Assembly: GCF_019343495.1 (NCBI RefSeq)
Contig: NZ_CP072549.1
Coordinates: 1,674,001-1,738,000 of the forward strand
Length of the DNA stretch: 64,000 bases
Direction of reading: 5' to 3'
Origin: Acinetobacter lwoffii
GTDB lineage: Bacteria; Pseudomonadota; Gammaproteobacteria; Pseudomonadales; Moraxellaceae
Of this stretch, positions 1 to 64,000 are shown piece by piece (the stretch's first letter is position 1; the number at the start of each line of letters is the position of its first letter). The translations under genes were made by a program, and so were the position numbers. The notes under the pieces were generated by a model. The model had not been told where the DNA came from. It searched no databases and saw nothing but the letters and a program-made list of their open reading frames with translations.

Positions 1-1906
1 GCGCGACATGCAGTTCCACGTTATCTAAACCGTCGATCAGAATCCCGTGCGCTGACAGTGTATGACTGGCACGCGGGTTCAAGGCAGGTTTCAGCACCAG
101 CTCAGGCTCGTCCTGATCCAGATGCATGTGACGGTTCACCTGATTAATCAGGGCATGCAGGCTGATATCACCATTGACCAGATTCACCAGAATGTCATCA
201 CCGGTTTTGACATTGAAGTGGTTGCAATAATCACTCAGATCAATCGATTTCGGGTGAATTGCCAGACGTGATAGTTCCTTGTTCAGTACTTCACGGCCAA
301 CTTCCAGATTCTTGCTGCGATCTTGCTGGCGGAACCAGTGGCGCAGCTTGTCCCGCGCACGGGCAGTTTTGATATAACCCAGCGAATTAACCAGCCAGTC
401 CCGGTTCGGTTCCCGGTCTTTTTTGGTCAGAATTTCAACCTGTTCACCGGTTTTCAGAGTATAGGTCAGCGGCACATAGCGCTGATTTACCCGTGCGGCA
501 TAGCACTTGTTCCCGACCTCGGTATGCACATGATAAGCAAAGTCGAGTACGGTCGAATCACGTGGTAGCTCTTTGATATCGCCATCACGGCTAAACACAT
601 AGATCTTTTCGAAGCCTTCAAAATCTTGAATATGCTCAAAATTCTCTATTTCATCTTCAGATTCTTTATGTGCACTGCTTTCATTACGTTCTTGATAATG
701 CTCAAGTACCGCACGTAAGGAATGCAGACGATGGTTAAAGGAGCGATCTGTGGTTTTCGCGCCTTCTTTATAATTAAAGTGTGAACACACCCCAAGTTCA
801 GCTTCGTCATGCATTGCATGAGTACGAATCTGCACTTCAAGTGACTTATTCTCGGCAATCACCGCAGTATGTAAAGAACGATAACCATTGGCTTTCGGAT
901 TGGTAATATAGTCATCAAACTGATGCGGAATGTGGCGCCAGATCTGATGCACAATACCTAAAGTGTGGTAACACTCCGGTACACTTTTCACCAGTACCCG
1001 TAGCGCACGAATATCATAGAGCTGGTCAAAGCTCAGGTTCTTGCTTTTCATTTTTCGATAAATCGAATAAATGTGTTTCACCCGGCCATTAATTTCAGCT
1101 TCGATGCCATGCTCAGCCAATTCATTGCGTAATTTATCAATCACAAACTGAATATACTGTTCACGCTCCAGACGCTTTTCATTCAGTAAGGAAGCAATTT
1201 CTTTATAACGTTCCGGCGCAAGATAACGGAAAGCCAGATCTTCCAGCTCCCACTTCAACTGAGCAATGCCCAAGCGGTGTGCCAGTGGCGAGTAAATGGT
1301 CAGAATTTCTCGGGCCACCCGTTCCTGACGCTCACGCGAGGAATTGGCCAGTTCACGCAAGGCATAGGTACGTTCGGCCAGCTTGACCAGAACGACACGT
1401 ACATCTTCGGTGACCGAGATCAGCATTTTGTAAATGCCAGACAGATGTTCACGCTGGTTATTATTGAAATGATCTTCCAGGCGTTTATTTTTTTCGATCA
1501 GCTCAGACAGCTTACCCATGGCAAGCGTACCTTTGACCAGGCTATGCACCTGTTCGCCGAACTGTTCCAATACTTCACTGAGTGGCATGACGCCTTCACG
1601 AACAGCACGATACAGCATGGCTGCGGACAAAGTATCTTCATCGACATGCAGATGCGCCAGAATATCCGCCATCTCAATACCAGTATAAAAGGTATTGGAG
1701 CGGTGCTGAACCGTACTTTGCAGCTCTCTTTCTAATGTTAAGTGGGCGACTTCTTCGAGCTGCGTTAAAGGTGCGCCATCTAATATGCCACGAACCCGAT
1801 CCAACCATTCAGTCAGATCCTGGTGTGCTTGTTCGGCATGTTCTACAGTCGTCTCCTGTGACAACTCATTGAGTCGTCCAGGGAGTTGCTCACGTACTGT
1901 GACCAT
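1..1906 (-). CDS. relA: RelA, ribosome-associated (p)ppGpp synthetase (3' end cut by window edge)
   Basis: Makes the alarmone (p)ppGpp from ATP and GTP/GDP when uncharged tRNA stalls ribosomes. About 635 residues are visible; the C-terminal regulatory part lies beyond the left edge. The N-terminal half has the HD-domain fold region, but the hydrolase motif HDxxED is replaced (LYRAVREGV at that place), which points to RelA rather than bifunctional SpoT. The synthetase region follows with FDDYITNPKANGYRSLHT, and a TGS domain begins near residue 435 (IYVFSRDGDIKELP). The ATG at 1906 has a TAGGAG ribosome site six bases upstream. It is last in the run cysM, exonuclease, rlmD, relA, 32 bases after rlmD. 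The assignment to RelA is strong; the missing C-terminus cannot be judged. Confidence 0.95.
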   Translation of the reverse strand, partial: MVTVREQLPGRLNELSQETTVEHAEQAHQDLTEWLDRVRGILDGAPLTQLEEVAHLTLERELQSTVQHRSNTFYTGIEMADILAHLHVDEDTLSAAMLYRAVREGVMPLSEVLEQFGEQVHSLVKGTLAMGKLSELIEKNKRLEDHFNNNQREHLSGIYKMLISVTEDVRVVLVKLAERTYALRELANSSRERQERVAREILTIYSPLAHRLGIAQLKWELEDLAFRYLAPERYKEIASLLNEKRLEREQYIQFVIDKLRNELAEHGIEAEINGRVKHIYSIYRKMKSKNLSFDQLYDIRALRVLVKSVPECYHTLGIVHQIWRHIPHQFDDYITNPKANGYRSLHTAVIAENKSLEVQIRTHAMHDEAELGVCSHFNYKEGAKTTDRSFNHRLHSLRAVLEHYQERNESSAHKESEDEIENFEHIQDFEGFEKIYVFSRDGDIKELPRDSTVLDFAYHVHTEVGNKCYAARVNQRYVPLTYTLKTGEQVEILTKKDREPNRDWLVNSLGYIKTARARDKLRHWFRQQDRSKNLEVGREVLNKELSRLAIHPKSIDLSDYCNHFNVKTGDDILVNLVNGDISLHALINQVNRHMHLDQDEPELVLKPALNPRASHTLSAHGILIDGLDNVELHVA

Positions 1907-1938
1907 ACCCGTCTCCTACTTTTAAAAACATCATTTCT

Positions 1939-3327
1939 TTAATCGTTTATTTGATTTTCTTTTTCGAACAATGCGATTGATTCAACATGTCCAGTATGTG
2001 TAAACATATCCATCACGCCCGCTTGGGTGAGACGATAGCCCTGTTGTACCAAGAGTCCTGCATCTCTGGCGAGTGTCGCAGGATTACATGACACATAAAC
2101 GATTCTTTTAGCTCCAAACTGAGGGATATAATGCATCACTTCTTCTGCCCCAGCACGTGGCGGGTCGATTAATAATGCATCAAAACCTTGATTTGCCCAA
2201 GTGTGGTGCGAGAAATCTTTGGTTAAATCTTGTGAATAGAACGATATTTGTGCAATACCATTGTTTTTGGCATTTTCCGCACCACGTCGAACCATTTCAT
2301 CACTTCCCTCGACCGCAATCACCTGACCCGACGCACCAACACAGCGCGCAAGAGGTAAGGAAAAGTTTCCTAATCCACAAAAGAGATCCAGAACCCGTTC
2401 ACCCTGTTGCAGTTGTAGCAAATCACATGCCAATCGTACCATTTGCGGATTGATGCTTGAATTTACCTGAGTAAAGTCCAGAGGATTAAAGCCGAATTTC
2501 ACATCAAAGTCATCAAGACCATAGTGTAAGCGTGCAGATGCTTCTGTATCATCTATTCGCGAAAGCGTTTCTTTGCCGGCAGGCTGCAGATACAGTTGCC
2601 AGCCTTTCTGTAACGTAAATTCGCGCAATTGGTTGACATCATCGGCAGATAATTTTGCAGTTTCACGCACCAGCAGCGCAATGTCCTGATCCCCCATGGC
2701 CAATTCTATATGACCGATGTCGGCCTTACCATTCAGACCTTGCAGCAATTGTTTAAGACGTGTAACCGAGCCAAACTCGCGATCCAAGATCATACAGCGA
2801 TCAATCGGTGTCAGTTTGTTGGACTGATTCTCACGAAAACCCACCACCAGCTGATCCTTGGAAGGTAGATAACGCACCCCAATCCGGGCTTTACGGCGAT
2901 AATCTTCACGTTGTGAACGTAAAGGCGATAGCCATTGATCAGGCTGGATTCCAGCAAAATGCTGTAGATGCGATTTCAGCACATTCTGTTTCAGTTCAAT
3001 CTGCGCATCCGCAGCGATATGCTGCATATTACAGCCACCACAGATCCCAAAATGCGGACACACCGGCTTCACGCGAATCTCGGAAGCGTCGCTCAACAAT
3101 TCAAGACTGTCGGCTTCTTCGAGTTTTTTAACTTCACGGGTAATGCGGGCACGCACGGTTTCACCCGGCAAGGCATAACGGATAAAGACTTTCTTGCCAT
3201 GTTTATGCTGCGGATGATCCGGATGTGAACCATAATGAGCGATACCACGTCCCTCATGCGATAGTGACTCAACCTGAAAAATGTACTCGGGTTGCTGGAT
3301 AGGACGTGCTTGTGCTCGATGTTTCAT
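1939..3327 (-). CDS. rlmD: RlmD, 23S rRNA (uracil-1939-C5)-methyltransferase
   Basis: SAM-dependent enzyme that methylates C5 of U1939 in 23S rRNA (formerly RumA). 462 residues against 433 in E. coli. An N-terminal TRAM-like region is followed by the iron-sulfur cysteines ([13 protein letters not shown] plus a later Cys in IDRCMI). Then come the SAM-binding motif [14 protein letters not shown], the DPPRAG motif and the catalytic-cysteine motif [11 protein letters not shown]. The gene starts six bases after the upstream exonuclease stop codon, so the two are very probably co-transcribed and translationally linked. Confidence 0.96.
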
Positions 3328-3333
3328 GAAAAC

Positions 3334-4152
3334 CTAGGGTATGGAGATGGGAAAATCAAATTGGGTAAATTCAGTTCGTTGCGAAGTCTCACGCCAAACT
3401 GATAAAAAGTCCGCATGCTGCGGTTGAGTCTGCAAATATTGAATCGTGCTTTGCAGCAGATGCTGATAATCCGGCAGTAACAGCTGGCCTTTTAACAGCA
3501 ACCAGCGGATATACACCAGCCAGGTATTCAGGACATCACCTTCACAATAAGACGTCAGTTCGGTCCATTGCTGATTGCGGACATATTCCGGAACCCGATA
3601 GGCTCCGTCACCGCGCTTGCCTGGATAACCCAGCAAATGTGCAACATCATCCAGCTTCTGGAAATGACGGGCATGAAACATGGCCATCACATCCATCAGG
3701 TCAACATGACGATGATGGTAACGATTCTGGTAGTTATTATAACGCTTTTGCGTATCAATTTCGCCCTGATCGAACAGACTCGGTGCAGAGAGTCCATGAT
3801 ACATGGCGCGGTATAAAATTACTGGTAAATCAAACTGTGAGCCATTCCAACTCACTAGAGTCGGATGTCGCTTGTCAAAAATGGACAAGAATTTTTTCAA
3901 AATTTCTGCTTCAGAATGCTGTTCTCGACTAAAGGAAAACAGCTTCATACCCTGTTCATCCATCCATAAACCGGAAATACAGACAATTTCATGCAGCGGT
4001 AAACGCTGAAAATCAGAGCCTGAATCCTGACGGCGTAATTTGGTCAGGGCCTGATCCAGATCTGCTTCGGGCAGGTCCAGACCAAACAGATGCGCGCCTG
4101 ATTTGAGATCGGTTTGGGTTTCAATATCGAAAGTTAAAACAGGCAGGCGCAT
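3334..4152 (-). CDS. Predicted 3'-5' exonuclease, PolB-exonuclease-like
   Basis: 272-residue protein of the family related to the proofreading exonuclease domain of DNA polymerase B (DNA_pol_B_exo2 type). The DEDD-type signature is readable: LTFDIETQTD at the N-terminus (first D and E), SWNGSQFDLPVI in the middle, and a late Asp in the TSYCEGDVLNTW stretch. It probably degrades DNA or RNA 3' ends in the cytoplasm; the substrate is unknown. It lies between cysM (18 bases upstream) and rlmD (6 bases downstream) on the same strand. The family call is firm, the biological role is not. Confidence 0.85.
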   Translation of the reverse strand: MRLPVLTFDIETQTDLKSGAHLFGLDLPEADLDQALTKLRRQDSGSDFQRLPLHEIVCISGLWMDEQGMKLFSFSREQHSEAEILKKFLSIFDKRHPTLVSWNGSQFDLPVILYRAMYHGLSAPSLFDQGEIDTQKRYNNYQNRYHHRHVDLMDVMAMFHARHFQKLDDVAHLLGYPGKRGDGAYRVPEYVRNQQWTELTSYCEGDVLNTWLVYIRWLLLKGQLLLPDYQHLLQSTIQYLQTQPQHADFLSVWRETSQRTEFTQFDFPISIP

Positions 4153-4170
4153 AAAACAGTGCTCAAATAA

Positions 4171-5100
4171 TTATTCAGGATCTTGTACAGAGAATAACCC
4201 TGTAGACAAGTAACGGTCACCACGGTCACAGATAATACACACAATCACTGCATCCGGATGTTCTTCCGCCAGTTTAATCGAGGCCCACACTGCCCCACCA
4301 GAAGAGGTTCCGGCACTGATGCCTTCTTTCTGTGCCAGCTTGCGCATGGTTTTTTCAGCTTCGATTTGTGGAATATCAATAATGCGATCGACTCGGCTGC
4401 GGTCGAAAATGGTTGGCAGATATTCTTCTGGCCAGCGACGGATTCCGGCAATGCTTGAACCATCAGATGGCTGTAAACCGACGATCTGAATATCAGGATT
4501 CATTTCTTTCAGGTATTTCGACACACCCATGATGGTGCCGGTGGTACCCATAGAACTGACAAAATGGGTAATTTTGCCACCGGTTTGCTGCCAGATTTCT
4601 GGACCCGTGGTCAGGTAATGCGCTTCGACATTGTCCGGATTTCCGAACTGATTCAGCACCAGACCCACACCATCATTCTGCATTTGAGCAGCAAGATCAC
4701 GTGCACCTTCCATGCCCTGCTCTTTGGTTACTTCAATTAGCTCGGCACCATACGCAAGCATCGCGTCCTTACGTTCCTGACTCATATTGTTCGGCATGAT
4801 CAGCTTCATTTTATAGCCACGCATTGCTGCGACCATCGCCAATGCAATCCCCGTATTTCCGCTCGTTGCCTCAATCAGGGTGTCACCCGGTTTGATCTGC
4901 CCACGCTTCTCGGCCTGCATGATCATATTATAGGCCGGACGGTCTTTGACCGAACCTGCTGGGTTATTGCCTTCGAGTTTCGCGAGTACTGTAGCTTGAG
5001 TGTGACTTGCCAGACGCTGTAAACGCACCAGCGGCGTTTTGCCTACATAATGGTCTAACAAAAATTCATCTGCTTGAAAATCAGGGATGGTATTACTCAT
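4171..5100 (-). CDS. cysM: CysM, cysteine synthase B
   Basis: PLP enzyme that joins O-acetylserine with sulfide or thiosulfate to give cysteine or S-sulfocysteine. The PLP lysine is K52 in GNNPAGSVKDRPAYN; the substrate loop TSGNTGIAL and the phosphate-binding SSMGTTGTIMG are intact. I prefer the ATG at 5100 (309 residues), because an AGGTG ribosome site lies six bases upstream; an in-frame GTG at 5109 would overlap that site. It is the first gene of the minus-strand run leading to relA and is divergent from gacS. CysM is favoured over CysK by length and by the family pattern KxEGxNPAGSVKDR. Confidence 0.95.
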   Translation of the reverse strand: MSNTIPDFQADEFLLDHYVGKTPLVRLQRLASHTQATVLAKLEGNNPAGSVKDRPAYNMIMQAEKRGQIKPGDTLIEATSGNTGIALAMVAAMRGYKMKLIMPNNMSQERKDAMLAYGAELIEVTKEQGMEGARDLAAQMQNDGVGLVLNQFGNPDNVEAHYLTTGPEIWQQTGGKITHFVSSMGTTGTIMGVSKYLKEMNPDIQIVGLQPSDGSSIAGIRRWPEEYLPTIFDRSRVDRIIDIPQIEAEKTMRKLAQKEGISAGTSSGGAVWASIKLAEEHPDAVIVCIICDRGDRYLSTGLFSVQDPE

Positions 5101-5462
5101 TATTTGCACCTATATCGAGGTGCGGCTATTGTATGAAAAAATGCTTTTCCCTGCACCCATTTAGCAAGGCTTTTTCAGAAAACTCACTAAAACTCACACA
5201 CTATCAAGCCATAAACTACATTTCCCGATAATTTAGCCAGATGAAGCAGCTCGCTAATGAAGATGAAAATACTATTTCAGTCTGGCACTTTTACAGATTG
5301 AAATTTCGTGCGTCTTAGTCTTGCTGTACCTGAGCAAAATTAACTGAAATCTCTTGTATTTTTAACTGCTAATCCGAAGCTTTATAAAAATTATGCTTAA
5401 ATTTTAACTGTCGATTTAAAGCATGCTAATATGCCAGGCATAAAGAAAATACTGCTTAAATC
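5101..5462. promoter_or_regulatory. cysM / gacS divergent intergenic region with a likely gacS promoter
   Basis: 362 bases without a convincing gene. The best plus-strand promoter is TTAACT at 5404-5409, a 17-base spacer and TAATAT at 5427-5432 with an extended TGC just before the -10 box, about 30 bases ahead of the gacS ATG. The ribosome site of gacS is weak (AAAG-like), so translation may be limited. The cysM promoter must lie here on the other strand, but I cannot pick it out. Confidence 0.5.
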
Positions 5463-8270
5463 ATGTCAACGATCAACAAAAAGCTGTTTAAACGCCTACA
5501 CTTAAATCATGCCTATGGACAGCTGATTGCGCTGATTTTTGTGCCGATTACCATTTTGGCCTGTGTCGGTGCCATGCTGGTGTTGACTGAAACCTCGAAT
5601 GCCGCACGTGCCCAGCAGAAGCAGATGGCCATTGCGATTCTGACCCGCTTTCAAGGTACTTCAGAATATGCACTGGATATCTTGAACCTGTATCCATGGC
5701 AATATGACCAGGCCCACAATGCCATGCAGAACATGCTGAATGAAAAGCATCTGGTTCGGGCAGCGGTTCTGGACGAAAATGGCAAGAACCGTTTGGGCAT
5801 CGGTTTTCAGGAACAGGCACCTTGGCCAGAATTTGAGAAAAGCGGCAATTTTATTGGCCCGATTCTGCATCAAGATAATCATATCTATGCCATTAAAGTG
5901 AATGAAAACACTTTTTCTACCGGCTGGCTGGCGATCGAACTGGATAACCAGCCGCTAGCAATTGCCCGTTACCGAGTACTGATCGTACTGATTGCGACCG
6001 GATTACTGACCTTATTATTGTTATTACTTTGCTTGAATTTCTACTCACGGCGCTGGATCGCCCCAATGTATGAGATTCGCATGCAATTGCAACGCCTGAA
6101 TGCCGATACCCTCGGCCAGCATATGGTGATTAACAGCACCGGCGAGCTGCGTTTATTGCAACGTGATATCGCCAATGTGGTGAAGCGTTTGCATTTCAGC
6201 TTTCTGGAACTGCGTGAACATACCGAACAGACCGAAGACGATTTACGCCGCACCCTCGACACTTTAGAAGTCCAGAATATTACCTATCGTCAGGCACGCG
6301 ACCAGGCGATCTCGGCCAACCAGGCCAAGTCGGTGTTTCTGGCCAATATTTCCCATGAATTGCGCACCCCGCTGAACAGTATTGATGGTTTTATTCATCT
6401 GTTGTTACGTCAGGGCAATCTCAGCAACGAGCAGAGCCTGTATTTGCAGACCATTCGTAAGTCTTCGGCGCATTTGCTGGCACTGATCAATGATGTTCTG
6501 GATTTTTCCAAAATTGATGCCGGCAAACTGGAACTGGAAACGGCACCTTTTGATCTGGAAGAAGCGATTTTTGATGTGATGGACATGTTGTCACCTCTGG
6601 CAGCACAAAAACATATTGATATGGCCTTCTATTATGCAGATGGTGTGCCAAAACACATTATTGGTGATGCGCTACGATTTAAACAGATTCTGACCAACCT
6701 GATTTCCAATGCGATCAAATTCACTCCGGATGGAGAAATCATTGTCCGGGCACGCATGGAACATGATGGAATGGATCAGTGTGTGCTGCATTTTAGTGTA
6801 CAGGATAGCGGCATTGGCCTGAGTGGTACCGACCGTAAAAAGCTGTTTGAGTCCTTCTCGCAGGGTGATACCTCGGTAACCCGTCAGTTTGGCGGTACCG
6901 GTCTTGGTCTGGCAATTTCCAAACAGCTGGTCAGCCTGATGCATGGCCAGATTGGCTTTGAAGACAATCAGGAACGTGCCCCAACCGAAAAAGGCTCGAC
7001 CTTCTGGTTTACTGCCCAGTTCCTGGTCGATGAAGATACCGTGATTGAGCATCCAGATTTTAGCGAATTGACCGTGGTGTCTTATCTTGCACATCCGGCA
7101 ACTGCGAATGTGCTGCGGCATTATCTGGAAAATTATCAGGTTAAACATATTGAATGTGCATCAATTCTGGATCTGTTTAGCCGTCTGAATCATTTACAGA
7201 ATAGCGAAAATACCTGGCTGATCGTCGATCATAGTGGTGACAGTGAAGTCTTGTTACGCGAAATCCGTTCACGTTATCAGGGTCATCTGGCTGTCTATGG
7301 TTATCAGATGCAACTGGATCCAAGCATGCTCAATGACCATCGTGCCCGTGCCCTGCATCAGCCACTCAGCCGCAGCGCGCTGATTCAATTACTCGGCAAT
7401 CAGCCGGTCTTCGATCAGGAACAGCATGAAGAATTCAATGGTCAAGGCCTGCATATTCTGGCCGTGGATGATCATTTGCCCAACCTGATTGTTCTGGAAG
7501 CCTTGCTGGGCGAACTCAATGTCACCACGACCAAAGCCCTCAGCGGACAGGAAGCGATCGATATTATTCAGCGCCGTTATGAACAGGAACAACCGGCGTT
7601 TGATCTGGTGTTTATGGACATTCAGATGCCGGTGATGTCGGGGATCGATACCACCCGTGCCATTCGCTCGCTGGAATCGACCTTTGAAAATCATAGTCGC
7701 CTGCCAATTATCGCCCTGACGGCGCATGCACTTTCTGATGAAAAACATAAACTGCTGCAAAACGGCATGGATGATTATGTCACCAAGCCGATCCAGATCG
7801 AGCAGATTATCCAAATTTTGACGCACTGGACCACCGAGCATTTTAAACGGATTCCGGTACTGGAACGTGCCAATGTGATTGATGCCCTGGATCCAAATAT
7901 TCTGGACTGGCAGCAAAGCCTTCAACTGGCAGCCAATAAGGAAGATCTAGCGGTAGACCTGTTACGCATGCTGGTGGACAGCTTTGCAGATGAACTCGAT
8001 GAAATGCAGCAACTGATTGAACTGGAAGATTTTCCACAACTTGAACATGTGCTGCATCGTCTTTACGGTGCAACCCGCTATGTCGGTGCCCCCACTTTAC
8101 AGAAAGTTACGGGTGGCTTTGAACAGTTCGTTTCGACCTTGCGTAAAGAACGTCGTAAGGCCGATGAAAGCTTTGTTCAAGACGTGTTGAAATATTTTGA
8201 TGAACTCAAAGCCGTGGTTGAACAGGTTGAACAGGCTGCCCAGCAAATTTTGAAGCAACATTTGAATTAA
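5463..8270 (+). CDS. gacS: GacS/BarA-type hybrid sensor histidine kinase
   Basis: Membrane sensor kinase that phosphorylates the response regulator GacA and, in relatives, controls the Rsm/Csr small-RNA pathway. 935 residues (E. coli BarA 918). Order: transmembrane helix near 20-42; a periplasmic sensor of about 120 residues; a second helix near 170-192; HAMP; a coiled coil; HisKA with phosphoacceptor His298 in NISHELRTPLNS; and HATPase with N-box LISNAIKFT and DSGIGL/GGTGLGLAI. A degenerate receiver-like linker follows. Then comes a true receiver with Asp719 in FMDIQMPVMSG and a C-terminal Hpt domain with His865 in LHRLYGATRYVGA. The full phosphorelay is intact. The linker without a receiver Asp is normal for this family. 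Confidence 0.95.
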   Translation: MSTINKKLFKRLHLNHAYGQLIALIFVPITILACVGAMLVLTETSNAARAQQKQMAIAILTRFQGTSEYALDILNLYPWQYDQAHNAMQNMLNEKHLVRAAVLDENGKNRLGIGFQEQAPWPEFEKSGNFIGPILHQDNHIYAIKVNENTFSTGWLAIELDNQPLAIARYRVLIVLIATGLLTLLLLLLCLNFYSRRWIAPMYEIRMQLQRLNADTLGQHMVINSTGELRLLQRDIANVVKRLHFSFLELREHTEQTEDDLRRTLDTLEVQNITYRQARDQAISANQAKSVFLANISHELRTPLNSIDGFIHLLLRQGNLSNEQSLYLQTIRKSSAHLLALINDVLDFSKIDAGKLELETAPFDLEEAIFDVMDMLSPLAAQKHIDMAFYYADGVPKHIIGDALRFKQILTNLISNAIKFTPDGEIIVRARMEHDGMDQCVLHFSVQDSGIGLSGTDRKKLFESFSQGDTSVTRQFGGTGLGLAISKQLVSLMHGQIGFEDNQERAPTEKGSTFWFTAQFLVDEDTVIEHPDFSELTVVSYLAHPATANVLRHYLENYQVKHIECASILDLFSRLNHLQNSENTWLIVDHSGDSEVLLREIRSRYQGHLAVYGYQMQLDPSMLNDHRARALHQPLSRSALIQLLGNQPVFDQEQHEEFNGQGLHILAVDDHLPNLIVLEALLGELNVTTTKALSGQEAIDIIQRRYEQEQPAFDLVFMDIQMPVMSGIDTTRAIRSLESTFENHSRLPIIALTAHALSDEKHKLLQNGMDDYVTKPIQIEQIIQILTHWTTEHFKRIPVLERANVIDALDPNILDWQQSLQLAANKEDLAVDLLRMLVDSFADELDEMQQLIELEDFPQLEHVLHRLYGATRYVGAPTLQKVTGGFEQFVSTLRKERRKADESFVQDVLKYFDELKAVVEQVEQAAQQILKQHLN

Positions 8271-8280
8271 ACCTCTGAAG

Positions 8281-8341
8281 TGGCTCAGTCCATGACTTAA
8301 GAAGTGTGACTGAGCTGTCATGCAAGCCCAAAGGCTGCATG
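8281..8341 (+). other. Two tandem hairpins after gacS
   Basis: First hairpin: eight paired bases GCTCAGTC (8283-8290) with GACTGAGC (8308-8315). Second: ATGCAAGCC (8320-8328) with GGCTGCAT (8333-8340), one base short of perfect. Neither is followed by a run of T, so they are not typical intrinsic terminators. They may stabilise the gacS mRNA end or act in the leader of the next gene. Confidence 0.4.
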
Positions 8342-8376
8342 CTATGCTCAAGCCAGGAAAAATAAGGAAGAATGCC

Positions 8377-9165
8377 ATGTCACTCGTGCGCTTGGAAAAA
8401 AATAACGGCATTGCCACTGTTACACTGAATCGTCCGGATAAACGCAATGCCATGAGCTTTGCCCTGCTGCGCGAACTGGTCGCGACTGCACAAAAAATCA
8501 AAAAAGATAAAAGCATCCGATGTGTGATTTTAACGGGAGAAGCCCAGGTCTTTAGTGCCGGTATTGATCTGGCCGATTTAAATAATCCTAAAAATCGTGC
8601 TTATGCCGCATGGGAACTTATTCGTCCGGGTCAAAGCCTGTTTCAAAAAGCATTTCTGGTCTGGCAGGAATTGCCAGTCCCGGTGATTGCAGCGATGGAA
8701 GGCTTCTGTTTTGGTGCCGGCATGCAGCTTGCTCTGGCCGCAGATATCCGCATTGCCCATCCTGAGACCAAAATGTCAATTATGGAAACCCGTTGGGGAC
8801 TGGTACCAGACATGGGACTCAGCCGCTCACTGAAAGGCCTGATTGGTATTGATCTGGCCAAAGAGCTGACTTTGACTGCCCGGATTTTTGAGGGCGAATA
8901 TGCCAAAGAAATCGGTCTGATCACCCATGTCGATGAACAGCCATTGGCGAGAGCACAAGCCTTGGCTGAAGAAATGCTGCAACGTTCTCCAGATGCCCTG
9001 ATGGCTTCTAAATTTGTACTGGATGCCATGCAGCATCGTCCGAATAAATCCCTGCGTATGGAAAAAATCTGGCAGCTGAAATTATTACTGGGTAAAAACA
9101 GTCAATTGGCCCGTAAAAAGGACAAAAACCCAGAGGTTCAGTTTGTACCGCGCCAATACAAATAA
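8377..9165 (+). CDS. Crotonase / enoyl-CoA hydratase-isomerase family protein
   Basis: Acyl-CoA enzyme of the crotonase fold, 262 residues from the ATG at 8377. That start has AAGGAAG six bases upstream; the frame is open further 5' but lacks a ribosome site there. Oxyanion-hole segments are visible: FSAGIDLADL and FCFGAGMQLALAADIRIA. The acidic residue of METRWGLVPDMG fits a hydratase or isomerase active site. Which acyl-CoA it uses cannot be told. It may be co-transcribed with the dehydrogenase 36 bases downstream. Confidence 0.85.
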   Translation: MSLVRLEKNNGIATVTLNRPDKRNAMSFALLRELVATAQKIKKDKSIRCVILTGEAQVFSAGIDLADLNNPKNRAYAAWELIRPGQSLFQKAFLVWQELPVPVIAAMEGFCFGAGMQLALAADIRIAHPETKMSIMETRWGLVPDMGLSRSLKGLIGIDLAKELTLTARIFEGEYAKEIGLITHVDEQPLARAQALAEEMLQRSPDALMASKFVLDAMQHRPNKSLRMEKIWQLKLLLGKNSQLARKKDKNPEVQFVPRQYK

Positions 9166-9201
9166 ACCCAGTCTGAATCTAGGAAAGGAATAAACCAAAG
9201 C

Positions 9202-10071
9202 ATGCAGTTGAATCGCGATACTAAAATTGCCTTTTTAGGTATGGGGCTGATGGGCACTCGCATGGCCACACGTCTGCTTCAAGCAGGTTTTCAGGTGGCA
9301 GTCTGGAACCGCACACCTGCGGCCTGTTATCCGCTGTTAGACTTAGGCGCGACTGCGCTGTCTTTAGACCAGATTGCCAATTATCCGGTCATTCTCAGCT
9401 GCTTGGCAGATGATCAGGCAGTGCAATCTGTTTTTGCTCAGATCGAACCGTATTTGGTTGCGGAGCAAGTGATTGTGGATTTTTCTAGTCTTTCGGTACA
9501 GCAAACTCAAGCACTTGCCGCGCAAGCACAGGCCAAGAAAGTAATCTGGATTGACTCTCCAGTTTCAGGCGGTACCGCCGGAGCTGAACAAGGCAGTCTG
9601 GTGATTTTTGCCGGTGGTAATGCCGCGACTATTGAAAATCTTAATCCGATCTATGCAGTACTTTCACAACGCGTGACCCGCATGGGTGATACGGGTACCG
9701 GTCAGGCGACTAAAATCTGTAATCAGCTGATTGTGGCTGCCAATAGCACCTTGATCGCAGAAGCGGTCGCCCTTGCTGGACTTGCCGGGGTGGATACACG
9801 TTTACTGGCGCCTGCGCTGGCGGGTGGTTTTGCCGACTCCAAGCCTTTTCAGATTCTGGCACCGCGTATGGCCACGCAAACTTTTGAACCGGTGCAATGG
9901 AAAGTACAGACCTTATCCAAGGATCTGAATAATGCCGTGCAACTGGCACAAAGCTTTGACCTGGATGTTCCGGTGGCGACTCAAGCTTTAACGCAGTTAC
10001 ATGCTCATCAAGCCCAAGGCTTTGCCGAAGCAGATCTGGCTACTGTAATCCAGCAACTAAAACATTCATAA
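9202..10071 (+). CDS. NAD(P)-dependent beta-hydroxyacid dehydrogenase (3-hydroxyisobutyrate / tartronate-semialdehyde reductase family)
   Basis: 289 residues, the usual length for HIBADH/GarR/GlxR enzymes. The N-terminal Rossmann motif is FLGMGLMGTRMATRLL. The substrate segment DSPVSGGTAGAEQGSL and the catalytic lysine in GTGQATKICNQLIVAAN are intact. The ATG is preceded by AGGAAAGGA-type purines. The next gene looks like hydroxypyruvate isomerase, so reduction of tartronate semialdehyde is a reasonable guess; 3-hydroxyisobutyrate or a short-chain aldehyde-acid are alternatives. No glyoxylate carboligase gene is present in the window. Confidence 0.85.
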   Translation: MQLNRDTKIAFLGMGLMGTRMATRLLQAGFQVAVWNRTPAACYPLLDLGATALSLDQIANYPVILSCLADDQAVQSVFAQIEPYLVAEQVIVDFSSLSVQQTQALAAQAQAKKVIWIDSPVSGGTAGAEQGSLVIFAGGNAATIENLNPIYAVLSQRVTRMGDTGTGQATKICNQLIVAANSTLIAEAVALAGLAGVDTRLLAPALAGGFADSKPFQILAPRMATQTFEPVQWKVQTLSKDLNNAVQLAQSFDLDVPVATQALTQLHAHQAQGFAEADLATVIQQLKHS

Positions 10072-10110
10072 CGCTTGATTGATGCGGCCTTGAATATTGA
10101 AGAGAAAGAC

Positions 10111-10899
10111 ATGATTAAACTTGCCGTCAACCTGTCGATGATTTTTACCGAAGTGCCGCTGATCGAACGTTTCGCGCTGGCTCGTGCACAGGGCTTTAAT
10201 CATGCGGAAATCCAGTTTCCTTATGAACTTACGATTGGCCAGATTCAAAACCAGCTCAGCACCCATCAGCTAAACTTGTGCCTGATTAATGTGCCGGCAG
10301 GTAATTTAATGCAGGGCGGTCATGGTCTGGCTGGCATTCCAGGACAGGAAATCGAGTTTCGTCATGCGGTTGAGCAGGCCATCCAGTATGCTACCGCATT
10401 GAATGTACCTCGGGTGAACATTCTGGCAGGAAAACAGCCTAGAGATTGTGATCTTTTACCCTGCCTGAATACGCTGGCGAGTAACCTAAAAATGGCCTGT
10501 TCAATGCTGCTTGAGCATCAAATTGAACCGGTCTTCGAAATGATCAATGGCACCGATATGCCACGTTTTTTGATTCAAAATGTTGCCCAAGCCCAGGAAA
10601 TGCTGGAAGCGGTACATCATCCGGCCTTAAAAATGCAGTATGACTGTTACCACATGGCAATGATGGGCGAAGATGTCCTGGAAACTTTGCAAGAAAATAT
10701 TGCCTCGATTGGTCATATCCAGTTTGCGGATTGTCCGGGACGACATCAACCCAATACGGGCTCAATTCGATATCATGATATATTTCAGTGGTTAAAACAT
10801 AGTCAATATCAAGGTTATGTCGCTGCCGAGTATAAACCCAGCGGACATTCCAACGATTCCTTTGACTGGAAAGCTGAGTTCTTTCCGGAGCATGACTGA
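10111..10899 (+). CDS. hyi: Hydroxypyruvate isomerase-like TIM-barrel protein
   Basis: 262 residues from the ATG at 10111. The upstream in-frame TTG at 10075 is less likely because it abuts the previous stop codon. The start MIKLAVNLSMIFTEVPLIERF and the metal-site residues in EPVFEMINGTDMPRF, QYDCYHMAMM, HIQFADCPGRHQP and AAEYKPSG match the Hyi/xylose-isomerase-like barrel. It interconverts hydroxypyruvate and tartronate semialdehyde in relatives. It follows the hydroxyacid dehydrogenase by 39 bases, and the pair makes biochemical sense. The substrate is inferred only. Confidence 0.8.
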   Translation: MIKLAVNLSMIFTEVPLIERFALARAQGFNHAEIQFPYELTIGQIQNQLSTHQLNLCLINVPAGNLMQGGHGLAGIPGQEIEFRHAVEQAIQYATALNVPRVNILAGKQPRDCDLLPCLNTLASNLKMACSMLLEHQIEPVFEMINGTDMPRFLIQNVAQAQEMLEAVHHPALKMQYDCYHMAMMGEDVLETLQENIASIGHIQFADCPGRHQPNTGSIRYHDIFQWLKHSQYQGYVAAEYKPSGHSNDSFDWKAEFFPEHD

Positions 10900-10980
10900 G
10901 TGGACTGCGGCTTCATTTGAAATTCAGGACTAAAACCGCTATATTAGACCATGCATAATTGTTAGGAAATTACACTCCCC

Positions 10981-11388
10981 ATGAATTTAGAACCATCGCC
11001 CAGCGCTTCTAATTCTCACGATCTTACTATGAATTCAAATTCTCAAGCTGTACAGGACTGCTTAAAAGTCGTACATGCTGCACTTGAAGATGTAAAAGCA
11101 AAAGAAATTGTTGAGCTTGATGTCAGCGGTATCAGTAATGTGGCTGATGCTATGGTCATTGCAAGCGGTACATCGACACGTCACATCAAATCATTGGCCA
11201 ATAACGTTGCTGAAGAAGCACGTAAAGCTGGCTTCCGCCCTCTTGGTATTGAAGGCGAACGTGATGCTGAATGGATCCTCATCGACCTTGGTTATGTGGT
11301 GGTTCATTGTATGCTTCCAACAGCGCGTAAATTCTATGACCTAGAAAGCTTATGGCGCAATCCTACAGATACTGACTCTGTAGCGTAA
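10981..11388 (+). CDS. rsfS: RsfS, ribosome silencing factor (Iojap/YbeB family)
   Basis: 135 residues. Binds uL14 on the large subunit and blocks subunit joining when nutrients are scarce. Family signatures are clear: KAKEIVELDVSGIS, ADAMVIASGTSTRHIKSLA, GEAEWILIDLG-like (here GERDAEWILIDLGYVVVH) and FYDLESLW. The ATG at 10981 has TAGGAA 12 bases upstream, slightly far. A second ATG at 11029 has no ribosome site. The N-terminal 16 residues are Ser/Asn-rich and poorly conserved in relatives. The gene is monocistronic, with an intrinsic terminator directly after. Confidence 0.93.
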   Translation: MNLEPSPSASNSHDLTMNSNSQAVQDCLKVVHAALEDVKAKEIVELDVSGISNVADAMVIASGTSTRHIKSLANNVAEEARKAGFRPLGIEGERDAEWILIDLGYVVVHCMLPTARKFYDLESLWRNPTDTDSVA

Positions 11389-11401
11389 AAACCGAATATT
11401 C

Positions 11402-11432
11402 AAAAAAGCGACCTGTGTAGGTCGCTTTTTTA
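11402..11432 (+). terminator. Intrinsic terminator after rsfS
   Basis: AAAGCGACC and GGTCGCTTT pair around a TGTGTA loop and are followed by a T run. Confidence 0.9.
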
Positions 11433-11596
11433 TTGCCTGTTCATCTAACTTTATAAGTATTAATACAACTCAATCTGTTCGCTATTTTTTAATTTCCCTC
11501 TTGTCTTATGCACCGATTTGATTGGTATTTTAGGATCAATTCATCATCAACATAGACGTTCGATGATCACTCAATCATCCTTTTCCCAAGATATAA

Positions 11597-11626
11597 AATA
11601 AAAAATCCCCCTTTATTAAAAGGGGG
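11597..11626 (-). terminator. Intrinsic terminator of the pnt operon
   Basis: CCCCCTTT (11607-11614) pairs with AAAGGGGG (11619-11626) around an ATTA loop. On the minus strand the hairpin is followed by a T-rich tail (11597-11606 read in reverse complement). The same C/G-run palindrome recurs at 26949-26990. Confidence 0.8.
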
Positions 11627-11655
11627 ACTTAGGAGGATTCTAATGATTTAGATGA

Positions 11656-13101
11656 TTAGTGACCCGTACCATTAATGGCTTTAGTCATATCTTCCACCAC
11701 TTTCTTGGCATCACCAAAGATCATCATGGTCTTGTCATTATAGAACAAGTCATTGTCGAGACCCGCATAACCGGTTGCCATAGAACGCTTGATCACCATA
11801 ATCGTACGTGCCTTATGGGCTTCCAGAATTGGCATACCATAAATTGGCGATGTTGGATCATCTTTCGCCGCAGGGTTCACAACGTCGTTCGCACCAATCA
11901 CCAGCACCACATCCGTTGCCGGGAAGTCAGAGTTGATCTCATCCATCTCTAAAATATCTTCATACGGCACATCAGCTTCAGCCAGCAATACGTTCATATG
12001 ACCTGGCATACGACCTGCCACCGGATGAATTGCAAAACGTACGGTTACGCCCTGCTCTTTTAAGATGTTCGCAAGTTCTTTGACCGCATTCTGTGCACGA
12101 CCTTGCGCCATTCCATAACCCGGTACAATCACCACGCTGTCCGCATTTGACATCAGGAAGCCTGCGTCATCTGCCGAACCTGAACGGTGATTACGTTGAA
12201 CCTGTTCACCTGCTCCTGCTATCGGCGCAGCTGCACCGCCCATCGCACCACCAAACAAAACGTTGATGATGGAACGGTTCATCGCTTTACACATGATGTA
12301 AGAAAGAATCGCACCTGAAGAACCCACCAGTGAACCTGCAACAATCAGCATGTTGTTTTCTAGGGTAAAACCAATACCAGCTGCTGCCCAACCCGAGAAT
12401 GAGTTGAGTAGCGATACCACCACTGGCATATCACCACCACCGACTGGTGCAATCCATACCCAGCCGAATGCCAGCGCAAGGCCTGTCATCGCCCAGAACG
12501 AGGTCATATTGCCAGTCAGGAAGAAGTGAACACCAAAACCTAACATAGCAATAAAGATGATCGCCTGAACCGGTTTCACCCATGCACCTGAAATGGTTTT
12601 TGCCCATTTCTTTGCAGCCAGTTTACCGTAAGCAAAGACTGATGCTGTAAAGGTAATCGCACCCACGAAACAGCCCACAAACAGTTCAAATAAATGAACA
12701 CGGCTCATTTCATGGAAATTGACACCATTGGCAGCCAACAGGTCTGGACCTAGTTCAATCAGTTTGTTGTTGTGAATAATGGCAGCGACAGCAATCAGGA
12801 CCGCAGCCAGACCCACCAATGAGTGCATTAGCGCCACAGTTTCAGGCATCTGCGTCATTGGAACTGTACGTGCACGGGCGATACCCACAATTGCACCCAG
12901 CACCATTGCACCAATAATCATCCAGACAACCGGATTCTCAGCCACAAAGAAGGTAGTCACGACCGCAATGGCCATCGCGATCATTCCGTAACGGTTACCG
13001 GCAATCGCAGTTTTAGGACCTGATAAACCACGTAGCGTCAGGATAAAAAGAACGGCACCAATCAGGTAGAACCAATCCGCATATTCTCGAATCATTTCCA
13101 T
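11656..13101 (-). CDS. pntB: PntB, NAD(P) transhydrogenase subunit beta
   Basis: Proton-translocating transhydrogenase: the beta subunit carries eight or nine membrane helices and the NADP(H)-binding domain. 481 residues. The N-terminal two thirds is hydrophobic with Gly/Ala-rich helices. The C-terminal domain has the NADP motif VPGYGMAQGRAQNAVKEL and the later MDEINSDFPATDVVLVIGAND and GYAGLDNDLFY stretches. It follows pntAB by three bases, so the genes are co-translated. The enzyme couples the proton gradient to NADPH supply. Confidence 0.96.
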   Translation of the reverse strand: MEMIREYADWFYLIGAVLFILTLRGLSGPKTAIAGNRYGMIAMAIAVVTTFFVAENPVVWMIIGAMVLGAIVGIARARTVPMTQMPETVALMHSLVGLAAVLIAVAAIIHNNKLIELGPDLLAANGVNFHEMSRVHLFELFVGCFVGAITFTASVFAYGKLAAKKWAKTISGAWVKPVQAIIFIAMLGFGVHFFLTGNMTSFWAMTGLALAFGWVWIAPVGGGDMPVVVSLLNSFSGWAAAGIGFTLENNMLIVAGSLVGSSGAILSYIMCKAMNRSIINVLFGGAMGGAAAPIAGAGEQVQRNHRSGSADDAGFLMSNADSVVIVPGYGMAQGRAQNAVKELANILKEQGVTVRFAIHPVAGRMPGHMNVLLAEADVPYEDILEMDEINSDFPATDVVLVIGANDVVNPAAKDDPTSPIYGMPILEAHKARTIMVIKRSMATGYAGLDNDLFYNDKTMMIFGDAKKVVEDMTKAINGTGH

Positions 13102-13104
13102 GGA

Positions 13105-13428
13105 TTAACCCTCTTTTTTCTTTTGCTTAGGTTTAAACATTTCCAGCATACGAGCAGTCACGGCAAAGCCACCGAAAATATTAATGCTCGCCAGGAATAC
13201 TGCAATCGCGCCAAGTACGCTCACCACGTTAATGGTCTGGAAATCCACGCTACCTTCAACGCCAATCACCGGCAGGCCAACAGTCTGAATCATTGCACCG
13301 ACAATAATGATCGATGACAAGGCATTGGTGACCGCCATCAACGGCGTATGCAATGCTGGTGTTACACCCCACACCACGTAGTAACCTACGAAAATGGCAA
13401 GGACAAAAATCGTAATTGTTTCAACCAT
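13105..13428 (-). CDS. pntAB: PntAB, transhydrogenase alpha subunit, membrane part
   Basis: 107 residues forming three or four membrane helices, equal to the C-terminal domain of the single-chain E. coli PntA. Signature: [33 protein letters not shown]. The charged tail ends KPKQKKKEG. As in Rhodospirillum rubrum the alpha subunit is split into two genes; this is the usual arrangement in Acinetobacter. It lies between pntAA (11 bases upstream) and pntB. Confidence 0.95.
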
Positions 13429-13439
13429 GAGTCTTCTCC

Positions 13440-14567
13440 TTAACCACGTTTCAGCAGCACTTGGCCGCCATGAGTGACAAGTAGGGCTTTTTGAATTTCT
13501 TCTTCTGGATTCAGAACAAAATTCTTATCCGCATCAAATAGTGTTTCAACGAAGTTAAATACGTTACGAGCGTATAAAGCAGAGGCTTCAGTTGATACAG
13601 TCGACGGAATATTTGGAATGCCGAGAATTTTGACGCCATTGTCGGTATGGACTGTTTCACCGCATTTCGAACCTTCGACGTTACCGCCAGATTCTACTGC
13701 CATGTCCAGAATCACTGAACCCGGTTTCATTTTCGCAACTGTTTCAGCACGGATTAAACGCGGTGCATCACGACCCGGTAAAAGCGCTGTGGTAATCACG
13801 ATGTCAGCATTTGATACCGCTTTATCAACAATTGCAGCCTGATCGCGGATGTATTCTTCACCCGGCATCCAGCCATAACCATTTTTGGCAGCATCAGCCG
13901 CTTTTTGCTGCTCTTCAGCAGACATCGGTACGTCTAGCCATTTACCACCTAAAGATTCAACCTGATCTTTGGCAGTTGGACGCAAGTCCGTGGCTTCAAC
14001 GATGGCACCTAAACGTTTTGCTGTTGCAATCGCTTGCAGACCCGCTACACCGACCCCCATGATCACCACACGAGCCGGTTTAACCGTACCCGCAGCAGTC
14101 ATCAGCATCGGGAACATGCGCTGGTATTCAGCCGCAGCCAAAAGCACCGACTTGTAACCTGCAAGGTTGGCTTGAGAAGACAAGACATCCATATTCTGCG
14201 CACGAGACAAGGTTCGTGGCAAAAGTTCCAATGCAAATGCAGACACGTTTTGTGCCGCGAATTGGTCAAGCTCAGTATTACGGTAAGGATCAAACATTGC
14301 CACGATAGTGGTGTTCGGGTTGAGTTTTTGAATTTCCTCACCTTTCGGTGCACGAACTTTTAAAATCAACTGACTGCCGGTGTAGGCATCATCCGTAATT
14401 TTGGCACCAACTTGTTCATAGGCACTATCGATATAGGCAGCTTTAACACCTGCACCACGTTCGATAATCACGCTATGTCCTGCGCTGATCAATTTCTTTA
14501 CTGTCTCTGGCGTCGCAGCGACGCGATTTTCACCGACAACAGTTTCGGCTGGAATTCCGATCTGCAT
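13440..14567 (-). CDS. pntAA: PntAA, transhydrogenase alpha subunit, NAD(H)-binding part
   Basis: 375-residue soluble NAD(H)-binding subunit of the alanine-dehydrogenase/PntA fold. Start [20 protein letters not shown] is typical. The nucleotide site reads [22 protein letters not shown], and the [29 protein letters not shown] segment is the mobile-loop region. It is first in the pnt operon. A small hairpin (CATCG/CGATG, 14602-14617) lies in the leader just upstream of the start. Confidence 0.95.
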
Positions 14568-15550
14568 GAGCGTTCCTCAAGCTAATTTTTCTTAAGTAAA
14601 CATCGTGTAAACGATGCTTCCCCTCAGGATGTGTTCTTGTTGAATTTTTGGATTCTAATCAAACTGTTTGAAATTACCACCTACTATTTATTTAATAAAT
14701 ACCTATATTTTGAACTGATGATTCATAAAAATGATGCTGTGATAGCACATTTATTTAATTCTCTAGATATTCATATTCGATGATTTTATAAACGATATTC
14801 ATTCCACTGAATGAAATATCCAGATTTCGCTGGTGTAAATAAGCGCAGATTTCTGATTTATTTTGTTACATTGATGATTCTGACAATGATTGCTGTATTT
14901 CTTGATTCAGAAGCAGACTTTCAATTTCTCTAGTCCCTATAGATAGCGGCACTTTAGCTGCGCCGTTTTTTTAGTTTTGACTTTTTTGACAGATTTAGCA
15001 CTCAAGCAAGAGCATTGTTTTTAGATGTTAAAATCGTATTTTATGAAATGATAGAATTCGTTTTGAGCAGATCTTCATCAGACAGAATTGATAGATCTGA
15101 CAAAAAATAATCGCCAAAATTTTATAAGACTCAGTTCTCAAACAGTCAGATAAAGGGTAGAAAAAAAGCTGGATGACTATTTATTATATTAATGTACTGA
15201 ACTTGATTCAAAATGGAAAATCTCATTTTTGCACCAAATTTGCGCAATAAAATAGAGTAAATATTCCACTTTTTTGGCCTCAGTGCTCTTTTTTATTGTT
15301 TTTACCTCAAGCTGCGCTTTAATGAAGCAACCCCCCTCATTAAAAGATAAAAAATTCTGTAAATATTCACTCATACTTTCTATTTGAAATTGCACTTCTT
15401 TCGTTAAGCTGCCTGAGTTCTGACAATTTTCAATGCTGGCAATATTTTTCTACTTTTAAAGCGAGAACTTCTGGCCTATAGTGCCCTCAATTTGAACATT
15501 ATTCTTATTCCTCATTTCAATTCTTCCGGTCTGAATACAAGGTTAGCCCT
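14568..15550. other. 983-base gene-free region between pntAA and the MFS gene
   Basis: AT-rich with no reading frame I can support. It must contain the divergent promoters of pnt and the MFS gene. Visible structure: the small pnt-leader hairpin near 14600; an imperfect palindrome of 11-base arms at 14794-14820 (GATATTCATTC ... GAATGAAATATC); and a short GC hairpin followed by seven T at about 14946-14971. The last could end a plus-strand transcript. A 68-codon frame at 15189-15395 on the minus strand was not accepted. Confidence 0.5.
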
Positions 15551-16738
15551 ATGCACACGCCTCTCGATATTAGTCAAAATAAGCGCTTATTATGGCTGAT
15601 GGCGATTGCATGCGGTTTATGTGCTGGCGCGAACTATTATTGCCAGCCACTGATTTCATCGATTCAGCAGTATTATCAGGTACCTGAATCACAAGTGGCG
15701 CTCACGGTCACTTTTGCTCAAATCTCTTATGCCTTGGGCCTGCTGTTTATTGTGCCTTTAGGTGACATGCTGAATAAAACCAAACTGATCCCCTTTCTCA
15801 TGCTGGGTGCAGCAGCAGGTTTATTTATTTGTGCCAGTGCGGTAAATCTGCCAATGCTCTGGGTCGGCACTATCATTACCGGACTGTTTTCCGTGGCTGC
15901 ACAGATTCTGATTCCCTTAGCCACCATGGCGGTCAAACCGGAAAAAACCGGAGAAGTGGTGGGCTTCCTGATGAGCGGATTACTGGTCGGTATTCTGCTC
16001 TCGACCAGTATTGCCGGATTACTTTCCGACCTGTTTCACTGGAAAATGATTTATATCGTCAGTGGCATAAGTATGCTGGCCTTAAGTTTTTATTTGAGAG
16101 GAAAACTAACGAGCCTGCCACGTCTGAGAATCAGCTATACAGCGATTTTTAAATCTATGGGGATATTACTCAAGCAGGAACCACGACTGGTTTTGCGTTC
16201 ACTTACAGGTGCGTGTGCTTTTGCTGCCATGAGTATGTTGTTCTCCACCATCGCTCTGCTGTTGACGCAAGAACCTTTTCAGCTTTCTGATGTCATGGTC
16301 GGACTGGTCACGCTGGTCGGTGTATTTGGCGCACTTTCCACGCAGTTCATTGGCAAATGGGCCGATCGTGGCCATATCAAAACACTGAGCTGGATCGGCT
16401 GCTCTATCCTGATGGGGAGCTGGCTGTTTTTATATTTTGGTGCAGTGTCTTTGCTGAGTTATATTTTGGGTTATGGGCTGATAAATCTTGGACTCGCGAT
16501 TACGCACAGCTGTAACCAGAACGTAATTTTCCGCCTGCGCCCGGATGCCAAATCACGGGTCAATTCACTCTATATGACCTTGTATTTTATTGGTGGTGCA
16601 TGTGGTTCAGCCTTAGGGGTTTATGCCTGGCATCACGGTGGCTGGAGCATGACCTGTCTGGCAGGACTTGGGCTAGCTTTGTGCGCTACCTTATTCGCCC
16701 TGCTGGATCAATGGTATCAGGCCAGAACAACTGCATAA
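15551..16738 (+). CDS. MFS transporter
   Basis: 395 residues with a run of about twelve hydrophobic helices, the size of a drug/sugar efflux-type major facilitator. The A-like loop between helices 2 and 3 reads PLGDMLNKTKLIPF, close to the usual GxLaDrxGrkxxl pattern. A second such loop in the C-terminal half reads IGKWADRGHIKTLSW. It stands alone with its own upstream region, convergent with the next gene. The start has an AAGG site about eight bases upstream. Substrate unknown; it most resembles the YnfM/arabinose-efflux-permease group. Confidence 0.8.
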   Translation: MHTPLDISQNKRLLWLMAIACGLCAGANYYCQPLISSIQQYYQVPESQVALTVTFAQISYALGLLFIVPLGDMLNKTKLIPFLMLGAAAGLFICASAVNLPMLWVGTIITGLFSVAAQILIPLATMAVKPEKTGEVVGFLMSGLLVGILLSTSIAGLLSDLFHWKMIYIVSGISMLALSFYLRGKLTSLPRLRISYTAIFKSMGILLKQEPRLVLRSLTGACAFAAMSMLFSTIALLLTQEPFQLSDVMVGLVTLVGVFGALSTQFIGKWADRGHIKTLSWIGCSILMGSWLFLYFGAVSLLSYILGYGLINLGLAITHSCNQNVIFRLRPDAKSRVNSLYMTLYFIGGACGSALGVYAWHHGGWSMTCLAGLGLALCATLFALLDQWYQARTTA

Positions 16739-16754
16739 GTATTTTTAACTCTAT

Positions 16755-17399
16755 TTAGCTGACTTGCGCCGCCGGATAATAAGGCTTATTCAGATCAAGA
16801 GTTTGTGAGTTTTCCAATAAAATACAGATAAAAACCGGTAATAAAGCTGCCAGAATCCGGCAGCTCTCCTCTAATGATTTATAATTCAGCGAGCTGTGAT
16901 ACATGGCGCCACCCTGCATTATCTGATGGTGCAAGGTAGATAAACGCTGAAATATTCCAGCTAGAATTTCAACAGAATTTCGTTCTTTTAAAGCATTCTC
17001 TATATTCTGTTTCTGTGTTTCCAGATCGGCTTGACAGCTTTCCAGGCTAATTTTCTGATGGCGATAATCCCAAAAGCTTTGTTCCACATAGGGATTGGCC
17101 AAGAGTGAGCGAATCGGCTGGTGGTATTTGTCCCAGAGAATATGATTAATTTTCTGATCCAGATCCTTTTGGCAGAGCATTTCCAGAAACTGCTGTAGCT
17201 TGCTTTGATCTTGAACTAGATCACTCTCATCTGCATAAATCGCCTGAAAGCTGATCCACAGGCTGATAAACTTAAAATCCAGATCCTGATCCAGGTCTAG
17301 CGATTTTTTAAACCAGCCTAAGCCCCGATGAATTCTTAAATTAAAATGTGCCGAATTTTGTGCTTTATGGCTTTTATAAATTTCCTCCAATAACAACAT
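16755..17399 (-). CDS. Conserved hypothetical protein, possibly HEPN-like helical
   Basis: 214 residues from the ATG at 17399, which has a strong AAGGAG seven bases upstream; the longer frame to 17459 is less likely. The sequence is almost wholly alpha-helical with no signal peptide. The pattern (LGWFKKSLDLDQDLDFKFISLWISFQAIYA followed by an ALKERNSVEILAGIF-type segment) recalls HEPN or Apea-like nucleotide-associated domains. I do not see an intact RxxxxH motif, so this is only a hint. It is convergent with the MFS gene and divergent from dusA. Function unknown. Confidence 0.6.
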   Translation of the reverse strand: MLLLEEIYKSHKAQNSAHFNLRIHRGLGWFKKSLDLDQDLDFKFISLWISFQAIYADESDLVQDQSKLQQFLEMLCQKDLDQKINHILWDKYHQPIRSLLANPYVEQSFWDYRHQKISLESCQADLETQKQNIENALKERNSVEILAGIFQRLSTLHHQIMQGGAMYHSSLNYKSLEESCRILAALLPVFICILLENSQTLDLNKPYYPAAQVS

Positions 17400-17673
17400 G
17401 ATTATTCTCCTTATTTCTAGCGTTTTTATCTTCATCTTTCTCCTATCAAAATATACCATTCCAACCTGACTGGGAATTCCAATTTTATTTCTTGTTTCAT
17501 TCCCTGGATTTACCGAGCTAGCTCAAGTTCGCCGGGTGGTTTTTCTGATTTTATGCTAGTATTACGCCCTCTTTTTGCGACGTCAGCCGATCCAGTTTAA
17601 GCCAAAAACCAATAGCTGAGTGATCGCATGAATTGCTTCTTCTTTCTTCCATTTCGTTAAGGCGTGATTTTGA

Positions 17674-18699
17674 ATGACTGATCTGACCACCATTGAAAAT
17701 AAACTTCAACCACGAATCAGTATTGCGCCAATGATGGATTGGACCACCAAAGATTATCGTTTCTTTGCACGTCTGTTTAACCCGAATGTGATTATGTACA
17801 CTGAAATGGTCACCACAGGTGCGATCATTTATGGTGATGCCAAACGTCATTTGGACTTTAATGCAGAAGAGCAGCCAATCGTTTTGCAACTCGGCGGCTC
17901 GAATCCAAAAGATCTGGCAATCTGTACCAAGATGGCGCAGGACTGGGGCTATAACGAAGTCAATTTAAATGTAGGTTGCCCAAGTGACCGGGTACAAAAT
18001 AATAAAATTGGTGCCTGTCTGATGGCGGAGCCTGATCTAGTCGCAGAATGTATTGCTGAAATGCGTCATGCGGTGGATATTCCAGTGACCGCAAAACACC
18101 GGATCGGAATTGATGATATGCAATCTTATGAAGAGATGCTGCATTTTGTCGATACCGTGGCCAAAACCGGCTGCAATAATTTTATCGTGCATGCGCGGAT
18201 TGCCTTATTAAAAGGTCTATCACCTAAAGAAAACCGCGACGTGCCACCCCTACGTTATGAAGATGTCTACCGTTTAAAACAGGATCGTCCTGATCTGCTC
18301 ATCGAGATCAACGGCGGAATTAAAACCTATGCCGAAACGCTGGAACATCTCAAACATGTGGATGGGGTGATGATTGGCCGCGAAGCCTATCATAATCCTT
18401 ACTTACTGGCTGAACTGGGCCAGTTATGGAATCTGGATGCACCAGACCGTTTTGACATTATGCAACAGATGCTGCCTTATATTGCCCAGCGCATGGCCGA
18501 AGGTGCACCTTTATCCATTATTACCCGTCATATTTTAGGACTGTTCCAGAATTTGCCGGGTGCACGTAAATGGCGTCAGGCTTTAAGCGGTGGTAATGCC
18601 AAAACCTTGAAAGATGTAGAGACTGCACTTTTTAATATTCAGGAAGCGATGCAGCGTACCGAAGATTATGTACGTGAACATCAACAAGTTGAATCCTAA
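17674..18699 (+). CDS. dusA: DusA, tRNA-dihydrouridine(20/20a) synthase
   Basis: FMN enzyme reducing uridines 20 and 20a in the tRNA D-loop. 341 residues. N-terminal SIAPMMDWTTKDYRFFARL is the DusA start pattern. The catalytic cysteine is in LNVGCPSDRVQNNKIGACLM, and phosphate/FMN residues appear in TAKHRIGID, FIVHARIA, EINGGIKT and GVMIGREAYHNP. It has its own upstream region and ends at a terminator shared with the convergent lipoprotein gene. Confidence 0.96.
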   Translation: MTDLTTIENKLQPRISIAPMMDWTTKDYRFFARLFNPNVIMYTEMVTTGAIIYGDAKRHLDFNAEEQPIVLQLGGSNPKDLAICTKMAQDWGYNEVNLNVGCPSDRVQNNKIGACLMAEPDLVAECIAEMRHAVDIPVTAKHRIGIDDMQSYEEMLHFVDTVAKTGCNNFIVHARIALLKGLSPKENRDVPPLRYEDVYRLKQDRPDLLIEINGGIKTYAETLEHLKHVDGVMIGREAYHNPYLLAELGQLWNLDAPDRFDIMQQMLPYIAQRMAEGAPLSIITRHILGLFQNLPGARKWRQALSGGNAKTLKDVETALFNIQEAMQRTEDYVREHQQVES

Positions 18700-18703
18700 A
18701 CAC

Positions 18704-18731
18704 AAAAAGCACCGATCATCGGTGCTTTTTT
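18704..18731. terminator. Bidirectional terminator between dusA and a lipoprotein gene
   Basis: AAAAAGCACCGA pairs with TCGGTGCTTTTT, with A and T runs on both sides so that it works for both convergent genes. Confidence 0.9.
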
Positions 18732-18749
18732 ATAGCGATTGCGCATGAG

Positions 18750-19262
18750 TTATTGCGTATACGCCGTGATATTACCGACCGGAATCGGCTCTTCCTGATA
18801 AGAAACATCTTGTAATGCAGGTTCAGCCACTGGTGTGATTAGAGAGCCGGAGACATTCTGGTTTGGTTCATCTACAGGTTCTAGATCATCCAAGGCTGAG
18901 GCCAGTTGCTGTAATTCTCGATCCAGTTGCTGACGATATTTTTCAATTTCAATTTCATCAATAAAAGCAAAGGCATCATCTTCAATCGACCAACTATACC
19001 CGCCATCTACCTTAAAGACTTTTACATGAATGGGATATTCCTCGCCCTGATAATTCAGATGAGAAATGGCCTGAAACTCATTCCCCTGACGCTGGACAAT
19101 TTTGACCTTTTTCACGGTAAAACGATAGTGTTGATAATCTCGATTGGAATTAAATTCACGTTGCATCTGCGTTTGAATATTTTTGGCCAGCTCATCCATC
19201 GAGACAAAATAACTGCATCCAGTCAGACAGGCGACCATCCATAACATCATGATTTTTTTCAT
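18750..19262 (-). CDS. Small lipoprotein of unknown function
   Basis: 170 residues. The N-terminal signal MKKIMMLWMVACLTGCSYF carries a lipobox (LTGC), so the mature protein should be a lipid-anchored envelope protein. The body has alternating charged and hydrophobic residues (FTVKKVKIVQRQGNEFQAISHL, VKVFKVDGGYSWSIEDDAFAF), compatible with a small beta-sheet domain. After it comes a helical, Gln-rich segment and a Pro/Val-rich tail. I do not recognise the family. It is not in an obvious operon. Confidence 0.75.
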   Translation of the reverse strand: MKKIMMLWMVACLTGCSYFVSMDELAKNIQTQMQREFNSNRDYQHYRFTVKKVKIVQRQGNEFQAISHLNYQGEEYPIHVKVFKVDGGYSWSIEDDAFAFIDEIEIEKYRQQLDRELQQLASALDDLEPVDEPNQNVSGSLITPVAEPALQDVSYQEEPIPVGNITAYTQ

Positions 19263-19447
19263 AGCGCCCCTCTTTTTTTCTTTCCACTTCCTGCTTATAG
19301 CTGATATACGCAGTATTTTTATCTTTGCTTATTCTGTGATCCATTTTATGCTTTTTTGCAAAAACAATAAACAAACGGCGCTTCGATTAAGACTAAATAT
19401 TTATGGTTTCTATAGTTTTTTTGAATTAATGATAAAAAATCAGCCAT

Positions 19448-19477
19448 AAAAAAACCCTGATGGATTCAGGGTTTTTT
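19448..19477 (-). terminator. Terminator of coaBC
   Basis: AAAAACCCTGA and TCAGGGTTTTTT pair around TGGAT. A and T runs flank both sides; it follows the minus-strand coaBC gene. Confidence 0.88.
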
Positions 19478-19491
19478 CGATACAGATCGTT

Positions 19492-20766
19492 TTAAAAATC
19501 ATCATCACTGGATGGATCACGATGTAAGGCATCATGAATGGCTTCGATCAACTGCTGGGCAATTTCCTGCTTGGAGGCTTTTTCCAGATCACGTTTGTCC
19601 AGCTGATAATGCTCGGCAAAGAATACTGTCATGGCATTTTCATCCGAAGCAAATCCGATATCCGTACGTGAAACGTCATTGCAGGCAATCATATCCAGCT
19701 TTTTCGCGACCAGCTTTCCAGCAGCATATTCTTCAATATTGCGGGTTTCTGCAGCAAAGCCGACCATAAATGGACGTTTTTCCTGCTGGGCAATGGTGGC
19801 AACAATATCCGGATTTTTCACCAAGGCTACATTCAGTTCATCACCAGCTTTCTTGATTTTATGCTCGGCTACTTCTGCCACACGGTAATCGGCTACTGCA
19901 GCTGTCGCAATAAAGATATCGCAACCATTTTCCAGCATCTGCATGCTTTCATTCAGCATTTGTACGGCAGAAGAAACATTCTTACGTTTTACGCCATTTG
20001 GGGTATCCAGACTGACCGGCCCTGCAATCAAGGTGACATTTGCCCCTGCTGCATAACAGGCGGCAGCCAATGCAAAGCCCATTTTTCCGGTACTGTGATT
20101 GGAAATATAACGCACTGGATCAATCGCTTCGCGGGTCGGGCCTGCGGTAATCGTGACTTGTTTACCAGCAAGCAGGCCAAATTTTTCCGCAATCGCACGT
20201 TGGGCTTTATGGAAATATTCGGTTACCTGATGCGCTAAATCTTCCGGCTCAGGCATCCGGCCCAAACCTACATCACCACAAGCCTGTGATCCTGCGTCCG
20301 GCATGATCACATGCACACCATCTTCGATCAGTGTCGCAAGATTACGCTGCGTTGCTTTCGCCGCCCACATTTGCTGGTTCATGGCGGGTGCCACCCAGAC
20401 CGGCGCTTTTGTTGCCAGATAGAGAGTACTTAAGAGATCATCAGCCAAACCTGCGGCAAACTTTGCCAAGGTGTCACAGCTGGCCGGTGCTACCAGCACC
20501 AGATCCGCCCAGCGTGCCAGCTCAATATGACCCATGCCGGCTTCTGCTTCAGTATCTAGCAATTCGGTATGTACGGGATTACCCGATAAGGCTTGAAAAG
20601 TTAAAGGTGTAATAAAAGCCTGTGCACCGTGAGTCATGACGACCCGCACATCAAATCCGGCATCTTTTAGACGGCGGACCAGAATTGCACTTTTATAGGC
20701 AGCAATACCGCCAGTGACGGCCAAAATGATATTTTTATGAGGAATTACACTTAGATCAAAGCTCAC
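19492..20766 (-). CDS. coaBC: CoaBC, bifunctional phosphopantothenoylcysteine decarboxylase / phosphopantothenate-cysteine ligase
   Basis: Catalyses two consecutive steps of coenzyme A synthesis. 424 residues (E. coli 406). The N-terminal flavin CoaC part shows VTGGIAAYKSAILVRRL, the catalytic-His segment GHIELARWADLVLVAPAS and the PAMNQQMW loop. The CoaB part begins near residue 200 with VTITAGPTREAIDPVRYISN and contains SNHSTGKMGFALA and the nucleotide site ALVKNPDIVATI. It is divergent from radC, as in many proteobacteria. Confidence 0.96.
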   Translation of the reverse strand: MSFDLSVIPHKNIILAVTGGIAAYKSAILVRRLKDAGFDVRVVMTHGAQAFITPLTFQALSGNPVHTELLDTEAEAGMGHIELARWADLVLVAPASCDTLAKFAAGLADDLLSTLYLATKAPVWVAPAMNQQMWAAKATQRNLATLIEDGVHVIMPDAGSQACGDVGLGRMPEPEDLAHQVTEYFHKAQRAIAEKFGLLAGKQVTITAGPTREAIDPVRYISNHSTGKMGFALAAACYAAGANVTLIAGPVSLDTPNGVKRKNVSSAVQMLNESMQMLENGCDIFIATAAVADYRVAEVAEHKIKKAGDELNVALVKNPDIVATIAQQEKRPFMVGFAAETRNIEEYAAGKLVAKKLDMIACNDVSRTDIGFASDENAMTVFFAEHYQLDKRDLEKASKQEIAQQLIEAIHDALHRDPSSDDDF

Positions 20767-20879
20767 GAACAGATTACCTCGCTGTTGCAGTGGGGCTCAC
20801 AATAGCATTAAATAATCGCATTCCCAAGAGATCGGCTTGCGGGAAAACTGATAATTCATAATAAATAAGTCTAATAACT

Positions 20880-21581
20880 ATGCAATTTTCTATTAAAAAC
20901 TGGCCGGAACAAGAACGGCCGCGAGAACGCCTGATTCAATATGGCGCAGAAAGTTTATCCGATGCCGAGCTACTGGCCATTTTTCTACGCTCCGGTTCAC
21001 AGCAGCATTCGGCAGTTGATCTGGCGCGCTTGCTGATTCAACATTTTGGTCATTTGACTACGTTGCTCGATGCACCTTTACAGGAAGTCAGCCAGTTTCA
21101 TGGCATGGGCATCAGTAAATATACCCAACTGATGGCCGTCAAGGAACTCGGACGGCGTTACATTGCCGAGCACCTGAAACAGGATGCACTGGAACTCACC
21201 AATTCCAAACGGCTGAGAGATTACTTACGTTTTGAACTGCTCGGTGAAACTCAAGAAGTGTTTGCCGTGCTGTGTCTGGATGCCAGTCTAAGAAAAATTG
21301 CCTTTAAAAAACTGTTTTATGGCTCCATCAATGCATGTGATATTTCCATTAATCAATTGTTGCGTTATGCCATTAGCCAACAGGCTACTTCCATTGTGAT
21401 TGCACATAATCATCCACTGGGCCGGCCCTCTCCATCCAAGGCTGACCTGGCATTGACCCGTCAGATTCAACAAGCCTGCCAGCTGGTAGATATCCATCTG
21501 ATTGACCATTGCATCATCGCCTTGGAAGGCAGCTTTTCCTTTGCTGAGCAGCAACTCATCAAACCGGAAATGCAGTATTGA
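20880..21581 (+). CDS. radC: RadC family JAB1/MPN protein
   Basis: 233 residues with N-terminal helix-hairpin-helix motifs (LSDAELLAIFLRSGS, FHGMGISKYTQL). The C-terminal JAMM metal-binding motif IVIAHNHPLGRPSPSKADLA is complete. The name reflects a historical link to DNA repair that is no longer supported; the real substrate is unknown. Divergent from coaBC with 113 bases between. Confidence 0.93.
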   Translation: MQFSIKNWPEQERPRERLIQYGAESLSDAELLAIFLRSGSQQHSAVDLARLLIQHFGHLTTLLDAPLQEVSQFHGMGISKYTQLMAVKELGRRYIAEHLKQDALELTNSKRLRDYLRFELLGETQEVFAVLCLDASLRKIAFKKLFYGSINACDISINQLLRYAISQQATSIVIAHNHPLGRPSPSKADLALTRQIQQACQLVDIHLIDHCIIALEGSFSFAEQQLIKPEMQY

Positions 21582-21646
21582 ATAGCACTTGACAAAGCAG
21601 GCACAACTCCACAAGATCATGAAAAAAATTGTGATGATTCCAATAA

Positions 21647-22558
21647 ATGATCGTACGTGACCAGCCGACTGTTTTTAAACTGCTGTTTTCCTGGCGGGGG
21701 ACGATTTTACCTAAAGTTTTGCCACCTTTAGGCGTAGTGATGCTGATGTCAGCCATCATCGGTGGCTTGTCACATATTGGTTATTTTCATTTTCCAGAAT
21801 TACCCCTGGTCGGCTTTACCCTGATTGGAGTGGTACTGTCGATCTTTCTCGGATTTAAGAACTCGGCCTGTTATGACCGCTGGTGGGAAGCGCGCAAACT
21901 TTGGGGAATTCTAATTGCCAATTCACGTCATTTTGACCGTGATTGCAGGATGCTGTCCCAAGGTCGCCGTGAGCGTGTGATTCAGCATGTGATTGTCTTT
22001 GCCAATGTACTCCGCGATCGCCTACGCCATCAAACAGCCAATCCGACTGAACTGGTTGAAACCAGCGGCATGAGCCAGCAGGCGGTGACCCAACTCTATC
22101 AGCAGGCCAATGCGCCGCAATATACCTTAAGCCTGATTCAATGGGAGTTAATGCAGGCGCTTAAAGAAGGTGAAATCTCCGATATCATCTATATGCAGAT
22201 GAATAATCATGTGGCGGAACTAAGTATTGTCCAGACTGGTTGTGACCGGATTGCGACGACGCCTTTGCCTTTTGCCTATTCGGTCTTGCTCAATCGTACC
22301 GTCTATTTTTTCTGTTTTATTTTACCTTTTAGTTTAGGTTCAACGCTTGGTCTGTTTACGCCTTTACTGGTTGGAATTTTGGCTTATACCTTTTTAGGAT
22401 TAGATGCTCTAAGTTCGGAAATTGAAGAGCCTTTTGGTACTCAGAGTAATGACTTGCCGCTGGACTCGATGGTACGTACGATTGAAATTGAACTGTTAGG
22501 GACTTTAGGTAAACCGACGCCACCACCGATTCAGGCTCAAGATCATAATTTGCTTTAA
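21647..22558 (+). CDS. Bestrophin-family anion channel-like membrane protein
   Basis: 303 residues, the size of bacterial bestrophins (YneE/UPF0187). Motifs visible: LVGFTLIGVVLSIFLGFKNS, the CYDRWWEARKLWGILIANSR segment and the LDALSSEIEEPFGTQSNDLPLD acidic belt near the C-terminus, typical of the Ca-clasp region. Probably a homopentameric anion or cation channel of the inner membrane. The ribosome site is weak. It stands alone after radC. Confidence 0.88.
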   Translation: MIVRDQPTVFKLLFSWRGTILPKVLPPLGVVMLMSAIIGGLSHIGYFHFPELPLVGFTLIGVVLSIFLGFKNSACYDRWWEARKLWGILIANSRHFDRDCRMLSQGRRERVIQHVIVFANVLRDRLRHQTANPTELVETSGMSQQAVTQLYQQANAPQYTLSLIQWELMQALKEGEISDIIYMQMNNHVAELSIVQTGCDRIATTPLPFAYSVLLNRTVYFFCFILPFSLGSTLGLFTPLLVGILAYTFLGLDALSSEIEEPFGTQSNDLPLDSMVRTIEIELLGTLGKPTPPPIQAQDHNLL

Positions 22559-22642
22559 TTTATAATTCTCTCCTCGCCCTTTGTTATTAGTAGCGAAGGG
22601 AAAATCTTCTCTCAAATGAAAAAGATCGAGGTAAAGGAATGA

Positions 22643-23494
22643 CTAAACAAAACTCTCCCAAATCCCGACCTGCCCCGGTTTAAGACTCGGGACATTGCCC
22701 AGTTTAATCCAGGGCATGTGATCGCCATGAAAATCACTGCCAATCGAAACTTTAAGATCATATTCAGTAATCATTCGATCCACCATCTGCCGGGTGGAAC
22801 TTGGTTCAATCGCCGGTGGCAGCTCGACGGCATCTCCACCAAACTTGGCAAAGATTTCGATCAGGTAGCGGATATTGGTCGCAGATAAATCATATTTGGT
22901 CGGATGTGCCAGCACGGCGAAGCCGCCACTTTCATGAATTACCTGAATGGTATCTTCCAGACTCAAGCCATCAAATTTGACATAGGCTTTCTTACCTTCC
23001 TTGATGTATTTATCAAAAGCCTGTTGCGGACGCGTCACAATCCCCTTTTCTACCAGCGTTTTGGCAATATGGGTCCGTGTCACCCGATCAGGGATATGGT
23101 CGACTTTGACCAGTACATCAGCATAAATATCTTCACCAATTAAAGGAACCAGCAGATCACAAATCTGTTTAGAACGTTCAGCCCGGATTTTCTTTTGCTG
23201 ATTGAGGGCTTTTTGTAAAGGCTCAGGATTTTGCATATTTAGCGCGACGATATGCACGCCATAGTTTTTCTTGGTGGCAGGACGTGACCATTGGCTGGAT
23301 ATTTCCACCCCGGAAATGATCTTAATCTCATGATTTTTGGCAGCTTCTTCCGCCAATACCAAACCGTCCATGGTGTCATGATCCGTCAGGGCCAAAGTAT
23401 GGACAAGTTTTTCCACAGCCGCTTCGACCAATTGCTGAGGACTGAAAGTTCCATCAGAAATATTACTATGTGTATGTAAATCTACGCCGTGCAT
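22643..23494 (-). CDS. PHP-domain phosphoesterase, RNase AM / YciV type
   Basis: 283 residues. The polymerase-and-histidinol-phosphatase fold shows its metal ligands: DLHTHSNISDG (HxH), LALTDHDTMDG, GVEISS, FAVLAHPTKY and IGSDFHGD. E. coli YciV (Rnm) is a 5'-3' exoribonuclease trimming 5' ends of rRNAs and also cleaves 3',5'-bisphosphonucleotides. It is divergent from yciB. The yciV-yciB-yciI neighbourhood also occurs around the E. coli trp locus, which supports the assignment. Confidence 0.88.
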   Translation of the reverse strand: MHGVDLHTHSNISDGTFSPQQLVEAAVEKLVHTLALTDHDTMDGLVLAEEAAKNHEIKIISGVEISSQWSRPATKKNYGVHIVALNMQNPEPLQKALNQQKKIRAERSKQICDLLVPLIGEDIYADVLVKVDHIPDRVTRTHIAKTLVEKGIVTRPQQAFDKYIKEGKKAYVKFDGLSLEDTIQVIHESGGFAVLAHPTKYDLSATNIRYLIEIFAKFGGDAVELPPAIEPSSTRQMVDRMITEYDLKVSIGSDFHGDHMPWIKLGNVPSLKPGQVGIWESFV

Positions 23495-23538
23495 CTCTAT
23501 ACTATGACATTTATTTGATCAGATTTAGATACTCTAAC

Positions 23539-24150
23539 ATGAAAGCACTTTTAGACTTTGTGCCACTCATTATTTTCTTTTATTTATATAAAACTGTAGA
23601 TCCAAAAGACACTGACCATCAATTGCTGCAATTGATCGGTTCTGCGGGGGGTGTCGACAATAATAATATTCTTGTTGCAACCACAGGTCTGATTATTTCC
23701 ATGTTGGTCGTCTATGGTGCGTTATTTGTCATACAAAAATTCCGTCTGGACAAGCAGCAATGGATTGTCTTGTTTATGACGGTGATTTTTGGTGGCATCA
23801 CTCTGATCCTCAGCGATGATTTCTATATTCGTCTGAAAGCCGTGTTATTGAATCTGGTCTTTGCAGGTGTATTCTTCCTGTCCCCTTGGTTTAGCAAGGA
23901 TAAAAAGCCTCTGATCCAGCGGTTATTTGGTCCAGTATTCAATCTAAGTGAAAAAGGCTGGTTCAAGCTGAACTATGCTTGGGTTGCCATGTTCGTACTG
24001 ATGTCATTTCTGCATACCTTTTTCGCCTATTTGTGGATGGATGGAAAATATTGGGGCGAATTTACCGCATTCGGTGACATGATCGTGATGTTTTCCTTTA
24101 TCATTATTCAGTTTATTGTATTGCGCAAATACTTTAAGACCGCTGAATAA
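23539..24150 (+). CDS. yciB: YciB, inner-membrane intracellular septation protein
   Basis: 203 residues from the ATG at 23539, whose start MKALLDFVPLIIFFYLYKTVDP is the family N-terminus; the open frame upstream is not part of it. Five or so membrane helices are visible (for example LNLVFAGVFFLSPWF and AWVAMFVLMSFLHTFFAYLWM). Family signatures KPLIQRLFG and WFKLNYAWV are present. It acts in the cell envelope and septation (also called IspZ). It is probably co-transcribed with yciI and the following two genes. Confidence 0.93.
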   Translation: MKALLDFVPLIIFFYLYKTVDPKDTDHQLLQLIGSAGGVDNNNILVATTGLIISMLVVYGALFVIQKFRLDKQQWIVLFMTVIFGGITLILSDDFYIRLKAVLLNLVFAGVFFLSPWFSKDKKPLIQRLFGPVFNLSEKGWFKLNYAWVAMFVLMSFLHTFFAYLWMDGKYWGEFTAFGDMIVMFSFIIIQFIVLRKYFKTAE

Positions 24151-24178
24151 GTCCAACTACAAACGATTGAGAGTCATC

Positions 24179-24481
24179 ATGCCATTATTCGTCGTTAGCT
24201 GTACCGATCGGGAAGGTACAGTTGAAAAACGCCTCGCGATTCGTCCACAACATCTTGCACGTCTGGAACAGTTAAATGCTGAAGGCCGCCTGATTGTTGC
24301 AGGTGCCATGCCTAAAGATCCGGCCAATCCACAGGCCGGTTTTTATGGCAGTACCATTATTGTCAATTTTGACAGTCGTGAAGCGCTGGACACATGGCTA
24401 CAGGATGAACCTTTCTTAAAAGAAGGTGTATACGAACACATCGATGTCAAACCATTCAATAAAGCATTCCCTCAAGGATAA
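24179..24481 (+). CDS. yciI: YciI-family protein
   Basis: 100 residues from the ATG at 24179. Ferredoxin-like fold; the conserved His and Asp pattern appears in VVSCTDREGTVEKRLAIRPQHL and YGSTIIVNFDSREALDTWL. Ends KEGVYEHIDVKPFNKAF, typical of the family. Proposed enzymatic role, but no reaction is established. It starts 28 bases after yciB. Confidence 0.93.
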   Translation: MPLFVVSCTDREGTVEKRLAIRPQHLARLEQLNAEGRLIVAGAMPKDPANPQAGFYGSTIIVNFDSREALDTWLQDEPFLKEGVYEHIDVKPFNKAFPQG

Positions 24482-24486
24482 GGTTC

Positions 24487-24996
24487 ATGCGTGTTGTTAC
24501 TGCCAGTATCATTGGCCTATGTTTTATGATTTCTCCAGTATGGGCAGTCGAAGTTGCGCCTGCTCCTGTGACTCAGGGAAATCAGACAGCACAACCTCAA
24601 GGGACAGCGGTGACTGTCCAAACCCAGTCTACGCCGAAACCTGCCATTATTCCTGCCGTAGCGTCTTCTGCCCAATCGGTGACACCTGCTGAAAATAAAC
24701 CGTTAACCGCAGAAGAAATCGCCAAGCTCAAAGCCCAGCAAGAGGCCAAGGTCAAAGCCTTGGTCAAAGATCAGGCCACCCGTTTGCAGCAACTGGAAAA
24801 AGCCAATCTGGAAGCACTATCGCAAAATCAAGAATTACAGCTCAAGAATGATAATCTTGGGGTGCAGGTACAGGTGCTGCAAAGTGAACGCAGTGCGCAG
24901 ATGTTCCTCTACGGCGCTGCAACATTGGCAGTAGGTGTGCTGCTGGGCTTTCTGATCGCGAGCTATGTTTATACCAAACGTCGTCGTCAATGGTAA
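24487..24996 (+). CDS. Exported coiled-coil protein with a C-terminal membrane anchor
   Basis: 169 residues. A signal peptide (MRVVTASIIGLCFMISPVWA) is followed by a Pro/Ala/Gln/Thr-rich stretch to about residue 75. A coiled coil follows (about 80-135, EEIAKLKAQQEAKVKALVKDQ), then a C-terminal helix (FLYGAATLAVGVLLGFLIASYVY) with a basic end KRRRQW. The layout resembles the anchor half of SH3-domain YgiM-like proteins, but no SH3 domain is visible. Probably a periplasmic protein held in the inner membrane. Starts five bases after yciI, so same operon. Confidence 0.75.
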   Translation: MRVVTASIIGLCFMISPVWAVEVAPAPVTQGNQTAQPQGTAVTVQTQSTPKPAIIPAVASSAQSVTPAENKPLTAEEIAKLKAQQEAKVKALVKDQATRLQQLEKANLEALSQNQELQLKNDNLGVQVQVLQSERSAQMFLYGAATLAVGVLLGFLIASYVYTKRRRQW

Positions 24997-25035
24997 GCTA
25001 TAGCCCTTCCCGATATCTTTAAGGTTGTACCCGTT

Positions 25036-26934
25036 TTGTCGCATGCAATTCAAACTGCCGATCTGGATTGGCAATTGGTGGATGGCATTGATGTGCCTGT
25101 GTCCAAGCAATTTGGTGATGTGTATTTTTCCAAAGACAATGGCTTGCTGGAAACCCGGCATGTCTTTTTAAATGGCAATGATCTCAGTACGCGTTTGGCA
25201 GATTTAAAACCTTTTGAATATTTCTGTGTCGGTGAAACGGGTTTTGGTACTGGTTTAAATATTCTGGCCCTGTGGCAGCTCTGGCAACAGGTGCGTCCGG
25301 ACAATCACAGTCATCTGCATGCGATTTCAGTTGAAAAATTCCCTCTTTCTAAAACCGATCTGATTCGAGCCTTAAATGCCTGGCCAGAACTCAAGCCTTT
25401 AGCTCATCAACTCATCTCTCAATATCCGATGCCAATTGCCGGCTGTCATCGTCTCAGTTTTCCTGAAGAGCGATTCAGTCTGGATCTATGGCTGGGTGAT
25501 GCACATGATGTTTTCCCGGTAATTGAAAAAACTGCGCCGGTGAACGCTTGGTTCCTGGATGGTTTTGCGCCTTCCTGCAATCCAGACATGTGGGAAGAAA
25601 ATGTTTTAAATAATATTGTACGTTTATCCGAGATTGGGACAACTTTCGCCTCTTTCAGTGTTGCTGGCGTTTTAAAACGTGGCTTAAAAAATCATGGGAT
25701 TTCAATTTCCCGTCCACGTGGTTTTAAGCATAAGCGTGAAATGCTGAAAGCGATCTGGAATCCGGCTGAAGAGACTGAAAGTTCATTAATACAAGAAATC
25801 ACTCAAAAAAAAACTGAGCGAGATACAGAGACCAATATCAGACCTAGCCAAATCGCTGTGATTGGCGCTGGAATCGCCGGTTTAAGTACAGCCTGGGCAT
25901 TCGCTCAACGTGGTCATCAAGTCACGATTTACGACCAGTCAGCGCCACTCTCAGGAGGTTCTGGCAATCCACTGGCTTTGCTCAATCCCAAACTCTGTCC
26001 GGTTGAGCAAAGTGCTGAACATCTGATGACATTGGCCTGGCAACATGCCTTAAATCATTACCAAAAATTTAAAGCTTTCCGCCCGATTCAGGTCAATCAG
26101 CTTGCCTTAAAAAATCCTGAACAGCTTTTAGGATTGGCAGATGAATATCCTGAAGAAATTCTTGCTGTACAAGATACAGAGTCGCAAGAGCTTCAAACTG
26201 CATTTCCAAGTTTAAAATTACTAGAAGCTGGCGCGGTTTCTCCTCATCAATTGCGTGATGAAATTCTACAGAATGTAAATATCCGATATAAACAGGCCAA
26301 AATTAGCCATATTGAAGCGGCTACAAAACCTCAGCTATTTTCAGATGAACAGGATCTAGGTGAATTTGATCATGTCATTGTCTGTACTGCGCGAGAAACA
26401 GCACAATTCTTTGCAGATTATCCAGCTCTGAAACCGATTCGCGGACAGGTCAGCTGGATGAATAATCAAGCCCAGCCTTTAAGTCAAAATATTGCCTATA
26501 GTTACGGCGGTTATTGTATGCAACTGGATGCTGAACATCTGATCTTGGGCGCTTCTTTCTATCCAGGTCGAGATGATATCGAGGTGTTAGCAGAAGACCA
26601 TGTACACAACTACGAATTGATCCACAGTGTATTCCCAGAATATGCACAGTCATTAGCTTCTACCGATACCTGGCAAGGCCGTGCATCGGTACGCGCGCAA
26701 AGTCAGGATTATTTCCCTTTGCTCGGTAAAATGAAAGCGGATGAGGAAATTTACAGCTTTGCCGGTCTCGGTTCTAAAGGCTTTCTGTTTGCGCCGCTCT
26801 GCAGTGAAATTCTGGCAGCCCAGATTCTCGGTGAAGCCTGTCCGGTGCCATCCAGTTTAGTAAAAAAACTCAGTGTGACTCGTTTTCAAAAGAAAGTGAA
26901 AATGAAGAAACCGTATTTTAAACTACAAATTTAA
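25036..26934 (+). CDS. mnmC: MnmC, bifunctional tRNA mnm5s2U34 biosynthesis protein
   Basis: Completes the wobble modification mnm5s2U34. 632 residues. The N-terminal methyltransferase has VGETGFGTGLNILALWQLW and AWFLDGFAPSCNPDMW. The C-terminal FAD oxidase begins near residue 272 with AVIGAGIAGLSTAWAFAQRG and ends with the FAGLGSKGFLFAPLCSE signature. The start appears to be TTG at 25036, with AAGG about 11 bases upstream; no ATG is available nearby in frame. Catalytic motifs of both halves are intact. Confidence 0.93.
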   Translation: MSHAIQTADLDWQLVDGIDVPVSKQFGDVYFSKDNGLLETRHVFLNGNDLSTRLADLKPFEYFCVGETGFGTGLNILALWQLWQQVRPDNHSHLHAISVEKFPLSKTDLIRALNAWPELKPLAHQLISQYPMPIAGCHRLSFPEERFSLDLWLGDAHDVFPVIEKTAPVNAWFLDGFAPSCNPDMWEENVLNNIVRLSEIGTTFASFSVAGVLKRGLKNHGISISRPRGFKHKREMLKAIWNPAEETESSLIQEITQKKTERDTETNIRPSQIAVIGAGIAGLSTAWAFAQRGHQVTIYDQSAPLSGGSGNPLALLNPKLCPVEQSAEHLMTLAWQHALNHYQKFKAFRPIQVNQLALKNPEQLLGLADEYPEEILAVQDTESQELQTAFPSLKLLEAGAVSPHQLRDEILQNVNIRYKQAKISHIEAATKPQLFSDEQDLGEFDHVIVCTARETAQFFADYPALKPIRGQVSWMNNQAQPLSQNIAYSYGGYCMQLDAEHLILGASFYPGRDDIEVLAEDHVHNYELIHSVFPEYAQSLASTDTWQGRASVRAQSQDYFPLLGKMKADEEIYSFAGLGSKGFLFAPLCSEILAAQILGEACPVPSSLVKKLSVTRFQKKVKMKKPYFKLQI

Positions 26935-26948
26935 TTACTATTTTGAAT

Positions 26949-26990
26949 GAATCCCCCTAAATCCCCCTTTAAAAAAGGGGGGACTTTTCT
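26949..26990. terminator. C/G-run palindrome after mnmC
   Basis: AATCCCCC repeated twice, then AAAAAAGGGGGGACTTTT forms a stable hairpin with flanking T run; it can end mnmC transcription. It belongs to the same palindrome type as 11606-11630. Confidence 0.65.
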
Positions 26991-27018
26991 CTACTTTTAT
27001 GAATAAATAGAATAGATG

Positions 27019-27055
27019 TAGCTCCTCCCTTTAGAAAATGGAGGTTGGGAGGCAT
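27019..27055. repeat. REP-like palindrome, CTCCC/GGGAG type
   Basis: Reads GCTCCTCCCTTTAGAAAATG then GAGGTTGGGAGGC. It matches the element at 53655-53698 over most of its length. This is an intergenic palindromic repeat, not a gene. Confidence 0.6.
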
Positions 27056-27070
27056 TAAATCTCACCCATT

Positions 27071-27097
27071 AAAAAAGCGCCTTGCGGCGCTTTTTTT
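27071..27097. terminator. Bidirectional terminator mnmC / rhodanese
   Basis: AAAAAAGCGCC and GGCGCTTTTTTT pair around TTGC, between convergent genes. Confidence 0.92.
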
Positions 27098-27107
27098 GAC
27101 AGAATGC

Positions 27108-27422
27108 TTATACACCCTGTTCAAGCGGTAAGCCTGCATCACGGGCAGCACGAGTACCACCCATCAGAATGACATATTCACGTGAGCTGTCAAAACCCTC
27201 TAGTTTTTCCGCAGCACGTGGAGCTTTACTGCCCCCACCACACAAGATGTAAATGGGTTGATCCGCTGACACCTGAGTTAGGCTTTCTGCTGAAAGATCG
27301 TTAATGGGCTGATTCACCGCCCCTTTCACGTGTGCTTCAGCAAAAGCACTTGAATCGCGTACATCCCAGATAATTGCATTTTCTGGGAACTCAAATGTTG
27401 TAATTTCTTGTTTACGGATCAT
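27108..27422 (-). CDS. Single-domain rhodanese
   Basis: 104 residues from the ATG at 27422, with AAAGGAG six bases upstream. Rhodanese fold: start FPENAIIWDVRDSSAFAEAHVKGAVNQP and the active-site loop YILCGGGSKAPRAAEKL with the persulfide cysteine. Moves sulfur or acts as a cytoplasmic sulfurtransferase; the acceptor is unknown. The active loop CGGGSK is not identical to the thiosulfate type CRxGxR. It is divergent from yajQ. Confidence 0.9.
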   Translation of the reverse strand: MIRKQEITTFEFPENAIIWDVRDSSAFAEAHVKGAVNQPINDLSAESLTQVSADQPIYILCGGGSKAPRAAEKLEGFDSSREYVILMGGTRAARDAGLPLEQGV

Positions 27423-27513
27423 TGCGCACTCCTTTGATGTAAACAACACTTGGCAAATGAAGAAAACATCCCTAGCATCTCAGATATTCTTTCCCTTTGT
27501 AAAGGTCTAAACT

Positions 27514-28002
27514 ATGCCTTCTTTCGATATTGTTTCTGAATTAGAAATTTTTGAAGTAAATCATGCAGTTCAAAACACCCAAAAAGAAATCGCGACCCGC
27601 TTTGATTTCCGTGGTCAGGACGTTTCTATTGAACTGAATGAAAAAAACAAGGAAATCAAAATCTCGACTGAAAGTGATTTCCAGTGTGAACAAGTCTATA
27701 GCATGCTGGAAAGTCATTTCTTTAAACGCAAAGTCGATATTCAGGCGCTTGACCCACAAAAAATGACAGCTTCTGGCAAAAATGTGATTCAGGTCATCAA
27801 GCTTAAAGATGGTCTTGACTCAGATACCGCAAAAAAAATTAATAAAGCCATTAAAGAAAGTGGGATTAAGGCGCAATCTTCTATTCAGGGCGACAAGATT
27901 CGTGTGACTGATAAAAAACGCGATACATTGCAGCAAGTAATGGCATTCTTGAAAGAACAGCAATTTGGTTTGCCTTTACAGTTCAATAACTTTAAAGATT
28001 AA
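27514..28002 (+). CDS. yajQ: YajQ family nucleotide-binding protein
   Basis: 162 residues of the DUF520 family: MPSFDIVSELEIFEVNHAVQNT, the RFDFRG motif and FLKEQQFGLPLQFNNFKD at the C-terminus. Family members bind RNA, nucleotides or cyclic di-GMP. The next gene starts 25 bases downstream. Confidence 0.95.
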   Translation: MPSFDIVSELEIFEVNHAVQNTQKEIATRFDFRGQDVSIELNEKNKEIKISTESDFQCEQVYSMLESHFFKRKVDIQALDPQKMTASGKNVIQVIKLKDGLDSDTAKKINKAIKESGIKAQSSIQGDKIRVTDKKRDTLQQVMAFLKEQQFGLPLQFNNFKD

Positions 28003-28027
28003 GACAGCAACGTCTGTAGAAGGAATT

Positions 28028-28531
28028 ATGGCAAAGAACAACCGATTAGCCAGATTAGTCAAAGCCACTGCACGATTACCGCAAGGCATTCGTACTGCTT
28101 TGTTAAGTAAAACTTTTGGCCGGGTGGTCCCGATGGTCGGCTCTGCCAAGATTCGTTATGAGGAAATGAGTGCGTCCAAAGTGGTAGTAAGTATGGCCAA
28201 TCATAAAGCCATGCAGAACCATATCGGACAAATCCATGCATGTGCAATGGCCCTGCTGGCAGAAACAGCAACCGGGTTTGTAACCGCAATGAATGTACCG
28301 GATAGCGCAGTGGTTTTGATTAAGAGTCTAAAAGTAGACTTTAAACGTCCGACCAAAGGTGCCCTGACGGCAGTTGCTACCTTGACTGCTGAACAGCAAC
28401 AGCTTATGCAAAGTTCAGACAAGGGTGAAACTCTAGTTCAAGTTGTGGTACGTGACGAATCGGGTGAAGCACCGATTCAATGCGAGATGCTCTGGGCCTG
28501 GATTGCCAAAAAGCAATTGAAGCAGACTTGA
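28028..28531 (+). CDS. DUF4442 hotdog-fold protein
   Basis: 167 residues from the ATG at 28028, preceded by AGAAGGA. The sequence reads like a thioesterase-type hotdog: VVSMANHKAMQNHIGQIHACAMALLAETATGF, then SLKVDFKRPTKGALTAVATL. No catalytic Asp/Glu-His pattern typical of an active thioesterase is obvious. Follows yajQ and ends at a terminator shared with the convergent thioesterase gene. Function unknown. Confidence 0.8.
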   Translation: MAKNNRLARLVKATARLPQGIRTALLSKTFGRVVPMVGSAKIRYEEMSASKVVVSMANHKAMQNHIGQIHACAMALLAETATGFVTAMNVPDSAVVLIKSLKVDFKRPTKGALTAVATLTAEQQQLMQSSDKGETLVQVVVRDESGEAPIQCEMLWAWIAKKQLKQT

Positions 28532-28544
28532 TATCAATACAGAC

Positions 28545-28579
28545 AAAAAAAATCCCAGATCATTAATCTGGGATTTTTT
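28545..28579. terminator. Bidirectional terminator
   Basis: AAATCCCAGAT and ATCTGGGATTT pair around CATTA, with A and T runs on the two sides, between convergent genes. Confidence 0.9.
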
Positions 28580-28589
28580 ATGAGACGAA

Positions 28590-29030
28590 TTATGACTTCT
28601 GCTGAGATTCTAGAAACTTCTGTTTTGCTTCTTCTGGAATCGGACGTTTATTGCCTTTCACATCCACTGCCACAAAGGTAAATACCCCTTCAGTCACGCG
28701 TACAGGCGGACGTGAGTCGTCATGGCTATCCCATACTTCAATTTCCATCTGGATGGAGGTATTGCCGACTTTTAAAATTTTGGTATAGCAGCTAATCACA
28801 TCACCGACTTTTACCGGAACCAGGAAGGTCATCTGGTTAATCGAAATCGTGGCACAACGTCCCTTTGAAAATCGTTCTGCGTGAATCGCGCCTGCCAAGT
28901 CCATTTGTGAAACGATCCAGCCACCAAAGACATCACCACTCCAGTTGGTATCTGCAGGCATTGCGATCGTCTGTAGGGAAAGAATCCCCTCTGGTCTTAC
29001 TTGAAAATCTGACACTTTCACTCCAGGCAT
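28590..29030 (-). CDS. Acyl-CoA thioesterase, YciA type
   Basis: 146 residues, single hotdog domain. The pattern MPADTNWSGDVFGGWIVSQMDLAGA with the catalytic Asp is the YciA/BFIT signature; here NWSGDVFGGW replaces the common NxxGxxFGG. Later residues match (MTFLVPVKVGDVISCYTKI and VTEGVFTFVAVD). Hydrolyses acyl-CoAs. Starts five bases after trxC ends, so it lies in an operon hydrolase / trxC / thioesterase. Confidence 0.9.
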   Translation of the reverse strand: MPGVKVSDFQVRPEGILSLQTIAMPADTNWSGDVFGGWIVSQMDLAGAIHAERFSKGRCATISINQMTFLVPVKVGDVISCYTKILKVGNTSIQMEIEVWDSHDDSRPPVRVTEGVFTFVAVDVKGNKRPIPEEAKQKFLESQQKS

Positions 29031-29035
29031 TTGAA

Positions 29036-29467
29036 TTAGGGTTGGGTATTTAACTGCTGATCAAGCCATTTTTGCAGCTCGCTTGACCGTAATGCACCGC
29101 TTATTCTAGCCATTTCGTTGCTTTTATTCATCAACACCAGCGTCGGAATACTGCGAACATTAAATGCCGAACTTAAGCGCGGATTCGCTTCGGTATCAAT
29201 TTTGGCAAAAACCACATTTGGATATTGCTTCGCGACCGTTGCAAAATGCGGTGCCATCATTTTACAGGGACCACACCAGTCTGCCCAGAGATCAATCAGG
29301 ATTGGCAAGTCACTATGCGTGACAAACTGACTGAAATTCTGCTCATTCAGCTCAATTGGTACCAGTGGAATCAGGGCTTGATGACATTGACCACAAGCAG
29401 GGTTGGCAGTGAGTTTATCTTCAGGGACACGGTTTTTGGCCAGACATTCCGGACATACAATAATCAT
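29036..29467 (-). CDS. trxC: TrxC, thioredoxin 2
   Basis: 143 residues. N-terminal zinc ribbon with two CxxC pairs (CPEC near residue 5 and CGQC near residue 25). The thioredoxin domain follows with active site WADWCGPCKMM and the cis-Pro SIPTLVLM. Cytoplasmic disulfide reductase, in E. coli part of the oxidative-stress response. Starts one base after the stop codon of the upstream hydrolase, so coupled. Confidence 0.95.
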   Translation of the reverse strand: MIIVCPECLAKNRVPEDKLTANPACGQCHQALIPLVPIELNEQNFSQFVTHSDLPILIDLWADWCGPCKMMAPHFATVAKQYPNVVFAKIDTEANPRLSSAFNVRSIPTLVLMNKSNEMARISGALRSSELQKWLDQQLNTQP

Positions 29468-30364
29468 CTAGCGCACTCCAATATGTTGATGTAAGAATTC
29501 TAATTGGGTCGAAACTGCTTTTTCAAACCATTTCCCATGATAAATATCAAAATGCCGGATATTCCACTCATGATATTGCACAAATGGTGCAATATTGGTC
29601 GCAGTTTCCCGACTGGATTCAATTGGAATCAGACTATCCAGTTTTGCCGCAATAAACAGGACTGGAATGTTAATCTTTCTGACTTCCTGAATCGGTCGAT
29701 AGCGCATCAGTTTAAAGAATGCCCGTGCAGGAATATGACCACTCCAGTAATAATCCGGATTGACAATCGACAGATAACCTTCATAACTGTCCTGTGTCGG
29801 CATAAAACATAGCTCATGCGGATCAACTACAGGTAAGGTTTTTGGTGCCATACCAACCTTGGCCCCCATATAATCCTGACTGGAAACTTTAAGCGCCTTG
29901 GGGAGTTGCTGTAAAGGATATAGTTGGGCACTTTCAGCCCCATCGACAAAAGGCACCTGTACCATCGCCGCCTGAATATTTTTCAGCTCTGCTGCAAGTG
30001 TCAATACATGCCCACCACTTAAGGCCGTACCCCAGAGCACGATCCGTTTACTGTCAATCGATTTGCGTTCCTGAATATGTCTGATCATGGTTCGCCAGTC
30101 ATCGAGCTGGGCATTGATCGACACCAGTTCACGTGGACGCCCAGTGCTGCCGCCCCAATAGCGATAGTCAAATAAAACCACCGCATAGCCGGCACTGGCA
30201 AAACGCTGGGCATATTGCACCAGTTTAAATTGACGTAAGGCAGCCAGACCATGAGCCATCAGGATTACGGCCGGTTTTTCTATATTTTTAGGCCGATAAA
30301 AATCTGCAGCAATCACTTCCTGACCGCTTTTGACATACAGTGGTTCAACTGTATAAGCCTGCAT
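29468..30364 (-). CDS. Alpha/beta hydrolase
   Basis: 298 residues. Start YTVEPLYVKSGQEVIAADFYRP, oxyanion region LMAHGLAALRQFKL, the nucleophile elbow LWGTALSGGHVLTLA (Ser in ALSGG) and a late His in HFDIYHGKWFE fit the fold. The nearest type is the serine aminopeptidase/lysophospholipase-like group. GGAG sits six bases before the ATG. It heads the minus operon with trxC and the thioesterase. Substrate unknown. Confidence 0.85.
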   Translation of the reverse strand: MQAYTVEPLYVKSGQEVIAADFYRPKNIEKPAVILMAHGLAALRQFKLVQYAQRFASAGYAVVLFDYRYWGGSTGRPRELVSINAQLDDWRTMIRHIQERKSIDSKRIVLWGTALSGGHVLTLAAELKNIQAAMVQVPFVDGAESAQLYPLQQLPKALKVSSQDYMGAKVGMAPKTLPVVDPHELCFMPTQDSYEGYLSIVNPDYYWSGHIPARAFFKLMRYRPIQEVRKINIPVLFIAAKLDSLIPIESSRETATNIAPFVQYHEWNIRHFDIYHGKWFEKAVSTQLEFLHQHIGVR

Positions 30365-30489
30365 ACGCGCTCCATTGCGTTATCTTATGGTTATCATCAT
30401 TTATAAAAATTTCAGAACAGGTTCAGCATGTTTTCAGCTTAATGCTATCATAAAGCATATCGATATAAATGAAATGATGGAGTGGCGTC

Positions 30490-30825
30490 ATGAGCGAAAA
30501 TGTAGGTTTTGCTGGTCAAATTGGTCCGGAACACGTAACTCAAGTGGTTGAGAAAGGTTTTAAATCGATTATCAACAACCGTCCGGACATGGAAGGGGGT
30601 TCCGAGCAGCCGACCAGTGCACAAATCGAGGAAGCTGCACGCAATGCCGGTCTGGATTATGTATTCCAGCCAGTAGTAGCCGGTCAGATTACTGAGCTTG
30701 ATGTACGCACTTTTGCCAATCATTATAATGAGTTACCAAAACCGATCTTGATGTTCTGTCGTACTGGAAACCGCTCCAATAACTTATATCAACTGGCAAA
30801 ACAGATGGATCTGCTGGATGACTAA
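30490..30825 (+). CDS. DUF442 phosphatase/sulfurtransferase-like protein, cytoplasmic copy
   Basis: 111 residues of the TIGR01244/DUF442 family, which has the fold of tyrosine phosphatases and rhodaneses. The active loop is MFCRTGNRS (Cys with CxxGxR). GGAG lies eight bases upstream. The next gene overlaps by eight bases (ATGACTAA) and encodes a paralogue with a signal peptide. Family members include the domain fused to ETHE1/Blh sulfur dioxygenases, so sulfur or persulfide handling is likely but not shown. Confidence 0.85.
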   Translation: MSENVGFAGQIGPEHVTQVVEKGFKSIINNRPDMEGGSEQPTSAQIEEAARNAGLDYVFQPVVAGQITELDVRTFANHYNELPKPILMFCRTGNRSNNLYQLAKQMDLLDD

Positions 30826-31240
30826 TTTGTTCTGGAAAGGTGTGGTACTGGCCAGCTGTTTAAGCTGTGCCTCACTGGTTGTTGCTGCAAATAATCTAAG
30901 CCATGCACTGACCTCTACAGTCAGTGTTTCAGGGCAAATGACCACCAACAAGTTCCAGCAATTGATTCAACAAGGCTTTAAGTCTGTAATCGTGAATCGA
31001 CCCGACCAAGAACAAGGGAATCAGGTCAAGGTTGGACAGCTGCGTTCAATTGCTGAAAAGTCTCAAGTGAGTGTGATTTATCAGCCTGTGAATAGTGGTC
31101 AGATCTCTCAAGCCAATATTGAGGAATTTGCACGCTATTATAATGAGCTGCCAAAACCAATTTTGATGGTCTGTCGTAGTGGTGCTCGTTCAGCGGCCTT
31201 GTTTAATCAGGCTAAATCTCAAGGATTGATTCATGAGTAA
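30818..31240 (+). CDS. DUF442 protein, exported copy
   Basis: 140 residues. Signal peptide MTNLFWKGVVLASCLSCASL ending at VVAANN, then a domain clearly paralogous to the preceding gene. Shared blocks are QGFKSVIVNRPD versus KGFKSIINNRPD, and YNELPKPILMVCRSGARS versus YNELPKPILMFCRTGNRS. The active Cys is kept (VCRSGARS). It overlaps both neighbours by eight bases, so the three genes should be translated together. Likely periplasmic. Confidence 0.82.
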   Translation: MTNLFWKGVVLASCLSCASLVVAANNLSHALTSTVSVSGQMTTNKFQQLIQQGFKSVIVNRPDQEQGNQVKVGQLRSIAEKSQVSVIYQPVNSGQISQANIEEFARYYNELPKPILMVCRSGARSAALFNQAKSQGLIHE

Positions 31241-31337
31241 GTTATTGATTATTTTATGTTGTAGTTTGGCTTTTACAGGCTGTAGCTCGATGAATCTAAA
31301 GCCGACTGTGGGTGTGAGTGTGGGAACATCAATTTAG
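31233..31337 (+). CDS. Tiny lipoprotein (34 residues)
   Basis: Reads MSKLLIILCCSLAFTGCSSM and then 14 residues rich in Val/Gly, ending TSI at a TAG. The signal carries a lipobox FTGC with Cys17, leaving about 18 mature residues. The ATG overlaps the preceding gene as ATGAGTAA, and an AAGGA site lies seven bases upstream inside that gene. A terminator with a UUCG tetraloop follows. The overlap style, ribosome site and lipobox argue that it is real; its family is unknown to me. Confidence 0.72.
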   Translation: MSKLLIILCCSLAFTGCSSMNLKPTVGVSVGTSI

Positions 31338-31359
31338 TTTTTTAAATTTTAGTTCCCAT

Positions 31360-31391
31360 AAAAAAAAACAGCGCTTCGGCGCTGTTTTTTA
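31360..31391. terminator. UUCG-loop bidirectional terminator
   Basis: ACAGCGC and GCGCTGT pair around TTCG with A and T runs on both sides. It ends the DUF442 cassette and the convergent lipoprotein gene. Confidence 0.93.
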
Positions 31392-31405
31392 TACAAATAT
31401 AATTT

Positions 31406-33409
31406 CTATTGATAATCTACATAAATTGTTGATACTTTACTATCTGGCGAAGAAACAGAAACTTTCAACGTATCTCCTACCGCACATTCTTTTAGACGAT
31501 AGCCATAATAACTTTGATTACTATTTTTGAAAGTGCTTGGTGTCAAAAGATCAAAGACATTTGCGACAGGTGAACTTCCTGTTGCTAACTCTGCAGTACA
31601 AGATAAATTATTAGCTTTTGTATTATCCTCAGGCGTAACACTTATTGTGGTACCTGTTGGCATAGGCACACTTTGAGCGCTATTTCCATACATATTAAAA
31701 GACAATAAACTTCCACTTGCCTTTACATTAGTAAAGGTTGGTGTATTTTCAGCAAATGCAAATAATAATTGCTGACGGATGACCGTATCTAAATTATCGT
31801 CACATGTGTCTGCGATATTCGGCTGTCTAATTGTAGATGGAGCACAGGTCGCTTTGTTTCCTAATACCGCACGATTATAAAGAAATTCACCAATACCATA
31901 ATCTTTGTTATATTGATTATCCTCGTTATCGTCACGGAAAAAGCTACCAATATTACTAAGAAGTCGATCTACGCCTTTAGTATAAAGATTATCGCCATCT
32001 AAATCTGTAAAGCTTTTATCACCCTCAACATAAGCCAATACAGTCACACGATTATCTAAAGGACGAGGTTCTTGTGTTGTTAGAGTTACAGAACATACTC
32101 CTTGGACTGTTGAACAATTAGGTTCAACCTTCCCTCCCTCAGAAACAAAGCTAATTACTGTACCATCTGGAACAGGGTTCCGTGTACGATCAACCATTCT
32201 CGCTGTAATAGTTGCAGTGTCACCATCAATTACATTCTGTAATGAATTTTTAGATACTGATAAACTTAATCCATCTTGAGTTACTCGACCAATGGATACA
32301 GATACATTTTTAGATACAGCCGAAACATTTTTGTCTGAAACTAAAGTTGCTCTTATCTCTACAGGCCCAGGTTTATCTCCTGGATAAAGATTCACAATCA
32401 CTTTACCATTTGAATCACTTTTTATAGTTTTGTTATTTTGATTTCCAAATGATACGAACGATAAATCTTCTGGTGCTTGTACTTTCTCAATCAAAACATC
32501 TTGATCTGCTATAGGTACACCATTTGCATACAAAGTAAATTCAATTTGACCAGATGATGCTGAGCCACTTTTTCTAATCCCCAAATTAACTTTATTAGAT
32601 GTATATACTAGTGAATTAGCTTCAAGTGCCTTAATTCTGACATCAATTCCAACTTCTGGGATATTTAAACCTGTTGCCGAAATTTTTTGTGTTCCTGTAC
32701 AAAGCTTTCCATCTGTACCAATCGCTTTATAAGTTGTCGTAACATTTCCTTGATTTGATGAAACAACTGTAGCAGGTTCAAATTTACCACATGGTGCAGT
32801 GAATTCGACATTGACATTATTCTGATTGACTTTTGTATTTGCATCTTGCGTTTTTAACGTGATATTTGTTGAACCACCAGATTCTAATTGAGTACTAGCT
32901 GCCGTTAAATCGACTAAAATAATATTGGTTGCTTGAAGTGAGAAATTAAGTGCTGGTGTTGATGCTTCGGTACCATCAAAATCTGCAACTGCAGAAATTT
33001 GATAGGCACCATTGGTATTTAAGTTTTCAGGTTTAACTGAGATACTCGCTTCACCATTTGTATTTGTTAAAACAGCACCATTGGAACTACCTAAAACAAC
33101 ACCACCAGTCACTGTAAATGTAACTAATGCACCACTAATTCCTTTACCCGACTGATCAGTTACTTTGACTTGAGCGCTCACACCTTCTGCAGCGATTGCC
33201 TGAGTAAAGTTACCATTTCGATCAATCAATTGTATAGTACTAATATTAACAGATTTTACTTCTTCACCTGTGCTAGGGTTCGTAGTAATATTTCCAGAAC
33301 TAGAGCCATCATTATTATAGTAACCATCACTTCCACCGCCCCCGCAGCCTGCTAACATTAGTGCTAAAGTAAGAGTAGATAATTTAATACCTAATTGTTT
33401 ACTAATCAT
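31406..33409 (-). CDS. Large Ig-like (Big_1-type) surface lipoprotein
   Basis: 667 residues. The signal ends with lipobox LAGC (Cys22), followed by Gly/Ser/Asp-rich linker GGGGSDGYYNNDGSS. Then come tandem Ig-like beta-sandwich repeats of the invasin/Big_1 type. Clear Big_1 blocks occur near 60-160 (KGISGALVTFTVTGG, TNTNGEASISV) and near 415-510 (NPVPDGTVISFVSEGGKV, VTLTT); less regular repeats lie between. Asp/Asn-rich patches such as FTDLDGDNLYTKG and RDDNEDNQYN suggest Ca-type loops. Cys residues are few and partly paired. A GGGGA ribosome site precedes the ATG. Probably exposed on the outer membrane; adhesin-like role inferred only. Confidence 0.8.
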   Translation of the reverse strand: MISKQLGIKLSTLTLALMLAGCGGGGSDGYYNNDGSSSGNITTNPSTGEEVKSVNISTIQLIDRNGNFTQAIAAEGVSAQVKVTDQSGKGISGALVTFTVTGGVVLGSSNGAVLTNTNGEASISVKPENLNTNGAYQISAVADFDGTEASTPALNFSLQATNIILVDLTAASTQLESGGSTNITLKTQDANTKVNQNNVNVEFTAPCGKFEPATVVSSNQGNVTTTYKAIGTDGKLCTGTQKISATGLNIPEVGIDVRIKALEANSLVYTSNKVNLGIRKSGSASSGQIEFTLYANGVPIADQDVLIEKVQAPEDLSFVSFGNQNNKTIKSDSNGKVIVNLYPGDKPGPVEIRATLVSDKNVSAVSKNVSVSIGRVTQDGLSLSVSKNSLQNVIDGDTATITARMVDRTRNPVPDGTVISFVSEGGKVEPNCSTVQGVCSVTLTTQEPRPLDNRVTVLAYVEGDKSFTDLDGDNLYTKGVDRLLSNIGSFFRDDNEDNQYNKDYGIGEFLYNRAVLGNKATCAPSTIRQPNIADTCDDNLDTVIRQQLLFAFAENTPTFTNVKASGSLLSFNMYGNSAQSVPMPTGTTISVTPEDNTKANNLSCTAELATGSSPVANVFDLLTPSTFKNSNQSYYGYRLKECAVGDTLKVSVSSPDSKVSTIYVDYQ

Positions 33410-33563
33410 TTAAATCCCCAAGACCCTCTATTATAGAGTTTGTTATCAATCTTTATTCATTATGCGATATGTAATCATAGTTAAGCATTTATGTAAATAA
33501 AGGTAAGCTAAATGTTTTGTATGCTAGCTTATATTCATAAATTGATTTCAATAAGAGCAATTA

Positions 33564-34946
33564 ATGTACGACCTCATCATTATCGGTGCAGGCACTGCAG
33601 GGATCAGTGCTTATAACGAAGCCATCAAATACACCCAAAATATTTTAATTATCAATGATGGATCGTGGGATACGACCTGTGCACGTGTAGGTTGTATGCC
33701 AAGCAAACTGCTAATCTCTTCTGCAAATCGCATGCATGATATTCAAACTGCTGAAGAACTTGCTTTAAAGCATAACGCTGTCATTGATACTTCAGATGTT
33801 ATGCAACGTGTGCATGTCCTTAGAGAACGTTTTATTCGTGCAACCTTGAAAGGTGTCGATCAATGGGACAGCTCACATAAAATTTCCGGAAAAGCCAAAT
33901 TTATTGATCCCCAAACGATCGAAGTCAATGGACAATCCTATCGGGCCAAAAGTTTTATTGTCGCTGTAGGTTCACGCCCTAATATTGATGAAACTTTAAA
34001 GCAACAATTAAAAGAAAAATACATCACTTCTAATGAAATATTTGAATTTTCCCAATTACCCAAATCTTTAGCAGTGATCGGGAGTGGCATCATTGCAATT
34101 GAATTAGCTCAAGCCATGCAACGCCTGGGTGTACAAACCACAATGTTTGCGCGTAGTCAAAAAGTAGGTGCTTTAACTAGCCCGATCTTACAAAAACTGG
34201 CACAAGAGCAATTAAGTAAAGAACTCAATATCAAATTTAAAACCTTACCAGATGAAGTTGAGATCCAAGCTGATAAAGTAAAGATTAACTTTACAGAAAA
34301 TGATCAGACTAAGAGTATTGATGTTGAATATGTCTTAGGTGCCACAGGTCGGCAAAGCAATATAGATCGTTTAGGTCTAGACCAGCTAGATCCCACATTT
34401 AAGGATATCAAGAACCTTCCTATCGATAAAGAAACCAAACAACTTGCAGACCTACCTATATTTATAGTCGGTGATGCCGCCCCTGATGCACCCATTCAAC
34501 ATGAAGCCGCGCATACTGGTAAACAGGTTGTTCATAACTGCTTGAATTATCCCGAGGTAAAACCTATTTCTGCCTTAATCCCATTGGCGATTGTATTTTG
34601 TCATCCTGAAATGGCGATTGTCGGAAAAAGCTTTAAACACCTAGAAGATCAACAAATTGAATTTATTCGGGGATTCGTCTCTTATGAAAATCAAGGACGT
34701 GCACTGGTTCTGGCAGAAAACTCAGGTGGAATAGAAGTTTATATTGCTAAGAAATCAGGTAAATTACTTGGTGCAGAACTCTTCTGCTCCCAAGCAGAAC
34801 ATCTGGCCCATTTACTGGCCTGGATGATTGATGCTGACCAGGATATTTATCAGATCTTAAAGAAACCTTTTTATCATCCGACTTTGGAAGAAGGACTCAG
34901 AACTGCATTTAAACATGCTCGACGTCAGTTTGATAGCTTGTCATAA
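33564..34946 (+). CDS. Dihydrolipoamide dehydrogenase-like flavoprotein disulfide reductase
   Basis: 460 residues, class I pyridine nucleotide-disulfide oxidoreductase. FAD motif LIIIGAGTAGISAYNEA, redox disulfide CARVGCMPSK (CxxxxC), NAD(P) motif AVIGSGIIAIELAQAMQRLG, second FAD motif FIVGDAAPDAPIQHEA and the C-terminal HPTLEEGLR with the catalytic His. The CxxxxC spacing and C-terminus match Lpd-type enzymes. No E1 or E2 dehydrogenase genes are adjacent, so this is probably a stand-alone paralogue rather than the main complex E3. Confidence 0.88.
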   Translation: MYDLIIIGAGTAGISAYNEAIKYTQNILIINDGSWDTTCARVGCMPSKLLISSANRMHDIQTAEELALKHNAVIDTSDVMQRVHVLRERFIRATLKGVDQWDSSHKISGKAKFIDPQTIEVNGQSYRAKSFIVAVGSRPNIDETLKQQLKEKYITSNEIFEFSQLPKSLAVIGSGIIAIELAQAMQRLGVQTTMFARSQKVGALTSPILQKLAQEQLSKELNIKFKTLPDEVEIQADKVKINFTENDQTKSIDVEYVLGATGRQSNIDRLGLDQLDPTFKDIKNLPIDKETKQLADLPIFIVGDAAPDAPIQHEAAHTGKQVVHNCLNYPEVKPISALIPLAIVFCHPEMAIVGKSFKHLEDQQIEFIRGFVSYENQGRALVLAENSGGIEVYIAKKSGKLLGAELFCSQAEHLAHLLAWMIDADQDIYQILKKPFYHPTLEEGLRTAFKHARRQFDSLS

Positions 34947-35063
34947 AAAAGTTAAAGAGTTGCAAACTATTACTCAGTAAAGTTAGCTACCGCTCTATCT
35001 TAATATTGAACCCTGTATTAGATTAACTTTATATATCTCAAATACAAGATGATTATTCCACAT

Positions 35064-35102
35064 AAAAAAATCCCCCTCTGCCTTGGCGGAGGGGGATTTT
35101 CG
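35064..35102. terminator. rRNA operon terminator
   Basis: TCCCCCTCTGCC and CGGAGGGGGA form a stem (35071-35096) with A and T runs on the two sides. It ends the minus-strand rRNA operon and can stop the convergent flavoprotein transcript. Confidence 0.92.
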
Positions 35103-35111
35103 AATAATGAG

Positions 35112-35226
35112 CTGGCGATGACTTACTCTCACATGGGTAACCCCACACTACCATCAGCGCTAAGAGGTTTCACTTCTGAGTTCGGGAAGGGATCAGGTGG
35201 TTCACTCTTGCTATGGTCGCCAGCAC
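35112..35226 (-). rRNA. rrf: 5S ribosomal RNA
   Basis: About 115 bases. The 5' end GTGCTGGCGACCATAGCAAG and 3' end CATCGCCAGC pair as the terminal stem of 5S rRNA. The internal GATCCCTTCCCGAACTCAGA segment matches the conserved loop. It lies downstream of 23S on the same strand. Ends are approximate to a few bases. Confidence 0.95.
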
Positions 35227-35464
35227 AACTGTTTATGGATACTTGCTTTGGTCTTATTTAGTCACTTTTCAGTGTATGCCAATGCTTTTTCCAAATCTTG
35301 CACTCGTTCAAAACAGTGTTTTGAACATCGTTCATTAACAGATATATCTGAGTTGGGTATTTTGTTCTTTAGCGTTCACTAAATCAAGCTGTTTTGCTTA
35401 ATATCGAATCAATTGATCCTCACTTCTTTCGAAGTTCGTACAACAACTGTTTGGGTGTTGTATA

Positions 35465-38355
<2,891 letters not shown>

Positions 38356-38771
38356 TATACAACCCCAAACAGTCGTTTATCCTTACAAGTAGGATAAGCA
38401 ACAGATCGTGTCTTTCAACACTCTCATACAGTTGGCGTTTCGTAGATTTAACTACTGTACAGCTTCAATTAGATTCATATACCAAAACGCTTGATTCAGT
38501 TAATTTCGCTAGAACTCATTTCTTGTAGTTGCCTACTTGAAACGAGTTTGAACAAATTATTTCAACTCAAATATATTCTGTTAATGATTTTTCCAGCCTT
38601 CGTCAGGTCAGGAAACTGTGATAAATCACAGAGATTATCAAGTGCGCGTATCATAACGCTTGTACTTGCTAATCTCTAGGATCTAAACACTTGATCGCTT
38701 AAGGACTAAACTAACAATCAACTGATTGTCTATTTATTAGCTTTTGTCTTTATACATTCCGTAGGAATGTA
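38356..38771 (-). other. 23S-tRNA-Ala internal transcribed spacer
   Basis: 416 bases of AT-rich transcribed spacer between tRNA-Ala and 23S rRNA. It holds the 5' arm of the 23S processing stem (38350-38373). I see no other gene; short open frames here are noise. Confidence 0.75.
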
Positions 38772-38847
38772 TGGTGGAGACTAGGAGAGTCGAACTCCTG
38801 ACCTCCTGCGTGCAAAGCAGGCGCTCTACCAACTAAGCTAAGTCCCC
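38772..38847 (-). tRNA. tRNA-Ala (anticodon TGC)
   Basis: 76 bases on the minus strand starting GGGGACTTAGCTTAGTTGG, with anticodon stem-loop CCTGCTTTGCACGCAGG, T-loop GTTCGACTC and an encoded CCA end. Normal cloverleaf pairing throughout. Confidence 0.97.
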
Positions 38848-38895
38848 AGCTTATCAATAAGTCAATGTTTCTGATTTTCCGTACTTCGTCAGTAG

Positions 38896-38972
<77 letters not shown>

Positions 38973-39032
38973 TCAGATACATCGTATGAAGAACAACTTG
39001 TTGTGGATTCTTACCAATCGTCAATCTTTCGT

Positions 39033-40570
<1,538 letters not shown>

Positions 40571-41011
40571 AATACTATGTAGTGCCTTAAAGGGCACCAA
40601 TCTTGGCTCATCAATTTTCTGACAAATATTTCTCAAATAAACTTCGAGTAATTTCTACCATCAATCAATGAAAATAATTTCGATCAATCAACCAGTAAAA
40701 ATCCACACAAGTTGTTCTTCATAATCTCTTAATGATCTTCTTGCTGATTCGTCACCAGCAAGCTAGGTCGGCTATATTACTCTCTATCTCTAGAAAGTCA
40801 ACCAGTAATGAAAACTATTTTTAAACTTTATTTCTAAAACCCAACTCAATCAAACTTAACTAAGTCACTGTTTTATCAGAAGTTTTAATCTTCATCACCG
40901 CCGATGGATGTGCATTCTACAGCATTTCAGAACGCTTGCAACACCTATTTTTAAATAATTCAGCAAAAATATCACGACTGTTTATTTATTCTACAAAAAT
41001 CGCACTTTTCT
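40571..41011 (-). promoter_or_regulatory. rRNA operon leader and P1-type promoter
   Basis: 441 bases upstream of 16S with no gene. On the minus strand a promoter reads TTGACT (40796-40801), a 16-base spacer and TAATAT (40774-40779), with an A/T-rich UP-like stretch just upstream (about 40802-40850). The leader contains the 5' arm of the 16S processing stem (40707-40722). The GC-rich discriminator GCCGACC after the -10 box is typical of stringently controlled rRNA promoters. Confidence 0.7.
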
Positions 41012-42088
41012 TCATTTCTTGAGCAGTAAAGGGACTGAATTGGATAAATGACTTAATCTTTTTTCTGTTTTATTCTGTTCCTGAAAGCGTAAAGGCCGAC
41101 AATCTATGTATTCACAATAGCCCCCTTCCCCACTTTCGGTTTCTTCATTTATTTTCACTTGATAACTAAAACTTCCTACATAGCCCGCTGCCAGGCCAAA
41201 TTTAAAATCTCCACGACTTTGCCCTTGTACCCAGATACAAGTACCGTCTGCATTTTCATAACACCATTCAAATTCGCGCGGCAAATACATACTCTGCCCA
41301 TTAGGTGTCGTGACACACGGATAAACACGATGAACTTTAAAATAAACTTTTCGATCGAACATTTGGGTCCGCATGTTTTTTAAATCACGGAGATATATCC
41401 GCGACTGAACAATACGATTAAAACCATCCCGAATCTGCGCCAACAACAGTTGCCTGTTTTCACTGAGATTAATAATTTGATAAGTCAGGAAGGCCAAAGG
41501 TAGATAAGGAAAGTTAAAACTCCGCGCGTATTCAAAGCTTCCAAGACCATCGATCGTATATTGCTGCGCTTTATAGTTCACCGTTCCCTGACAATGACAT
41601 AGCAAAGACCAGTGATCTGCCAAGGAAAACCGCATTTGGGTAAAATGAGAAATCAGTTGAGTGGTTTGAATATTTAAATCAAAACTGAGTTCCGAGTCAG
41701 AACGCTGCAAACGAAAATTTGGAAAACTTCCGCTCAATTGCTCACGATCCAGAAACTGAAACAGACCTGATCTAAAATGACAGTCCTGCTTGACCGAATA
41801 GTGATGCAATTGTCCCACCATATGTGGGCTCGAACTGCAAATCACGGTGGCGGTGTCTAAGGCTGTGGTTTCGATTGCACTCGGGTTTGCCAGCATGGGT
41901 GCATTGGGTTGCCCGATAATACTCAGAAAGTTTAAATAATAGAGGGGTGCCGGAAGCCCGGGGATCATCAAACCCTGATGAATAATTTTATATTTTGAGG
42001 TGGGGCCATGATAGGCGGGATGGCGCGAAACAGTAGGAGTCTGATTCAGCTGTTTCGAACGATCTAAAAAATCTTGAAGAAACCGCAT
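41012..42088 (-). CDS. Conserved hypothetical protein (possibly DUF6670 type)
   Basis: 358 residues, no signal peptide and no membrane helix evident. AAGGAG sits seven bases before the ATG. The sequence looks beta-rich with many aromatic residues (HQGLMIPGLPAPLYYLNFL, DGLGSFEYARSFNF, REFEWCYENADGTCIWVQGQ). I recall a family like this in Acinetobacter (DUF6670), but I cannot confirm it. The pattern might be lipocalin- or carotenoid-hydratase-like. It follows pssA by 18 bases on the same strand. Function unknown. Confidence 0.65.
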   Translation of the reverse strand: MRFLQDFLDRSKQLNQTPTVSRHPAYHGPTSKYKIIHQGLMIPGLPAPLYYLNFLSIIGQPNAPMLANPSAIETTALDTATVICSSSPHMVGQLHHYSVKQDCHFRSGLFQFLDREQLSGSFPNFRLQRSDSELSFDLNIQTTQLISHFTQMRFSLADHWSLLCHCQGTVNYKAQQYTIDGLGSFEYARSFNFPYLPLAFLTYQIINLSENRQLLLAQIRDGFNRIVQSRIYLRDLKNMRTQMFDRKVYFKVHRVYPCVTTPNGQSMYLPREFEWCYENADGTCIWVQGQSRGDFKFGLAAGYVGSFSYQVKINEETESGEGGYCEYIDCRPLRFQEQNKTEKRLSHLSNSVPLLLKK

Positions 42089-42106
42089 CTCAGACTCCTT
42101 ATCTTT

Positions 42107-42928
42107 TTATAATGTACTCGATCTTTTTGCCATAAAGGTGGTTACAAAACCAGACAAGGCATAGAGAATAGAAATGACCAGAATGCCGACAGGAATATTA
42201 TAAGTCATCGCTGCAAAGACGAATACGGCAATTGGTAGGACAAAAAATGGAACCCGTTTACGTTCTACAGTTTTAAATGAATAGTATTTGATATTGGAAA
42301 TCATCAACAAGCCTACCGCAATGATGACCACTGCATTAATGACCTGAAGAGAAGGTTCACGAATATCAAAGATTTCTGGAAAATCCAGACCGACCCAGAC
42401 CAGTGACACAATCATGATGGCAGCCAGAGGACTTGCGACACCAATAAAATAACGTTTATCGACCACACCAATCTGTACATTAAAACGTGCCAGACGGAAA
42501 GCAGCACATGCGGTATAGACAAAACAGGCTGCCAGACCAATACGGCCCAAATCACTTAAGCCCCAGCTATACATCAAAATAGCGGGAGCTACACCAAAAG
42601 CCAGCATGTCAGAAAGCGAGTCAAACTGTTCACCAAACGGACTTTGTGCACCAATGGCACGTGCCACACGGCCATCTAGTCCATCCAGCAATGCCGCAAT
42701 AAAGATCGCATAAATCGCTTGTTGAAAATCACCATTCATACTGGCAATAATCGAGTAGAAACCTGACAACAACGCTGCTGTTGTAATCAGGTTCGGCCAT
42801 AGATAGATGCCTCGACGCTTAACTTTTTGCCCTTCCTGAGTATGCTCCTCTTCTTCTACCTCAAAGGTGATGCCATCAAAAGGCACTTCAGTTGAAGAGT
42901 CGCGTTCCGGTTTGCTTATATTTGTCAT
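42107..42928 (-). CDS. pssA: PssA, CDP-diacylglycerol-serine O-phosphatidyltransferase
   Basis: Makes phosphatidylserine, the precursor of phosphatidylethanolamine. 273 residues. The CDP-alcohol phosphotransferase motif is complete: DGLDGRVARAIGAQSPFGEQ followed by FDSLSD. About eight membrane helices. The acidic N-terminal tail of about 40 residues precedes the first helix. It lies 18 bases upstream of the hypothetical gene at 41012 on the same strand. Confidence 0.93.
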   Translation of the reverse strand: MTNISKPERDSSTEVPFDGITFEVEEEEHTQEGQKVKRRGIYLWPNLITTAALLSGFYSIIASMNGDFQQAIYAIFIAALLDGLDGRVARAIGAQSPFGEQFDSLSDMLAFGVAPAILMYSWGLSDLGRIGLAACFVYTACAAFRLARFNVQIGVVDKRYFIGVASPLAAIMIVSLVWVGLDFPEIFDIREPSLQVINAVVIIAVGLLMISNIKYYSFKTVERKRVPFFVLPIAVFVFAAMTYNIPVGILVISILYALSGFVTTFMAKRSSTL

Positions 42929-42967
42929 TCTTGACGATCCTAGCTATGACCTGATCTTTGAAAAAAA

Positions 42968-43825
42968 TTATTCGCCCACTAACCAGCGAACTGCAGCGTG
43001 ACCACCATTTTCACTCATGCGAAGATGCGGGAATAACCACTGTAGCGCTTCATCTGCATCTTCAGAGAATTTCCAAGGCGGGTTAATCACCAGCAAACCA
43101 CAACCGTTCAAGCCGACAGGGGTATCATCCGGCCATACACAAACTTCACACACCAGTTGACGGCGGATACCAGTCTTGAACATTTTCTTCTCGAAGCGTT
43201 CGATCATGGCACGGTCTTTAATTGGATACCAAACGGCAAATACACCTGTCGGCCATTTCTTATACGCGGCAACCAGCAGCTCAACCAACTGCGGAAAATC
43301 TTTACGTTCCAGTTCATATGGCGGATCGATCATCACCAGACCACGTTTTTCTTTTGGCGGAATGACTGCCAACAGACCTTCGTATGCATCACGCTCATGC
43401 AAACCGGCACGCTTGTCAAAAATATTATGACGAAGTTGCTGGAATACATCACGCTGCATTTCAAAAATGGTCGCTTTATCAATTTCACGCATGCCTTCTA
43501 GCGCAAACCACGGCGAACCCGGATAAGCACCCTTACCAAAGTTTTCACGCATGTTTTCAACAATTTTCAAGTATTGTTGTACGCCTTCAGGTGCATTACG
43601 CTTGATCGAATCATCCAGCTTAATAAGACGATGAATACCGTTTAAAAACTCACCTGATTTTTGCGCTTCGGCAGTCGACAAATCATATTTACCTGCACCA
43701 CCATGTGTATCTACATAGCGATAAGGTTTGTCTTTTGCATTCAGTCGAGTCAACAACTGAAGCAATAAAACGTGCTTCATGACATCGGCAAAGTTGCCTG
43801 CGTGGTAAGAGTGACGGTAATTCAT
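42968..43825 (-). CDS. rlmJ: RlmJ, 23S rRNA (adenine-2030-N6)-methyltransferase
   Basis: 285 residues (E. coli 280). The N-terminus MNYRHSYHAGNFADVMKHVLL and the catalytic DPPYE motif (MIDPPYELERKDFP) are diagnostic. It methylates N6 of A2030 in naked 23S rRNA. Transcribed alone; divergent from the oxygenase gene at 43943. Confidence 0.95.
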   Translation of the reverse strand: MNYRHSYHAGNFADVMKHVLLLQLLTRLNAKDKPYRYVDTHGGAGKYDLSTAEAQKSGEFLNGIHRLIKLDDSIKRNAPEGVQQYLKIVENMRENFGKGAYPGSPWFALEGMREIDKATIFEMQRDVFQQLRHNIFDKRAGLHERDAYEGLLAVIPPKEKRGLVMIDPPYELERKDFPQLVELLVAAYKKWPTGVFAVWYPIKDRAMIERFEKKMFKTGIRRQLVCEVCVWPDDTPVGLNGCGLLVINPPWKFSEDADEALQWLFPHLRMSENGGHAAVRWLVGE

Positions 43826-43942
43826 GTTTCAATTATTCCTAAGATCAATTGCTATTTTAACATGAAAAACTATTTCGTTCAGAAACGATTATTGAACTAA
43901 AATAGCGGACCTTTTTTTACCACACTATCGAGAATTGAAAAA

Positions 43943-44545
43943 ATGGAAGCAGTTATCATCCCAGGGGATTGGAATGTTGATCAAATCTTAGATGATTTAG
44001 ATCAACATGGCTTTAGTATTATTGACGATGCTTACTCTAGCGAATATCAACATGCGGTGAGTCAAGAATGCCTGAACCACTTAAACAAATTTCGTAATGC
44101 AGCCATTCAAAATGGCGTCGTCAGCAACATCCGTAGTGATCATATTCTTTGGTTACAACCTGAATTTCAAATTTCCCACCGACACATCCAAACCCTTCAA
44201 CAATTTTCTCAAATTTTAAACCGCGCGTTTTATTTAGGCATCAAAGATGTCGAAGCACATTTCGCTTGCTATCACGCGGGTGAGTTCTATGCCCTGCACC
44301 GCGACAATCCTCAAGATAAAAATGGCCGGATGATTTCCACTGTGTATTATTTACATGAACAATGGCAGAAGGACTGGGGCGGTGAACTGCGCCTGCAGGA
44401 CAAACATGGCCAGTGGCATATTATCCAGCCAAAACCAAACCGAATGGCGCTGTTCCAGAGCGATTTATTACATGAAGTTTTAATCTCTAAACAGCAACGC
44501 CTATCCATTACCGCCTGGCTAAGAAGTGATACCTCACTACTCTAA
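43943..44545 (+). CDS. 2-oxoglutarate/Fe(II) oxygenase, prolyl-4-hydroxylase type
   Basis: 200 residues. Metal ligands HxD and distal His are visible: YALHRDNPQD and FQSDLLHEVLISKQQRLS with the 2OG-binding Arg. Between them VYYLHEQWQKDWGGELRLQD is typical of the P4Hc fold. The protein or small-molecule substrate is unknown. It stands alone between rlmJ (divergent) and a hypothetical gene. Confidence 0.85.
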   Translation: MEAVIIPGDWNVDQILDDLDQHGFSIIDDAYSSEYQHAVSQECLNHLNKFRNAAIQNGVVSNIRSDHILWLQPEFQISHRHIQTLQQFSQILNRAFYLGIKDVEAHFACYHAGEFYALHRDNPQDKNGRMISTVYYLHEQWQKDWGGELRLQDKHGQWHIIQPKPNRMALFQSDLLHEVLISKQQRLSITAWLRSDTSLL

Positions 44546-44615
44546 GACGACCTGCCGCTTTAAATTTTAATTTTTAACCTCATATAGCCATTATTGAGAA
44601 ATGAGGATTGCGTTG

Positions 44616-45143
44616 ATGCGATTAACGACCAAACAGATTATTCAACGTCTGGGTGAAACTGACCAATTGTATTTAAAAGGCAATACGCCGGAATTAACGC
44701 TTGAACGTGCTGATCTTCGTTTACAGCTGGTGACTTTAAGTGAACTGCGTCAGGAACAGCGACATTTCCTGCAAGAAGCCGTAGTGTTGCTGGAACAAGG
44801 CCGGGTAGAATTTGAAGAAATGCCGCTGCGCATGTATATCAACCTATCTTTGCATCTGGCCAAGGCCTATATGATGTTCTTTGAATTGACCAAAGAGCAC
44901 CATTTCGCCCTGATTACCCAGCAAATTCTAAAACCAATGGCCAGTTATGAACATGGCGATATTTATTTCTTCCTGGCCTATGCCAGCGCCAGTAAAAATG
45001 AGCCTGCTCTGACCCGTCACTGGTTAGGTAAATACACTACGACTGCCGAATTTGAGCTTGAATTATTACAGCAGCATCATGCATTTAATGATTATCGTCA
45101 GCACGAATGGTTTAACAAAATATTAAAAAGCAAAATGCATTAA
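44616..45143 (+). CDS. Helical conserved hypothetical protein
   Basis: 175 residues from the ATG at 44616, with TGAGGA eight bases upstream; an ATG at 44601 has no good ribosome site. It is rich in Leu/Glu/Gln helices (LTLERADLRLQLVTLSELRQE, LSLHLAKAYMMFFELTKEHHF) resembling TPR-like helical repeats, without a TPR consensus. Signal peptide absent. Unknown function. Confidence 0.65.
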   Translation: MRLTTKQIIQRLGETDQLYLKGNTPELTLERADLRLQLVTLSELRQEQRHFLQEAVVLLEQGRVEFEEMPLRMYINLSLHLAKAYMMFFELTKEHHFALITQQILKPMASYEHGDIYFFLAYASASKNEPALTRHWLGKYTTTAEFELELLQQHHAFNDYRQHEWFNKILKSKMH

Positions 45144-45153
45144 GCCAAAGAAC

Positions 45154-45180
45154 AAAAACGCCTCAGATGAGGCGTTTTTT
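45154..45180 (+). terminator. Intrinsic terminator
   Basis: AACGCCTCA and TGAGGCGTT pair around GA, followed by T run. Confidence 0.92.
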
Positions 45181-45233
45181 AATGCAATCTATATCATCTT
45201 ATTTTAAATATCAGAAAAGCACAGGAAAAATGA

Positions 45234-45491
45234 TTAAGCAGGTTGGCGTCTATAGGCGTCCATGTGCAATTGCTGATTCAGTTCATCGATCCAAATTGCC
45301 CAATCATCATCTTGTACCAAATGGCTAATCAACAATGAACGTTGAGCTTTATTCCAAAACGGCGCATCGTGCAAGGACAACCCTGCTGGCAGTTGATGGG
45401 TACGTATATACAATTCAATAGCCGCAGGACTATTGGCGAGACCGAGCTGAGAAAACAAGAGCTCTAAGCATGGTTGGTTCTTTGCGAGCAT
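45234..45491 (-). CDS. DUF2789 protein, copy 1
   Basis: 85 residues. The DUF2789 pattern is clear: LELLFSQLGLANSPAAIE, IRTHQLPAGLSLHDAPFWNK and DDWAIWIDELNQQLH. A strong AAGGAGG precedes the ATG by five bases. Small, acidic, cytoplasmic; role unknown. Third in transcription order of three tandem paralogues. Confidence 0.85.
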   Translation of the reverse strand: MLAKNQPCLELLFSQLGLANSPAAIELYIRTHQLPAGLSLHDAPFWNKAQRSLLISHLVQDDDWAIWIDELNQQLHMDAYRRQPA

Positions 45492-45606
45492 CGCGCCCTC
45501 CTTATATCAGATAAATTGCAATTATTTATAGATCTAACTTATAAGATAAGACAAAGAAAACCTAGTCATTTGACTAGGTTTGTTGTTTCATTTTGTACGA
45601 ATGCAT

Positions 45607-45861
45607 TTAAACGCTTTGTTTGTCGCTTTCCACATGTAAAAGCTGATTTAACTTGTCAATAATGACAATCCATTCATCATCTTGGTGCCAATGTTCACGA
45701 AGGAAGGCACTTTGTCCCTCACTCCAGAATTCGGCATCTGGCAATGCGACTTCAGATGGCAATTGATGGGTATGGGTAAATTGATTAATTGAGGCTTCAT
45801 CAGAAGGCAAACCCAATTGTTCAAATAATAATTCTAAAGTTAACTGTTGTTCCGTAAGCAT
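45607..45861 (-). CDS. DUF2789 protein, copy 2
   Basis: 84 residues, the middle paralogue: LELLFEQLGLPSDEASINQF, HQLPSEVALPDAEFWSEGQ and DDEWIVIIDKLNQLLH. GGAG lies eight bases upstream of the ATG. It sits 115 bases upstream of copy 1 and 51 bases downstream of copy 3. Confidence 0.85.
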   Translation of the reverse strand: MLTEQQLTLELLFEQLGLPSDEASINQFTHTHQLPSEVALPDAEFWSEGQSAFLREHWHQDDEWIVIIDKLNQLLHVESDKQSV

Positions 45862-45912
45862 AAATAGACTCCATCGTAGTGTTAAATTATGAGCGTGTTG
45901 AGATTCGAATTC

Positions 45913-46191
45913 TTAGGTTGATTTATGGCTCGGTATGTCACAGGTACCTGAACCCTCTGCCTCAATATGTAATTGTTCATTCAATACATCGACAAAAATG
46001 GCCCAGTCATCATCTTTCTTCCAGTGACTGATCAGAAAGTCATGCTGTGATTTGCTCCAAAAAGGAGCTTTATGCAGTGGCACATCCATACCAATTTGAT
46101 GCGTGCTAATAAACTCGTCAATCGCTTCCGGACTCGAATCCAAACCCAATTGTTCAAAGAAAAGTTCGAAGGTGGCGCGTTGCTCTAACAT
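45913..46191 (-). CDS. DUF2789 protein, copy 3
   Basis: 92 residues from the ATG at 46191, where GGAGG sits five bases upstream; the longer start at 46203 has no ribosome site. The pattern FELFFEQLGLDSSPEAIDEF, HKAPFWSKSQHDFLISHW and DDWAIFVDVLNEQLH is intact, followed by a tail with GTCDIPSH. First of the three in transcription order, 157 bases beyond the mdh terminator hairpin. Confidence 0.85.
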   Translation of the reverse strand: MLEQRATFELFFEQLGLDSSPEAIDEFISTHQIGMDVPLHKAPFWSKSQHDFLISHWKKDDDWAIFVDVLNEQLHIEAEGSGTCDIPSHKST

Positions 46192-46308
46192 CTGAACCTC
46201 CATCTTTTTATCTATAATCTTGTTTCTACCTTAGATGGCTCATAGCGAAAACTCAGTTGTCTCTCCTTCACAGCTTGTTATTTTTTGTTGATTAAAGTGA
46301 GTGGCATA

Positions 46309-46337
46309 AAAAAAGCACCCCAAATGGAGTGCTTTTT
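46309..46337 (-). terminator. Terminator of mdh
   Basis: AAAAAGCACCCC and GGAGTGCTTTTT pair around CAAAT; it follows the minus-strand mdh gene, and the A/T runs flank both sides. Confidence 0.85.
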
Positions 46338-46360
46338 CAACTTAATCTGTTCAGATTAAA

Positions 46361-47347
46361 TTATTTAAGCATGTCAGCAATTGCTGCGCGCTCTTCTTCA
46401 AGTTCGTTCAACGTAACGTTGATACGTTCACGGCTGAATTCGTCGATTTCTAGACCTTGAACGATTTTGTATTCACCGTTTTCAGTCGTTACAGGGAAAC
46501 CGAACATTACGCCTTCAGGAATACCGTAAGAACCGTCAGAAGGAATACCCATCGTTACCCATTCGCCGTTTGTACCAAGAGCCCAATCGCGCATATGGTC
46601 GATTGCAGCGTTAGCAGCAGAAGCAGCAGAAGACAAACCACGTGCTTCGATAATCGCAGCACCACGTTTACCAACAGTCGGAAGGAATGTATTTGCATTC
46701 CATTCTTGGTCGTTGATCATGTCTTTAACGCTTTCGCCGTTAATTGTTGCAAAACGGTAGTCGGCATACATGGTTGGAGAGTGGTTACCCCAAACTGTAA
46801 GATTTTTGATGTCTTTAACCGCTTTACCAGTTTTAGCAGCAATTTGAGATGCAGCACGGTTGTGGTCAAGACGTAACATTGCAGTGAAGTTTTTCGCTGG
46901 AAGATCTGGAGCAGATTTCATTGCGATGTAAGCATTCGTGTTTGCAGGGTTACCAACAACTAGAACTTTAACGTCACGGCTTGCAGCTTCGTTCAATGCT
47001 TGACCTTGACCGATGAAGATTTCACCGTTCACTTTAAGCAGGTCAGCACGTTCCATACCTGGACCACGTGGACGTGAACCAACTAATAACGCATAGTCAG
47101 CATCTTTAAATGCAACTTTAGGATCATCAGTACCGATCATGTCTTCTAGTAATGGGAATGCACAATCTTGAAGCTCCATCATTACGCCTTTAAGCGCTTG
47201 TTGAGCTTTCTCAAAAGGAACTTCGAGCAATTGCAAAATCACTGGTTGATCTTTACCTAGCATTTCGCCGCTTGCGATACGGAATAATAGGCTGTAACCA
47301 ATTTGACCTGCAGCGCCAGTAACGGCAACACGAACTGCTTGCTTCAT
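46361..47347 (-). CDS. mdh: Malate dehydrogenase
   Basis: TCA-cycle enzyme oxidising malate to oxaloacetate with NAD. 328 residues, the longer (group with cytosolic-type) form found in Acinetobacter. NAD motif [19 protein letters not shown], substrate arginines in [15 protein letters not shown], catalytic His in [16 protein letters not shown] is eight bases upstream of the ATG. Monocistronic with its own terminator. Confidence 0.95.
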
Positions 47348-47514
47348 CTAATTATCTCCAATTGAGGATATTCAATGCGATTAAATAGTTAGTATTTAAT
47401 CTAATAATCGTAAACGCGAAAGATTGTACTCCAATCCTTTGCCAGATGCATATAAAAGAGGACGGATTTCACCTAAAGTCTGATAGGAAATATAAATTAA
47501 ATCGGCAAAAAAGC

Positions 47515-48153
47515 TCAGTATGTTCCTTTTATTGTGACAGTTTTTGGGCATGTATTAATAATGTTGGCAGGACAGGATTTGTAATTGCCATTGGGACGAT
47601 AACAGACCTTGATCGAGGTAAGCACGCTGGCTGACTGGGTCTGCTGGCAGTTGAATCGCAAGGCATTACCCGGTAATTGCGGATTAATTTTCAGAAATTT
47701 GGCCCGCAGCGTATCGACAGAAATCGTAAGATTTTCCTGTTCCGTCAGTTCCGCAGGAACTTTGAGACGATCTGCATAATTGATAATCGTCCGGAAATAC
47801 TGACTGGCATTCATCGGCACGCAGCCACCGATATTGCGCCATAAGATTGTCCGGGTATTGTCATCCGGCATGATCCTGGCCACTACCTTGGACTGCAGTG
47901 GTGACAGTTTCGCGGAGCTATTGGTCGTACAATTTTGTGATGTAGTCTGAGGATATAAGCCGGAGATATTCAGCGAATAACCTTCCAGACATTTTCGCTT
48001 CTTGGCATATTCCGGGTACAAGCTACATAAGGCCGGGACCATTTGTACATCCATGACATAGTCTGTTGGTGCAGCAAATGCTGCCTGACTGCTGGCCAAT
48101 ACTACAAGCGCAACCGATCCAGCCCAGACTCGACGATCCTTCATTATTTTCAT
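47515..48153 (-). CDS. Exported RNase T2-fold protein lacking both catalytic histidines
   Basis: 212 residues from the ATG at 48153. Signal peptide up to about residue 28 (AFA/APTD), then a VQMVPALCSLYPEYAKKRKC start typical of RNase T2. In the two catalytic segments the histidines are missing: segment I reads SLNISGLYP (Ser64 where family enzymes have His) and segment II WRNIGGC where they have a KHGxC pattern. Six or more cysteines fit disulfides. So it is probably not an active RNase, but may be an RNA-binding, inhibitor-like or surface protein. It follows slt by 33 bases on the same strand. Confidence 0.7.
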   Translation of the reverse strand: MKIMKDRRVWAGSVALVVLASSQAAFAAPTDYVMDVQMVPALCSLYPEYAKKRKCLEGYSLNISGLYPQTTSQNCTTNSSAKLSPLQSKVVARIMPDDNTRTILWRNIGGCVPMNASQYFRTIINYADRLKVPAELTEQENLTISVDTLRAKFLKINPQLPGNALRFNCQQTQSASVLTSIKVCYRPNGNYKSCPANIINTCPKTVTIKGTY

Positions 48154-48185
48154 GAATAAATTACCATTCCCCAATAATTTTAATT

Positions 48186-50141
48186 TTATTGTGTATTTCG
48201 TAATGGTATCAGTTGCATGCGTTTACCCACTGACTGTGCCCCCTGTCCTAATAAAATACCGTAATGCGTGGCATTGGTCATGACATGTTTCACATAATCT
48301 CGGGTTTCAAGTAAAGGAATACTTTCAGTATATTGATCTGCGGCCATTCCCTGAAATTCTGGCTGCCAGCGGCGGGCACGGTTTGGTCCGGCATTATAGC
48401 CTGCTGTTGCCAGAACTGGACTATTGCTGAGCTGACGCTGAATGGTAGATAAATAGAATGTTCCGTAGCGAATATTGGTATTCATATCGGTGAGTGCTGC
48501 CGGATTATAAGCCTCACCCATTTGACGCGCCACCAACTTGGCCGTATCCGGCATAATCTGCATTAGACCACCCGCCCCGACATGTGAACGTGCGACGGTA
48601 TTGAAACGACTTTCTTGACGCATCAAACCATAGGCCCAGGCCGGATCAATCCCCGCATTGCGACTATGGCTGACCACGTAATTCTGATGTGGCATTGGAT
48701 AACGATAGTTATAATTATGTTTGTTCGCGGTACGGTCAGCGGCATAAATGGCCCGATCATGCCAACCCATGTCCATGGCACGCTTTGCCGCAGCCAGCAA
48801 CAGGTCATCATCTTTCTTTAGATAAGCCTGACGTACTGCCCAGTTCCATTCACGGTTAATGTAGTTCTCTGGGGCGCTGATATTACGTAAAGTGAAAGCA
48901 CGGCGGAAATGAATATCCTGATTCAAGCGCTGCATAGCCTGATTGGATGGCTGTGCCGGGGTTGGTGTACTCGCGGTCACCTGCCCCAGCTTGTCGCGTG
49001 CCAAAAGATTGTGATAGTCATCTCCGGTCGCCAGCTTACGATAAATACTTTCTGCTGCCTGCTTGGAAGCACGGTCAGCACGTTGTTCACTAGCACGAGC
49101 CAGCCAATATTGCCAGCGATCTTCCTGCTTCTGGTTGACGCTCATGCTGTCAATCGCACGAATCAGGCTTTCCCAGGCACTAAAACGAATCGCCTGACGC
49201 GCATAAATCTCGGCTTCTTCCGGGCTAAATGGCAGACCATAGCTGGCATCTAGCGCATTTAACACTTCCCGGTTGAAGTTGTTTTTCATGACTGTGGTAC
49301 CACCGATATAACCGACAGCACGATATAAGGCGCGTTGTACCGGTACTGGTGTACCTTCCGCGGTCCGCTTGACGATAGACAAAGCTGAGTCCAAATCGCT
49401 ATCGGCCAGACGTCCCAGCGCATAAATCAGATAGGCATGCTCTGCCGCAGTACTTTTAGGCGCAGACCACAAATAATTAGTGGGATTGGCCTGAATCGAA
49501 TTCAGTTGTGCCAGAGACAGATTTAGACCAATGCCTTGCGCTGTCGCAATGGCCTGACCTGACTGTCCGGCACGAAGTTGTCCCCAGAGTCGCTGCTGAC
49601 GGTCTTCTGAGGTCATGAGTGGACTGGATAGCATCATCCGGCCTAAACCAGTACAAGAATCGGGTTGGCTATTGGTGGTTAACCAGACTTCTTTAAACTC
49701 GGCATAGACCAGTTCATCGCCAGCTTTGGCGCGCACTTGTGCCACTGCACAGGCTTCGGCAGGATCAGCATTAGTTACATAAGGCAATACCGGTTGAGCA
49801 GTACTAAAGTCTGCCATTTTTACCTTTTCTTCGACATAGTCTGCTGCCAGCTTTTCAGCCATGGCGGATTGAGGGTAACGCTGGGCAAAACTGATAATCT
49901 GACTAACAGGCTGCATGGCAAGATTCTGGTTTAAAATCCAGTATTCCGGATAATAGCCCAAGGCATCATTCTGCATAGACAGACGATATTGCTGTAACAG
50001 TTCAGTATTACCTGCATTGGCTGCACGCAAGGCATCATTAAATTGTTCTTCTGCTGCCTGTGTACTCGCTGAACAGATACATGCCACACTTAAAGTAATT
50101 AATTTATAGTATTTATACATAGTTTTAGTGTGTTTCAACAT
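48186..50141 (-). CDS. slt: Slt-type soluble lytic murein transglycosylase
   Basis: Cleaves peptidoglycan glycan strands in the periplasm. 651 residues from the ATG at 50141, with AAGG and seven bases to the start; a longer frame to 50186 exists. Signal peptide up to TQAA near residue 30. The alpha-helical U-domain precedes the C-terminal SLT domain with catalytic Glu in AYGLMRQESRFNTVARSHVG, then GLMQIMPDTAK and TAGYNAGPNRARRW. It may be co-transcribed with the RNase T2-like gene downstream. Confidence 0.94.
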   Translation of the reverse strand: MLKHTKTMYKYYKLITLSVACICSASTQAAEEQFNDALRAANAGNTELLQQYRLSMQNDALGYYPEYWILNQNLAMQPVSQIISFAQRYPQSAMAEKLAADYVEEKVKMADFSTAQPVLPYVTNADPAEACAVAQVRAKAGDELVYAEFKEVWLTTNSQPDSCTGLGRMMLSSPLMTSEDRQQRLWGQLRAGQSGQAIATAQGIGLNLSLAQLNSIQANPTNYLWSAPKSTAAEHAYLIYALGRLADSDLDSALSIVKRTAEGTPVPVQRALYRAVGYIGGTTVMKNNFNREVLNALDASYGLPFSPEEAEIYARQAIRFSAWESLIRAIDSMSVNQKQEDRWQYWLARASEQRADRASKQAAESIYRKLATGDDYHNLLARDKLGQVTASTPTPAQPSNQAMQRLNQDIHFRRAFTLRNISAPENYINREWNWAVRQAYLKKDDDLLLAAAKRAMDMGWHDRAIYAADRTANKHNYNYRYPMPHQNYVVSHSRNAGIDPAWAYGLMRQESRFNTVARSHVGAGGLMQIMPDTAKLVARQMGEAYNPAALTDMNTNIRYGTFYLSTIQRQLSNSPVLATAGYNAGPNRARRWQPEFQGMAADQYTESIPLLETRDYVKHVMTNATHYGILLGQGAQSVGKRMQLIPLRNTQ

Positions 50142-50454
50142 CCCTTTGCCTTCTATCATCGGTTTTGTGCTTTGCCCATGTTGCATATCATAAGAGCTAG
50201 TTTGAAGATTATAACCAACTCTATTGTTCAGTTATGTAACCTTATGATTAAGCAATATTAATCTACAGACAATTTTTGCCCATAAATCAATATTTTTCCA
50301 CAGTTAATTTGAACTATAAGTTTAAGCAACTTTCCTGCTAAAATATGCGCCTTTCCAAGATTTCAGTCCGTGAATTGAATTTTTATTCACCTGTTTGATG
50401 CATCAATCAGGCTGTTCGTTCACTCTTTCAACGTATTACCTTGTAGGAGCCTAC
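50142..50454. promoter_or_regulatory. slt / miaB divergent intergenic region
   Basis: 313 bases without a gene. For miaB an extended -10 box TGC-TAAAAT lies at 50336-50344, but no good -35 is visible. The slt promoter must be on the other strand and is not identifiable by eye. Confidence 0.35.
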
Positions 50455-51912
50455 ATGACGGTTCAAACCTTCATTCCGAATGGTGCCCCAGCTGCCTCAG
50501 AAAACACTGTTACCCAGCCAGCGCACACCCCTGTTAGCGATGCTTCAGTCAAGAAACTGTACATCGAAACACAAGGGTGTCAGATGAATGAGTACGACAG
50601 TCACCGTATGGCAGACCTGTTAGGCGATTCTCATGGCTATGTGCTGACCACCGATCCTAAAGATGCCGATATTCTACTGATGAATACCTGCTCGATCCGT
50701 GAAAAAGCCCAAGAGAAAGTATTCTCCGAGCTAGGCCGCTGGCGTAAGCTTAAAGATAAAAATCCTGATCTGATTATTGGTGTCGGTGGCTGTGTGGCAT
50801 CTCAGGAAGGCGACAACATCCAGAAACGTGCCAATTATGTCGATATGATTTTTGGTCCACAAACCCTGCACCGTTTGCCGCAAATGCTGGATCAGCATTT
50901 TGAGCAGATCGAAAAGCCGAAAAAAGAAAAAATCAAACTGGTGGATATTTCCTTCCCCGATATCGAGAAATTCGACTTTCTGCCAGAACCGCGTGTTGAA
51001 GGCTATAAAGCTTTTGTCTCGATCATGGAAGGCTGTTCCAAATACTGTTCTTTCTGCGTGGTGCCGTATACGCGTGGTGAAGAAGTTTCTCGTCCACTAG
51101 ATGATGTCCTGGCTGAAATTGCAGGTCTGGCAGAAAAAGGCGTGCGTGAAATTTCGCTGTTGGGTCAGAACGTAAATGGCTACCGGGGTGAAACCTTCGA
51201 AGGCAATATCTGTACTTTTGCCGATTTGCTGCGTTTGGTTGCAGACATTCCGGGTATTGGCCGTATTCGCTATACCACCTCGCATCCCCTGGAATTTAAT
51301 GATGACCTGATCCAGTGCTATCGTGACCTGCCACAAATGGTTTCACATCTGCATCTGCCGGTACAAAGCGGTTCCAATGATGTGTTGCAAGCGATGAAGC
51401 GTAACCACACCATCGATGTCTATATCGAGAAGATTAAAAAGTTACGTGCAGTTCGCCCAGATATGCATTTATCTTCAGACTTTATCATTGGTTTCCCTGG
51501 TGAAACTGACGAAAACTTTGAAGAGACTTATCAGTTTATTCAGGATTTAGACTTCGACCATTCTTATAGTTTCATCTATTCAAAGCGTCCGGGTACGCCT
51601 GCGGCAGAACTGGAAGATACGATTTCTGAAGATGTGAAAAAAGAACGTCTGGCCAAAGTTCAGCAATGGATTAAGCGTTCAAGCATTGACAAGACGGATG
51701 CCATGCTCGGGACTATCCAGCGTGTACTGATCGAAAAAGTTTCTGATAAAGATCCGAATATTCTGGTTGGTACGGCGGACAATACCCGTTATGTTAACTT
51801 TATTGGTGACCCTGCCTGGGTAGGCCGCTTTGCCGAGATTGAAATTACCGAAATTAAAACTTTGAATTTAGTTTACGGTGAGCTCTTGAATCTTGAGCCT
51901 GACGTGGCGTAA
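50455..51912 (+). CDS. miaB: MiaB, tRNA-2-methylthio-N6-dimethylallyladenosine synthase
   Basis: Radical-SAM methylthiotransferase that converts i6A37 to ms2i6A37 in tRNAs reading UNN codons. 485 residues from the ATG at 50455, with TAGGAG six bases upstream. The N-terminal auxiliary-cluster cysteines are in [24 protein letters not shown] and [11 protein letters not shown]. The radical-SAM motif is [15 protein letters not shown], and a C-terminal TRAM domain follows. It heads the conserved cluster miaB-phoH-ybeY. Confidence 0.97.
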
Positions 51913-51949
51913 TGTAGAGCATATAACGCACACTTCATAAGGAACACTC

Positions 51950-53026
51950 TTGACTGCAGCGATTCGACGTACAGTAGCTTTTCCTGGAATTTCGATGGAC
52001 CGTATACAAGCCATGTTAGGTGCCTATAACGGCCATTTGAAGCAAATTGAACAACGTTTAGACGTCAAAATCTCCCATCGTGGAGAAAGTTTTATTATTG
52101 ATGGTGGAATCGATGCCGTTGAGAGAGCCGAAATGCTCTTGCAACGTCTTCATGAAGAATCTGAACATAGTCAGCAGATTAGTGCAGATATTTTACATCT
52201 GATGATTCAGGGCAGCCAGACTGACCGTGAACTTCAGCAAGATCTGGATGATCAGGAACATACGGGGCTGGACAATGTCTGGCTGCAAACCCGTAAAGGC
52301 CGGATCAACCCGCGTGGTGCCAACCAGAAACGCTATGTACAGCGCATTCTGCAAAGTGATATTTCTTTTGGTATTGGCCCTGCCGGTACAGGTAAAACCT
52401 ATCTCGCCGTTGCAGCTGCAGTGGATATGCTGGAGCGCAATGAAATCCAGCGCATTCTGCTGGTTCGTCCTGCGGTTGAAGCCGGTGAAAAACTCGGTTT
52501 CCTGCCGGGAGATTTAACCCAGAAAATCGATCCTTATTTACGTCCCTTGTATGACGCGCTGTATGAAATGCTTGGCTTTGAAAAAGTGGCCAAGCTGATC
52601 GAACGTCAGGTGATTGAAGTGGCTCCGCTTGCTTATATGCGTGGCCGTACCTTGAATCATTCTTTCGTGATTCTGGATGAAGCGCAGAATACCACCCCTG
52701 AACAGATGAAGATGTTCCTGACCCGCCTAGGTTTTGGTTCACGTGCCGTGATTACCGGCGACGTAACTCAGGTAGATTTACCGCGTGGTCAGCAATCCGG
52801 TCTGTCACATGCCTTGCGTGTGATTGATAAAATTCCTGAAATTCATATCACCCGTTTCCATTCGCGTGATGTGGTACGTCATCAGCTGGTACAGAAAATT
52901 GTTGAAGCCTACGAAGGCTGGGACAGTGAACAGCAGCGTTTAAGTGCTGAAGCACGTGCCGAACGAAAAGCACGTCAGGAAGCCTTGATCGCTGAAAATG
53001 ATGCTGCGGCAGATGCACAGCATTAA
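51950..53026 (+). CDS. ybeZ: PhoH/YbeZ ATPase
   Basis: 358 residues. Starts with TTG at 51950, with AAGGAA five bases upstream. N-terminal KH-like region; Walker A GPAGTGKTYLA near residue 140 and Walker B FVILDEAQNTTPEQM. Works with the YbeY endonuclease in rRNA processing or RNA quality control. Between miaB and ybeY as usual. Confidence 0.95.
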   Translation: MTAAIRRTVAFPGISMDRIQAMLGAYNGHLKQIEQRLDVKISHRGESFIIDGGIDAVERAEMLLQRLHEESEHSQQISADILHLMIQGSQTDRELQQDLDDQEHTGLDNVWLQTRKGRINPRGANQKRYVQRILQSDISFGIGPAGTGKTYLAVAAAVDMLERNEIQRILLVRPAVEAGEKLGFLPGDLTQKIDPYLRPLYDALYEMLGFEKVAKLIERQVIEVAPLAYMRGRTLNHSFVILDEAQNTTPEQMKMFLTRLGFGSRAVITGDVTQVDLPRGQQSGLSHALRVIDKIPEIHITRFHSRDVVRHQLVQKIVEAYEGWDSEQQRLSAEARAERKARQEALIAENDAAADAQH

Positions 53027-53048
53027 GCTTTAAACTTAAGGATTTGTG

Positions 53049-53531
53049 TTGAAACTTAGTCTTTCCTTACAACAGGACTTTCAGTCGCCTGAACTGGTAC
53101 CGAAACGTGCCTATATTAAAAAGGTTGTAGAAACCACTTTACGTCATATCGGCACTCAGAGTAATTGCGAAATCGGAATTGCCTGTGTCGACAATGACGA
53201 AAGTCATAAGCTTAATCTGGAATATCGAGACAAGGACAAACCGACCAATGTACTGTCTTTCCCAAGTGAACTTCCAGATGAAATGGCACAGTTTCTGGAT
53301 GCATTTCCCATTGGTGATCTGGTGATTTGTATTCCGGTGGTATTACGTGAAGCGAGTGAACAAGGCAAAGCGCCTTTGACTCACTTTACCCATATGCTGG
53401 TTCATGGCACCTTGCACCTGATGGGCTATGATCATGAAACCTCGGATGAAGATGCCGAAGAAATGGAAAGCATTGAAATTGAGATTTTAGCCAAGCTGGG
53501 TTTTGAAAACCCTTATCTGGAACAGAACTAA
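53049..53531 (+). CDS. ybeY: YbeY, rRNA-maturation endoribonuclease
   Basis: 160 residues. TTG at 53049 fits best, with AAGGA six bases upstream; the GTG at 53046 is too close to that site. The zinc site [17 protein letters not shown] (HxxxHxxxxxH pattern) and [13 protein letters not shown] are diagnostic. It trims 16S rRNA 3' ends and degrades defective ribosomes. Followed by a terminator. Confidence 0.95.
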
Positions 53532-53542
53532 AATTTGAATAT

Positions 53543-53575
53543 TAAAAAAAGCGGGCCAAGGCTCGCTTTTTTTTA
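53543..53575 (+). terminator. Terminator after ybeY
   Basis: AAAAAGCGGGCC and GGCTCGCTTTTT pair imperfectly around AAG, followed by eight T. Confidence 0.85.
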
Positions 53576-53581
53576 ATGAAA

Positions 53582-53698
53582 GTTGCCCTCCCTCTAACTC
53601 CCTCCCAGAGGGAGGGAGAACATTCATTAGAATCCTATGATTGTTAAACATTATAGATATAGTTCCCTCTCCTTATTAGGAGTAGGTTAGGGAGAGGT
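53582..53698. repeat. Two REP-like CTCCC/GGGAG palindromes
   Basis: First: GCCCTCCCTCTAACTCCCTC then CCAGAGGGAGGGAG (about 53586-53619). Second: TTCCCTCTCCTTATTAGGAG then TAGGTTAGGGAGAGG (about 53662-53697). The second matches the element at 27019-27055. They lie between ybeY and the convergent TonB-like gene. Intergenic dispersed palindromes rather than genes. Confidence 0.6.
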
Positions 53699-53715
53699 CT
53701 TGGTAAATATCAATT

Positions 53716-54582
53716 TTAACGTACCTCAAACTCCGCTTCTGCCGGGTCAAAACGCCAGGTACGAATCACTCGCAGTTCGGAAATTTCTTTCATTTTACTG
53801 TCGAAAGCACCAAATGGGGCTGCCTTACGCACGGAAGCTTTGGCTGCTTCGTCCAGCATGGCATGTCCCGAACTGTCAATCAGCCGAATGGCACGAATTC
53901 CGCCATTCTGGTTCAGGATTACCATCAGCCGCACTTCCCCTGCCAGATTCTGTTGTTTGGCGGCTTCCGGATAATAACGGTTCCCATAGAATTCCACTTT
54001 CTCGCGGAACTTTTCCAGATAGGCGGCCGAAACATCCTGCTTGGCCTGAATCCCATCTACAGTTTTAATTTTTTGCTGACGACTGAAATTTTGTTGACGC
54101 TGTAAATATTGCGCTTCCAGACTGGCGACCATGGCCGCTTTGGCCTGAAACTGGCTTTGTAATTGCTCCTGCATTTTTTTACGCTGATTTTCCTCCGCCT
54201 GCTTTTGCCAGCTCAAAGTGGTCATCAGGACCTTTTCTTCAAAACTGAGCTGTTGTTGCTGTTGCAGCATATCCAGACTTTTTTCCAGCTCTTCACCTGC
54301 CTGCTGTTCCATTAATGGCGAGGGCATATCACTCGACATGCGATGCGCCTCTCTAAACTGACCGGAACCCTGCTGGTCTGTCTGGGCCAGAAAATCGGCA
54401 TGCTCAATTTTTTCATCAGTCTGGCGCAAGCTGACCGCAATTTCTTTGGTGCTGGTATCCAGATCTTGTGGCATACCAAATTCCAGTGTCAGCACGATCA
54501 AATGCAGAATGCCTGCGGCAACCACCGCACTGCTAAACACTGGATCTTTCCACCAAGTTCTGACCAGAGACATGAGTATCAT
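53716..54582 (-). CDS. TonB-family (TonB C-terminal domain) envelope protein
   Basis: Up to 288 residues (start ATG 54582 chosen; alternatives at 54573 and a TTG at 54609, none with a good ribosome site). An N-terminal helix SSAVVAAGILHLIVLTLEFG anchors it to the inner membrane. A Gln/Glu/Ala-rich coiled coil spans the middle (MLQQQQQLSFEEKVLM, KKMQEQLQSQFQAK). The end carries a TonB C-terminal domain (YPEAAKQQNLAGEVRLMVIL, IRTWRFDP). No ExbB/ExbD genes are near. It may energise an outer-membrane receptor or act like TolA. Role unproven. Confidence 0.82.
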   Translation of the reverse strand: MILMSLVRTWWKDPVFSSAVVAAGILHLIVLTLEFGMPQDLDTSTKEIAVSLRQTDEKIEHADFLAQTDQQGSGQFREAHRMSSDMPSPLMEQQAGEELEKSLDMLQQQQQLSFEEKVLMTTLSWQKQAEENQRKKMQEQLQSQFQAKAAMVASLEAQYLQRQQNFSRQQKIKTVDGIQAKQDVSAAYLEKFREKVEFYGNRYYPEAAKQQNLAGEVRLMVILNQNGGIRAIRLIDSSGHAMLDEAAKASVRKAAPFGAFDSKMKEISELRVIRTWRFDPAEAEFEVR

Positions 54583-54836
54583 CGTTTTTTCACATTCGCC
54601 CAAACTCAATACTGAGTTCAGCTCCCCAAAAAAGTATTTGAAAGATTAAAAATAAACGGATTCGTCATTTATCTTTTTAAAATGCCAAATCCATCAAATC
54701 TTCAACGTTACATAACTAAAACTATAAAAATGGTGCTATTTATTTTGCTAAACTTCAAGCATGAACGCTTGTATTTTTCATACAATTCGACAAGATACAT
54801 CCCGAGTCAAAAATAAAGTTGCCAGGACGCTTCAGT

Positions 54837-55523
54837 ATGCAAACGCTAATTTCCAATATTTCCAACCGAATCCGCCAAGTGTATCAGAGGGCGGAAGGAT
54901 TTATTGAAGATGAACGTGAATTTCCCTTATCGCAAGTCTTCCTGAATGCAACCTTTCAGCGCTTTGTCACAGACAATGTCGATGCATTAAAAGACTTACA
55001 TGCAGATTTACACGAAGACTGGCTGCGTTTGTATGCAACACTGGATTATAAAGGCCTGATTGTCACTTTATCGGTTGATTTGAAACTGGTACAGATGGAA
55101 TTGAATAAAACCACCCAGTTGATCGTGTTCGAGCAAATTAGTGATACTCAGCTGATTGAAGCCAAATATCCAAATATGCTGTATAAACTGGGCGTGCGTT
55201 TCGGCTTGTTCTTCTATCAACGTATCTTGAATAAAGATCCTTTGGGAATGATTCTGGAAAAACTGGGCGTAATTAAAGTCATCGATGACTTGCTTTATCT
55301 AGATTTAAATCGCTGGTTAGGTAAAAGCCGATCGGTCATTGATACCTTGGGCAAAGTTCATGTGAATCACGCAGTACTTCGTGAAGCCGAACTGGTGGTG
55401 ATTGGTAATGTCAATCTGGCCGCCCTGTTTAGAAAACTTTCCCAAGATCAGGAAGAGAACTGGGATGAAGACAAGATGGATGACAACCGGGTCACCCCTA
55501 TCAAACAGAAAGATCCTTCTTAA
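54837..55523 (+). CDS. Conserved hypothetical protein
   Basis: 228 residues from the ATG at 54837, with AGGA nine bases upstream; the frame is open further upstream. No signal peptide; the middle (DYKGLIVTLSVDLKLVQMEL) looks beta-rich and the second half is helical with a hydrophobic stretch (LYKLGVRFGLFFYQRI). The C-terminus is acidic (QEENWDEDKMDD). I do not recognise the family. A helical lipid- or partner-binding role would be pure guesswork. It stands alone. Confidence 0.6.
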   Translation: MQTLISNISNRIRQVYQRAEGFIEDEREFPLSQVFLNATFQRFVTDNVDALKDLHADLHEDWLRLYATLDYKGLIVTLSVDLKLVQMELNKTTQLIVFEQISDTQLIEAKYPNMLYKLGVRFGLFFYQRILNKDPLGMILEKLGVIKVIDDLLYLDLNRWLGKSRSVIDTLGKVHVNHAVLREAELVVIGNVNLAALFRKLSQDQEENWDEDKMDDNRVTPIKQKDPS

Positions 55524-55682
55524 ATCATGTCAAACGTAGTTTTTGAAAAAAAGTTCCATAAAACTACATGAAATATACATTTTTGGCAGAAATATCCCTT
55601 CAACTTCCATATTTTGCCCAAATAATAAAGGGTGCAATAAATGATATTTTTTGCCCGTTTAACCAATATAGGAAAATAACTG

Positions 55683-56396
55683 ATGGCGAAGACTGTATTC
55701 AAAACTTTAGTGATGACCACGGGTCTGAGCAGCGCGATACTGTTCACTGGTATTTCTAGCCAGGCTTTTGCCATGACTCCTTTTCAGGCCAGTTATCAAT
55801 TTAGCTATAATGGCAAGAACATGGGTTCTGCAACACGGACTCTAAGTAAATCTGGCAATAACTGGACTTATGTCTTTGCTGCAAAAGCTGGAGGGATTGC
55901 CTCTGCAACCGAAACCAGCCGCTTTACTTTTAATAATGGCAAGATCGGCTCAAGCAGTTTCAGTCGCAGTAGTAAAGTATTGGTGCATAACAACACTATG
56001 AGTATTAATTTCAATCCTTCCAGCAAAACTATCAGTACCAAGAAAGATGATGAAAAACGTTCTTTTGCCTGGAGAGCAGATGTTCTGGATGAGTTGAATG
56101 CGGAATTGCAGATCCGTGAAGATTTAAAAAATTCAGGCCTGAAAGCAAATTACTACATCGCTGATGCTAAAGAAGTTGAAGGCCGCAAGTTTGTCAAACA
56201 GGGTTCAGAGACTATAAGTACCAAATACGGATCTTTTAATACCATTAAAGTGGTGATGAAACATAGCAAACCAGGTCGTGAAACCATTTTCTGGCTGGCA
56301 CCAAAACTTGACTATCTTCCAGTCAAAGTTTCGCATGTCGACAAGAAAACCTCCTATGGTTTACTGTTAACTGACTATAAAGGTGCAAGCAACTAA
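55683..56396 (+). CDS. DUF3108 exported protein
   Basis: 237 residues. Signal peptide ends near SSQAFA. The body is the beta-rich DUF3108 fold: PFQASYQFSYNGKNMGSATRTLS, then RKFVKQGSETISTKYGSFNT and RETIFWLAPKLDYLPVKVSHV. AGGAAA precedes the ATG by eight bases. Members are periplasmic and thought to bind polysaccharide or lipoprotein partners; function unknown. Confidence 0.85.
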   Translation: MAKTVFKTLVMTTGLSSAILFTGISSQAFAMTPFQASYQFSYNGKNMGSATRTLSKSGNNWTYVFAAKAGGIASATETSRFTFNNGKIGSSSFSRSSKVLVHNNTMSINFNPSSKTISTKKDDEKRSFAWRADVLDELNAELQIREDLKNSGLKANYYIADAKEVEGRKFVKQGSETISTKYGSFNTIKVVMKHSKPGRETIFWLAPKLDYLPVKVSHVDKKTSYGLLLTDYKGASN

Positions 56397-56418
56397 GTTT
56401 TTGGCGAATTTCACTTGA

Positions 56419-57060
<642 letters not shown>

Positions 57061-57077
57061 GCTCGCCAATGAATTTC

Positions 57078-57104
57078 AAAAGAGCGCTGATGCGCTCTTT
57101 TTTT
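57078..57104 (+). terminator. Terminator of xpt
   Basis: AAAGAGCGC and GCGCTCTTT pair around TGAT, followed by T run. Confidence 0.92.
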
Positions 57105-57320
57105 ATTGCGTTTTTCTGATGATATAAATTTAAAATATCCAAAACTCGGCTATAGCTCAGCCTAAATTCTTATTTATTCTTCCAGATTTGATCCTAGATA
57201 AATGACTTAATCTTAAGCTCCAGACTACTCAATTTCTGAAATAGAGAGTGTCAAACAATAAGTACTTTTTTATCCGATGAATAAACAACAATTTATGTGG
57301 ATGTTATTATAAAATAAAGA

Positions 57321-57348
57321 GGCCTAACTATCTGCCAATAGTTAGACC
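57321..57348 (-). terminator. Weak terminator for the CsgG-like operon
   Basis: CTAACTAT (57324-57331) pairs with ATAGTTAG (57338-57345). On the minus strand a T-rich CTTTATTTTA tail follows within a few bases. It lies 24 bases beyond the last gene of the operon. Confidence 0.6.
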
Positions 57349-57371
57349 TGTGTTCACCTCGAAAAAAGAGT

Positions 57372-58046
57372 TTATTTAACAGTCACAGTGATACTACCGC
57401 TATTCACAGCACCGATAGCGGTAGTTGTGATGCTGTTGTTAATAGCAGTTTGAGTTCCTTCTGAAATAGCACTGACAGATGCATCAATAGCACCCGCATT
57501 ATAGGCAATATTCGCTACACTATAATTGCTTAAAGTTTCATTGATTTCCTCACTATAGTCAGTACTCAGTGTCGAACTTATAACTTCCGAGATATCTGAA
57601 CTATCCGAAACCTCTGATAGCTCCTCTAGAGTTTCAGAATTATTAGTTGCACTGGTTACTGCACTGTAGTCGTAGTTATCCGTGGCATCTGATATGTCTG
57701 ATACCACCTTATTGTAGCTACCCTGCTCAATACTGATACTACCTGTATTCGCGGCACCAATCGCAGTAGTTTCAATTGTACCTTCAATTGAACTAATGGC
57801 CTCTGGTGCTTCTCTTGTAGCTTCTGCAATTGCTTCTAAATCAACGCTTGCATCAACATCACCTGTATTCACTGCAAGATTCAAAGCAGAACCATTTTCA
57901 ACCTGCTGAGAAATAGAATCCAAGGTAGCTTGCAAGCCTGTATCTACGGTGACGTCAGTAGGTGTTTCATCTCCTTGGGCATATGCCATACCTGCGCTAG
58001 ACAGAAAGGCGACGGATAAAGCGATTGTTTTGATCGTGTTTTTCAT
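57372..58046 (-). CDS. Secreted repeat protein, probable fibre subunit of a CsgG/HfaB-type system
   Basis: 224 residues. Signal peptide ends at AYA (residue 23). Low complexity, acidic, rich in Ser/Thr/Asn/Ala/Ile with no Cys. Two imperfect internal copies carry the blocks NLAVNTGDVDASV (56-68) and NIAYNAGAIDASV (179-191). Each is followed by TTAIGAANTGSIS (93-105) or TTAIGAVNSGSIT (208-220). A QGSYNKV segment (108-114) recalls curlin QxGxxN repeats. It is the last gene of the operon, 84 bases from the CsgG-like gene. Role as polymer subunit is inferred. Confidence 0.65.
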   Translation of the reverse strand: MKNTIKTIALSVAFLSSAGMAYAQGDETPTDVTVDTGLQATLDSISQQVENGSALNLAVNTGDVDASVDLEAIAEATREAPEAISSIEGTIETTAIGAANTGSISIEQGSYNKVVSDISDATDNYDYSAVTSATNNSETLEELSEVSDSSDISEVISSTLSTDYSEEINETLSNYSVANIAYNAGAIDASVSAISEGTQTAINNSITTTAIGAVNSGSITVTVK

Positions 58047-58130
58047 CGTTGTTCTTCCTACTTTTGTTTTGAAGTACCTCTCGCTAAGTACTCCTTCTTA
58101 TAATGGGAGCGAGCCCATTTTTAAATATTT

Positions 58131-59336
58131 TTAATCACGCTGGGTGCTAGACCAGTAATTTTCGACCACCTCAGGATTGGCCTCCCATAGCGTTGTGGTT
58201 TTTTCATCTTCTTGTTCTTTATCAGCCTTTTCTTGAGTATCTTTTTCTTCATTCTTTTCATTTGAAGAAGGTGGATGCTGCTTCTTGCTAATATATTTAA
58301 TCAAGTCCTGTTTGCTCATTTCAGGCTCTGCTTCAGGGTTTTGAATCACCTCGGACTCTTTCTGTTTTGGCGGTTTCGTATCTTTGCTCGGTGAGTTGGT
58401 TGACTTATTTTTTTCATTAGATGAGTCTGCCTGGCTTGAGACTGACTCCTGAACAACACTGCTTGAAGCTGTACTATTTTGTTGCTGGTTTTTCTTGTAT
58501 TTATGCAGAGCGACAGAACTTCGGGTTAAGTTCAATTGACCAAACTCTGGCGGTATCTGCGCACGGCAACTTTCAAATACGGCGGGTGGGACAACCTGAC
58601 TCAGCAATTCAAAAGTGGCCAGATTCAACATTTGCCGCAAGGCAAAGTTAGTTGCCTCTCGTTCTCCTTTTCCAATCTGAATATTTAAGAGTGTACGACC
58701 AGCGAATCTGCCTGCACTTAAGCCATAATCCTGTGCAGCAATTTGCTTCTGCAATGAAACATTGCCCACGACTTTACTGCTGCGGGTATCAGTCAAAGAT
58801 AAATCCAGACCGACCATAATCCGGGTTTGACTATAATTCGGACCGACACCAGCGATCTGCATGTCAAAACCACCACCCGGAATAAAATCCAGACTGTTAA
58901 TACTGCCTGTCACATAATAATCAGAAGCCTGGATTTGTCTTGGATCACGAATGCCCCACTTGGCTTCGCTTTCGATAATCCGGGGATCACGCCGGTTCAT
59001 TAAGCTTACCCCCGCCTGAAACAAGGCAGATTGCACCATATCTCCCGCACCTTGGGTCACCATTTTTCCGCTACCACCATTGGTAACTACATCCTTACCG
59101 GTTTGATCCAGAATTGCCCCCACGGAGAAACTCACATCACTACGTAATTGTCCTTTTAGGCAGGATAAAGCCATATCAAAAGGGGTAAAAATATCGGTAA
59201 TTGGGGGGCCTTGTACCAGGCTAACTGGCTTCTTGTTTGAAGGTGCCAAGCCTGTGCAGCCTGTTAAAAAAGAGCTGAAAAGGACAGTGGCACTCACGAA
59301 AGATATATGTCTTCTGGTCGAGGAGAAATTCAACAT
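58131..59336 (-). CDS. CsgG/HfaB-type outer-membrane secretion lipoprotein
   Basis: 401 residues. Lipobox LTGC with Cys27. The CsgG-like body (about 40-270) shows FDMALSCLKGQLRSDVSFSVG, FIPGGGFDMQIAGVGPNY, RIMVGLDLSLTDTRSSKVVG and the C-terminal helix region. CsgG forms a nine-fold channel that exports unfolded fibre subunits. A low-complexity charged tail of more than 100 residues (Lys/Glu/Ser-rich) follows, absent from the 277-residue E. coli CsgG. ATG overlaps the upstream gene by seven bases, with AGGAG seven bases upstream inside it. The HfaB assignment is the nearest I know. Confidence 0.78.
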   Translation of the reverse strand: MLNFSSTRRHISFVSATVLFSSFLTGCTGLAPSNKKPVSLVQGPPITDIFTPFDMALSCLKGQLRSDVSFSVGAILDQTGKDVVTNGGSGKMVTQGAGDMVQSALFQAGVSLMNRRDPRIIESEAKWGIRDPRQIQASDYYVTGSINSLDFIPGGGFDMQIAGVGPNYSQTRIMVGLDLSLTDTRSSKVVGNVSLQKQIAAQDYGLSAGRFAGRTLLNIQIGKGEREATNFALRQMLNLATFELLSQVVPPAVFESCRAQIPPEFGQLNLTRSSVALHKYKKNQQQNSTASSSVVQESVSSQADSSNEKNKSTNSPSKDTKPPKQKESEVIQNPEAEPEMSKQDLIKYISKKQHPPSSNEKNEEKDTQEKADKEQEDEKTTTLWEANPEVVENYWSSTQRD

Positions 59337-59707
59337 TGTGATTCTCCTGGTCTGTTACTTAAATTAAGACAGCGCTGAGGATTTTGGTTGGTATTTGAAT
59401 TGACTGGTGCTTCATTCAGCAACTCACTCGTAATATCGATACTGTTGTCTGTACCCTCTACATTGATATTGTTGGTCGGGGTATTTACCGTCCCGATGGA
59501 GGTGGTCGAAGTGCTATGAACGGTGGTTTTACCTAATCCGGAATAATAGTCTGACTCCTTAAGTTCGATCAGATTGGCTTGAACTAGATTCTCATTGGAA
59601 CGGGCACTGGATGATTTCCAACGCTGAGTCCACTCATCAGAGGTGGCATAAGCGTTACTCAGAAAACATAAACCTAATAAACCCAGATTGATAACTAATA
59701 TTCTCAT
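59330..59707 (-). CDS. Small secreted protein, possible HfaA-like minor subunit
   Basis: 125 residues. Signal peptide ends at NAYA (residue 21). The mature protein holds TTSIGTVNTPTNNINVEG (68-85) and GTDNSIDI, matching the motif in the repeat protein of the same operon. Two late Cys (113 and 125) are present. It is translationally coupled to the CsgG-like gene by a seven-base overlap. It may nucleate or anchor the fibre as CsgB or HfaA do; this is inference from context and motif, not similarity I can measure. Confidence 0.6.
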   Translation of the reverse strand: MRILVINLGLLGLCFLSNAYATSDEWTQRWKSSSARSNENLVQANLIELKESDYYSGLGKTTVHSTSTTSIGTVNTPTNNINVEGTDNSIDITSELLNEAPVNSNTNQNPQRCLNLSNRPGESQC

Positions 59708-60553
59708 AATCTTAATATCCTCTGATTTAAGATATTTATTTAATTTTTCGTTTAAGTAAGATTAAATTTATCTGAAAAATATTAAATCACATAAAATTAT
59801 AAAATGTAGAAAATATCCCTATTCACATATTTTTTTGTTTTATTTAAAAATATAAATTATTGTTTTTATTAAATTAATATATATTTGTTTATTATTTGTG
59901 ATTTGTAAGAAATCATTATATAAATTTTTTTTGAATATAAAATTCATCCAAAAAACTTGATTAAGATAATATATTTTTTATATTATCAATAATCAAAAAT
60001 TTATCTAATAAAGATTAGAATTATTATACTTTTTATATTTTAAAAGTCGTAAATTTTTATTTTATTAGAACTTCTATTTAATAAGGATAAATGTCACGAT
60101 TTATTTAAAATATAATTAATCAATTACAATGAAGGTGACTTATAAAGAAACGCCAATATTCAGATGTATTTTGGCTGAAAACTTGAATAGACCTGATAAG
60201 AACTCGTTTACATATTTTTCGACTTCCCTTCCTTTTTCATTTCGAATCCAGAAATGGCCTACCTAAGATCGCAATATTTAGACTGATGAGAGAAGAACAT
60301 TTCTGATGATCTTGAGATTTGCCATTTCCTCAATGACAGGTTAAGAATTGCGTTAATCAACCAAGAAGGCATATATTTACAGCTGAAATACAATGTTTTA
60401 GCGTGAACTCAACTAGAATCAAGTGAGTATGCAATGTTTCTGATTTGCGAATTCAAAACTTATCTAGTGTGTTGTTGTATGTTATGAATACGTGCTGATC
60501 AGGGCACACATCCTATTCCCGACAAACCTAAAACAAGCACATCTCAATCCTTG
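59708..60553. other. About 0.85-kb extremely AT-rich intergenic region upstream of the CsgG-like operon
   Basis: The first 420 bases are almost pure A/T with runs of A and T and no gene. It must carry the operon promoter on the minus strand and perhaps the promoter of the plus-strand gene at 60554. The 60130-60553 part is less AT-rich but also holds no gene I can support. Such DNA is typical of H-NS-type silencing and regulatory bending. Confidence 0.6.
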
Positions 60554-60997
60554 ATGGAACAATCTATGCAATGTCCTAAATGTGGCTCAGCTGATATCGA
60601 ACAGCGCGATCATGAGCAGAATTTAAAGAAAATTGGCGGCATTCTCATGAGTTCAGCGGGTGCAACTGCAGGGACTGTGGGTGGCGCTGCTTCAGGTGCA
60701 TCGATTGGCGCTGCAATTGGTACAGTAGCCGGACCTTTAGGTGTGATTGTCGGCGGAACCGTAGGCACTTTTGTCGGTGCAATCAGTGTCGGGATTACCG
60801 GCGGTGTGGTCGGTAATTTTCTGGGGAAAAAAGCCGGGGTTTCTGTCGACCGTAATCTGTTTCAGGATTATCAATGTCTGAAATGCAAATACAGATTTAG
60901 TCAAAAAGATCAAAAAGATCAAAAAGATCAAAAAGATCAAAAAGATCAAAAAGATCAAAAAGATCAAAAAGATCAAAAAGATCAAAAAGAAGCCTAA
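60554..60997 (+). CDS. Glycine-zipper membrane protein with split zinc ribbon and QKD-repeat tail
   Basis: 147 residues from the ATG at 60554 (an internal ATG at 60566 is possible). CPKCGS (Cys7, Cys10) near the start and CLKC (Cys108, Cys111) near residue 110 together look like one zinc ribbon divided by a glycine-zipper segment (about 28-91, Gly/Ala-rich). The C-terminal tail is nine perfect QKD tripeptides (117-143) plus QKEA, encoded by 9-base direct repeats. No good ribosome site is visible. Function unknown; membrane insertion is inferred. Confidence 0.7.
   Translation: MEQSMQCPKCGSADIEQRDHEQNLKKIGGILMSSAGATAGTVGGAASGASIGAAIGTVAGPLGVIVGGTVGTFVGAISVGITGGVVGNFLGKKAGVSVDRNLFQDYQCLKCKYRFSQKDQKDQKDQKDQKDQKDQKDQKDQKDQKEA
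60902..60991 (+). repeat. Nine-base tandem repeat (CAAAAAGAT) with nine perfect copies plus one variant
   Basis: Unit CAAAAAGAT is repeated at 60902-60982 and followed by CAAAAAGAA. Being a multiple of three, copy-number change alters tail length without shifting the frame. This is a typical slippage-prone microsatellite. Confidence 0.95.
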
Positions 60998-61004
60998 TAA
61001 AATT

Positions 61005-61034
61005 CAGGAAATGAAGTTCATGCTTCATTTCCTG
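61005..61034. terminator. Perfect 12-base hairpin between convergent genes
   Basis: CAGGAAATGAAG (61005-61016) pairs perfectly with CTTCATTTCCTG (61023-61034) around TTCATG. The T run is only moderate on either strand. Probably a terminator for the convergent repeat-tail gene and wrbA. Confidence 0.7.
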
Positions 61035-61044
61035 TGAGTGCTTG

Positions 61045-61644
61045 TCAGACTCGATTGAGTTTCAGTACCACTTCACCTAAACGCTTGCCTTGTACTTCAC
61101 ACAGAATTTTTTCATCCTGACTCAGGCCCTGATCATGCCGTGGGCCGCTGACATGACTAGCGCCATAAGGCGTACCACCAGTTTTGGTATTCGAGAGTGC
61201 CGGTGTTGAGTTACTAAGCCCCATGATCATCATGCCATGATGGAACAACGGCGGCAGCATGGTCAGCAAAGTACTTTCCTGTCCGCCATGCATGGAACCT
61301 GATGCCGTAAACACGCAAGCCGGTTTACCGTGTAGCGCTCCATTCAGCCACAGACTCGTGGTCTGATCCCAAAAATATTTCATTTCAGAAGCCATGTTAC
61401 CAAAACGGGTCGGTGAACCGAGCGCCAGGCCGGCACACTGCGCCAGATCGTCCAGAGTACAGTAAATATCCCCTTCTGCCGGAATACTCGGTTCAGCGAC
61501 TTTTACCATGCTGGATATATTTGGAACTGTCCTGATTTTTACTGCCACGCCTGCCGCTTCAATTCCATTGGCAATCAGATGCGCCATTTCTTTGGTTGAG
61601 CCATATTTGCTGTAATATAAAACAAGGACATAAGGTTGCATCAT
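61045..61644 (-). CDS. wrbA: WrbA-type NAD(P)H:quinone oxidoreductase
   Basis: 199 residues, flavodoxin fold. FMN loop YYSKYGSTKEMAHLIANGIE; SPTRFGNMASEMKYFWDQT; GSMHGGQESTLLTM; GGTPYGASHVSG. All are WrbA signatures. Reduces quinones with two electrons. No obvious operon partner. Confidence 0.93.
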   Translation of the reverse strand: MMQPYVLVLYYSKYGSTKEMAHLIANGIEAAGVAVKIRTVPNISSMVKVAEPSIPAEGDIYCTLDDLAQCAGLALGSPTRFGNMASEMKYFWDQTTSLWLNGALHGKPACVFTASGSMHGGQESTLLTMLPPLFHHGMMIMGLSNSTPALSNTKTGGTPYGASHVSGPRHDQGLSQDEKILCEVQGKRLGEVVLKLNRV

Positions 61645-61747
61645 GGTTCTTATTCATTACTTAAAAAATAAAACTATACGATACTTTGCAAGTTTTTTGG
61701 TTAAGCTGATGATGAAAATTCATGATGATTAAAAAAATTGAGATTGG

Positions 61748-63001
61748 ATGCAGATGATTGTTAAGTATTTAAAGAAATTACCTTTCTATGAAAAACACTG
61801 GTTTCAATTTGTTTTATTTGTACTTCGACGCTTTGAAACAGACCGCTGTCGCGAACAGGCAGGTTCCCTGACCTATACCACCCTGTTCGCCGTAGTGCCG
61901 ATGCTGACGGTTTTTCTGGTGATTATTTCTTCCATTAAAGCCCTAGAACCTGCGCGGCAGCAATTACAGCAGCTGATTTATAGTAATTTTTTACCCAAAA
62001 CCACCATTGCCTTTGATAAAGCCCTGAATGCCTTTACCGATAAATCCAGCAATCTCACCATCATTGGTATTCTGTTCTTATTTGTGACCACAGTATTGAT
62101 GCTCAGCAGTATCGAAACGGTGTTTAACCGCATTTGGCGCGTGACTGAAACGCGGGGCGGAATTATGGGCTTTATGCGTTACTGGACCATTATTTCGCTG
62201 GGGCCGATTTTACTCGGCAGTGCGTTTGTGATTTCCTCGACCGTGGCATCCATGAGCATTCTCAGCAATAACTTTGCCGGTTATGAGCTGGATGGTGCCT
62301 TTGTTCTCTGGGCGATTTCCTTTTCTTTGACTGTACTCGGATTTTTCATTTTGAACTGGACCATCCCGAATCGCAGTGTACCGCTTAAATCTGCCTTTAT
62401 TGCCGGTCTATTTAGTGCCGTGGTGTTTGAGCTGCTAAAAAATCTGTTTGGCTATATCATGTCAAACTTTACCAGCTATGAGATCGTCTATGGTGCCTTC
62501 GCCGCCGTGCCGATTTTCCTGCTCTGGATTTATCTGTCGTGGATTATTGTATTACTGGGGGTTGAAATCAGCTATGCCCTGACGGCGTTTGAATCTGGGC
62601 AGGACAATAAACGCCATCCCATCGTCATGCTGCTGGATCTGTTAGAATTATTTTATAAAAAGCAGAAAACTGGTGAAAGCATCAGTGAAGCCCAAGCACT
62701 TGAGGTCTTAGGCCGGGATGAAATTGGACGCTGGCCGAGCTATGTCGCCATGTTTGAAAAGCAGAATTTGATCAAACGTACCGATGAAAATGAATATGTG
62801 CTGGTTCGTGATCTGGATCAGGTCAGCTTCTGGAATTTTTATCTGCAATTACCCTATCCACTGCCACGCAAAAACCATCTCACCAATGCCCAGACTGATG
62901 ACATCTGGATGCAAAATTTCTCACCTAGATTACAGGAAACCGATCAATATCTGGAAGAAAAACTCAATTTTCCATTGTCCGAACTGTTCCGACATAAATA
63001 A
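61748..63001 (+). CDS. yihY: YihY/BrkB (UPF0761) inner-membrane protein
   Basis: 417 residues. About six membrane helices form the YihY core (QAGSLTYTTLFAVVPMLTVFL, SSIETVFNRIWRVTE, IPNRSVPLKSAFIAGLFSAVVFE, LSWIIVLLGVEISYA). An additional C-terminal cytoplasmic domain of about 130 residues looks helix-turn-helix-like. Start ATG at 61748 or 61754 (six bases apart). Function in the family is not firmly known. Ends at a terminator shared with the next gene. Confidence 0.92.
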   Translation: MQMIVKYLKKLPFYEKHWFQFVLFVLRRFETDRCREQAGSLTYTTLFAVVPMLTVFLVIISSIKALEPARQQLQQLIYSNFLPKTTIAFDKALNAFTDKSSNLTIIGILFLFVTTVLMLSSIETVFNRIWRVTETRGGIMGFMRYWTIISLGPILLGSAFVISSTVASMSILSNNFAGYELDGAFVLWAISFSLTVLGFFILNWTIPNRSVPLKSAFIAGLFSAVVFELLKNLFGYIMSNFTSYEIVYGAFAAVPIFLLWIYLSWIIVLLGVEISYALTAFESGQDNKRHPIVMLLDLLELFYKKQKTGESISEAQALEVLGRDEIGRWPSYVAMFEKQNLIKRTDENEYVLVRDLDQVSFWNFYLQLPYPLPRKNHLTNAQTDDIWMQNFSPRLQETDQYLEEKLNFPLSELFRHK

Positions 63002-63032
63002 AAAAATCCTCTCGCTTGAGAGGATTTTTTTT
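63001..63032. terminator. Bidirectional terminator
   Basis: AATCCTCTC and GAGAGGATT pair around GCTT with T run, between convergent genes. Confidence 0.92.
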
Positions 63033-63918
63033 AACTGATAGCGGTAGATTTCCAGCAGACTATAGCGCCTGCAGTCACCAAACCCGTCCCGATCCAAAAA
63101 CTGAGTTCGGGTCTGACATCCAGAATCAGCATTGACATGACCGAAGAAAGAATCGGCATAAAATAGGTGGCTAAAATCAGCACCTTGATATTGCCGAACT
63201 GCATACTCTGATTCCAGTTACTATAGGCGATGCCAATCAGACTACCCACCACTGCAATTCCCAACCATAGCTTGAATGTGGGCATGATAAAAGGTTCGTT
63301 TAATCCTAAATGTAAGAACCATAAGCTAATTACAGCGACCAAAAAGAAAATCGGTACACCATTTTGTCCGCGGCCATAGGTCCTAGTTAGAACGCAGTAG
63401 CAAGGCCATAACAAAGCGCCGAGAAAGGCAAAGCCATAGGCCCAAGGATTTTCAGCTAAAGCCTGCATAAACTTCGGCAGATTAGTGATTTCTGGATTGA
63501 CCACCAGCATCAGTCCCATCACAGCGAGCAGAAAGCCTGGAATCACCCAGAGGCGAGCCTGCAACTGTCGGGCAAAAATCGAAAAAACAATCATCAAGGG
63601 TGGCCACAGATAATTGATCATGGCAATCAGCATCACCTGTTCACGATTATCCGACCATGCCACAGCAACCAGAAATAGAATCTCATAAGCCACAAATAAA
63701 GCGCCACAACCGAGCAGATAACGCTTGGACATTTGCATGATTTTTGGAAAGCCGGTGAACGCAAAAATCGCCAGACTGCTAAAACTATAAATTAAAGCAA
63801 TCCCCTGCACTGCACTGGTGGATTCAGTAATCAGTTTCACTACGGCGACCAGGCTGGCCCAGATCAGAATAGAAGACAGACCAATCCAGGTCGCTAAATT
63901 TACAGACCAGATTTTCAT
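63031..63918 (-). CDS. EamA/DMT exporter, YddG-like
   Basis: 295 residues, ten hydrophobic helices in two EamA halves (for example GLSSILIWASLVAVVKLI and GFAFLGALLWPCYCVLTR). Closest in pattern to YddG, an exporter of aromatic amino acids. Substrate not known. The ATG overlaps the stop codon of the upstream gene (ATGA), so the two are translationally coupled. Confidence 0.85.
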   Translation of the reverse strand: MKIWSVNLATWIGLSSILIWASLVAVVKLITESTSAVQGIALIYSFSSLAIFAFTGFPKIMQMSKRYLLGCGALFVAYEILFLVAVAWSDNREQVMLIAMINYLWPPLMIVFSIFARQLQARLWVIPGFLLAVMGLMLVVNPEITNLPKFMQALAENPWAYGFAFLGALLWPCYCVLTRTYGRGQNGVPIFFLVAVISLWFLHLGLNEPFIMPTFKLWLGIAVVGSLIGIAYSNWNQSMQFGNIKVLILATYFMPILSSVMSMLILDVRPELSFWIGTGLVTAGAIVCWKSTAIS

Positions 63919-64000
63919 GCTTGCTCTTGAATGCTTTTATTGATATTCGGTTTTTTCAGCCATCCCTGCAAACTCACTAGAATCACACCCAGCATGACCA
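63915..64000 (-). CDS. C-terminal end of a membrane protein, probably another EamA/DMT transporter (cut by window edge)
   Basis: The last 28 codons only: VMLGVILVSLQGWLKKPNIN followed by KSIQEQA and TGA. The hydrophobic end with a basic tail fits a DMT-type transporter. TGA overlaps the next ATG as ATGA. Family is a guess from the context. Confidence 0.5.
   Translation of the reverse strand, partial: VMLGVILVSLQGWLKKPNINKSIQEQA

Follow-up and report, generated by a model that had tools for sequence, protein, structure and literature searches.

The closest described systems to the locus considered here are HfaABD, the holdfast anchor known from Caulobacter, and curli, the type VIII secretion system, which comprises CsgG with CsgA, CsgB, CsgE and CsgF. 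Other proteins of CsgG-like fold are PelC, FlgT and LpoB. In the part of PMC6707917 available, the role of an HfaB-type protein as translocon is still called 'putative'. We have analysed a stretch of 64,000 nucleotides of Acinetobacter lwoffii DNA (the window), in which three genes on the (−) strand, transcribed in the order A-B-D, occupy positions 57372–59707. They are probably a secretion cassette of the HfaB/CsgG type and form a new branch of this known kind.

The A-B-D operon and its AT-rich leader

Gene A (59330–59707, (−)), in an HfaA-like position, encodes 125 residues with a signal-peptide-like N-terminus; gene B (58131–59336, (−)) encodes a CsgG/HfaB-family lipoprotein of 401 residues; and gene D (57372–58046, (−)) encodes 224 residues with a signal-peptide-like N-terminus, two homologous beta-rich modules and a variable linker. 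The coordinates of the three ORFs agree exactly with those of an earlier, sequence-only reading, as do the 7-base overlap of A and B (59330–59336) and the 84-base gap between B and D (58047–58130). By eye, we also recognise the exported-protein N-termini described there, apparent Sec signal peptides on A and D and, in B, a lipobox-like LTGC ending at Cys27 (signal sequence and lipobox at 59256–59336, (−)). The B–D gap (−) contains only small hairpins no stronger than those of shuffled sequences (z −0.96), and a functional intercistronic hairpin was dropped from consideration. A terminator-like hairpin of 13 pairs, followed by a T-rich tail, lies 3' of D (57320–57349, (−)); four such sites were found within 57060–60560 against 2.3 expected from shuffles.

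Upstream of A is an AT-rich leader (59708–60550, (−)) of 843 bp and 24.7% GC, falling to 16.6% in the 500 bp adjoining A, which is a probable control region and putative silencer target. Sampling the window at 100-bp steps gave 632 stretches of 843 bp, only one of which was as GC-poor as the leader, and that one may coincide in part with the leader. In 26 of the 27 Acinetobacter loci measured, GC content over the 500 bp before A is 14.0–24.0% (L041 from 255 bp, L044 being too short, and several loci being near-copies from one species group). The exception is L054, with 43.6% before A and 53.2% in the operon; operon GC is otherwise 39.7–45.4% in these loci. H-NS may silence the A-B-D operon. 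In A. baumannii it is reported to repress a CsgG/HfaB protein, maybe the product of another gene (PMC8446060, in the part available). Adjoining the leader, positions 60551–60997 encode a small protein, rich in glycine, that starts like a Zn-ribbon and ends in a long run of Lys-Asp-Gln repeats; its Pfam matches are all below cut-off.

Protein B and its two small partners

The sequence-only reading had made its case depend on a CsgG-profile match of the 401-residue protein, and B does match PF03783, with 43.3 bits against the Pfam cut-off of 20.8, so that its body is indeed CsgG-like. The match to the NCBIfam HfaB equivalog is clear but, at 95 bits, below the cut-off of 300. The CsgG/HfaB core spans approximately residues 40–262 and is followed by a charged low-complexity tail. 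Behind the variable part of this tail, the C-terminal ENYWSSTQRD (window 58131–58163) is strongly conserved: NYW is found near the C-terminus in 26 of 28 Acinetobacter sequences, and W-x3-R-D plus a few residues ends 10 of 14 HfaB sequences. This Trp-Arg-Asp likeness was set aside as the peptide is too short to carry weight. The predicted model of B (pLDDT 66.9, pTM 0.55, low in the tail) has a CsgG fold with two membrane hairpins, and CsgG is its best structural match, clearly top over residues 44–270, both predicted hairpins included; no HfaB structure is among the matches listed. B is thus, by sequence and by its predicted fold, a homologue of CsgG/HfaB type.

Residues were compared at 29 positions, 10 of them counted in full, with the HfaB set consisting of 14 proteins at loci above the HfaB cut-off. 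The lipobox column (Cys27) is Cys in 69/71 window-type, 13/14 HfaB and 12/12 CsgG sequences. Cys59 (70/71) and Cys257 (69/71; the sequences lacking one or other are L128 and the truncated L127) are both present in 14/14 HfaB and 0/12 CsgG sequences, and seven intermediate sequences have Cys59 in four cases and Cys257 in all seven. Asp178 and Gln198 follow the same pattern, common to B and HfaB and missing from CsgG, and Gly73 and Arg234 are distributed in nearly the same way. Gly163 and Gly165, on the other hand, are found in 71/71 window-type and 11/12 CsgG sequences, with HfaB having Gly163 in 0/14 and Gly165 in 1/14. The signature of B is mixed between HfaB and CsgG.

In a tree of 76 sequences (29 loci, chiefly near-copies from Acinetobacter, were left out), window-type B forms a single clade of 41 (support 95/98), HfaB and the intermediate forms a second (86/75), and 11 of the 12 CsgG sequences together with L128 a third (100/100), outside which B lies. 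The branch of the twelfth CsgG sequence, L147, is very long, and this sequence is probably the wrong ORF. With an arbitrary root and some long branches, the tree does not tell whether HfaB or CsgG is nearer to B.

Up to E 1, Pfam gives no match for either A or D, and in NCBIfam neither comes close to any curated cut-off. A has a conserved N-terminal segment (W...L.QANLIEL.ESDYY in the window's protein, W...L.QA.LIE..E..YY across the aligned sequences) and also bears a TSIGTVNTPTNNINVEGTDNSIDI motif and two C-terminal cysteines; a short SIG...N motif is kept, and a repeat-like motif covers residues 66–93 (59429–59512, (−)). Using hhalign, A gives against HfaA an E of 2.8e-4 (probability 41%) when the widened A set is used and of 0.018 (2.6%) for Acinetobacter A alone, the ten HfaA sequences being named by their position and the presence of [ST]A[IV][GA]N, and one of them coming from L172, below the HfaB cut-off. 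Mature A has two cysteines in 28/29 Acinetobacter sequences (three in the remaining one) and in 17/23 from elsewhere; HfaA has none in 7/10 and one in the rest. A periplasmic disulfide between the cysteines of A, should one form, would make it harder for A to pass a CsgG-type pore.

The internal repeat of D is solid, as its two halves are alike to a degree that 0/1000 shuffles reach. From the repeat alignment and the model, module 1 covers residues 53–108 (LAVNTGDVDASV ... TAIGAANTGSISI; 57723–57890, (−)) and module 2 residues 176–223 (VANIAYNAGAIDASV ... TAIGAVNSGSITV; 57378–57521, (−)), and across 44 sequences N-x-A-x-N and a G-A core are kept at 90% or above in both copies. The model of D has two beta-rich modules (block pLDDT 61–85) with a poorly predicted linker between them; overall confidence is modest (pLDDT 60.8, pTM 0.42), and since no PDB entry matches below E 2.5 we claim no named fold. 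The best match of D to HfaD has E 0.009 and probability 4.4% (hhalign), with just four HfaD sequences, named by position and motif. The proposed sharing of a motif by A and D comes down, at the level of profiles, to a short [ST]-x-[SA]-[IV]-G-x-x-N, with hhalign giving E 2e-4 (47%) for the non-Acinetobacter sets and only E 0.005 (7%) for the Acinetobacter sets. It is not above chance for the window's own pair, where 287/1000 shuffles score equally or better, and pairwise homology of these two proteins was dropped.

Linkage and spread of the cassette

B is present in 29 of 119 Acinetobacter genomes, and a D profile gives strong matches in exactly those 29, with one marginal match elsewhere (G047, E 8e-4). 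The genes lie in the order A-B-D on one strand in 28/28 loci not split between contigs, so that the partners, whose separation from B the sequence-only reading had held to be decisive, have stayed linked to it. The 7-bp A/B overlap is kept in 27/28; at L051 another start was chosen by the script. G037, the 29th genome, has the trio in rearranged form on two contigs; two copies of D and fragments of B lie there, at L061 and L062, a cassette either rearranged or duplicated. B is in two ORFs at L042 (G058), one of the 28 ordered loci; at L042 and at L127 it looks broken, in an A. lwoffii strain (VE196-10, L118) and in Brucella oryzae, and A still adjoins it.

The trio adjoins the same phosphoribosyltransferase gene in 20/29 genomes and, judged by the lengths of neighbouring genes, occupies apparently six other sites in eight (L049; L053; L054; L056 and L057; L058 and L059; L060), the contig of L055 being too short for assignment. 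Of 20 genomes that lack B, all 20 have the phosphoribosyltransferase gene, with the usual right-hand neighbour or neighbours (Zn-ribbon protein, flavoprotein or YihY) in 11/20, the remaining nine having no recognised right-hand neighbour within the 1.5 kb fetched. Movement of the cassette as a unit is strongly suggested. No extra partner gene recurs among 82 neighbouring genes, which were hand-picked from longest-ORF calls (224 ORFs of at least 150 aa in 29 non-Acinetobacter loci, plus eight Acinetobacter loci), some of the calls in GC-rich genomes being surely false. At L058 a chaperone-usher fimbrial cluster and an AraC-type regulator lie upstream of the cassette, and the neighbours at L059 have the same lengths as those at L058; the cluster, being local to L058, was rejected as a partner.

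The cassette had been taken for an Acinetobacter system, a restriction that falls, as it also occurs, with diverged sequence, in other classes. Its hosts include Rhodobacterales, other alphaproteobacteria, Polynucleobacter, Polaromonas, a Methylophilales bacterium and Desulforhopalus. When one genome per species was scanned, 64 loci came up, 30 in Acinetobacter or its family and 34 in others, of which 32 have a recognisable B ORF (the exceptions are L080 and L128). Acinetobacter-only profiles (E < 1e-3) recognise A in 28 of these 32, D in 20 and both in 19. Widened profiles recognise A in 32 and D in 26, counts that are partly circular because the profiles include these same proteins; one of the six loci where D is unrecognised (L069) is at a contig end, and five loci have a second D-like gene. 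The best A and D matches are on the same strand as B and no more than ~1.7 kb away. Gene order differs in Polynucleobacter, where D comes before A, and in Desulforhopalus, where A comes after B. L122 and L123 have an additional A-like ORF on the opposite strand. A Pacificitalea plasmid has the same gene order, with a B 47% identical over residues 25–275; just upstream of its A (L064:6516–7124) is an extra small lipoprotein-like gene with AEAGGGNAGASASQ repeats. Elsewhere the clade is rare: among 369 genomes of the same class, B is matched at E 1e-10 in the window's genome only, and 398 genomes of the phylum give 19 matches, of which that in the window's genome scores 576 bits and the runner-up 139, the remaining 18 being HfaB, intermediate and CsgG forms. 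Given this recurrence of the unit in distantly related bacteria, A-B-D is probably a little-studied route for the surface display of an adhesive protein.

Function of the cassette and its relation to known systems

From family, fold and linkage, we consider A-B-D a probable HfaABD-like secretion cassette, complete in itself, with B the channel that exports A and D to the surface. B would be a lipid-anchored, ring-shaped CsgG-type channel in the outer membrane. For the export and polymerisation of A and D, their roles and their regulation we infer the following: Sec would carry both across the inner membrane and they would exit through B; D, with its pair of beta modules, probably serves as the chief surface subunit and would form or join an amyloid-like or beta-solenoid fibre or an adhesive layer; A is probably a minor partner, nucleating D or fixing it at B; and the AT-rich leader would keep the operon off until the silencer is relieved. 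By homology, the product could plausibly be a surface fibre or an anchor. Counting against this reading are the position of B far below the HfaB cut-off and its tie to CsgG through Gly163 and Gly165, the non-significant D–HfaD and weak A–HfaA matches, the modest confidence of the D model and its want of a significant PDB match, the cysteines of A, and the unrecognised D at 6/32 loci.

A and D exported by B might instead be surface tethers that, as in the Caulobacter holdfast, hold exopolysaccharide to the cell without a free fibre. The gene order shared with HfaB loci, the presence in B and HfaB of Cys59, Cys257, Asp178 and Gln198, which CsgG lacks, and three Wza-type polysaccharide exporters in the genome would suit such an anchor, which we nevertheless find doubtful: the cassette has no recurrent neighbouring gene family, and PgaA was not found in the window's genome and is not enriched in those with B (near-full matches in 15/29 against 34/90 others, Fisher p 0.20; above the curated cut-off in 12/29 against 31/90), for which reason PNAG was rejected as a partner. 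That B is an envelope scaffold, with A and D acting inside the envelope, is very unlikely in view of its structural match to CsgG, which takes in both hairpins, and of a tree that places it with HfaB and CsgG, far from its LpoB-operon paralogue. This paralogue belongs to the second CsgG-domain locus of the genome (L063, G000:C1:1918668-1935090, at 7806–11347), which encodes a TPR protein, DUF1425, LpoB and a CsgG-like protein and is possibly the 'csgG' operon of the A. baumannii papers. Benomar 2021 is cited in the review PMC10038080. The parts available of four papers describe a genomic island with three lipoproteins and an H-NS-repressed CsgG/HfaB protein linked to the biofilm matrix (PMC8446060, PMC3224125, PMC3483291, PMC10038080), and the three-gene operons of two of them (PMC3224125, PMC3483291) may be another locus. 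Family name and gene number agree with ours, and repression by H-NS would fit the AT-rich leader. Identity with A-B-D is all the same highly improbable, as only B has a lipobox here (by eye), the DUF1425-LpoB-CsgG locus is the better fit to that account, the 64 loci of the one-genome-per-species scan include no record titled A. baumannii, and no Acinetobacter plasmid is among the 10 matching records.

More tentatively than the HfaABD-like cassette, we suggest a possible third class of CsgG-type secretion, separate from both curli and holdfast polysaccharide: a mobile three-gene kit spread between classes, in which the channel exports A as a small anchor, together with at least one two-module D protein, to give an amyloid-like surface fibre; it could explain the Congo-red-binding 'curli' reported in an A. 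lwoffii isolate. In the part of PMC6026672 available, the fibrous, Congo-red-binding biofilm of an A. lwoffii isolate (identified by 16S) is attributed to curli and cellulose. Among the literature matches listed, seen in part, no paper could be tied to the trio, and a text find in the accessible part of a curli survey (PMC3521004) returned neither Acinetobacter nor HfaB. If A-B-D is indeed such an exporter, this would explain how Acinetobacter without csg genes could make curli-like material, and would make curli and holdfast anchors two cases of a broader set of CsgG-type exporters with differing cargo. The cassette is small enough to be rebuilt in a laboratory E. coli, so that the idea of an HfaB-type translocon is directly testable.

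Compared with known systems, A-B-D has the CsgG Pfam domain in common with the CsgG-LpoB-DUF1425 operon, which differs in its partners (LpoB, DUF1425 and a TPR protein) and in the very long branch separating it from B. With curli it shares the CsgG domain, lipobox and predicted CsgG fold of B and the two glycines common to B and CsgG; it differs in that B is outside the CsgG clade and the repeats of its cargo are of another type. The absence of CsgE and CsgF noted from the sequence extends to the whole genome, where neither these nor the curlin repeat (PF07012) are matched at E 1e-3, E. coli controls being positive, and canonical curli is thereby rejected. From HfaABD it differs in the sub-threshold score and separate clade of B, in an A weakly and a D not detectably related to the HfaA and HfaD sequences used, and in having no recurrent neighbouring genes. 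It shares with HfaABD the gene order A-B-D, a CsgG-type lipoprotein B, the four residues common to B and HfaB and not CsgG, and an [ST]AIG motif in the small partner proteins.
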